This document shows positions 1-37,587 of a stretch of DNA of 37,587 nucleotides, piece after piece (the stretch's first letter is position 1; every line of letters starts with the position of its first letter). The position numbers and the translations under genes are program-made. Origin of the DNA: Actinomycetota bacterium. GTDB lineage: Bacteria > Actinomycetota > JAUVYG01. The notes under the pieces were generated by a model. It saw only the letters and a program-made list of their open reading frames with translations, had not been told where the DNA came from and ran no database searches. The DNA is taken from contig JAUVYG010000009.1 in the NCBI GenBank assembly GCA_030603185.1, positions 1 to 37,587 of the forward strand, read 5' to 3'.

Positions 1-1953
1 TTCAAGGTTGCGGCCTTTATTGGGCTTGTGGCCGGTCTATTGCTGCTTGCCCTGATCTCTAGCCGAACCGAATTGGCGATCACGCAGAATGCTCACGTAA
101 TACTTGAGTTCATCGCAGCGACAACGGCAGGCCTAATAGCCATTATCGCGTTGATCCACCACTCAGCCAGATACGAGAACTCCCTTCTTTTAGTAGGAGT
201 CGGCTTCATCGGCACTGCCTTCCTGGACGCTTTCCACGGATTTATCTCGGCGGGACAATTCTCTGAGTTAGGCCAAGAGCAACTGTCGGCAACGCTTGCC
301 TGGGGTTGGTCTGCCTCCAGGCTGTTCCTGGCAACATTTCTCTTTATGGCATTTGTTGCCTGGTTGATCGAAAAGGAACGCGGTCCCGTAGGAATAATAA
401 GTAAGCGTATGGTCCTTGGGGTAGGGGCTGTACTCACCGCAACCTCGATCATCCTGATGCTGAGCTATGAGCTACCTTCACCATTCAGCTCTTCTGTGAT
501 CGCCAGACCTATCGAATTCGTACCCGGAATCCTATTCCTTGCTGCGGCCCTAGGGTTCATATTCAAGGCGGACTGGAAGAACGACGGTCTTGACTCCTGG
601 CTGATAATGTCCATGCTTGCCGCAGCGATCATACAGTTCGGCTTCACGGGGCTATCTGGCCAAAATTTCGATACCGCTTTTGCCTGGGCCCATATTCTAA
701 AGATCATCAGTTACCTGATCGTCCTTACCGGTCTTTTGGTCAGCATGAAAGCGATGTTCCATGAGGCGAGGAACGCCGCCCTGAAGCTATCGGATGCTAA
801 CAACGCTCTACGAGTTGAGATCGCTGTTAGGCGTCGGGTTGAAGAGGAAGCCCAGGACAGAGAGAACATGCTGCGTGCATTTCTGGACAACTCATCGGCC
901 GTCATCTACCTGAAAGACTCATCCGGTAGATACCTTTTGACCAACAAGGCCTTTGAGTCGCTCTTCGGACTCAGGCTGCACAATATATCTGGTCGAACCA
1001 ACCTTGAAGTAATGCCTGGCGGAGTAGGACAGGAGCATCACGATCGTGACCTGGAAGTTCTTGAGACCAAGAAGCCGACCCGGACAGAAGAGACTGTTCC
1101 TGGATACCTGGGTGACCGCACGTATCTAGCTATCCGATTCCCGATCGAACACCCCTCAACCGGTGCTGTGACCATGGGGTGCGTCGCGACAGACATCACA
1201 CAAAGAATCGATTCCGAACGTCATCTGTCGGATCAGGCCAGGGAGCTCTCAAGATCCAATGCTGAGCTCCAACAATTCGCTTACGTGGCTTCCCACGATC
1301 TCCAGGAACCACTCCGGATGGTGGCGAGCTACACCCAGCTACTTGAGCGTCGGTACAAGGATCAACTGGATGAAAAGGCCAATAAGTACATAAGGTACGC
1401 GGTTGATGGAGTGGACAGAATGCAGAGGCTGATCCATGACTTGTTGGTCTATAGCCGGGCCGACAGGGGTGACGAAGAGTTCGAGCCGGTTGACTCCCAG
1501 TCGTGCGCTCAGACGGCCCTTCACAACCTTGAGGTTGCCATTCAGACTTGCGGAGCTGACATCAGCGTGGGCGAGCTACCAACGGTATGGGCAGACCAGA
1601 CCCAGGTCACGCAGCTATTCCAGAACCTCATCTCTAATGGACTCAAATTCAACCGCAGCCAGAACCCCAGAATCATGATCGAGGCATTGATGGATCAAGG
1701 TCTCTGGCACTTCAGGGTCACTGATAACGGGATCGGAATGGACCAAGAGGCCTCTGCTCGCGCGTTCATGGTCTTCCAGCGCCTTCACAGCCGATCGGAG
1801 TACGAAGGAACTGGTATCGGCCTAGCTCTATGCAAGAAGATCGTTGAGAACCATGGCGGCAACATTTGGGTGGAGTCCAGGGAGGGGGAAGGCAGTACCT
1901 TCCATTTCACCCTGCAGGACCCAGAGGATAAGGGGATGGCCAATGCCAGCTGA
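1..1953 (+). CDS. Membrane sensor histidine kinase (multi-TM N-terminus, PAS, HisKA, HATPase); 5' end truncated by the window
   Basis: The reading frame is open from base 1 (FKVAAFIGLVAGLLLL...). Multi-TM region, PAS-like segment (FLDNSSAVIYLKDSSGRYLLTNKAFESLFG), H-box ASHDLQEPLRMV, and ATPase boxes NGLKFN, DNGIGMD and GTGIGLALCKKIVENHGG. Confidence 0.9.
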   Translation, partial: FKVAAFIGLVAGLLLLALISSRTELAITQNAHVILEFIAATTAGLIAIIALIHHSARYENSLLLVGVGFIGTAFLDAFHGFISAGQFSELGQEQLSATLAWGWSASRLFLATFLFMAFVAWLIEKERGPVGIISKRMVLGVGAVLTATSIILMLSYELPSPFSSSVIARPIEFVPGILFLAAALGFIFKADWKNDGLDSWLIMSMLAAAIIQFGFTGLSGQNFDTAFAWAHILKIISYLIVLTGLLVSMKAMFHEARNAALKLSDANNALRVEIAVRRRVEEEAQDRENMLRAFLDNSSAVIYLKDSSGRYLLTNKAFESLFGLRLHNISGRTNLEVMPGGVGQEHHDRDLEVLETKKPTRTEETVPGYLGDRTYLAIRFPIEHPSTGAVTMGCVATDITQRIDSERHLSDQARELSRSNAELQQFAYVASHDLQEPLRMVASYTQLLERRYKDQLDEKANKYIRYAVDGVDRMQRLIHDLLVYSRADRGDEEFEPVDSQSCAQTALHNLEVAIQTCGADISVGELPTVWADQTQVTQLFQNLISNGLKFNRSQNPRIMIEALMDQGLWHFRVTDNGIGMDQEASARAFMVFQRLHSRSEYEGTGIGLALCKKIVENHGGNIWVESREGEGSTFHFTLQDPEDKGMANAS

Positions 1954-2386
1954 CAGAGAAGACCAGCATGCGACTGTGTTGCTGATCGAAGACAATCCTG
2001 GTGATGTCGAACTGATAAAGGAGGCCCTGGAAGAGATCGGTTCAGACTGTAATCTCGAGGTATGCCAGACAGGATTCGAGGCCATCGATAAACTCAACGC
2101 CGCGAAAGATAGGCCTGAGGCGTTGCCAGATCTGATACTTCTGGACCTCAATCTACCAGGCAAGGACGGTCGTGAGGTGCTGGAAGAGATCAAAGAGGAC
2201 CGCCATCTGTTCACAATCCCGATCGTGGTCCTGACATCTTCCGATGCAGAAGAGGATATTCTGCAGGCATATCAGTTGCGCGCCAACTCATATGTAAGAA
2301 AACCTCTAGATTTCGACAGACTGGTCGATGTAATTAGAACCCTCCAAAACTATTGGTTGGGCCTGGTCAAGCTTCCACGGAGGTGA
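1943..2386 (+). CDS. Single-domain response regulator (Rcp1-like receiver)
   Basis: VLLIEDNPGDVELIKEAL...DLILLDLNLPGKDG...PIVVLTSS...YVRKPLDF. In-frame ATG at 1943 (MPADRED) is preferred over the longer ORF start at 1844; it overlaps the kinase stop by 11 nt. Confidence 0.9.
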   Translation: MPADREDQHATVLLIEDNPGDVELIKEALEEIGSDCNLEVCQTGFEAIDKLNAAKDRPEALPDLILLDLNLPGKDGREVLEEIKEDRHLFTIPIVVLTSSDAEEDILQAYQLRANSYVRKPLDFDRLVDVIRTLQNYWLGLVKLPRR

Positions 2387-2391
2387 CATAA

Positions 2392-3294
2392 GTGCAAGAA
2401 CAATGCGAAGACAAACAGGTAAAAGTGCTAGTGGTCGAAGACAACATCGGCGACTACGATCTGCTCCTCGAAGCACTTGAGGACGTTCCCGGGTGCAACA
2501 TAGAGCTACAGCATGTTGAGACGATCAAGGCAGCAACAATGGCACTTCATAACTGCTCCTTCGACCTCGTCACCTTGGATCTTTCCCTTCCTGATGCTCA
2601 GGGCCTAGAGGCCTTTGAAGCTATTCATCATGTCTGCCCTCACACCCCGGTGATAGTACTCACCGGCAACGACGACGAATCAATGGCAGTGAAAGCTGTG
2701 GGCATGGGCGCCCAAGATTACCTCATAAAGGGTCGCATTGAGGGTGAACTTCTATCCAGGTCAATCCGGTACGCGATAGAGCGTCAGCGCATGATGGATG
2801 AACTGCGCTCCATGTCATTGATCGATGAGCTCACAGGGCTCTACAACCGCCGTGGTTTTCTTACTCTGGTCTCACAGCAGCTAGTAGCTGCCCAGAGAAC
2901 AAATACGAACATGCTGCTTCTGTTCATAGATCTAGACGACATGAAGCCCATCAACGATCTCCATGGTCATGATCAGGGTGATCGGGCGCTGACAGACTTT
3001 GCAGAGATACTAAATGAACAGATGAGACAATCAGATATCGTGGCGCGGATGGGCGGGGATGAGTTCGTCATTCTAGCTCCGGACGCAGCCCACACCAATG
3101 CCGGTCAACTTGTCAGCCGAATATTGAATGCGGTCGACCGGCACAACGCGGAGACCGATCTTCCCTATGGGTTGTCAGTCAGCATCGGTGTTGCCCACTA
3201 TGAGTCCGATGAACCGAAGACCGTTGATGAGCTATTGGCTGAGGCCGACCACCACATGTACCAGCACAAGCGCAGCAAGAAAGAGGCTGTCTAG
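2392..3294 (+). CDS. Response regulator with GGDEF diguanylate cyclase output
   Basis: Receiver domain (VLVVEDNIGDYDLL...VTLDLSLPDAQG), then LIDELTGLYNRRGF and ARMGGDEFVIL. An RxxD I-site (RQSD) lies 5 residues before GGDEF. Confidence 0.93.
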   Translation: MQEQCEDKQVKVLVVEDNIGDYDLLLEALEDVPGCNIELQHVETIKAATMALHNCSFDLVTLDLSLPDAQGLEAFEAIHHVCPHTPVIVLTGNDDESMAVKAVGMGAQDYLIKGRIEGELLSRSIRYAIERQRMMDELRSMSLIDELTGLYNRRGFLTLVSQQLVAAQRTNTNMLLLFIDLDDMKPINDLHGHDQGDRALTDFAEILNEQMRQSDIVARMGGDEFVILAPDAAHTNAGQLVSRILNAVDRHNAETDLPYGLSVSIGVAHYESDEPKTVDELLAEADHHMYQHKRSKKEAV

Positions 3295-4628
3295 CCCGTA
3301 TCGCCGTGCCCATTCGCAATTTGTGCTGTGATAGTGGATGCCGCAACGTACATCTTCACAAAGTCTCCCTCGGTCAGACCCAGTAACTCGAATGTCTCGT
3401 TGCTCACCCCGAGGCCCCGATGAGTGTCCACACCACCGTAGCCAGATAGATTCACCACAAATGTTCGTTTTGTGTAGCTCCCCGTGAACGGTTCAACAGC
3501 TATACGCACAAGTGCTCCCAGCGGCTGGACCGCGTCGGCCTTCTTCCCAACGTATACCCTGACGTCGAACTTGTGCTGCTCCCCCTCCCATACCGCAGGG
3601 GTGGCCTCGACAAGCTGGGATACGGTATAGGGATAGGGATTTCTGTCCTTGCCGAATTTCTCGTGGTAATGCTCAATGCTGTCGTCTATCTTCCGTCCGA
3701 CAGCATTCATGTCATTTACCACATCGATTCCCGAGCCGCCGCTACCACCGTGTGGTTTGATGACTACCTGGCCAAGAGCAGCAAGTCCGTCTCGGCAGGC
3801 ATTCTGGAGCTCCGACCTGTCCCTAGCCGTCCAGCAACGGATTGGTTCGACTCCCAGAGGCTGCAATGCTTCAGCGAATTCCTGGACGGCTCTATAGGTC
3901 GCCGACTTGTCGTCAGATACGTGGAACGTCTCGTTGACGATCTTGGTCTCGAGCGACCCTGTCAGAAGGTGACGGGCGATGGCCGGGTGCCTGCGAGCTA
4001 CGCCATCGCCGACCATCACAGATATCGACTTACCCCCGAACCGAGCCCTTGCCCCTGAGAGAGAAAGCCCCGGTAGAACTTTGTCATAACCCCCTATGAC
4101 CACCTGGGCATCGGGTGTGATACCGGAAAGAAAATCACTTGCCGATGCGATCTCTCCCTTTCCCCTGCCGGTGTCCTTCAACATTTTCGAGTACGACTCG
4201 GCCAAGATCATCTTCTCGTATAGGATCAGATCACTGCTCGGGTGGCCTATGAGCACGAACGGTCGATCGTCACCACAATCCGAGAGCGCCTCGAGATATC
4301 CGACAACACTAGCCTCCCAGCCCTCATCGGGAAGGACCGCAAATCCCCTACTGCTTCCCCCATTGGTCTCGAGGATATAGTAGCTATTGTCCTTGGGCTG
4401 ATCCCCCTTCTTAACCATGAAATCAACCGAACCGGCATAGAACGATTGACCCTTGAGCTTATTCAACGGATAGCTCTTAAAGAACTCCATCGCCTCGCGG
4501 TACAGAGAATGATTGAGCTCAGCGTCCTGCCGGTGTCGTATGTCCGAAAGAGAGATCTGACGGTTGCCGAAATAGGTCCCAGCGACGCGAATTAGATTCT
4601 CGACCGCCTCAGGGTCAACATATTTCAT
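3291..4628 (-). CDS. ATP-grasp / tubulin-tyrosine-ligase-like ligase domain protein
   Basis: 445-aa ORF with a glycine-rich ATP-grasp-like motif (GQVVIKPHGGSGGSGIDVV) and a downstream HKFDVRVYVGKKA motif typical of ATP-grasp/TTL-like domains. Confidence 0.7.
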   Translation of the reverse strand: MKYVDPEAVENLIRVAGTYFGNRQISLSDIRHRQDAELNHSLYREAMEFFKSYPLNKLKGQSFYAGSVDFMVKKGDQPKDNSYYILETNGGSSRGFAVLPDEGWEASVVGYLEALSDCGDDRPFVLIGHPSSDLILYEKMILAESYSKMLKDTGRGKGEIASASDFLSGITPDAQVVIGGYDKVLPGLSLSGARARFGGKSISVMVGDGVARRHPAIARHLLTGSLETKIVNETFHVSDDKSATYRAVQEFAEALQPLGVEPIRCWTARDRSELQNACRDGLAALGQVVIKPHGGSGGSGIDVVNDMNAVGRKIDDSIEHYHEKFGKDRNPYPYTVSQLVEATPAVWEGEQHKFDVRVYVGKKADAVQPLGALVRIAVEPFTGSYTKRTFVVNLSGYGGVDTHRGLGVSNETFELLGLTEGDFVKMYVAASTITAQIANGHGDTG

Positions 4629-4649
4629 CTAGGGTTCAGTCCAGCGAAT

Positions 4650-5843
4650 TCATGCATACTTCAGGGTATACAGTGGAGTCGCAACGCTTACAATGTCTGC
4701 GAGAGAATGTCTCTGCACAGCCTCTAGAACTTCTTCTCCCCGATAACCATAGGGAAGATCCCTTGTATCGCTCAGGATGGTGGCCCGCTGGCCCTCGCGT
4801 AACTCGAAGACAGTTTTCCCGTCCATCTGGGTCGCCGAGATACTGTCCGGGGTCATATTAAGAGAATATCCTCCACCATGAGGCATTATGTTCGATGTGA
4901 GAATGTCATCCAAGTGCCCGAGATCGACAGCTCTTTGATGCCACCCCGATCCCTTTATTGCCTGCGGTGACAGGTTCTGTCGAATGTTCATAAGGTAGGT
5001 CGGTAGGTCGGGCCGAAGAGTGAGAGGGAATACGCTAGACTCACCGGACCTATACACTCCGAGCGAGGCTGAACCATCTCCGGACAACCCCTGATGGGTC
5101 ACATTGCATATTTCATCGCACTCGCCGAATAGGGTCTTTGCGATGTAGCTTCGCTTCTTTTGCGCAAACTCATCTACCAGTCGGTAGCGATCGTTGTAGT
5201 CTTCAGCGACGGGACCCTCAAGCACAAGCAAAGGACCGTACTCAGTTTGGCACCACTGACCACCTCGCTCGATCCACGCATCATAGTCATACATCTCGCT
5301 CTTCAGCTCAGAAGGAGATGTATGTATCACCGCAACTACCTCGCCGGACCGAATATCCGGATGAATAGAGGATGTTACCTCGCTTACTTCTACGAAGTGA
5401 TTGCTCACCCCGATATTGAGCACGAGGTCGGATCCATCAATAGTCAACCTCTTGTGGCCCATGGATTGAATGCGCTGCCATAACTGGTGGGCAGAGGGCG
5501 GCCCTTCGATGCGGACGACGATAACGCCGCATGCATTGGGTCGCAGCTCAGGAAATGCAAAACTACGACCGGCATCTTCCTTGGTCGGCCAGCGAATCAA
5601 ACATCCATAGCCAAAACCGCTGGCCCATCGCTTCTGGTTGCGAGTGATTCCGCCATCAGGCGAAAAAAGACAGCTCACCCGCCCCGAGTCCACCCCTCGG
5701 TCCTCGAGAACCGTCTTCATCTTGGCTAATCCGAAGGCCACATTCTTCTCTGCCAGCATGGCGCTGGCGTCCCCGACAGCGAGGGAGTAGACACTGTCAC
5801 TAGCTCTAGACAATAGATCGGATCTACCGGTGACTTGAACCAA
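4650..5843 (-). CDS. Divergent RtcB-family (RNA 3'-phosphate ligase-like) protein with altered catalytic motifs
   Basis: Ordered matches to RtcB recalled by eye: PNACGV (vs DI(N/G)CG), NIGVSNHFVEV (vs GTGNHFIEI), VIHTSPSEL (vs HSGSRG), CNVTHQ (vs CHHN), GVYRSGES (vs VTRKGAV), GWHQRAV (vs SHGAGR), and C-terminal DLPYGYRGEEVLEAVQRHSLADIVSVATPLYTLKYA (vs EIPMAYKDIDAVMAAQSDLVEVIYTLRQVVCVKG). The start appears to be TTG. Confidence 0.7.
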   Translation of the reverse strand: MVQVTGRSDLLSRASDSVYSLAVGDASAMLAEKNVAFGLAKMKTVLEDRGVDSGRVSCLFSPDGGITRNQKRWASGFGYGCLIRWPTKEDAGRSFAFPELRPNACGVIVVRIEGPPSAHQLWQRIQSMGHKRLTIDGSDLVLNIGVSNHFVEVSEVTSSIHPDIRSGEVVAVIHTSPSELKSEMYDYDAWIERGGQWCQTEYGPLLVLEGPVAEDYNDRYRLVDEFAQKKRSYIAKTLFGECDEICNVTHQGLSGDGSASLGVYRSGESSVFPLTLRPDLPTYLMNIRQNLSPQAIKGSGWHQRAVDLGHLDDILTSNIMPHGGGYSLNMTPDSISATQMDGKTVFELREGQRATILSDTRDLPYGYRGEEVLEAVQRHSLADIVSVATPLYTLKYA

Positions 5844-5860
5844 TGCTTACCTCCCCGGGG

Positions 5861-6526
5861 TCACTTGTTCATCCTTCGGATCTTACTACGAGCTTCCAGC
5901 ACTTCTCGGTACATCCGTACTCTGGATCTCACTCCATCCGTAAAACCCTGTTTTTCCTCTTTCATCACCTGAGATAAGCCATACAGGGGCACACTCAGGC
6001 CCTTGCTGGGCCCTTTTCGAACCCATTCATGAATCACAGTCTCTATACCCCATCCGTACTCAGAGAGATCGGGGAGAGTGTCCACGAAGTCTGATCGAAG
6101 GGCCTTTTGGCCGTTGAGCGACGAGAATAGCCTCTGTGCAAGGTCCACCCGAAGCCTTCCGGCGATACATACCCCGGTAACAACGGATACGTCTCTATCC
6201 AGCGCCAGCGGGCTAAGCAATTCTGGAAAGTGATTGGGCTTGAGGCCAAGAAGGTCTGCATCCATAAATATGTAGGTATCGGCTTCGGTCCCCTCGATAC
6301 CTGCCTGAACGGCTCCGCCCTTACCACGGTTCTCTACTAGTTTGATCACCCTCGCCCCCGCGGCCTCAGCAACCGCCGCCGTATCGTCGGATGAACCATC
6401 ATCTACAACTACGACCTCTTGAATCAGGCCACTGGAAAGTGCGGCACGCACAACCACACCCACCCGCTCGCCCTCATTGAAGGCAGGGATCAGGCAGACT
6501 ACTTTCCCGAGCTCAGCTAGATTCAT
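5861..6526 (-). CDS. GT2-family glycosyltransferase
   Basis: VVCLIPAFNEGERVGVVV...EVVVVDDGSSDDTAAVAEAAGARV...NRGKGGAVQAGI...YIFMDADLLG (DxD). Confidence 0.88.
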   Translation of the reverse strand: MNLAELGKVVCLIPAFNEGERVGVVVRAALSSGLIQEVVVVDDGSSDDTAAVAEAAGARVIKLVENRGKGGAVQAGIEGTEADTYIFMDADLLGLKPNHFPELLSPLALDRDVSVVTGVCIAGRLRVDLAQRLFSSLNGQKALRSDFVDTLPDLSEYGWGIETVIHEWVRKGPSKGLSVPLYGLSQVMKEEKQGFTDGVRSRVRMYREVLEARSKIRRMNK

Positions 6527-8213
6527 CCAGCATCCGAATTATGTCATCTGCCAGAGATGACAAGGAAACATTCATTCTCTCGCCAGTCGAACGCACTTTA
6601 AGCTCAGCTTCCCCGTTTTCCGCGGCCTTCTTGCCCATGATGACTTGAACCGGGACTCCTATCAGATCGGCATCAGCAAATTTGATCCCGGCAGACTCCT
6701 TGCGATCATCTATCAGGACTTCGACCCCTCTTTCCTCGAGGGTGTCGTGGAGCTCGTGAGCTGTGACCCACAGGTCGTCCCCCTCTTTGACCAGAGGTAG
6801 GATGGTTACTTGAAAGGGCGCGATCGATGCAGGCCACAAAATGCCGCGATCATCATTGTACTGTTCAACCGCGGCGGCAATCATCCGCCCGACGCCGATG
6901 CCATACGAGCCCATGATCATCGGCTTTATCTGCCCTGACTCGCTATTGAACGTCGCTCCAAGGGCTTCGCTGTACTTCGTACCGAGCTTAAAGAGGTGTC
7001 CTGTCTCGATTCCCCGGCGAATAGATATCGTGCCCTCACATTCAGGGCATCTATCCCCCTCCTTCACAGTCTGAAGGTCAACGGTCTCATCAACCTTGAA
7101 ATCGCGGCCTGGATTGACCCCGGTGTAATGATAATCGTTCTTGTTCGCACCCGTGACGGCATTAACCATCTCGGCAACAGCACTGTCCGCGATCACGGGA
7201 ATCTTCAGCCCAATAGGTCCAGCGAATCCAAATGGAATGCCTGTCTGCTTTTCGATATCTTCAGGATCCATAAGAGTCGGACCCTCACCAAGCACTGACA
7301 AAAGTTTCTCTGCGTTTGCTTCGCGATTCCCAGGAACAAGAACAGCCTTCGGTCCATCTTCTGTCTGGTAGATCAGTGTCTTGATCAGTCGCCCGGGGTC
7401 CACTCCCAAGAACGCACTGACCTCTTCAACCTTCTGTTTCCCTGGCGTACTGACTTCTTCGAGCCCAAGGGCTTCTTCATTCTCGGCCTGGGGTCGGGAG
7501 TACGTGGCGACCTCTGTATTGGCGGCGTAATCACAGGTGTCGCAAAAAGCTATCTCTTCCTCGCCGGTGTCGGCTAGAACGTGAAACTCATGCGAGCTTG
7601 CCCCGCCCATCATCCCGGTGGAGGCTTGGACAGGTCTGAAATCTAGACCACAAGCGGTGAATATCTTGGAGTAGGCCTCATACATGGCGTCGTATGACTT
7701 GGCGAGTCCTTCTTCGTCGATATCAAAGCTGTATGCATCTTTCATAAAGAACTCTCGAGCACGCATCAGGCCAAAACGTGGACGTATCTCATCGCGGAAC
7801 TTGCCCTGGATCTGGTAAACGTTCAAGGGGAGCTGTCTGTATGAACTGACCTGTGCGCCGACCAAAGAAGTCACTAACTCCTCGTGCGTCGGTCCGAGGG
7901 CGAATTCACGGTCGTGACGGTCGGTGAGTCGCATCATCTCTTTGCCGTACTGGTCCCACCTGCCACTGCGTTGCCAGAGGTCGGCCGGCTGCAGTGCCGG
8001 CATCAGCATTTCTTGCGCTCCTGCAGCGTCCATCTCGCGCCGAACGATGGCCATGACTTTATCAAGAACTCGCATGCCGAGAGGCATGAAGGTGTACACC
8101 CCCGCAGCGACCTTTCTGATCATCCCCGCCCGCAAAAGCAAACGGTGGCTGACTATCTCGGCCTCAGCTGGGGCCTCTCTCTCGGTCTGTAGCAGAAGTC
8201 GCGTACGTAACAA
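6513..8213 (-). CDS. proS: Prolyl-tRNA synthetase (bacterial type with INS domain)
   Basis: RHDREFALGPTHEELVTSLV, YQIQGKFRDEIRPRFGLMRAREFFMKDAYSF, IMGSYGIGVGRMIAAAVEQ. TTG start with AGGAGG 9 nt upstream. Confidence 0.97.
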   Translation of the reverse strand: MLRTRLLLQTEREAPAEAEIVSHRLLLRAGMIRKVAAGVYTFMPLGMRVLDKVMAIVRREMDAAGAQEMLMPALQPADLWQRSGRWDQYGKEMMRLTDRHDREFALGPTHEELVTSLVGAQVSSYRQLPLNVYQIQGKFRDEIRPRFGLMRAREFFMKDAYSFDIDEEGLAKSYDAMYEAYSKIFTACGLDFRPVQASTGMMGGASSHEFHVLADTGEEEIAFCDTCDYAANTEVATYSRPQAENEEALGLEEVSTPGKQKVEEVSAFLGVDPGRLIKTLIYQTEDGPKAVLVPGNREANAEKLLSVLGEGPTLMDPEDIEKQTGIPFGFAGPIGLKIPVIADSAVAEMVNAVTGANKNDYHYTGVNPGRDFKVDETVDLQTVKEGDRCPECEGTISIRRGIETGHLFKLGTKYSEALGATFNSESGQIKPMIMGSYGIGVGRMIAAAVEQYNDDRGILWPASIAPFQVTILPLVKEGDDLWVTAHELHDTLEERGVEVLIDDRKESAGIKFADADLIGVPVQVIMGKKAAENGEAELKVRSTGERMNVSLSSLADDIIRMLDESS

Positions 8214-8278
8214 AGGCTGTGCCCTCCTAGATTATGTATAGGTCTAATAAGCTATCAGGAAGCTCGTCAGGAGGTAAG

Positions 8279-9379
8279 TCAGGAACGAGAAGATATCAGC
8301 TCAGCTATAGCTTCGCGTAGTCGCACCAGCAGTTCACCCTCGGGAACCTTGTCTATTATCTCGCCGTTCTTAAACAGGAGTCCCTCCCCTTTTCCAGCAG
8401 CGATCCCAAGGTCGGCCTCTCGTGCCTCTCCGGGCCCATTGACTACGCAGCCCATGACAGCCACGTCGATAGGTTCCTTGACGCCCTTCAGCTCGAGCTC
8501 TACCGCTTCAGCTAAGGGTATTAGATCGATATCACATCGCGAACACGTGGGGCATGCAATGACATTCGCCCCGCGCCTACGGATCCCAAGAGAGCTCAGA
8601 ATATTAAACGCCACTCCAAGCTCCGTCACAGGGTCGGTCGCCAGAGACACCCGGAAAGTGTCCCCTATCCCCTCAGACAGCAGTACACCGAGCCCCACAG
8701 CGGATTTAACGGCGCCTGTGAGCGTAGTTCCCGCCTCGGTGACTCCGATGTGTAACGGCTTATCGCATTCGTTAGCCAAAAGGCGATAAGCCTCGATTGA
8801 AACAGGCACACTCGAAGCCTTGGCAGACACGATGACATCTTCATGCCCCACAGAATCAAGAAGCTCGACTCCCCACAAGGCGCTGTCCGCTAGAGCCCTA
8901 GCCAAGGCAGTATTCCTATCATCGTGACTGTGGTCAGGCAGCTGGTGTTCTTTTCGCAGAGACCCGGCGTTCACGCCCACCCTGATCGGTATTCCCTTGT
9001 TCTTCGCGGCGGTGGCCACCTCGATCGCTCGTTCGGGTGGGCCGATATTCCCCGGATTGAACCGGATCTTGTCAGCTCCGGCCTCAATGGCCCCCAGGGC
9101 CAAGCGGTGATCAAAATGAATATCCGCTACCAAGGGTGCAGTGATTCCCTCCCGCAGCATCCTACTCTTGATCTCTTTAAAAGAAGCTACAGAGGCTTCG
9201 TCGGGTACCGAGGAGCGAATGATCTGGCAACCCTCATCAATGAGAGATCGGATCTGAGACATAGTCGCCTCGACATCCGTCGTCTTGGTGTTGGTCATGG
9301 ACTGGACGGATATTGCAGCCCCTCCACCGACAGGGACCCCTCCGACCTCGACCTGACGCGTTGAACGCCTAGGGGGCAT
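8279..9379 (-). CDS. ispG: 4-hydroxy-3-methylbut-2-en-1-yl diphosphate synthase
   Basis: VQSMTNTKTTDVEAT..., IACPTCSRCDIDL, VAVMGCVVNGPGEAREADLGIA. Confidence 0.97.
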   Translation of the reverse strand: MPPRRSTRQVEVGGVPVGGGAAISVQSMTNTKTTDVEATMSQIRSLIDEGCQIIRSSVPDEASVASFKEIKSRMLREGITAPLVADIHFDHRLALGAIEAGADKIRFNPGNIGPPERAIEVATAAKNKGIPIRVGVNAGSLRKEHQLPDHSHDDRNTALARALADSALWGVELLDSVGHEDVIVSAKASSVPVSIEAYRLLANECDKPLHIGVTEAGTTLTGAVKSAVGLGVLLSEGIGDTFRVSLATDPVTELGVAFNILSSLGIRRRGANVIACPTCSRCDIDLIPLAEAVELELKGVKEPIDVAVMGCVVNGPGEAREADLGIAAGKGEGLLFKNGEIIDKVPEGELLVRLREAIAELISSRS

Positions 9380-10475
9380 CCAAGAAGCTCCTACCCTCGA
9401 TCAGCCTACCGATATCGTTGTAGGTAAGGATCACGACCAGCAGCAGGAATAGAACAATACCAAAGGCAGAAAATCGTCCGATCCACTCGGCCGAGACCGG
9501 CCTGCGGATAATAGCCTCGACTGCGACGATCACTATTCGACCGCCATCCAGAGGTAGCAGCGGAAGCAAGTTGATGATCCCGACACTCACCCCGATCACG
9601 GCTACCGTCCAGAGGAACTGAACGAATCCGATTCCGAAACTTTCGCCCAAGATCGACACGATACCGACAGGGCCGGCCGAGGTCTCAGCAACCTCACCAA
9701 GGCTGGTGTCTCCGGTGAACAGCGAGCCGATCAGCGAGCCGAACAGTTTGAGGATGTCCCAGGGAATCCGCACCGCAACCATGAACGCTTCACCTGGAGG
9801 GGTCGGGTCTCCCACGATCGGAACAGTACCGATTCCGAGGACCGGGTCTGATAGACCATCCGCTGTCTCGATCGGTTTCAGAGTCAGATCGACCGATTCC
9901 TCGTCCCCGTCCCGCTCGTAGCGTACCGTGACGTCGAGGTCTTCAGCCTTTTTGTGCTCCTCGATAGAGTTATGAATATCTTCGAAGCCCTCTACCGCAT
10001 TACCATCGAGCCCAAGGATGAGATCTCCCTCCTTCAGGCCTGCCTCATGAGCCGCTGATTCCTGGGACACATTGGCTATCTCGTTTGTGGCTCCGACGAC
10101 GAGCGGAGTGTTGATCACCACTATAAAGAACAATGGTATGGCGAATAATATGTTCGTAAATGGGCCAGCGATAAGAACAAGGACTCTTTTCCAGCGGGCC
10201 TGGGCGCGGAAACTGAGAGCCTCTTCCTCGGGTTCTAGCTCCGCCTCTTCTTCCATACCAGAAAGGCGGACATAACCACCAAGTGGTATTGCAGCGATGC
10301 CGTATTCCGTTTCACCGATCTTTTTCTTGATCAGCTTGGGTCCGAATCCGATGAAGAAGTCGTGGACCTTGATCTTAAACAGCTTAGCGGTGGTGAAATG
10401 ACCCAGCTCGTGGACGAAAATGATGAAGCCGAAGCCCAGGACGATCAGAAGTCCGGTGATGATACTTGAGCCCAA
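9369..10475 (-). CDS. rseP: Site-2 protease family zinc metalloprotease with PDZ domain (RseP/RasP)
   Basis: FVHELGHFTTAKLF (HExxH), PDZ-like EAGLKEGDLILGLDG, LLPLLPLDGGRIV. Confidence 0.93.
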   Translation of the reverse strand: MGSSIITGLLIVLGFGFIIFVHELGHFTTAKLFKIKVHDFFIGFGPKLIKKKIGETEYGIAAIPLGGYVRLSGMEEEAELEPEEEALSFRAQARWKRVLVLIAGPFTNILFAIPLFFIVVINTPLVVGATNEIANVSQESAAHEAGLKEGDLILGLDGNAVEGFEDIHNSIEEHKKAEDLDVTVRYERDGDEESVDLTLKPIETADGLSDPVLGIGTVPIVGDPTPPGEAFMVAVRIPWDILKLFGSLIGSLFTGDTSLGEVAETSAGPVGIVSILGESFGIGFVQFLWTVAVIGVSVGIINLLPLLPLDGGRIVIVAVEAIIRRPVSAEWIGRFSAFGIVLFLLLVVILTYNDIGRLIEGRSFLDAP

Positions 10476-10500
10476 ATCTACCTTTCAGTGTCAGTAGTCA

Positions 10501-11664
10501 CTAGGCCGTGTGTCGGCCTATCCAACTCTCGGCTAGATGCCTACCCTCTTTGTCTGCATGTTGAATGACTTCAAGGCTATCAGGAATCGCTGCCTCATGC
10601 GCATGGAGAGCTGACTCGATGACATCAGGAATATCGTTGAATGTGATCCTCTCGTCGAGAAACGCGGCAACTGCGACTTCGTTGGCCGCGTTCAGGATGA
10701 TCGGATATGTCCTTCCATGGTTGGCGGCGTCCAAAGCAAGCTTCAGGCAACTGAATGTACCCATGTCTGGTTCCTCGAAGGTGAGGGAGGCCAGATCCGA
10801 AAGATCCAACCTATCCCCGCCAAGGTGCCACCTTTCGGGGTAGGTAAGGGCGTATTGGATCGGAAGCTTCATGTCCGGGTACCCCATCTGTGCTTTCACA
10901 GAGCCATCTTTGAACTCCACTAGTGAGTGGACGATGCTTTGCGGATGGATCAGGACTTCGAGCTGATCGTATTTGATGCCGAACAAATAGTGCGCCTCGA
11001 TCACTTCCAGCCCCTTATTCATGAGGGTTGCAGAGTCGATCGTGATCTTGGCACCCATGCTCCATGTAGGGTGGCGGAGAGCATCCTTGGTGGTCACCAT
11101 CTTGAGTTCGCTATGAGACCTGCCTCTGAAAGGTCCGCCCGACCCTGTGACTATCAGTCTCTCGATGGACTCAACATCCTCGCCTTGGATGCACTGGAAT
11201 ATGGCACTATGCTCGCTATCAACCGGAAGAAGCTGATGCTCGCGTTTCACAAGGGAAGAGACCAGCTCACCGCCGGCCACTAGGGACTCTTTGTTAGCCA
11301 ACGCCACAGTCTTGTCGGCCTTGAGTGCAGCCACTGTGGAGCGCAACCCCACCGCACCGACCATAGCGTTGATCACAAGATCGGCCTCAGGAAGGGCTGC
11401 CATACTCTCGATGGCCTCTGGCCCGCTGGCAAGCGCGCAGGTGGTAGGCCCAAGCCTGTCCTTAAGGTCAGTCATTCGTTTGGGGTCTGCCAGTGCGGCA
11501 ACGGAGGGTCTGAACTTTTTGATGAACTCAGCTAGACGTCGACTGTCCCGTCTTGCGGCGATGCCGACGATATTGAACTTTTCGGGGTATGCACTGATAA
11601 CCTCAAGGGCCTGATGCCCGATGGATCCTGTGCACCCTAGAACAACGATATTCTTCATTCTCAT
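10501..11664 (-). CDS. dxr: 1-deoxy-D-xylulose-5-phosphate reductoisomerase
   Basis: VVLGCTGSIGHQALEVI, ALANKESLVAGGELV, PVDSEHSAIFQCI, TGSGGPFRG, HPTWSMGAKITIDSATLMNKGLE. Confidence 0.97.
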   Translation of the reverse strand: MRMKNIVVLGCTGSIGHQALEVISAYPEKFNIVGIAARRDSRRLAEFIKKFRPSVAALADPKRMTDLKDRLGPTTCALASGPEAIESMAALPEADLVINAMVGAVGLRSTVAALKADKTVALANKESLVAGGELVSSLVKREHQLLPVDSEHSAIFQCIQGEDVESIERLIVTGSGGPFRGRSHSELKMVTTKDALRHPTWSMGAKITIDSATLMNKGLEVIEAHYLFGIKYDQLEVLIHPQSIVHSLVEFKDGSVKAQMGYPDMKLPIQYALTYPERWHLGGDRLDLSDLASLTFEEPDMGTFSCLKLALDAANHGRTYPIILNAANEVAVAAFLDERITFNDIPDVIESALHAHEAAIPDSLEVIQHADKEGRHLAESWIGRHTA

Positions 11665-12503
11665 ACTATCCCCGAAAACCAGAAAAAGTAGTAGGAGATA
11701 GCGCCTGCAAAAAGAAGGCTGTCTATCCGATCGAGGATCCCACCATGCCCCGGAAGCAGATTCCCGGAGTCCTTCACATTCAAGCTACGTTTGATGGCTG
11801 ATTCAAAGAGATCCCCTAGCTGTGCTGCGATCCCTACGACGAGCCCGAAAACAGCGGCGACCAGAGGAGTGATCACCCCCGGAGCCAGAGCAAAAATAGC
11901 AACAGCGAAGACAGAGGCTCCAATTAGGCCTGCCACTGCTCCTTCCACCGATTTGTTAGGACTGACATACGGGGCCAGCTTGCGCGACCCCCACTTTCGG
12001 CCGATGAAATATGCCGCCGAATCACTAGCCCAGACCACCAGAAGGGTTGCCAGTACCAGCAAGAATCCATCACTTAGGTCGCGAAGAGCAACCAGCCTGC
12101 TTCCCAAAAAACCGATATATAGGCCCGCAAAGATCACAATTCCCATTGTCTTTCGGCGAGATCCAGTTGTGGTCAATCCCGCTACGAGGCCGTATGCGAT
12201 TAGCACAGTGAGGGAGACAATGACGCCCGTCTCACCCAGGTAGGGATCGAGCTCCTCAAACCCTAGGTCGACCGACAGCACCGAGAAGGTAAGCACAGCA
12301 AGCCCAACCGGGATATAGGGAATGGTGGTTCCGCTGCGCCGATACATATTCACCAGTTCACGGGCCGCGATGAGCAAGGCCGCGATGACCAAAGCAGTCC
12401 ACCAAGCCGAGCCCAGCCATAAGAGCAGGATGACTACTGGAATGCCCAGGAGGGCCGTGAGCAGTCTAGCCTTTAGCAATAAGTCCTCCGAATCGGCGCT
12501 CAC
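11661..12503 (-). CDS. cdsA: Phosphatidate cytidylyltransferase
   Basis: Multi-TM protein. SDSAAYFIGRKWGSRKLAPYVSPNKSVEGAVAG and C-terminal KRSLNVKDSGNLLPGHGGILDRIDSLLFAG signature. Confidence 0.95.
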   Translation of the reverse strand: MSADSEDLLLKARLLTALLGIPVVILLLWLGSAWWTALVIAALLIAARELVNMYRRSGTTIPYIPVGLAVLTFSVLSVDLGFEELDPYLGETGVIVSLTVLIAYGLVAGLTTTGSRRKTMGIVIFAGLYIGFLGSRLVALRDLSDGFLLVLATLLVVWASDSAAYFIGRKWGSRKLAPYVSPNKSVEGAVAGLIGASVFAVAIFALAPGVITPLVAAVFGLVVGIAAQLGDLFESAIKRSLNVKDSGNLLPGHGGILDRIDSLLFAGAISYYFFWFSGIV

Positions 12504-13257
12504 GGGTTTGGTATGACCTGATGGCCTGGAGCAGATGTCTGCGACCGAATTCCGGCCAAAGCACCTTTGTCACCCACAACTCGGCGTACGCCACCTGCCA
12601 GGTCAAGAAGTTCGACAATCTCATCTCTCCACCGGTTCGTATCACCAATTCCGGGTCAGGTATGTGAGGGGCATAGAGGTAGGATGCAAACGCTTGCTCA
12701 TCGACAAGACTGATATCACGCTTTCCCTCAGCTACGTCCTCTGCCATTTTTTTGGCAGCGCCCAAGATCTCAGCTCTCCCCCCATAGTTGAGAGCGATAC
12801 CGAGGGTCAATCTTTCATTGGATACAGTCTGTTCCTCGGCTCGGTCAAAGGCGCTCGCAGTAGACTCAGGGAGGCCGGCCCTCTCGCCTATGACAGTTAT
12901 CCGAACCCCTTCTTGGTTCAACTCTGGAACCTCTCGATCAAGGGTCTCCTCGAAAAGACGCATGAGACCCGTGACTTCTTGCTCGGGACGGCGCCAATTC
13001 TCGCTCGAGAAGGTGTAGATGGTAAGGAACGGTATCCCCAGGTCGATACAGGCCACGACCACGCTGCGAATGGCGCGTGCTCCGGCCTTGTGGCCCTCGA
13101 GCCTGGGGAGTCCTCGGCGCTCGGCCCATCTACCGTTCCCGTCCATGATGATCGCTACGTGCTTCGGGATCAGAAGGTCGTCGATTCCTCCAAAGAATAA
13201 GCCTCCGACTCTGTCCAGCAGATGTCGGAGGCCCGAAAGTCTAGAGGCCAAGCTCAC
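12466..13257 (-). CDS. uppS: Isoprenyl (undecaprenyl) diphosphate synthase
   Basis: HVAIIMDGNGRWAERRGLPRLEGHKAGA, TIYTFSSENWRRP, PELVIRTGGEMRLSNFLTWQVAYAEL. Confidence 0.96.
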   Translation of the reverse strand: MSLASRLSGLRHLLDRVGGLFFGGIDDLLIPKHVAIIMDGNGRWAERRGLPRLEGHKAGARAIRSVVVACIDLGIPFLTIYTFSSENWRRPEQEVTGLMRLFEETLDREVPELNQEGVRITVIGERAGLPESTASAFDRAEEQTVSNERLTLGIALNYGGRAEILGAAKKMAEDVAEGKRDISLVDEQAFASYLYAPHIPDPELVIRTGGEMRLSNFLTWQVAYAELWVTKVLWPEFGRRHLLQAIRSYQTRERRFGGLIAKG

Positions 13258-13815
13258 TTATACCTCGAGAAGGTCTTGTTCTTTTACCTCTAGCATATGG
13301 TCAAGCTCAGCAACGTATTTGTCTGTCATCTTCTGGACTCGATCCTGGCCCCTGCGAAGGTCATCCTCGGACATCTCGTGGTTCTTTTCTTCCTTCTTGA
13401 GATGATCATTCGCATCCCTGCGAATGTTGCGTATTGAGACGCGCCCCTCTTCTGCCATACCCTTAACGACTTTAAGAAGTTCGAAACGTCGCTCCTCTGT
13501 CAGCTGAGGGATGGGAAGCCTTACGACCTCTCCGTCATTCGACGGGGTGAGTCCAAGATCAGATTTGAAAATAGCTTTTTCAATATCGCCTAGTATGGAC
13601 TTGTCCCACGGCTGTATTATCAGCATGCTCGCATCCGGCACAGAGACACTACCGACCTGACTGACCGGGGTAGGTGTTCCGTAGTAGTCGACCATGACCC
13701 TTTCGAGAATAGCGGGCGTAGCTCGTCCTGCTCTCATGGTTCCAAAATCATGGCGGGCCGACTCTATGGCCTTCCTCATTTTTTCATCTGCACTCTTGAT
13801 GATCTTATCGACCAT
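13258..13815 (-). CDS. frr: Ribosome recycling factor
   Basis: RAGRATPAILERVMVDYYGTPTPVSQVGSVSVPDASMLIIQPWD, LPIPQLTEERRFELLKVVKG. Confidence 0.97.
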   Translation of the reverse strand: MVDKIIKSADEKMRKAIESARHDFGTMRAGRATPAILERVMVDYYGTPTPVSQVGSVSVPDASMLIIQPWDKSILGDIEKAIFKSDLGLTPSNDGEVVRLPIPQLTEERRFELLKVVKGMAEEGRVSIRNIRRDANDHLKKEEKNHEMSEDDLRRGQDRVQKMTDKYVAELDHMLEVKEQDLLEV

Positions 13816-13830
13816 TCTTTGCCTCCTCGG

Positions 13831-15166
<1,336 letters not shown>

Positions 15167-16066
15167 TTATGAGCCTGACTTAGTGGTTGGAGCCTTCTTG
15201 GCAGCTGGCTTCTTTGCAGGAGCCTTCTTGGCAGCTGGCTTCTTCTCTTCACCTGCCGCGGCACCCTCAGACTTTGCTTCCGCTTTCGGTGCAGGCTTGG
15301 GGGCTGCCTTAGGGGCCGCTTTGGCGGCCTTAGCCTCAGCAGCTGCCCGCTTGGCTTTCTCGGCGACTGCCTGAGAAGCGGCGAATACCGCACGCCCCTC
15401 GACTACTGCATTGGCGATGGTATTACAGATAAGAGTGATCGACCGGATAGCATCATCATTGCCTGGGATGACATGATTGATGTGGTCGGGATCGCAGTTG
15501 GTGTCGACTACAGCAATAACTGGGACACCGAGCTTACGCGCCTCTTCCACTCCGATTTCTTCCTTGCGAGTGTCGACAATGAATACCGCCTCAGGGAGAC
15601 GACCCATGTCACGAATTCCACCCATATTCCGGTCCAGCTTCTCGTGCTCAGCCTTGAGCTTGAGAACCTCTTTCTTGGGTAGCCTCTCTGACGTGCCATC
15701 CTCGAACTTTGTCTCAAGCTCCTTTAGGCGCTTGACCCGCTGAGAAATGGTCTTGAAGTTTGTGAGCATACCGCCAAGCCACCTGTGGGTGACGTACGGC
15801 ATCTCGCACCTAATAGCCTGCTCTTTCATAACATCCTGAGCCTGCTTCTTGGTGCCTACGAACAACACGCTGCCCCCGCGGGCGGCGATGTCTCTTGCAA
15901 CGTTGTATGCCTCTTCAATGAGGACTATCGTCTGCTGAAGGTCGACGATATAGATTCCGTTGCGCTCTGTGAAGATGAACCTTTTCATCTTCGGGTTCCA
16001 GCGTCGGGTCTGATGTCCAAAATGAACCCCAGACTCGAGTAGCTGTTTCATGGTGACTGCTCCCAT
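15167..16066 (-). CDS. rpsB: 30S ribosomal protein S2 with Ala/Lys/Pro-rich C-terminal extension
   Basis: [56 protein letters not shown]-terminal tail [18 protein letters not shown]...[19 protein letters not shown]. Confidence 0.97.
15189..15244 (-). repeat. Tandem ~30-bp direct repeat inside the 3' end of rpsB
   Basis: ggagccttcttggcagctggcttctt occurs at 15189-15214 and 15219-15244 (period 30), encoding the repeated [11 protein letters not shown] tail. Confidence 0.9.
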
Positions 16067-16237
16067 GTGTCCTCCTGTCGGTTTTGCTTCCGCCAGTTTT
16101 CATCCTAGGGCCTACCCACCAGGGGACCGAGGCCTTCGTCGACTAGCGTGTGAATTTAGTAACCCTAGAACCCTATCAGAGCCAAGCAGCAGCAACAATA
16201 GAAGATAAGAATATACCCACAGAAGTAGATTGGACGA

Positions 16238-17044
16238 TCAGCCGGTAAGTGAAGCCAGCTTACCCTTGAGTCGGAGAATAGCCTTGGTGTGCAACTGCGA
16301 AACTCGAGACTCAGTAATGGAAAGAACGCTACCGATCTCCCGTAGGGTGAGCCCCTCATAATAATAGAGGGCGATAACGATCTTTTCCTTTGGAGGAAGC
16401 TTATCTATCGAGTCAGCGAGTATGTCCTTCATCTCTTCGAACTCGACTACCGCAAAAGGATCCTCACTCTTGTGGTCCTGAATAGTCTCGAACAAGCTGA
16501 CCCTGTCGCCCGCTTCCCCGTGAACGGACCAGAGCTCATCAAGGGCCACAACCGAGCTGTAGCTCAGCTGGGTAAGCCATTTTTGGAGTTCTTCAACCGG
16601 CACACCGACTTCTTCAGCAACTTCGGCGTCCTTTGGAGCCCGCTGGTACTCAAGCTCTAGCTTGGCATAGGCCTTTTCAAGTGACTTGGATTTTGCCCGA
16701 AGGGATCTTGGCACCCAATCGAGGGACCGTAGAGCGTCGATAATCGCACCCTTGATCCTAGCGATGGCGTACGTCTCAAACTTGATGGCACGGGTATTGT
16801 CGTACTTTTCGATTGCGTCAATAAGCCCGAATATGCCGTAACTGATCAAGTCCGCATTCTCGACATTTTGGGGAAGACCGGCAAATACGCGACTGGCTAC
16901 ATATTTAACCAGCGGCGAATAGTTCAGAATCAGCTTATCTCTAAGCTCAGTGGAACCATTTGCTTTGTAATCTACCCAAATCTGTTCAACAACGGACGGG
17001 TCAGTATCTGTCTTTTTTGGATAGGCCACAGAGACTGAACACAC
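16238..17044 (-). CDS. FliA/WhiG-family (sigma-28 type) RNA polymerase sigma factor
   Basis: LVKYVASRVFAGLPQNVENADLISYGIFGLIDAIEKYDNTRAIKFETYAIARIKGAIIDALRSLDWVPRSLR, and region 4 PPKEKIVIALYYYEGLTLREIGSVLSITESRVSQLHTKAILRL. GTG at 17044 sits within the GGAGG site, so the GTG at 17029 (VAYPKK) may be the true start. Confidence 0.94.
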   Translation of the reverse strand: MCSVSVAYPKKTDTDPSVVEQIWVDYKANGSTELRDKLILNYSPLVKYVASRVFAGLPQNVENADLISYGIFGLIDAIEKYDNTRAIKFETYAIARIKGAIIDALRSLDWVPRSLRAKSKSLEKAYAKLELEYQRAPKDAEVAEEVGVPVEELQKWLTQLSYSSVVALDELWSVHGEAGDRVSLFETIQDHKSEDPFAVVEFEEMKDILADSIDKLPPKEKIVIALYYYEGLTLREIGSVLSITESRVSQLHTKAILRLKGKLASLTG

Positions 17045-17047
17045 CTC

Positions 17048-17950
17048 CTACTCCAGCACCGAGCGCGCCCGCGGGTGAGCTGCTCGATGTGCATCAATTA
17101 GATGCCTTTTGCTTAGGTGAGTATATACTTGCGTGCTCCGAAGGTCTACGTGCCCTAAGAGTTCCTGTACGGTCCTCATATCTACTCCTCTTTCAAGTAG
17201 ATGAGTCGCGATGGAATGTCTAAAGGTGTGGGGCGTCGCCGCGCCGCCCAGACCGAGTGGAGCCAGGTATTTCCTTACCATCCTTCTAATACTGTCAGTC
17301 GAGATCCGCCCTCCATCACGCCCCAAGAATAACGGGGCACCGAGAGCATTTGTACCTCTTTGCTGAAGATAGGCAATGATCGCCTCAACAGCTTTGTCGT
17401 GGATTGGAACAAGTCTTGTTCGTGCACCCTTGCCAATCAGCCGAAGCTCACCTCTGCCGGACACCAGGGTGGCAGAGCCGATATCAAGAGAAGCGATCTC
17501 GGATACTCGAGCCCCTGATGCATACAAGAGCTCCAGTATCGCCACATCGCGGCGCAACCGACCCTCGTTGAACCGAGCTGGCTGCTTTATCAGCTCATCT
17601 ATCTCCGCCTCTTTCAGAATCACAGGTAGCCTCTTCTCTGTCTTTGGTGTTGCAAGAAGGGCTGAAGGATCAGCTTGAACCAATCCTTCTGATTCCATAA
17701 ATCCAAAGAAGCTCTTTACAGAAGAGGTCTGCCGAGCACAGCTTGTGGCCTTCTTCGAAGACCTGCAACTTGCCATGAACCGCCTGAGGTGCTGATAGAG
17801 AACTGCGTCCCAAGATGAGAGCCCGATATCAGAGAGATACTCGGTAAGCTCCCCTAAATCCGACCTATAGGCCCTAACGGTGTGGGGCGAGAGATTACGC
17901 TCAACCTCAATATGTCTGATAAACCTGTCAACTGATTCCTTCAGTTGCAT
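17048..17950 (-). CDS. xerC: Tyrosine recombinase XerC/XerD-like
   Basis: Core-binding domain plus LLYASGARVSEIASL, TPHTFRHSIATHLLERGVDMRTVQELLGHVDLRSTQVYTHLSKRHL. Confidence 0.93.
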   Translation of the reverse strand: MQLKESVDRFIRHIEVERNLSPHTVRAYRSDLGELTEYLSDIGLSSWDAVLYQHLRRFMASCRSSKKATSCARQTSSVKSFFGFMESEGLVQADPSALLATPKTEKRLPVILKEAEIDELIKQPARFNEGRLRRDVAILELLYASGARVSEIASLDIGSATLVSGRGELRLIGKGARTRLVPIHDKAVEAIIAYLQQRGTNALGAPLFLGRDGGRISTDSIRRMVRKYLAPLGLGGAATPHTFRHSIATHLLERGVDMRTVQELLGHVDLRSTQVYTHLSKRHLIDAHRAAHPRARSVLE

Positions 17951-18049
17951 TCCCTTCGTGCCGATAATGGCTCGAACCTATGTTCGCCTACCTTCCAGGC
18001 GAGTTTAGTCCACGTAAAGCCAGGAATCCACTGAAATTTCCTATGGTCA

Positions 18050-18964
18050 TCATTTCAGTCGGAAATATTTGGCGCCCACTTCCCTTCTAACCCAACCCGA
18101 CAGTTCGAGCCTGCTCAAGGCTGACACGATGGCACTCGGCTCTTCATCCATGCGATCGAACAACTCATCCAGAGTCACCGTGGTCCACTCCATTGCTTGC
18201 ATCACGGTCGCTTCTAAGCCAGCCAGTGGCGGCGTCGGGGCCCCCGAGAAGAGGGTCATGTCGGTCTCTGGTCCTGCAACTCCCAACACCTCAAGAACAT
18301 CCTCGACTGACTGCACCGGGACAGCTCCATCCCGGAGCAATTCATGAGTCCCTCGTGAGAGTGGCGAATAGATGCTACCGGGCACCGCTAGTACCGGTCT
18401 CCCGATCTCGAGGGAGGCTGCAGCTGTGATCATCGCACCACTTTTCCTCTCGCCCTCGACCACGACGAGTGCATCGGACAGCGCACTAATGATCCGATTT
18501 CGTTTCGGAAAATGATAGGCAAGTGGTTTTGCCCCTAGTGGGTACTCGCTTATCAGTAGCCCAGCACTTAGAATCCGGTCTCGGAGCGGTCGATTGGCTT
18601 TGGGGTACAAATAATCGACACCACAACCCAGAACTGCGATGGTCGGCCCCGGGGCGTCGATAGCTCCCCAGTGCGCAGCCGCATCTATCCCCACTGCTAA
18701 CCCTGAGACCACCGTCACTCCGCTCCTCGCACAGCCGTATCCCAAATCGCCGGAAACCTGCTCGCCGTATGAGCTCCCCTTGCGCGAACCGACCACGCCA
18801 ACAGAGGTAGTCTTCATCAACGCCTCAGACAGCGATCTACGTTCCCGAGAAGGTACTTCGCGAAGACCGCTCAGCCAAAGCCTTTCGGGCGCTAGCGGCC
18901 CCAGGTCTCTGAGGCACGGTGGATACTCTTGATCATGGACTGTGATCTCCCATATATCACTCAT
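18050..18964 (-). CDS. dprA: DNA-processing protein DprA/Smf
   Basis: VGVVGSRKGSSYGEQVSGDLGYGCARSGVTVVSGLAVGIDAAAHWGAI, AVLGCGVDYLYPKAN, PKRNRIISALSDALVVVEGERKSGAMITA. Confidence 0.96.
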   Translation of the reverse strand: MSDIWEITVHDQEYPPCLRDLGPLAPERLWLSGLREVPSRERRSLSEALMKTTSVGVVGSRKGSSYGEQVSGDLGYGCARSGVTVVSGLAVGIDAAAHWGAIDAPGPTIAVLGCGVDYLYPKANRPLRDRILSAGLLISEYPLGAKPLAYHFPKRNRIISALSDALVVVEGERKSGAMITAAASLEIGRPVLAVPGSIYSPLSRGTHELLRDGAVPVQSVEDVLEVLGVAGPETDMTLFSGAPTPPLAGLEATVMQAMEWTTVTLDELFDRMDEEPSAIVSALSRLELSGWVRREVGAKYFRLK

Positions 18965-20511
18965 GAGTTTCTCCGTGCCCTGATACTGGTTCTATCTACA
19001 GGTCGGTACTGAAGAGCCTCAGCAACATGCTCTTCAGTGACAACTCCACCTTGACCACCCATTTGAGATATTGTGCCGGCGATCTGCCCAACCTTATTGA
19101 GCGCCCGAGCACTCAACCCAAGTCGCTCGATCGCGTCGATCATCATACGTCTAGCGGGCGCCGTCGGCTGGCTGAATTTGGGATCCGGGGCTCGAGTTGC
19201 TATGTCCTGCAGTGATGCGGCAACCCGAGCTCTGACTGCTATAGTCGGCTCGTCGCCAGCGACACTGGACAGCTCGCTCCCACTTAGACGCGGAACCTCT
19301 ACATGCATATCTATCCGATCCATCATCGGACCGGAGAGTTTCGCAAAGTACTCATCTGCTCTTCCAGGAGGACATGAGCACTGCTTGAAGCGATCCCCCA
19401 GAAATCCACACTTACAGGGATTGGTGGCGCCTACGAGCATGAAGTCTGCAGGAAATCTGAACCTTCTCATTCCCCGAGTGATCGAGACCACCTTCTCTTC
19501 GAGGGGCTGCCGCAAACCATCCAGCACTGCAGATGAGAACTCACGCATTTCATCCAGAAATAGGACCCCGTTGTGGCTCAAGCTGATTTCTCCTGGGCGA
19601 GGTTTGTGCGCCCCACCGCCTATTAGCCCCGGAAGGGTGGTCGTGTGATGAGGGGCCCGAAACGGCCGATTAGCAATCAATCCTCTCTCCGGCTCCAGAA
19701 GGCCGGCGACGCTATATACTCTGGTCACTTCGAGCGCCTGCTCCTCGGTGAGAGGCGGCAGGATCCCTGGTAGTGATTGGGCCAACATGCTCTTGCCAGA
19801 ACCAGGGGGTCCGACCATCAAGAGGCTATGCCTACCAGTCGCCGCGATTTCTATCGCCCGCTTCCCATGGGCCTGTCCCCGAATATCTGCCAGATCCACC
19901 AGGGTCTCAGTGGGCGGTTGCACAATCATTTCTCGGACCGCCTCAGAGTATGCCAACAAGGAGCATGACTCTTCCTTGCCGCCGGTTAGCCATTGGATGA
20001 GTTCTCTGAGATTCGCTGCCCCGAGAACTTGCACCCCAGGGACAAGTCTGGCCTCAGCAATCTGCTCGCGTGCGACCACGATTCCCTTTAGCCCAAGCGA
20101 ACGTGCTGCCTCAGCTAGGACGATCCCACCTGGGACCGGCCGAACCGTTCCATCCAACCCCAGCTCACCGGCAAACAGGTAACCGTCGGCTGCGCCTGTG
20201 GGAATCAATGATGCTGCCGATAGGACCGCAACCGCGATAGGAAGATCGTAGAGCGGCCCAGCTTTGCGAACATCTGCCGGCGCTAGATTGACCAATATCC
20301 GGCGCATCGGAAAGACAACACCCGAATTGTTGATGGCAGCCCTTACACGCTCCTTTGACTCTGTGACAGCCGCATCAGGTAGTCCGACAATGTTGAACAC
20401 CGGTAAACCATTACTGATATACGCCTCTACTTGCACGCCTACCGCTTCGACACCCATTGGACTGGCACATACGACTCGTGATATCACGCTTTCCCCCTTT
20501 AGATCGGTCAA
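18961..20511 (-). CDS. comM: YifB/ComM family Mg-chelatase-like AAA+ ATPase
   Basis: GLPVFNIVGLPDAAVTESKERVRAAI, VGPPGSGKSMLAQSLPGILPPL, HTTTLPGLIGGGAHKPRPGEISLSHNGVLFLDE. Confidence 0.96.
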   Translation of the reverse strand: MTDLKGESVISRVVCASPMGVEAVGVQVEAYISNGLPVFNIVGLPDAAVTESKERVRAAINNSGVVFPMRRILVNLAPADVRKAGPLYDLPIAVAVLSAASLIPTGAADGYLFAGELGLDGTVRPVPGGIVLAEAARSLGLKGIVVAREQIAEARLVPGVQVLGAANLRELIQWLTGGKEESCSLLAYSEAVREMIVQPPTETLVDLADIRGQAHGKRAIEIAATGRHSLLMVGPPGSGKSMLAQSLPGILPPLTEEQALEVTRVYSVAGLLEPERGLIANRPFRAPHHTTTLPGLIGGGAHKPRPGEISLSHNGVLFLDEMREFSSAVLDGLRQPLEEKVVSITRGMRRFRFPADFMLVGATNPCKCGFLGDRFKQCSCPPGRADEYFAKLSGPMMDRIDMHVEVPRLSGSELSSVAGDEPTIAVRARVAASLQDIATRAPDPKFSQPTAPARRMMIDAIERLGLSARALNKVGQIAGTISQMGGQGGVVTEEHVAEALQYRPVDRTSIRARRNS

Positions 20512-20665
20512 ACCGGAACGAATACTAGGTCACCCCATGCCCTCTATCCAGGGTCAGCAGCATCTTAGAGTTGTTTGGGGGCAAACAGTATCGCCAGAAA
20601 GAGCGACTCACAACATATGCCCGAGCATGATAGGATGTGTCTCGTATGTTTTTGAAAGGTGCTTT

Positions 20666-21280
20666 GTGGTAGACGAGACTAATTCATATCAAGCCCAGGC
20701 TGATGAGGGCATTGAAGAAGAAGAAGAAGAAAGTAGAAGTCGCGTAAAACGCGTGGGCATTGCATTGCTCATTCTGTTCCTGCTTCTCCTGCTCCTCCTA
20801 TATCTATCTGGTCTGAGACAATCTGATGCGCCCGCTCCAGCGATTGTAGCCCCCATTTCCTTTGAGGGATCCTGGACGGAAGTAGCAGAGTTCACTGGCC
20901 GTACTGTGGAAGATGACGTAACGGCTTCAGTCCCGACCAAAGTCGAGCAGACTGATACATTCATTACCCCGGGCGAGCAATGGCGGATCACCTGGGAATC
21001 CAACCCGGCTGAGGGTGGTCTTTTGAGCAATGACACTCAGTTCGTGTTCTTCCTCAGACCTAAGATCGAGATCGATGGACAAGGTGACAACCTGCTGATC
21101 GTTGGGATCGCGACTGAACCCAGGAATGCTGTTTGGAATATGAGAACCCCACCCGGCGAATACTTCTTCAACGTTGAGACGCGCAATTCTGAGTGGACGA
21201 TTAAAATCGAGAGTCTGGATGCAGTAGATCCCCCCGGGAACCCAGATGTGAGCGCTGAAGCAGACTCAGCGACCGACTAG
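20666..21280 (+). CDS. Hypothetical single-pass membrane protein with acidic cytoplasmic N-terminus
   Basis: In-frame GTG at 20666 with a purine-rich AAAGGT upstream. VVDETNSYQAQADEGIEEEEEESRSRVKR, TM helix VGIALLILFLLLLLLLYLSGL, and a ~145-aa soluble domain. The longer ORF start at 20264 runs antisense through comM and is not favoured. Confidence 0.65.
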   Translation: MVDETNSYQAQADEGIEEEEEESRSRVKRVGIALLILFLLLLLLLYLSGLRQSDAPAPAIVAPISFEGSWTEVAEFTGRTVEDDVTASVPTKVEQTDTFITPGEQWRITWESNPAEGGLLSNDTQFVFFLRPKIEIDGQGDNLLIVGIATEPRNAVWNMRTPPGEYFFNVETRNSEWTIKIESLDAVDPPGNPDVSAEADSATD

Positions 21281-22000
21281 CCTGCGCCCCAGTACGATCA
21301 GAACAAACTTAGGAAGAGCAAGGGCCCTACCCCATCTAGATGGCGAAAGAGCCACTCGGTAAAGCCACTCAATGCCCAGTTTTTGCGTCCACTCAGGTGC
21401 TCGCTTCGCTCGCCCAGATAGAACATCCAAGCTTCCCCCGACTCCTATGGCCACCTTAGCCTTGAGGACATTCGCATGTTTCTCGATCCAAGCCTCTTGC
21501 CTTCCAACCCCCAAAGCTACCAGTAAATAATCGGGTTGAGCCTCATTAATGGCATCAATGATCCGGCCATACTCAGAGACGTCATGGTACCCATGCTCGA
21601 CGCCCACTATTTGAAGACCCTGGTGCTTCCGGGAAAGAGCGTCGGCGGCCTCTTGGGCAATCCCAGGCTCTGCTCCGAACAGGAAATACTTTGCCCCTCG
21701 TTCGCTACTCTTAGCGGCCGTAGCTTGAGTTAGATCGATTCCCGGTACTCGATATGGAAGCTTTGCAGCCCATTGGACCCCGACCGAGTCAGCGACGATA
21801 AGGTCTGCAGTCTCAATAGTATTCCGCAGCGCCGTGTCTGTACGGGCTTGAACGGACATCTCTACATTCAGAGTAACAACCCTCTTGCACAGGCCTTGCT
21901 CCGAGCAAAATCCTTCAAGCACTGAAACCGCCTCATCGAGAGTCAGCACGTGAACTGGAAGGTCTAGAACCTTTTGTGACCTCAGAGCTACCGCGGTCAA
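21266..22000 (-). CDS. WecG/TagA/CpsF family glycosyltransferase
   Basis: VVTLNVEMSVQARTD...ADLIVADSVGVQWAAKL, YFLFGAEPGIAQEAADAL, PDYLLVALGVGRQEAWIEKH, IGVGGSLDVLSGRAKRAPEWTQKLGIEWLYRVALSPSRW. Confidence 0.95.
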   Translation of the reverse strand: MTAVALRSQKVLDLPVHVLTLDEAVSVLEGFCSEQGLCKRVVTLNVEMSVQARTDTALRNTIETADLIVADSVGVQWAAKLPYRVPGIDLTQATAAKSSERGAKYFLFGAEPGIAQEAADALSRKHQGLQIVGVEHGYHDVSEYGRIIDAINEAQPDYLLVALGVGRQEAWIEKHANVLKAKVAIGVGGSLDVLSGRAKRAPEWTQKLGIEWLYRVALSPSRWGRALALPKFVLIVLGRRLVGR

Positions 22001-22764
22001 GCCGCCTCGTCCTTGGGGAGGCTTGAGTAGTAGGCCTTGAGGCGTCGGTACGGTCTGTACAGCAAATGAGCCCCACCGAGCAAAACAACGAAGATGATCA
22101 GGTATTTAATCCAGACTGGGTCACCCGTTACCCCGGCGATTATTCCGAACAGGGTAAAGAAGAACAGTTGCTCGCCCATGCGAAATCCGGCAAGTGGCAT
22201 TATCCTGTCGATTGCTCCCTCGAAGGCCTCGAACTCCTCGTCCGATCCAGAATCTGCCTCATCTTCATCCCTGACCGGATCAGGTATTTGGCAGTTCATC
22301 TGGCTGTAGTACTCAAGCATGAATAGCAGGAAGAAGGCGGCAAATCCGAGGGGCCAGATAGTCACATCGTCGGTAACAAGGTAGTAGCCCCAGATCAATG
22401 CCAGGACTAAGAAGAACTCTCTGATCCTGTCCGCAACTTGATCGAGCCACCCGCCAATGGCAGAACCGACCCCCTTGAATCTGGCAAGCTGCCCATCCGC
22501 GCAGTCCAGGATAAAGGCTATTTGCAGGAGGATCGACCCGACGATCAATGGAATCGGCTCCATGGTGAACATTAGATAGGAGGCCACAAGGGCCACAAAT
22601 AATGCAAAAAGGGTCACCTGGTTCGGTGTGACGGCGGTATCGCCCACAAGAGAAACGAACTTGTTGGCCAGTTTTGCGGAAAAGGTACGTGCGAACCAGC
22701 CATCTTTGGTCTTAATGGCGGCGCGAAGCCTTTCGGAGCGTTCAGTCACTCGCTGTCGCTCCAT
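21997..22764 (-). CDS. CDP-alcohol phosphatidyltransferase family membrane enzyme
   Basis: Exact CDP-OH-P motif D(x)2DG(x)2AR(x)8G(x)3D(x)3D: DCADGQLARFKGVGSAIGGWLDQVAD, in a multi-TM protein. Confidence 0.95.
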   Translation of the reverse strand: MERQRVTERSERLRAAIKTKDGWFARTFSAKLANKFVSLVGDTAVTPNQVTLFALFVALVASYLMFTMEPIPLIVGSILLQIAFILDCADGQLARFKGVGSAIGGWLDQVADRIREFFLVLALIWGYYLVTDDVTIWPLGFAAFFLLFMLEYYSQMNCQIPDPVRDEDEADSGSDEEFEAFEGAIDRIMPLAGFRMGEQLFFFTLFGIIAGVTGDPVWIKYLIIFVVLLGGAHLLYRPYRRLKAYYSSLPKDEAA

Positions 22765-23855
22765 AACTCTTCGACCAGGGCTGCAACCTCTTTCTCAGAC
22801 ATGGATTCCTTCTCGAGTATAGTGTAACGCCCGGGTCTGGTCTGCGGTGCTTTATAAATGGCTTGAGCTAGATCGCTATTGGACATGCCTACTCCAGCCG
22901 GTGTCATCGGCAGGCCCACTCTCTCAAAGAAATGGCGCAGAGCCTTCCAGTCCTTATTATGCAGTCGAGCTGTCAGTACTGTACCCATTGCTACCTGAGC
23001 TCCATGACTCGCTGGAGAACCAAAAAAGGCGTCCATGGAGTGGCTTACCTTGTGCTCTCCCCCACTGCAGGGCCTACTGGTACCACTGAGCTCCATGGCG
23101 ACCCCCGACAGCACCAAGCCGTTTACCAGCGTAGAAATGAACTTCTCGTGGTGGATATCAAATGTGGCATTGTGGGGATCCTGTCCATCGATGTCGAGCA
23201 CGGGAAGTCCCGAGGCCGCTCCATACAGGGAGCCAGCAGCCATCTCGGAGACCATTACGGCAAAGTCATCCACAAACTCACCCATGTCTCGATGAGCTAG
23301 CCTCCAGTCCTCGACCGCCATGAGATTAGAGAGCAGATCGCCAACACCTGCGCGGATGGTGTCGGCCGGGCTCTGCTGTATCACCTCTAGATCGATCACG
23401 ATCGCAGCAGGCATTCGAGCCCCCAGGCTTTCGGTGAAACCGTACTCATTCCGCAGCACGCTGACTGGCGAACATATACCGTCGTTCGAGATCTGAGTAG
23501 GAATACTGACAAAGGGCAGCTGTTTTTGGGCGGCGGCATACTTCCCTGCATCAAGCACCTTACCGCCGCCTATGCCGATGATGACATCGCATAACGGATC
23601 CGATCCGATCGCTTGCTGAATCCGTTCGGCCTCTTGGACTGTGTTGTCCGAGCAGACCAGGTTGCCGCATCCCTTGCCATTATTTTGACGCCCGATAATA
23701 CTCGAGCCCAGAATCCCGGCGCTGGTCTTTCCGGTCACGACATAAGGATGGGAATATCCAAGTCCCTCAAGCACCTCGTCCAGCTCAGCTTCTGCTGAAT
23801 CGACGCCTCTGGTGACTCTTAGATAATGAGGTACATTGATGCTTCTTAAGTACAA
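22746..23855 (-). CDS. sn-glycerol-1-phosphate dehydrogenase-like (EgsA/AraM family)
   Basis: VIIGIGGGKVLDAGKYAAAQKQLPFVSIPTQISNDGICSPVSVL, AGVGDLLSNLMAVEDWRLA, SGTSRPCSGGEHKVSHSMD, SHGAQVAMGT. Confidence 0.88.
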   Translation of the reverse strand: MYLRSINVPHYLRVTRGVDSAEAELDEVLEGLGYSHPYVVTGKTSAGILGSSIIGRQNNGKGCGNLVCSDNTVQEAERIQQAIGSDPLCDVIIGIGGGKVLDAGKYAAAQKQLPFVSIPTQISNDGICSPVSVLRNEYGFTESLGARMPAAIVIDLEVIQQSPADTIRAGVGDLLSNLMAVEDWRLAHRDMGEFVDDFAVMVSEMAAGSLYGAASGLPVLDIDGQDPHNATFDIHHEKFISTLVNGLVLSGVAMELSGTSRPCSGGEHKVSHSMDAFFGSPASHGAQVAMGTVLTARLHNKDWKALRHFFERVGLPMTPAGVGMSNSDLAQAIYKAPQTRPGRYTILEKESMSEKEVAALVEELWSDSE

Positions 23856-23884
23856 ATACTGCCGTTCAAAGGGGACACTTGGCG

Positions 23885-26878
23885 TTATTCTACCGTTAAA
23901 TAGCGGCTAGCCGAACAGTTGGGGCTGTGGTCCCAGTGCCATGATGTACAGACTTTGAGCCTGTACTCCCCCTTCGAGCTCGGCTTCCAGTAAAGATTGT
24001 AGACACTGGAGGCGTCAGTATTGGAGCTTGCCACCACCGCCCATCCGGTACTCGTCTTCCTCATCATCTCTACTTTGAGTCCGGAATGAAGGGGAAATAT
24101 TGTTCCCCACATCTGAGCCTGTTGGCCAAGCCCTATGGTCTTTCTTGCCAGTACGGCAGGGACATTGAAGTGCACGAGGGCGTAGTTGTTCGCCTGACCG
24201 GAACCGTAAATCCCATGCGGGCCGACTTTGGCTCGATAGAGTGTGTGATTCTTCGGAGTATCCCTTACTTGAGCCTTGCCGTTGGCGTCCGTGTTCACGG
24301 TCTTTATGGCCTTCCACTTCTCGGCTCCATAGGGTTTTTTCTCAAACTGAATGGCTCGTCCGCTCTTTGGCGTGACTCCGTCCAAGAGGGTCACCTTCAA
24401 TAGGGTAGAGTCATGACCGCTCCAGCCATAGACCAGCCTTTGCGGGATCACATCTAAGGTGATCTTTGGGTCACAATTCTGACGGACAAACTTTATTGCA
24501 TCGTATGCAAGGTTGGTGGTCCTGACTGTCTCTCCGGTGTTGGAAGGCAAGTACACCTTGGCGCCGGGACTCTTGTTGAAACGATATGTACCCAGATTCG
24601 CCCATTCCCCGCGGTTGGTGGACTGATTCAGATGAACCACACTGCTGCCGCCAGCACGGTAAATCGTGTATGTTGCGTTCTTTGATGTAGACCACCAGTA
24701 CGGGATGAAGGCGATAACCTTCCATTTGCCGGAGCATGAAAGTTCAGTCTTCCAGGTCGCTGATCTGGTTGGTGTGTCCTGAGTGTTCCAGCTTCTCCAA
24801 TAACTGGACTCATAGCCGCCACTCCCTCTCGAAGCCCAATTCGGCGAGGACGTATTGGCTCTGACAAAGCCTGAATCCTTGTCGTCAACGATCACTTCTT
24901 TGGCAAGCGGGCCAACCTGATCCCCTCCTCCGCCGGATCCCACTGTAACCACCCTAGTCCCGCTGCAGCCTGGACTATGATCCCAGTGCCATGTAGTGCA
25001 AACCCGAAGAGAGTAGCTACCAGCAGAGGGAGGTTTCCAGGAGAATGAGTACTGACTTGATCCGGTCGTCTTTTTGGTGACCAATCGAGTCCATGAAGCC
25101 CCTGTCTTCTTCTCGAGATATACCTCGAGCGATGGGTGGCTCGGATTGACCGAGCCCGACAGTGCTACGGAATCTCCCGGGGAAATCTGAGAGGACGATA
25201 TCTTAATCGGAACCGACATGTGATTCAGGGTATATCCGGTTCCTTCCCCGCCCCAATATGCACCATCACCACCGGCGACTGCCTTGTACAATGTGTGACG
25301 ATCAGGTTTATCGGTGATTGTGGCCTTGCCCCACGAGCTGGTCTTGTAAGCGCCGATCTTTGTCCATGCCGTGTCCCCATAAGGCTTCTTGAAAATATTC
25401 ACCCATCGGTCAGATAGTGGGAGTGACCCCGACATCAGGAAGGCTGAGACCTTTGATGAGTCGTGCCCCGAGTAACCGTAGGTCACTCTTTGCGGGGACA
25501 TCCCCATCGTGACTTTGGTCTCGCAACTCACGCGGTCGAAGCGGATCGCATCAAACGCTATCTGGGTGGTCTTCACCGTCTCTCCGGTGTTCGAGGGCAG
25601 GTCGACTCGCGCTCCGGGCGAATCACTGAATCTGTAGGTGCCGAGCACCTTCCACTTGCCCCGATTCTCGGCTTGATCCACCACAACCGAACTTTGACCC
25701 CCTGCGTGCGTAATCGTGTACCTAGCGGCGTGCGTGGTTGAGTACCAATATGGAATAAAGGCAGACACCTTCCACCTACCCAAGCAGCTCAGAGGTGTCC
25801 GCCACGTACCGACTCTAGTTGGATCATTCTGAGTGTTCCAGCTGGCCCAGTAAGTAGAGTTGTAGCCTCCTGAAGGTCTGCTAATCCAGTTTGCGGACGA
25901 GGTATTCGTTCGATCGAACCCAGAATCCTTGTTGTCCACATTCGCCCTAGAGGAGCCGTTCACCTCGACACCCCAGTAATAGTGCCTAAGAATCCAATCC
26001 CAGCTTTTTCCGTCTTTGGCCCAGCATTGAGAGCCCCATTGCGACAGCTTCCAACCATCCGGTTCGGTACCGCATGAGCCTGCTCGATATGATGCCTGGA
26101 ATATCTTTCCATTCTTGGTCATTCGGAACTGACTAACTGCATCCACCGCGGCCACGACAGACGCCGCTGGCTCACGATCTGGAATATACATCTGACTGTT
26201 GACCGAATCATCGAGATCAGCGACCACAGGATTGCCGTTCATATCAACGGTTGGGTCGCCGCAAACATCATTGGTGGTACGAGTTGCTTTGTACTTGCCC
26301 CCCTGATTCACCCAGTACCAGATATATGTCTTTGCAGCCATGGCCCCTGCCTTGAGGGCTTCCGGGTGCCAGCTCGTCAGCCATTCGTGACCAACGACAC
26401 GTTTGGTGTAATCACTAAGAGGAATCTCGTCAACGCTGACGACACGACCGCAGGCATCAGGATAGTAGCTTGGATAGCTGGCCTTGCAGGTGTTGTATGT
26501 GCTTCCACCGATCGTATATGTGTCTCCTCCGGTGTCGGCACATTTTTCACGACGCGCAATGCGAACGGTGGGCGGGGGTTGTACGTCTGAGTAGTAGGTA
26601 CCAGCGCTCTTCCCGATCCCCGGCAGGTTGCCCAATGCCTGAAAACTTGGTGATTCCGCAGTGCCGGCCATCCATTCGTTGCCTGGCGCGTCACGATCCA
26701 GTCCCATAGCACCGAGCAGTGGTCCATCTTGAACCTCAGCTCCGTCGGCAGCAGTGGCGGAATAGCACAACAAAATCGCGGCGAGCGCATATAAGGTCAG
26801 GAACAGCGGAATTCGCCTGAGGCATATTAGTCGAGTCTCTCTAATGAATAACATGGCTCCAGATCTGTTCGGGCACAC
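23885..26878 (-). CDS. Large secreted SpoIID-domain protein with two tandem golvesin-like plus Ig-like modules
   Basis: N-terminal hydrophobic segment (RRIPLFLTLYALAAILLCYSATAADGAEV). SpoIID-type region GRVVSVDEIPLSDYTKRVVGHEW...HPEALKAGAMAAKTYIWYW. Two homologous ~340-aa modules begin at (N)VDNKDSGFDRTNTSSANW and (I)VDDKDSGFVRANTSSPNW. Confidence 0.85.
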   Translation of the reverse strand: MCPNRSGAMLFIRETRLICLRRIPLFLTLYALAAILLCYSATAADGAEVQDGPLLGAMGLDRDAPGNEWMAGTAESPSFQALGNLPGIGKSAGTYYSDVQPPPTVRIARREKCADTGGDTYTIGGSTYNTCKASYPSYYPDACGRVVSVDEIPLSDYTKRVVGHEWLTSWHPEALKAGAMAAKTYIWYWVNQGGKYKATRTTNDVCGDPTVDMNGNPVVADLDDSVNSQMYIPDREPAASVVAAVDAVSQFRMTKNGKIFQASYRAGSCGTEPDGWKLSQWGSQCWAKDGKSWDWILRHYYWGVEVNGSSRANVDNKDSGFDRTNTSSANWISRPSGGYNSTYWASWNTQNDPTRVGTWRTPLSCLGRWKVSAFIPYWYSTTHAARYTITHAGGQSSVVVDQAENRGKWKVLGTYRFSDSPGARVDLPSNTGETVKTTQIAFDAIRFDRVSCETKVTMGMSPQRVTYGYSGHDSSKVSAFLMSGSLPLSDRWVNIFKKPYGDTAWTKIGAYKTSSWGKATITDKPDRHTLYKAVAGGDGAYWGGEGTGYTLNHMSVPIKISSSQISPGDSVALSGSVNPSHPSLEVYLEKKTGASWTRLVTKKTTGSSQYSFSWKPPSAGSYSLRVCTTWHWDHSPGCSGTRVVTVGSGGGGDQVGPLAKEVIVDDKDSGFVRANTSSPNWASRGSGGYESSYWRSWNTQDTPTRSATWKTELSCSGKWKVIAFIPYWWSTSKNATYTIYRAGGSSVVHLNQSTNRGEWANLGTYRFNKSPGAKVYLPSNTGETVRTTNLAYDAIKFVRQNCDPKITLDVIPQRLVYGWSGHDSTLLKVTLLDGVTPKSGRAIQFEKKPYGAEKWKAIKTVNTDANGKAQVRDTPKNHTLYRAKVGPHGIYGSGQANNYALVHFNVPAVLARKTIGLGQQAQMWGTIFPLHSGLKVEMMRKTSTGWAVVASSNTDASSVYNLYWKPSSKGEYRLKVCTSWHWDHSPNCSASRYLTVE

Positions 26879-26938
26879 TACTGATATTAATCGTCACAGA
26901 GCATAGCGTCCTTGAGCAGGCGGGCGATGTAATAGCTA

Positions 26939-27682
26939 TTAGACCTGGGCTTGGGACTGAATTCCCTGCAGGACTCCGGGTAGAATCTCTTCTCTCGCGA
27001 ACGCCAGGTCTTCATGTGTGTCTATCTCTGTCCAAGGCATCCCCTCAGTGCTGACGAAGGACACAGGATTTTCAACACAAAGTTTATCGATCACATGTTC
27101 GTAGAAACAGTCTAATTCATCGGACTCGATCATGGAATCCATCGTCTCAACCATAGTCTTGGCACGCTCGGCGCCAAATGCCATGATCCCGATGTATTCA
27201 CCAGCAGAGATCTCCGGATCAAGCAGCTTAGAGATCCGGGACAGTTGTCCGGACTGCAGGTAGACCTTCATCTCTTCTTCAGCAAGATCTTTAACATCGT
27301 CGAGGACAATATGGGTCTGGTCCGATGCCACGGATCGGGCAAGTATCTCGGGATGATAGATGATGTCAGAGTTAAGCAGGCGAAAACCGTCCAAGATCCG
27401 ATCCTTGACTACCCACAACGAGTAAATGTTATTGGCCGTCGCATACTTTGGGTTGAAAACAAGCTCAATGCCGGCTTCAGGGTACTTGTCGACCAGGTAG
27501 TCTAGCTTCTCTGCCTGGTAGCCAGTGACTATCGTGATCCCACTTATTCCATTTGCTACTAGAGCCTCGAGCGAATACTCGATCAACGGTTTATCGCCAA
27601 GGGGAACAAGGCACTTTGGCATCTCTGCGGTGACCGGCATAAGCCGCTCACCTTTTCCTGCCGCCAATATCACTGTATTCAA
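26939..27682 (-). CDS. LicC-like / sugar-phosphate nucleotidyltransferase (predicted phospho-alcohol cytidylyltransferase)
   Basis: VILAAGKGERLMPVTAEMPKCLVPLGDKPLIEYSLEAL, NPKYATANNIYSLW, LLNSDIIYHP, GEYIGIMAFG. Confidence 0.88.
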   Translation of the reverse strand: MNTVILAAGKGERLMPVTAEMPKCLVPLGDKPLIEYSLEALVANGISGITIVTGYQAEKLDYLVDKYPEAGIELVFNPKYATANNIYSLWVVKDRILDGFRLLNSDIIYHPEILARSVASDQTHIVLDDVKDLAEEEMKVYLQSGQLSRISKLLDPEISAGEYIGIMAFGAERAKTMVETMDSMIESDELDCFYEHVIDKLCVENPVSFVSTEGMPWTEIDTHEDLAFAREEILPGVLQGIQSQAQV

Positions 27683-27686
27683 AGAG

Positions 27687-28784
27687 TCATCCTTTCGCGG
27701 GTAATACTCGAAGTTCTTTCGGGAATGATGTCAGCATTTCAACCCCATCATCCCTCATTACGATCGTATCCTCTATCCTCACTCCACCGACGCCGGGAAT
27801 ATAGACCCCGGGCTCTATGGTGAAAACATTCATTGGCTCTAGACTCTCTTTGCCTGCGGGCGAAACGATCGGCCTCTCGTGTACCTCGAGGCCCACTCCA
27901 TGACCAAGTCCATGACCGAATGTCTCTGCTAGGCCATGCCTATCTAGTACCTCGCGAGCGATCTCGTGCACCTCAGATCCATTCATCCCTGGCCTGGCTC
28001 CAGATACCGCTGCAAGTTGTGCCTCCAGAGTCGCATCGTACATCTCGCGCTGCTTGTCACTCGCCTCACCCAAGACAAATGTGCGAGTGGTATCCGAGTG
28101 GTATCCATCGACCACGGCTCCAAAGTCGATGAGGACAAAGTCTCCTGCCTCGGCAGTTCTGTCACCGGGTACTGCGTGCGGGAGCGAACTGTGAGACCCG
28201 AAAGCGACGATGGTCTCAAAGGACACAGTCTCGGATCCGAACTTCTTCATCAAATACTCGAGTTCGTTCGCCACATGAGCTTCGGTCACACCGGGTACGA
28301 CATAAGGCAGCACAGCCTCGAGCGCCCGGTCCGCTATCGAGCAGGCCTTTCCAATGCTGATGACTTCCTGTTCAACCTTGACGGCTCTGATCTCTTCAAC
28401 GACGCCGGACATCTCGTACCACTCTCTTTGAAGATCGCCCTTTTGAAGCCGGCGCAGGTTGGCGACGGAAATGATATGTGCTTCGAACCCGATTCGGCCA
28501 GCTCGTAGTTCCTTTGTAATGTCAGCTGCGAGCTGGGTATATGCGTCGCGACCCCATTTTCGGATGCTCCATTCAGGAGCTTCGGTCTGAGCCTGCTCGA
28601 TGTATCGAAAGTCCGTATACAAGACTAAAAGGTCATCGGAAACAACAAGAGCTCCTTCTCCACCTCGGAATCCACTCAAGTAGGAGACGCTCTCAGGTCC
28701 GCTGATAACCATGGCTATGACGCCCTTTGTCCTCATGTGGAGCCTAAGAGACTCGATGCGCTCGCTATGAATCGGTGGCCTCAA
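27687..28784 (-). CDS. pepQ: M24 family Xaa-Pro aminopeptidase/dipeptidase
   Basis: FVLIDFGAVVDGYHSDTTRTFVLG, FGHGLGHGVGLEVHERPIVS, NVFTIEPGVYIPGVGGVRIEDTI. Confidence 0.94.
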   Translation of the reverse strand: MRPPIHSERIESLRLHMRTKGVIAMVISGPESVSYLSGFRGGEGALVVSDDLLVLYTDFRYIEQAQTEAPEWSIRKWGRDAYTQLAADITKELRAGRIGFEAHIISVANLRRLQKGDLQREWYEMSGVVEEIRAVKVEQEVISIGKACSIADRALEAVLPYVVPGVTEAHVANELEYLMKKFGSETVSFETIVAFGSHSSLPHAVPGDRTAEAGDFVLIDFGAVVDGYHSDTTRTFVLGEASDKQREMYDATLEAQLAAVSGARPGMNGSEVHEIAREVLDRHGLAETFGHGLGHGVGLEVHERPIVSPAGKESLEPMNVFTIEPGVYIPGVGGVRIEDTIVMRDDGVEMLTSFPKELRVLPAKG

Positions 28785-29203
28785 CGCTCAAGTAGTGAGC
28801 GCAAGGCAAGCAGGTAACTTGAGTGTCCGAAACCCGAGATCTGCCCGATACATTCACCCGCTGTGACCGAACTGTGCCGGAATTCCTCGCGCGCGTAGAT
28901 ATTCGATAAATGCACTTCGACCACGGGGATAGGAATACTCGAAATCGCATCCCTAACGGCGATGCTGTAATGAGTTAACGCTCCGGGATTGATGATGACT
29001 CCGTCATGGTCAGCGAAATCCTGTAGCTTATCGACGATTGCACCCTCGTGATTCGACTGAAATGTCGTTGCCTCCATACCAAGATCCGCTGCGTAAGAGA
29101 GAATCGCGGCATCAAGATCCTCGATTGACAAACTACCGTACACCTCGGGCTCCCTGGTGCCCAACATATTCAGGTTAGGCCCATGTATCACTAGAATCTT
29201 CAT
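28781..29203 (-). CDS. aroQ: Type II 3-dehydroquinate dehydratase
   Basis: ILVIHGPNLNMLGTREPEVYGS, QSNHEGAIVDKL, IINPGALTHYSIAVRDAI, PVVEVHLSNIYAREEFRH. Confidence 0.97.
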   Translation of the reverse strand: MKILVIHGPNLNMLGTREPEVYGSLSIEDLDAAILSYAADLGMEATTFQSNHEGAIVDKLQDFADHDGVIINPGALTHYSIAVRDAISSIPIPVVEVHLSNIYAREEFRHSSVTAGECIGQISGFGHSSYLLALRSLLER

Positions 29204-30847
29204 CTAACCATTGCCTCTCATCATCGCCTCAAGCTCCTCAGAGACCAGCTCTTCGTCAACATTCTGTACAACGGGACATCCGATCTCAGATAGCAGAACG
29301 AAGGGAGTCTGCCCCTCTGACCTCTTCTTATCAGAACGTATTGCCCGCAGAATAGCACCGACTTCCTGCTCAGGCAAAGTAACTGGCAAGCCATATCCAT
29401 CCAATATTGAAATATGGCGATCAATCAATGACTGGGCCGCAATGCCAAGTCTATCAGCCAGTCGCGCAGCAAAGACCATCCCAACGGCGACTGCGTGTCC
29501 ATGCTTCCACCCCCCTGGAGAAGTTGCCTCTAGCGCATGCGCTAGGGTGTGACCGTAGTTCAGAATCCGTCGATGACCTGCCTCTTTCTCATCTTTTTGG
29601 ACCACATCCGCCTTAAATCGGCAGGCCTTTTGGATGATTCGTACGAGTGTCTCGACATCGAGGTCCAGAATATTCTGAGTTTCGGCCTCGATCAGGTCCG
29701 TGAAAACGTCACCGGTAAGCAGACCTGCCTTGACTATCTCTGCGACGCCACATAGCAGCTCATCCCTGGATAACGTCACGAGCGTGTCGGTATCGATAAT
29801 CACAGCCTTGGGCTGATAAAAGGAACCGATCATGTTCTTTAGACCATCAAGATTCACCCCGGTCTTCCCGCCAATACTGCTGTCGACCTGCGACAGCAAG
29901 GTCGTCGGGACTTGGATGAAGGGCATACCTCTCTGGTAGGTGGAGGCGACGAAGCCTCCGAGGTCCCCGATGACACCGCCGCCAAGCGTTACCAAAAGAT
30001 CCCGACGCTCGGCGCCCAGTTCGATCAGCTTTCGATGAACATCCCGGACAGTGTCCCAGTTCTTCATCTTCTCGCCAGAGTTAATGACTATGAACTCGGC
30101 CGTGAGACCTACGTCATCCAACACAGCGGCGACCTGAGCTCCATACAGCTTGTTGATCACCTTGTCTGTAAGCACAATGCATTTGCCAGAGGTGTGAGCC
30201 TGACAGACCCTTCCAATGTCTGAGAGCCGCCCGGATCCAATCATCAGTGGATACCTGCTAGACCCCCCAGGCACCTCGACGATCAGGTCACCCTGATCGA
30301 CTGAATCTTGATTTCCGGGGCCTTCGATTGTGGACATCACCTTTTGGGCCACAGCCTCTGGCGTCAAACCGTCTGTTTCAACAGTGTGAGTCGCAGCTCG
30401 TTCATATTTATTTTCCCTCTCACGAAGCAAGCGAGAGATCGCTCTGTGAGGATCACCGGAGGCAATTAGAGGTCTTGCGGCTACCTCACCCTTAAGCCTC
30501 TCAAAGACAACATCCGGGGATGCCTGCAAATAGACCACAGGGCCGACCTCACGCAAAGATGCCACATTCTCTTCAATAGTGGCTGCTCCGCCACCGCATG
30601 CGATCACTCTACCGCGGCCAGCTGCCGCCTTCTTGATAGCAGCGGACTCCAAGGCCCTGAATCCCTGCTCCTTTTGTGCTGAGAATATCTGCGCAACTGA
30701 CATCCCGGCCGCCTCTTCTATGGCGTGATCGATGTCAACAAACTCCATTCCATTGGACTCTGCGATAATCCGCCCAACGGTTGTCTTGCCGGAACCCATG
30801 AATCCGATTAGAGCGAGATTTCGGCGGGAAGATGAATCGGTGCTCAT
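29204..30847 (-). CDS. aroKB: Bifunctional shikimate kinase / 3-dehydroquinate synthase fusion
   Basis: N-terminal shikimate kinase (LIGFMGSGKTTVGRIIAE, ACGGGA). C-terminal DHQ synthase (VTLGGGVIGDLGGFVASTYQRGMPFIQVPTTLLSQVDSSIGGKTGVNL, LNYGHTLAHALEA). One uninterrupted 547-aa frame. Confidence 0.95.
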   Translation of the reverse strand: MSTDSSSRRNLALIGFMGSGKTTVGRIIAESNGMEFVDIDHAIEEAAGMSVAQIFSAQKEQGFRALESAAIKKAAAGRGRVIACGGGAATIEENVASLREVGPVVYLQASPDVVFERLKGEVAARPLIASGDPHRAISRLLRERENKYERAATHTVETDGLTPEAVAQKVMSTIEGPGNQDSVDQGDLIVEVPGGSSRYPLMIGSGRLSDIGRVCQAHTSGKCIVLTDKVINKLYGAQVAAVLDDVGLTAEFIVINSGEKMKNWDTVRDVHRKLIELGAERRDLLVTLGGGVIGDLGGFVASTYQRGMPFIQVPTTLLSQVDSSIGGKTGVNLDGLKNMIGSFYQPKAVIIDTDTLVTLSRDELLCGVAEIVKAGLLTGDVFTDLIEAETQNILDLDVETLVRIIQKACRFKADVVQKDEKEAGHRRILNYGHTLAHALEATSPGGWKHGHAVAVGMVFAARLADRLGIAAQSLIDRHISILDGYGLPVTLPEQEVGAILRAIRSDKKRSEGQTPFVLLSEIGCPVVQNVDEELVSEELEAMMRGNG

Positions 30848-32007
30848 TGACCCAGTGATGAGATGTAGCCGTCGTAGTTACGCTTCATCTCAGTGAGTGA
30901 GTCTCCTCCGAATTTACGGATCATCTCGTTAGTTATAACTAGGGCCAGCATGGACTCTCCTACTACCGCAGCTCTGGGCACAGCAGTGACATCAGTCCTC
31001 TCAAAGATTGGACTGGCTTCCTCTTTTGTCTTCATATCCACGGTGTGCAGTGGCTTTCGCATGGTTGGAAGTGGCTTCATCGCAGCCTTAACAATAAGAG
31101 GCGAGCCTGTGCTCACCCCTCCCTCTATGCCACCCATGTGGTTACCACTGCGCTTGTAGCCACCCGTCGCCCTAGAGTCATCCTCATAGATCTGATCGGC
31201 CGCCTTACTACCTGGCATGCCCGCGATATCGAATGCGTCCCCGATCTCGACGCCCTTGATCGCTGGTATGCTTACGATAGCTTTGGCGATTAAGGCGTCA
31301 AGCCTGATGTCCCAGTGAACATGACTGCCTATTCCTACGGGAAGTCCAAGCGCAACCATCTCGAAGACCCCTCCGAGGCTATCGCCCTCGGCCGCGGCGG
31401 TTTTCACTTCCGCTTCCATCTTGGCGGCGATCTCAGCATCCAGACATCTTGTAGGGGCGGCATCTAGTGCTTCCGCGTCGCCCGGTCCAGGAAGACGGTC
31501 TGGCTGGTAGGCAATCGATCCGAGTCGAGTAACATGTGAGCAGATGACGATGCCGAACTCGGCAAGCATGGCTTTGGCCATAGCGCCGATAGCGACACGG
31601 CACGTTGTCTCGCGAGCACTCGCTCTCTCGAGAACATTTCGAATGTCATCGTGCCCCATCTTTAGTGCCCCAGCTAGATCGGCATGACCCGGGCGGGGCC
31701 TGGTAAGAGTCTCAAAATCTTCTGGAGCTGCTTCAACGGCCATAATGTCGGTCCAGTTGACCCAATCTTTGTTCTCAACGATCAGTGTGACCGGTGTCCC
31801 AAGAGTCTTGCCGTGCCTTACGCCCGAGGTGATCTTTACACCATCAGGTTCGATGGCACCTCTGCCACCGCGGCCGACGGAATGCCGACGCCGAGTCAAT
31901 TCATGATTTATGTCTGCTATTGATACAGGAAGACCCGCGGGAAATCCTTCACCTATTACTGTTAGAGCGGGCCCGTGAGATTCACCCGCTGTGAGATAAC
32001 GAAGCAA
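30844..32007 (-). CDS. aroC: Chorismate synthase
   Basis: MLRYLTAGESHGPALTVIGEGFPAGL, RRRHSVGRGGRGAIEPD, RPGHADLAGALKMGHDDIRNVLERASARET. Confidence 0.97.
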   Translation of the reverse strand: MLRYLTAGESHGPALTVIGEGFPAGLPVSIADINHELTRRRHSVGRGGRGAIEPDGVKITSGVRHGKTLGTPVTLIVENKDWVNWTDIMAVEAAPEDFETLTRPRPGHADLAGALKMGHDDIRNVLERASARETTCRVAIGAMAKAMLAEFGIVICSHVTRLGSIAYQPDRLPGPGDAEALDAAPTRCLDAEIAAKMEAEVKTAAAEGDSLGGVFEMVALGLPVGIGSHVHWDIRLDALIAKAIVSIPAIKGVEIGDAFDIAGMPGSKAADQIYEDDSRATGGYKRSGNHMGGIEGGVSTGSPLIVKAAMKPLPTMRKPLHTVDMKTKEEASPIFERTDVTAVPRAAVVGESMLALVITNEMIRKFGGDSLTEMKRNYDGYISSLGQ

Positions 32008-32096
32008 TATGCCTCCTAGCCGATGCGGCGATGTTTACCATACAAGTAATATGCCGAAACCAGCGGCAGAACAAAAGGTTTAAGGGAAGAAGCGTG

Positions 32097-32762
32097 CTAC
32101 TCGACAGAGCCTGATCCCGGCTCAGTCACCGGATTCGGGGTCTGGAAAGGATCACGAAACTTGTAAATGGCGTCGAAGAAACCGCGTTCTCTCAGTTCGA
32201 CGTCCCCGGTAACGCTTGAGACATCGTCAATCGTTCCTGCGTCAGCAACCACTTGAGCGTCGCTGGTAGCCTCATTTGGAATGGAGGTTTCCGATTCGAC
32301 CGACGGCTCGGACCCTTGGTCCGAAATTTCTGCTGGCGGATCGGTTGCGGGTTCACCCGTAGATTCTGTTACGAGGTTAGGATCAAATTCACCAGCTGGC
32401 GCTGGTAGGTCACGAGCGTTGTCACCGGATACCTCCTGAAAGATTGCCAACCAGACGCCCAATGACGCAATAACCAGCGTGGCTAGTATGCCTATCTGGA
32501 AGCGTTTGTCACTGAAGAAACTTCCATTCTTGCCGTTCTTTTCTTTGACATTATCTGTTCCATTTTCCTTTGGGGGGTCCACGGCATGTTTTCCGTTTCC
32601 ATTCCCGTTGCCGTTCTTGGGCTTATCTAGGGCATGCGCACCATTTTTGCCATTCTTGTGCCCATTACCATCAGCTGCCGCGGGTGTAGTATCAGCGGAT
32701 TCAGCCGGATCGGTTGGATCCAGTGGACCCTCGTCTCCTGGAATATCAGGTGTATCACTCAT
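32097..32762 (-). CDS. Hypothetical single-TM, low-complexity protein in the pilus operon; possible PilP analogue
   Basis: Start at MSDTPDIPGDEG (32762), overlapping the pilO stop by 8 nt. Gly/Asn/Lys-rich cytoplasmic stretch (KPKNGNGNGNGKHA), TM QIGILATLVIASLGVWLAIF, and C-terminal YKFRDPFQTP resembling the PilP RDPF motif. Confidence 0.6.
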   Translation of the reverse strand: MSDTPDIPGDEGPLDPTDPAESADTTPAAADGNGHKNGKNGAHALDKPKNGNGNGNGKHAVDPPKENGTDNVKEKNGKNGSFFSDKRFQIGILATLVIASLGVWLAIFQEVSGDNARDLPAPAGEFDPNLVTESTGEPATDPPAEISDQGSEPSVESETSIPNEATSDAQVVADAGTIDDVSSVTGDVELRERGFFDAIYKFRDPFQTPNPVTEPGSGSVE

Positions 32763-33354
32763 CTGCCGCACCCCCTGTCGCTGCAACCTCTTCAACTGGA
32801 GCGCCATAATAGGATGTAGCGTCCACATTCACACGAAGCATATTCTCACCAGTTGCCCCGTCTCCACCATCTAATTTCTCGACGGCCACTCGAGAGACTC
32901 TCAAGTAGCGTGGGAAATTCTGCATTCGGTATAGGAAATCCAACACATCGAAGAACGTTCCAGTGACAGACATCTGAAACGGGATACTGCTGTCACCTGC
33001 TGCAACAGCTGAGGGAGTAAACGACCCCAGTACAACTCCTGAATCCTCGGCGAGCTGAGGTAGATCGACGATCAATGCCGGTATCTGGTCATTTTCTGGA
33101 ATGGCTTCACGCAGCTGAGAAAGACGTATCCGATTCTCTTTTGCACGTTTTTTAATCGATTGAGCCTGCCTCAGCGCGTTGTTCGCTTCAGCGATCTGAT
33201 CTTCCACCAATACTTGTTCGACCTTAAGCTCATTTGCTCTATCTACTTGCGGCTTAAGAAGCAAGAATACAATGGCTGCAAGAGCGCCAAGAGCCACGAC
33301 GGCGATGAGGATCAGCTGTTCACGAGGAGCCATCTTTGCCATGAAACTAGGCAT
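32755..33354 (-). CDS. pilO: Type IV pilus assembly protein PilO-like
   Basis: Short cytoplasmic tail, TM LILIAVVALGALAAIVFLLL, coiled coil, and a PilO-like domain (IPALIVDLPQLAEDSGVVLGSF...FFDVLDFLYRMQNFPRYLRV). Start ATG taken at 33354. Confidence 0.85.
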   Translation of the reverse strand: MPSFMAKMAPREQLILIAVVALGALAAIVFLLLKPQVDRANELKVEQVLVEDQIAEANNALRQAQSIKKRAKENRIRLSQLREAIPENDQIPALIVDLPQLAEDSGVVLGSFTPSAVAAGDSSIPFQMSVTGTFFDVLDFLYRMQNFPRYLRVSRVAVEKLDGGDGATGENMLRVNVDATSYYGAPVEEVAATGGAADE

Positions 33355-33355
33355 G

Positions 33356-33931
33356 TCAGCCCCCTTCCGCTTCAAGCTGCTCATCTAGACCAAGGACGCT
33401 GGCAGAGAAGTCGAATCCGACAGATCCATTCTCTGGACTAAGAGTAGTGCCGTTCAAAAGAACATTCGCAAACTGCTCACTCGACCGTAGCCGTATAAAC
33501 AGTGAGGCAACGCCCTCGAAATTCGGAGCGACACCGTTAATCCTGAACGTTGCTCCAGCAGCGGAATCCCCATGGAAGCTGTCCAGCTGAACATTGTCGG
33601 GAATGATCAAGCTAATATGATCCAGTATCTCGGACCACAGGGTCTCGCCGGACTTTCTAGTTGATACAAGAGCCTCCTGGGCGCGAAGATTGGCCTCGTC
33701 TTGCTGGAAGACTTGATAGGTCTGAATAGCGGACTGGAGCAGCGCAGACCGTTCCTGCAATCTGACCAGTTTCTGCTCTTCAGTCTGAACTGTGGCAGCA
33801 AGTGATAGGTACGCCAATGCAACGAGGATGCCGACCACAATTGCGGAGAATCCCCCGATAATGGCTTTTTTGCGATTCCCTCGCTTAGCAACCAGCCTAC
33901 GTGGGACTAAGTTAATGTTCTCGGGAATCAT
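33356..33931 (-). CDS. pilN: Type IV pilus assembly protein PilN-like
   Basis: MIPENINLVPRR leader (PilN INLLP-like), single TM, coiled coil, located between pilM and pilO. Confidence 0.87.
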   Translation of the reverse strand: MIPENINLVPRRLVAKRGNRKKAIIGGFSAIVVGILVALAYLSLAATVQTEEQKLVRLQERSALLQSAIQTYQVFQQDEANLRAQEALVSTRKSGETLWSEILDHISLIIPDNVQLDSFHGDSAAGATFRINGVAPNFEGVASLFIRLRSSEQFANVLLNGTTLSPENGSVGFDFSASVLGLDEQLEAEGG

Positions 33932-35076
33932 TTACTCAGCCCCCTTAGGCCCAAACCTACTGCTGCTGCCAGAGTGACTGGCGCCAATTCGTCAAAGATG
34001 CCTTTTGTTTTCAGTTTTTCATCAACAACGACCCTGGCAAGCGGATCCCCGAGTCGTACGTCGACGTTTAGAGCTTCGGATACAAAGGAGGTCAAATGGC
34101 TCAGCTGAGCTGCCCCTCCGCACATGACTACCTCATTGATGTTCAAGCTCGAGATGTCTTGCGAGAAGTAGTACTCCACCGAACGTCTGACTTCGTCAAC
34201 AAACCTGTATGCCTCAGTCTGCAGAACGGTGTTCACGCGAGTTTGGGTCTCATCGATCTCTTCCGTGGAATCCTGCAGCGGGTTGACCAGGCCATACTTG
34301 ACCTTCAATTCCTCGGCCTCTTCCACCGGGACACCAAGCCCATCCTGTAGAGCCTTCGTCAGGTCTTCGCCACCGAATGTGATCACTCGCGAGAATTGAG
34401 TGATATCTCCGAGAGCGACCACGACCGTGCTGAGCCTTGCGCCCATGTTCACAATCACTAGAGGTGGCTCTTCGGTCATAAGGATCTCATCTGATTCCTC
34501 GGACTCAGCCGCCAAGACCGGCTTTGAACCCGGAGGATTGCCCAGTGAACGAACAAGAGCCAAAGAGGAGAGATAGACCACCTCTGGGTTCAGTCCCGCT
34601 TTCTCAACACACCTAACAAAGCTGTCGATCATGTCTTCGTGGGCTGCGACCAGAAGCACCTTGAGCATCCTCTGTTGGTTATCGCCAACCGATTCGCCGA
34701 CAACGTGATAATCCAAGACAAGATTCTGGGGAGGAATTGGTATGTACTCTTGTGCCTGGAATCTGATCGCGCCCTTCAAGGCGTCCGGTTCCATATAGGG
34801 CAACTCAACCTGGCGCGCCAAGACCTTAGTGTTGGCGATACCGATCGTCACACCCTTGTTGACGATGCCCGTCTTCTTCCACAGCTCTTTGATCAGCTTC
34901 CCGACTTCATCGGTATCGCTGATCTCTCCATCCACGATCAATCCGTGAGGAATCTTTATCGCTCCCAATTTTTGGAGTCGCGGAAGTCCCTTGCCGGGCT
35001 TTAGCTCGACAACCCTTATTGATTCTGCCCCTATATCTAGGCCTATTCCGGTCTTAGGCCCTCCGAACAGCGCCAT
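33928..35076 (-). CDS. pilM: Type IV pilus assembly ATPase-like protein PilM
   Basis: GIGLDIGAESIRVVELKPGKG, actin-like fold motifs (VIVNMGARLSTVVV), EVRRSVEYYFSQD, EVVMCGGAAQLSHL. Confidence 0.94.
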   Translation of the reverse strand: MALFGGPKTGIGLDIGAESIRVVELKPGKGLPRLQKLGAIKIPHGLIVDGEISDTDEVGKLIKELWKKTGIVNKGVTIGIANTKVLARQVELPYMEPDALKGAIRFQAQEYIPIPPQNLVLDYHVVGESVGDNQQRMLKVLLVAAHEDMIDSFVRCVEKAGLNPEVVYLSSLALVRSLGNPPGSKPVLAAESEESDEILMTEEPPLVIVNMGARLSTVVVALGDITQFSRVITFGGEDLTKALQDGLGVPVEEAEELKVKYGLVNPLQDSTEEIDETQTRVNTVLQTEAYRFVDEVRRSVEYYFSQDISSLNINEVVMCGGAAQLSHLTSFVSEALNVDVRLGDPLARVVVDEKLKTKGIFDELAPVTLAAAVGLGLRGLSK

Positions 35077-35094
35077 TGCTTGCTCCCAACCTAG

Positions 35095-35307
35095 TTACAC
35101 GTCACCGATCTCAGGCTGTGCACGATCGATGTAGGTCTGCACATCATTCGCCTTGACCCGGTAATTCTTGCCCACTCGGACAGCCGGCAGGTTACCGCTC
35201 TTGAACAAGCGGTACACCGTCATGTTCGACACCCGAAGGATGTCGGCTACTTCTTTAACTGTCATTAGCTTCTGCATAACACCATCCACCAGTACTATCG
35301 GACCCAC
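35095..35307 (-). CDS. Small excisionase/MerR-type helix-turn-helix DNA-binding protein
   Basis: LMTVKEVADILRVSNMTVYRLFKSGNLPAVRVGKNYRVKANDVQTYID is a classic HTH_17 pattern. The start may be ATG at 35277 (MQKLMTV) rather than GTG at 35307. Confidence 0.88.
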   Translation of the reverse strand: MGPIVLVDGVMQKLMTVKEVADILRVSNMTVYRLFKSGNLPAVRVGKNYRVKANDVQTYIDRAQPEIGDV

Positions 35308-35414
35308 CTTTTAACGGGTCTTTTCCTCACCCCAGTTTTTGGGGCGAAGTTTTATATAAGTCACAACAGTTAACATTAGGCAACAGTTGATGTCTCTTTC
35401 TCTCAGGTATTAAC

Positions 35415-35442
35415 TTATCGGGTCATTAATCCTAATACTTGA
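35415..35442 (-). promoter_or_regulatory. Candidate sigma-28/WhiG-type promoter upstream of the HTH-pilM-pilN-pilO operon
   Basis: Minus-strand TCAAGTAT (35442-35435), 12-nt spacer, CCCGATAA (35422-35415), compared with TAAAGTTT-N11-GCCGATAA. About 6/8 and 7/8 matches by eye. Confidence 0.35.
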
Positions 35443-35495
35443 CAATAATTAGCCCTTCCACAGCTCAGCAGCTATAGAACACCTGTACGCTTAAG

Positions 35496-36899
35496 CTACT
35501 TAGGGGCCGGCAGCACCTCCTTCCAAGACCTAATCGATGCCTTTGGTCGAATGCCCGTTCGTGAAATTTCCAATGCATCAGAGGGTCGTAGTCCTCGGTC
35601 GAAAGAAACACGATGGTCCGGCCCACCTAGCCGAATGGCCCCTCCCGATACGATCATCGAATGAATATTCAGTACAGGAATAGCGGATCCGACCAATGCG
35701 GGCACAACCCCACTTCTTGTGCTTCCAACGGAAAATACGTCTGCGGTAAGTACTGCATCCGTGGTTGCGGCGACTATCTTAACGGAGCCCCCAATGATCA
35801 GTGGATATCTCTTGGATGAGGGTGCAACTACCCCGGATACACCACCTGTGACCACTCCGGCGGCCAGATAGGTTAGGTGCCCGCAAGGACTAGAGCAGTC
35901 AGGACCCCCGGCCGCGACCACGACCCAACCGTCAGGAATCGCACCATCGACAGTCACATCCCCGACAACGGCCAACACACCATCCCTCGGGGGTTCTGAC
36001 CATCGGTCGAGCAGCAAATCCATGTCGGATCCGCACCCCATACCATCAACGGAAACATGCATCCTGCCATCACTATCGGAGCAAACTTCCGCACTCATTC
36101 TCGCGGCTTCCTCATGGGTCTCAAGCCCTTGGATCATAAACATCTCTTCATCACTCATAAGCTCTTCGCCCTGAACTGTCGAAGGGACTAGCTCAGGAAA
36201 TACTCCGCTGTTCTGATCGTGGAATCCAGCAACCACCGCATCACCCGCAAGAGATGACCACGGGTCCATGCTGATAGGAAGATGTGACCAGATGTCGCCG
36301 GATACAGTGCTGTCCCACAAGGAGAGCTCTCTGTCATGACCCACCCAGACCGCAGGTGATGCACCGCTAACAGTGAGATCTGTGGATACTAGGGTTGCCG
36401 GAACTTCCGTGCGATCGGATGGGTCCAGCGCCACTAGAGCCGTACCGGATACGTCCCCGCCAGGAAGACGATTCCCGGAAACTCGGATCATTACTGATGA
36501 CTGAATCGTTCTTCTAGCCCGGATCCTGCCGTCGGAGCCCTCGACCACCAAGGAGACCCTACGCTCCCATGGCTTACTTGTGCGCTGAACGATGACTTTG
36601 GCCCCATCTAACTCTCTGAAGTGCCCGGAGCCAAGCGCCTCGTCAATAGACTCACCGCTCGGCGCTGTCGTCATCCTTATCCCCCACCCCCGATTCACAT
36701 GTGGTGTAGCAAGCATCCAGGCCACCCTCTCCAGTGTTGCCTCTGCTTGAATGATCGTGCTTTCAGCCAGCAAATAGGCTCTGCTAGTAATGTTTTCGGA
36801 CAGGACGCTTGAGATAAAAGCGAAGCCGATTAGCCCGGTGATCGTAGAGATGAATACCGCATGAACGAGAAAAACGCCCGACTCACTAGTTCGGTTCAT
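35496..36899 (-). CDS. Hypothetical pilus-associated protein with prepilin/PilX-like hydrophobic N-terminus
   Basis: MNRTSESGVFLVHAVFISTITGLIGFAFISSVLSENITSRAYLLAES. Its start overlaps the stop of the upstream prepilin gene; the C-terminal region is beta/Gly/Ser-rich. Confidence 0.6.
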   Translation of the reverse strand: MNRTSESGVFLVHAVFISTITGLIGFAFISSVLSENITSRAYLLAESTIIQAEATLERVAWMLATPHVNRGWGIRMTTAPSGESIDEALGSGHFRELDGAKVIVQRTSKPWERRVSLVVEGSDGRIRARRTIQSSVMIRVSGNRLPGGDVSGTALVALDPSDRTEVPATLVSTDLTVSGASPAVWVGHDRELSLWDSTVSGDIWSHLPISMDPWSSLAGDAVVAGFHDQNSGVFPELVPSTVQGEELMSDEEMFMIQGLETHEEAARMSAEVCSDSDGRMHVSVDGMGCGSDMDLLLDRWSEPPRDGVLAVVGDVTVDGAIPDGWVVVAAGGPDCSSPCGHLTYLAAGVVTGGVSGVVAPSSKRYPLIIGGSVKIVAATTDAVLTADVFSVGSTRSGVVPALVGSAIPVLNIHSMIVSGGAIRLGGPDHRVSFDRGLRPSDALEISRTGIRPKASIRSWKEVLPAPK

Positions 36900-37369
36900 T
36901 TGACGACGACCCGGCCCTTAACGGCTTGAATCACCAAGCGCGACTCATCCCCTGCCCTATTACCTAGGGACAATGTGCCCCCGGTGATCCAACCGCTGGG
37001 CTTGAACAGGATGCTGATCTGATCATTTCGAACCCTGAAGGTAGTCTTCGGGCTTGGCATCATCTCGATCCCGCGCACTGCGGCGGAGGTGCCCGGTAAT
37101 GCATCATTTTCCATCGAATAGCTAATAGCCCCTGAGCCACCGTCAAGCTCTAAACGCCGATCTTGCTGGTCAGCGAAGGTGAGAGCTTGGGCCCGCAGTA
37201 CTGTTGACTGAATCCCTTTGATCTCAGTGTCGAGGGCTATTCGATCGATAACCCTGAGAAACTGTGGAACACCAAGAGAAAGTAGCAATCCTGCAATTGA
37301 GCAGACGGTGACAAGCTCAATGAGACTGAAACCTAGATCGCACTTGAGATCAAATAGTCGATCAGACAT
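36896..37369 (-). CDS. Type IV prepilin / pseudopilin (GspH/FimT-like)
   Basis: Class III prepilin signal CDLG|FSLIELVTVCSIAGLLLSLGVPQFLRVIDRIALDTEI. Confidence 0.9.
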   Translation of the reverse strand: MSDRLFDLKCDLGFSLIELVTVCSIAGLLLSLGVPQFLRVIDRIALDTEIKGIQSTVLRAQALTFADQQDRRLELDGGSGAISYSMENDALPGTSAAVRGIEMMPSPKTTFRVRNDQISILFKPSGWITGGTLSLGNRAGDESRLVIQAVKGRVVVK

Positions 37370-37491
37370 TATCGCTCACCCCAATAGATTTCGATTCCTG
37401 CAGCACCCAAGAACGGGTATTGCGGATACTAGGGGGCGGGGTGGTGCGAGTCCATCGAAATGCGTGAACCCTCTTTGGTTCGGAACAAGGG

Positions 37492-37587
37492 TCAACCGCC
37501 CTGTGGTTCCACCTCGAGATTTTCGAGTAAGCCCCTGGCCTGATGATTGGTCTCATCTATTTCGAGGGCCCGAGTGGCGCTCTCGAT
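37492..37587 (-). CDS. C-terminal fragment of a probable TPR-repeat protein; 5' end beyond the window
   Basis: Open frame entering from the right edge: IESATRALEIDETNHQARGLLENLEVEPQGG*. The A..AL.ID..N..A...L spacing is TPR-like. Confidence 0.5.
   Translation of the reverse strand: MESATRALEIDETNHQARGLLENLEVEPQGG

Follow-up and report, generated by a model that had tools for sequence, protein, structure and literature searches.

The window analysed here, a 37,587-nucleotide stretch of an Actinomycetota genome, contains five consecutive genes on the minus strand (Table 1), which are those listed in the original prediction and are each backed by both Pfam and NCBIfam models. We refer to their products as CT (cytidylyltransferase), the SpoIID-domain protein, G1PDH (glycerol-1-phosphate dehydrogenase), PT (CDP-alcohol phosphotransferase) and WecG. 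The overlaps of 4 and 19 nt that had been reported are present too: the PT and WecG genes overlap by 4 nt, and the G1PDH and PT genes by 19 nt if PT starts at the ATG at 22764, or by 4 nt if it starts at 22749. Only 4 nt separate the CT gene from pepP, so the five genes belong to a single co-directional run with aroC-aroKB-aroQ-pepP. No RNA families or tRNAs were found in the 37,587-nt window.

Table 1. Genes of the cluster and its upstream neighbour, with predicted roles and supporting profile matches
Feature	Position	Strand	Evidence
CT, COG1213/LicC-PntC-type cytidylyltransferase; predicted CTP:sn-glycerol-1-phosphate cytidylyltransferase	26939-27682	-	NTP_transferase 57 bits (Pfam)
Secreted protein with a SpoIID domain and two Golvesin_C domains	23885-26878	-	Pfam SpoIID 43 bits; Golvesin_C 105 bits, 2 stretches
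G1PDH (EgsA/AraM type); predicted DHAP to sn-glycerol-1-phosphate	22746-23855	-	NF002022 262 bits
PT, CDP-alcohol phosphotransferase; predicted CDP-1-glycerol:acceptor glycerophosphotransferase	21997-22764	-	PF01066 47 bits
WecG/TagA/TarA-type glycosyltransferase; predicted ManNAc or ManNAcA transfer to GlcNAc-PP-polyprenol	21266-22000	-	Glyco_tran_WecG 193 bits
Xaa-Pro peptidase pepP, upstream of CT (context only)	27687-28784	-	Peptidase_M24 245 bits

Conservation of the cluster was assessed across 42 loci of the same phylum (Actinomycetota) and 80 named G1PDH loci; for the scan of genome contigs, a single-sequence query gave no match and an alignment query was used. CT adjoins G1PDH on the same strand in 35 of the 42 phylum loci and 73 of the 80 named loci, the latter chiefly from Streptomyces and relatives, with Caenarcanales and Bacilli MAGs also represented; four of the seven exceptions among the named loci are non-actinobacterial, and three of those are archaeal. 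With equal flanks, CT occurs beside 27/30 G1PDH loci but 0/12 control loci encoding Fe-alcohol dehydrogenases. The link between CT and G1PDH is not due to chance. PT genes lie within 2.5 kb in 22/42 phylum and 63/80 named loci, and while gene order varies by lineage (PT-CT-G1PDH-PT in Streptomyces, CT-SpoIID-G1PDH-PT in the window), gene content is constant. Co-conservation of the five genes was among the checks suggested for the original prediction, and it is borne out for CT and G1PDH but not for SpoIID, of which no homologue was found near related G1PDH-CT loci. We therefore reject the SpoIID-Golvesin protein as a member of the pathway; it is probably a neighbour rather than a pathway enzyme.

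The dehydrogenase scores far better against the G1PDH model NF002022 than against the glycerol dehydrogenase model NF006941 (262 vs 95 bits), and a GldA-like outgroup is split from it in the tree at 100/99. A glycerol dehydrogenase identity is rejected on these grounds, and the earlier assignment to the G1PDH type, as opposed to generic Fe-alcohol or glycerol dehydrogenases, stands. Among solved G1PDHs its sequence matches are 5fb3, 4rgq and 4rfl, and the metal ligands D173, H268 and H284 are invariant in alignment A1 and line up with 5fb3 and 4rgq. Its score lies beneath the 413 bits that NF002022 sets as its curated cut-off for an equivalog, as do those of other bacterial CT-paired G1PDHs (237 and 242 bits), so that the enzyme is best described as G1PDH-type and not as a formal equivalog; this shortfall counts against our main reading. 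Family membership suggests that it reduces DHAP to sn-glycerol-1-phosphate (G1P). GpsA is also present in the genome, so the two mirror-image forms of glycerol phosphate would each come from a separate enzyme.

Bacterial G1PDHs of the EgsA/AraM type are known from the AraM-PcrB heptaprenylglyceryl phosphate pathway of Bacillus, but family searches of the assembly, which is 95% complete, found no PcrB/GGGPS homologue (PF01884), and an archaeal-lipid reading is rejected for this reason. The original prediction had noted that neither PcrB nor PEP mutase is visible, and this applies to the whole assembled genome and not just to the window. That G1P might still be destined for membrane lipids, either ether lipids of the archaeal type or, via PlsY, heterochiral bacterial ones, with CT and PT serving some other substrate, has precedents: the Streptomyces G1PDH has been interpreted as archaeal-lipid potential (PMC6431249) and G1P is accepted by PlsY and PlsC (PMC13400652). 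Besides the missing PcrB, however, the pairing of CT and G1PDH is too tight for enzymes with unrelated substrates, and we consider this explanation highly improbable.

The best match of CT among sequences in the PDB is LicC (1jyk, E = 9e-27), followed by PntC, and its AF2 model (pLDDT 95.7) has as best folds PntC-AEPT (TM 0.84-0.88) and LicC (TM 0.74-0.79). The protein combines the COG1213 fold with the nucleotide-binding motif LAAGxGxRL...PK and a C-terminal W-x-E-I/V-D, and its family has conserved residues of its own (E136, M138, K152 and E195; alignment A3). Adjacency to G1PDH points to G1P as its putative substrate; specificities in COG1213 are difficult to predict from sequence and the closest solved relatives use phosphocholine and 2-aminoethylphosphonate, both of which count against the assignment. 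CpgD of Caulobacter, a phosphoglycerate cytidylyltransferase, belongs with PntC and LicC to the same COG1213-type family, whose members activate small phosphates for envelope lipids or glycans (PMC12275187), but these enzymes take other substrates, whereas the window family has the four conserved residues of its own and is linked with G1PDH. Given the resemblance to PntC and LicC, and an NCBIfam search that returned no specific assignment for CT, the enzyme might instead activate phosphocholine, phosphoethanolamine, aminoethylphosphonate or a sugar phosphate, with G1PDH reducing another ketone phosphate as its supply. We regard this as very unlikely: G1PDH fits such substrates poorly, the adjacent PT is AF2299-like, and neither PEP mutase (TIGR02320, a model whose cut-off no control genome exceeded) nor myo-inositol-1-phosphate synthase (MIPS; PF07994) was matched in the 95%-complete assembly. 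Phosphonate and CDP-inositol/DIP readings are rejected on the absence of PEP mutase and of MIPS, respectively.

PT carries an exact copy of the catalytic motif of CDP-alcohol phosphotransferases, as originally described (DCADGQLARFKGVGSAIGGWLDQVAD, residues 87-112; pattern D-x2-DG-x2-AR-x8-G-x3-D-x3-D). It is of the short, six-helix type, and its predicted model has the long membrane-type helices of the AF2299 fold, consistent with class I. AF2299 is its best match both by sequence and by fold (TM 0.66-0.70, the top fold), and in the tree PT groups with Archaeoglobus AF2299 and AfDIPPS with moderate support (89/89, not starred), which makes it a possible member of an AF2299/DIPPS-like soluble-donor subgroup apart from PgsA and PIPS. 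Later papers describe AF2299 as solved with CDP-glycerol, and its donor pocket as small and hydrophilic (PMC4634129, PMC8633023). The PTs that accompany CT-G1PDH in Streptomyces are no close kin of PT in the tree; they fall in different subclades, and in one of the pair the last catalytic Asp has been lost. BLAST scores (35-38%, compared with 23-31% for the small one) had hinted at orthology with the large Streptomyces PT, but the tree, in which PT goes with AF2299 and DIPPS, does not support this, and we claim functional analogy alone.

This kinship invites comparison with the CDP-glycerol/CDP-inositol solute pathway of A. fulgidus (AF2299 and the IPCT-DIPPS AF0263), which likewise combines a supply of G1P, a cytidylyltransferase and a PT using soluble donors. 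By analogy, PT could join CDP-1-glycerol to G3P, G1P or inositol phosphate and so produce a compatible solute, either diglycerol phosphate or glycerophosphoinositol. Both AF2299 and AfDIPPS use soluble donors and process no lipids, and A. fulgidus lysates contain a G1P-preferring CTP:glycerol-phosphate activity, as cited in PMC8262930. However, the window enzymes are separate rather than fused, they sit in a glycan/TarA context, their host is a bacterium with its own G3P lipids, and its genome has no inositol-1-phosphate synthase; a surface product better matches the TarA/WecG overlap and the polysaccharide genes and TagGH of related loci, making a solute distinctly unlikely.

A phospholipid product seems unlikely as well. 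In a Kennedy-like route, CDP-1-glycerol would donate to diacylglycerol, giving either phosphatidylglycerol with its normal headgroup configuration (phosphate on sn-1' of the head glycerol) but with no need for PgsA and PGP phosphatase, or a different glycerophospholipid. Phospholipid synthesis employs enzymes of the PT family, CT has a fold akin to LicC and PntC, which supply headgroup pathways, and the large Streptomyces-type PTs carry a C-terminal DUF5941 that may represent extra membrane helices like those of lipid-acceptor PTs. Yet the genome has a standard pgsA beside cinA and a second PgsA-like gene, and the TarA overlap and the TagGH/GT2 context point to glycans. Moreover, PT has the short six-helix form, and lipid-acceptor PTs usually possess 3-4 additional helices (PMC4634129). 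The acceptors of AF2299 and DIPPS are soluble, and PTs with six helices are thought not to use lipidic ones (PMC4634129), which fits badly with the polyprenyl-linked acceptor that we propose below and counts against our main reading.

WecG scores highest against TarA among the NCBIfam models (153 bits, compared with 142.5 for the superfamily TIGR00696, whose cut-off is 69, and 119 for WecG). WecG and a PT accompany CT-G1PDH in 8/9 loci of one family (f2), but WecG is seen with the gene set only in the window and one other family, a restriction that counts against our main reading. TagG and TagH homologues occur in 63/122 loci, and the Streptomyces loci have a TagGH-type exporter and GT2 nearby. 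Also in the genome are three LCP ligases, three GT4 transferases of the WecA/TagO type, and a UDP-GlcNAc 2-epimerase gene that adjoins a UDP-ManNAc-dehydrogenase-like gene and an LCP gene, so that the wall-teichoic-acid partners (TarA-type transferase, 2-epimerase, TagO/WecA-type GT4 and LCP ligase) are all present; TagB/TagF (PF04464) was not matched in the 95%-complete assembly. Of the products originally listed, this context makes an envelope glycan, in keeping with a teichoic-acid-like polymer, more probable than either a compatible solute or a headgroup for a phospholipid.

We think it probable that the cluster is a dedicated CDP-1-glycerol pathway of the bacterial cell envelope, in which PT transfers to what is probably a TarA-type glycan. 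First, G1PDH would convert DHAP to G1P. Second, CT would combine G1P with CTP to form CDP-1-glycerol, as its co-conservation with G1PDH and its COG1213 fold suggest. Third, judging from its relationship to AF2299, which takes CDP-glycerol as donor, PT would use CDP-1-glycerol to transfer sn-glycero-1-phosphate onto an alcohol acceptor. These steps follow the route originally proposed, which is the best supported of the readings, with SpoIID set outside the conserved set. The fourth step is the least certain. The likeliest acceptor is a GlcNAc-ManNAc(A) glycan linked to undecaprenyl, which would be extended by TarA/WecG, the product of the gene that overlaps that of PT; PT would stand in for the absent TagB/TagF, and an LCP protein would then fix the product to the wall. 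Acceptor and product are both inferred; the latter would contain sn-Gro-1-P and so share its stereochemistry with lipoteichoic acid, but it would be built in the cytosol from a nucleotide donor, much as wall teichoic acid is.

Each of the known systems shares some of these features. The wall teichoic acid pathway (TagO/TagA/TagD/TagB/TagF) also has a TarA-type transferase, a CDP-glycerol donor, a UDP-GlcNAc 2-epimerase and LCP ligases, but the glycerol predicted here is of opposite configuration, the cytidylyltransferase belongs to a family not homologous to that of TagD, an HxGH-type enzyme, and TagB/TagF would be replaced by a CDP-alcohol phosphotransferase integral to the membrane. Type I lipoteichoic acid has the same sn-glycerol-1-phosphate units as predicted here (PMC8341164), but obtains them from extracellular phosphatidylglycerol and not from an intracellular nucleotide donor. 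The same families adjoin one another in the araM/CDP-OH-PT/sugar-phosphate nucleotidyltransferase/tagGH region of Streptomyces, whose synteny is already published; the passage concerned (PMC13118837) presents synteny only, with no pathway attached, and we found no pathway assignment for it in the literature.

Litschko et al. (2021) considered CDP-1-glycerol to be probably absent from bacteria, with the sn-Gro-1-P of surface polymers coming from other donors (PMC8262930), and the standard rule derives lipoteichoic acid from phosphatidylglycerol (sn-1) and wall teichoic acid from CDP-glycerol (sn-3) (PMC8341164). If our interpretation is correct, the dedicated G1P-to-CDP-1-glycerol pair beside PTs in many Actinomycetota would break this rule, and the CT family would be a candidate for the G1P-preferring cytidylyltransferase activity of A. 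fulgidus. Bacterial G1PDH, which figures in debates on the lipid divide and LUCA (PMC6431249, PMC5059525), would also gain a non-lipid role. Tentatively, and as a possibility short of probable, we suggest a widespread and unrecognised bacterial pathway, in which a dedicated G1P cytidylyltransferase makes CDP-1-glycerol and membrane PTs replace TagB/TagF, yielding teichoic-acid-like envelope glycans with lipoteichoic stereochemistry. Much of the bacterial G1PDH record that has been taken as archaeal-lipid potential, including that of Streptomyces, would then reflect cell-wall chemistry instead.

The original prediction placed five consecutive genes in a glycerol-1-phosphate (G1P)/CDP-alcohol cluster, and we find all of them, on the minus strand between pepP on one side and comM on the other. 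The core of the route that it proposed also holds, but the inclusion of the SpoIID protein does not. The contig, C9, belongs to a 1.81 Mb assembly of 147 contigs that is 95% complete. The G1P dehydrogenase (G1PDH) and CDP-alcohol phosphotransferase (PT) genes overlap by 19 nt if the latter begins with the ATG at 22764, or by 4 nt with a start at 22749, and the PT and wecG genes overlap by 4 nt. Convergent with wecG is a gene for an acidic membrane-anchored protein (20666-21280, plus strand), for which scans of the longer ORF 20264-21280 gave no Pfam or NCBIfam family match; at 3291-5843 (minus strand) there are two co-directional genes of 445 and 397 aa.

Genes of the cluster, and phosphotransferases associated with related loci
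Feature	Position	Strand	Evidence
Cytidylyltransferase (CT)	26939-27682	-	
SpoIID protein, two Golvesin_C domains	23885-26878	-	
G1P dehydrogenase (G1PDH)	22746-23855	-	
CDP-alcohol phosphotransferase (PT)	21997-22764	-	
WecG/TagA/TarA transferase	21266-22000	-	
Small PT downstream of G1PDH, Streptomyces and relatives	L087:10693-11472, equivalents in L094-L173		motif alignment
Large Streptomyces PT with C-terminal DUF5941	L087:7082-8917		DUF5941, 304 bits

Against the G1PDH model the dehydrogenase reaches 262 bits, compared with 95 bits for the glycerol dehydrogenase model; the former falls short of the curated cut-off for G1PDH (413), and so do the G1PDH scores at two other bacterial loci, L094 and L096 (237 and 242 bits). 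Its Asp-His-His metal ligands are invariant in the alignment, and a maximum-likelihood tree, in which the control row L014 is long-branched and of unsure position, separates glycerol-dehydrogenase-like rows from G1PDHs at 100/99. With weak support, the window's enzyme falls near C. acetobutylicum 3ce9 and the bacterial G1PDHs of L094, L095 and L096, each of which likewise has a CT neighbour.

Our comparison covered 397 genomes from the phylum, which its Streptomyces members show to be Actinomycetota; none but the window's own comes from the class of the host. G1PDH homologues (E <= 1e-30) occur in 41 of these, the window's own genome included. With the window excluded, a CT homologue adjoins G1PDH on the same strand, mostly overlapping it, in 35 of 42 phylum loci, and two more are cut by a contig edge. 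The same is true of 73/80 named loci; as most of these are from Streptomyces, they do not amount to 80 independent cases. Among the seven that depart from this are two loci from Geoglobus and one from Methanofrustulum, archaea in which G1PDH serves the core lipids. Within identical 1.5 kb flanks, CT is present at 27 of 30 G1PDH loci versus none of 12 loci with weaker Fe-alcohol dehydrogenases. A PT lies within 2.5 kb in 22 of the 42 phylum loci and 63 of the 80 named loci. The Streptomyces order is large PT (C-terminal DUF5941), CT, G1PDH, small PT, GT2, ABC permease and ABC ATPase, and TagG- and TagH-like genes occur at 63/122 loci; L087, from a same-phylum genome, encodes proteins up to 93-94% identical to those of Streptomyces muensis. 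One Caenarcanales MAG (L096) also has the pair, as do two Bacilli MAGs (L095, L097), where its genes are reversed in order. This sharing of gene content across lineages while order differs is the main evidence that the CT substrate is G1P. Second G1PDH copies without an adjoining CT were seen at L064:9178-10816 and L082; one, in a genome of family f2, has a PT directly upstream, and one is in a Streptomyces-family genome.

LicC and PntC are the nearest solved sequences to the CT and the best structural matches of its AF2 model (pLDDT 95.7). Residues E136, M138, K152 and E195, among others, are invariant across the G1PDH-linked family, and these four may line the pocket. The related CpgD produces CDP-glycerate (PMC12275187), so the fold is able to activate three-carbon phosphates.

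The PT has a complete catalytic motif, and its best match by sequence, profile and fold is Archaeoglobus AF2299 (TM 0.66-0.70, versus about 0.4 for PgsA), with which it groups, together with AfDIPPS, at moderate support (89/89). AF2299, solved with CDP-glycerol, has a small, hydrophilic donor pocket, and lipids are not substrates of either AF2299 or DIPPS (PMC4634129; PMC8633023), so the window PT likely uses a soluble CDP-alcohol as its donor. The PTs that other lineages have near CT-G1PDH fall into different subclades. The small PT of Streptomyces and relatives has lost the last motif Asp in 63/63 sequences (Ala in 37, His in 26), and so may be regulatory, act as a scaffold or employ another mechanism; the link of DUF5941 to CT-G1PDH suggests that this domain has a role in glycerophosphate transfer.

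The genome encodes GpsA, PgsA (beside cinA), a second PgsA-like protein, three GT4 enzymes and three LCP proteins, and a UDP-GlcNAc 2-epimerase gene adjoins genes for a UDP-ManNAc-dehydrogenase-like enzyme and an LCP protein. PcrB/GGGPS, TagB/TagF, inositol-1-phosphate synthase and PEP mutase were not found in the 95% complete assembly at the thresholds used. This enzyme set indicates that normal G3P lipids are made while G1P has its own separate maker, and that glycan linkage-unit enzymes occur without classical glycerophosphate transferases. The TarA/WecG link is supported by the nine f2 loci where a PT was found, since a WecG homologue and PT lie ~7-11 kb from CT-G1PDH in seven and ~23 kb away in an eighth. 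Type I phosphodiesterase/nucleotide pyrophosphatase genes, possibly for phosphoglycerol-handling enzymes, occur in CT-G1PDH clusters of f2 (L058, L062, L076, L024), where there are several copies, and of Caenarcanales (L096). Two contigs of the window's own genome, C103 and C104 (L027, L028), terminate in identical PgsA-like sequence, and thus hold a redundant or broken copy in the assembly; on its other side C103 carries a mannose-1-phosphate guanylyltransferase/phosphomannomutase-like gene.

We propose a pathway in which G1PDH would reduce DHAP to G1P and CT would convert this to CDP-1-glycerol, both steps being strongly suggested; PT would then pass sn-glycero-1-phosphoryl to an envelope acceptor, which is moderately suggested. 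The weakest step is the last, in which the acceptor would most likely be a polyprenyl-linked glycan extended by TarA/WecG, followed by LCP attachment. If this is true, the product would have sn-1 stereochemistry, as in lipoteichoic acid. Transfer to diacylglycerol would yield phosphatidylglycerol with its natural headgroup configuration, and stereochemistry alone therefore cannot identify a lipid product. Lipoteichoic acid shares the predicted configuration, but its sn-1 units usually originate from phosphatidylglycerol, whereas in wall teichoic acid CDP-glycerol is the usual source of sn-3 units (PMC8341164; PMC5974469).

Streptomyces synteny of araM, CDP-OH-PT, nucleotidyltransferase and tagGH is already published, with no pathway given in the passage that describes it (PMC13118837), and the presence of G1PDH in Actinobacteria has been treated as a sign of potential for archaeal lipids (PMC6431249). 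One paper takes the view that bacteria probably lack CDP-1-glycerol, and describes a G1P-preferring cytidylyltransferase of A. fulgidus as an activity without an identified enzyme (PMC8262930); a search confined to a library of open-access papers found only three on the compound. The underlying chemistry of CDP-alcohol envelope pathways is known, and the cluster is a variant of such pathways whose proposed route is open to experimental testing.
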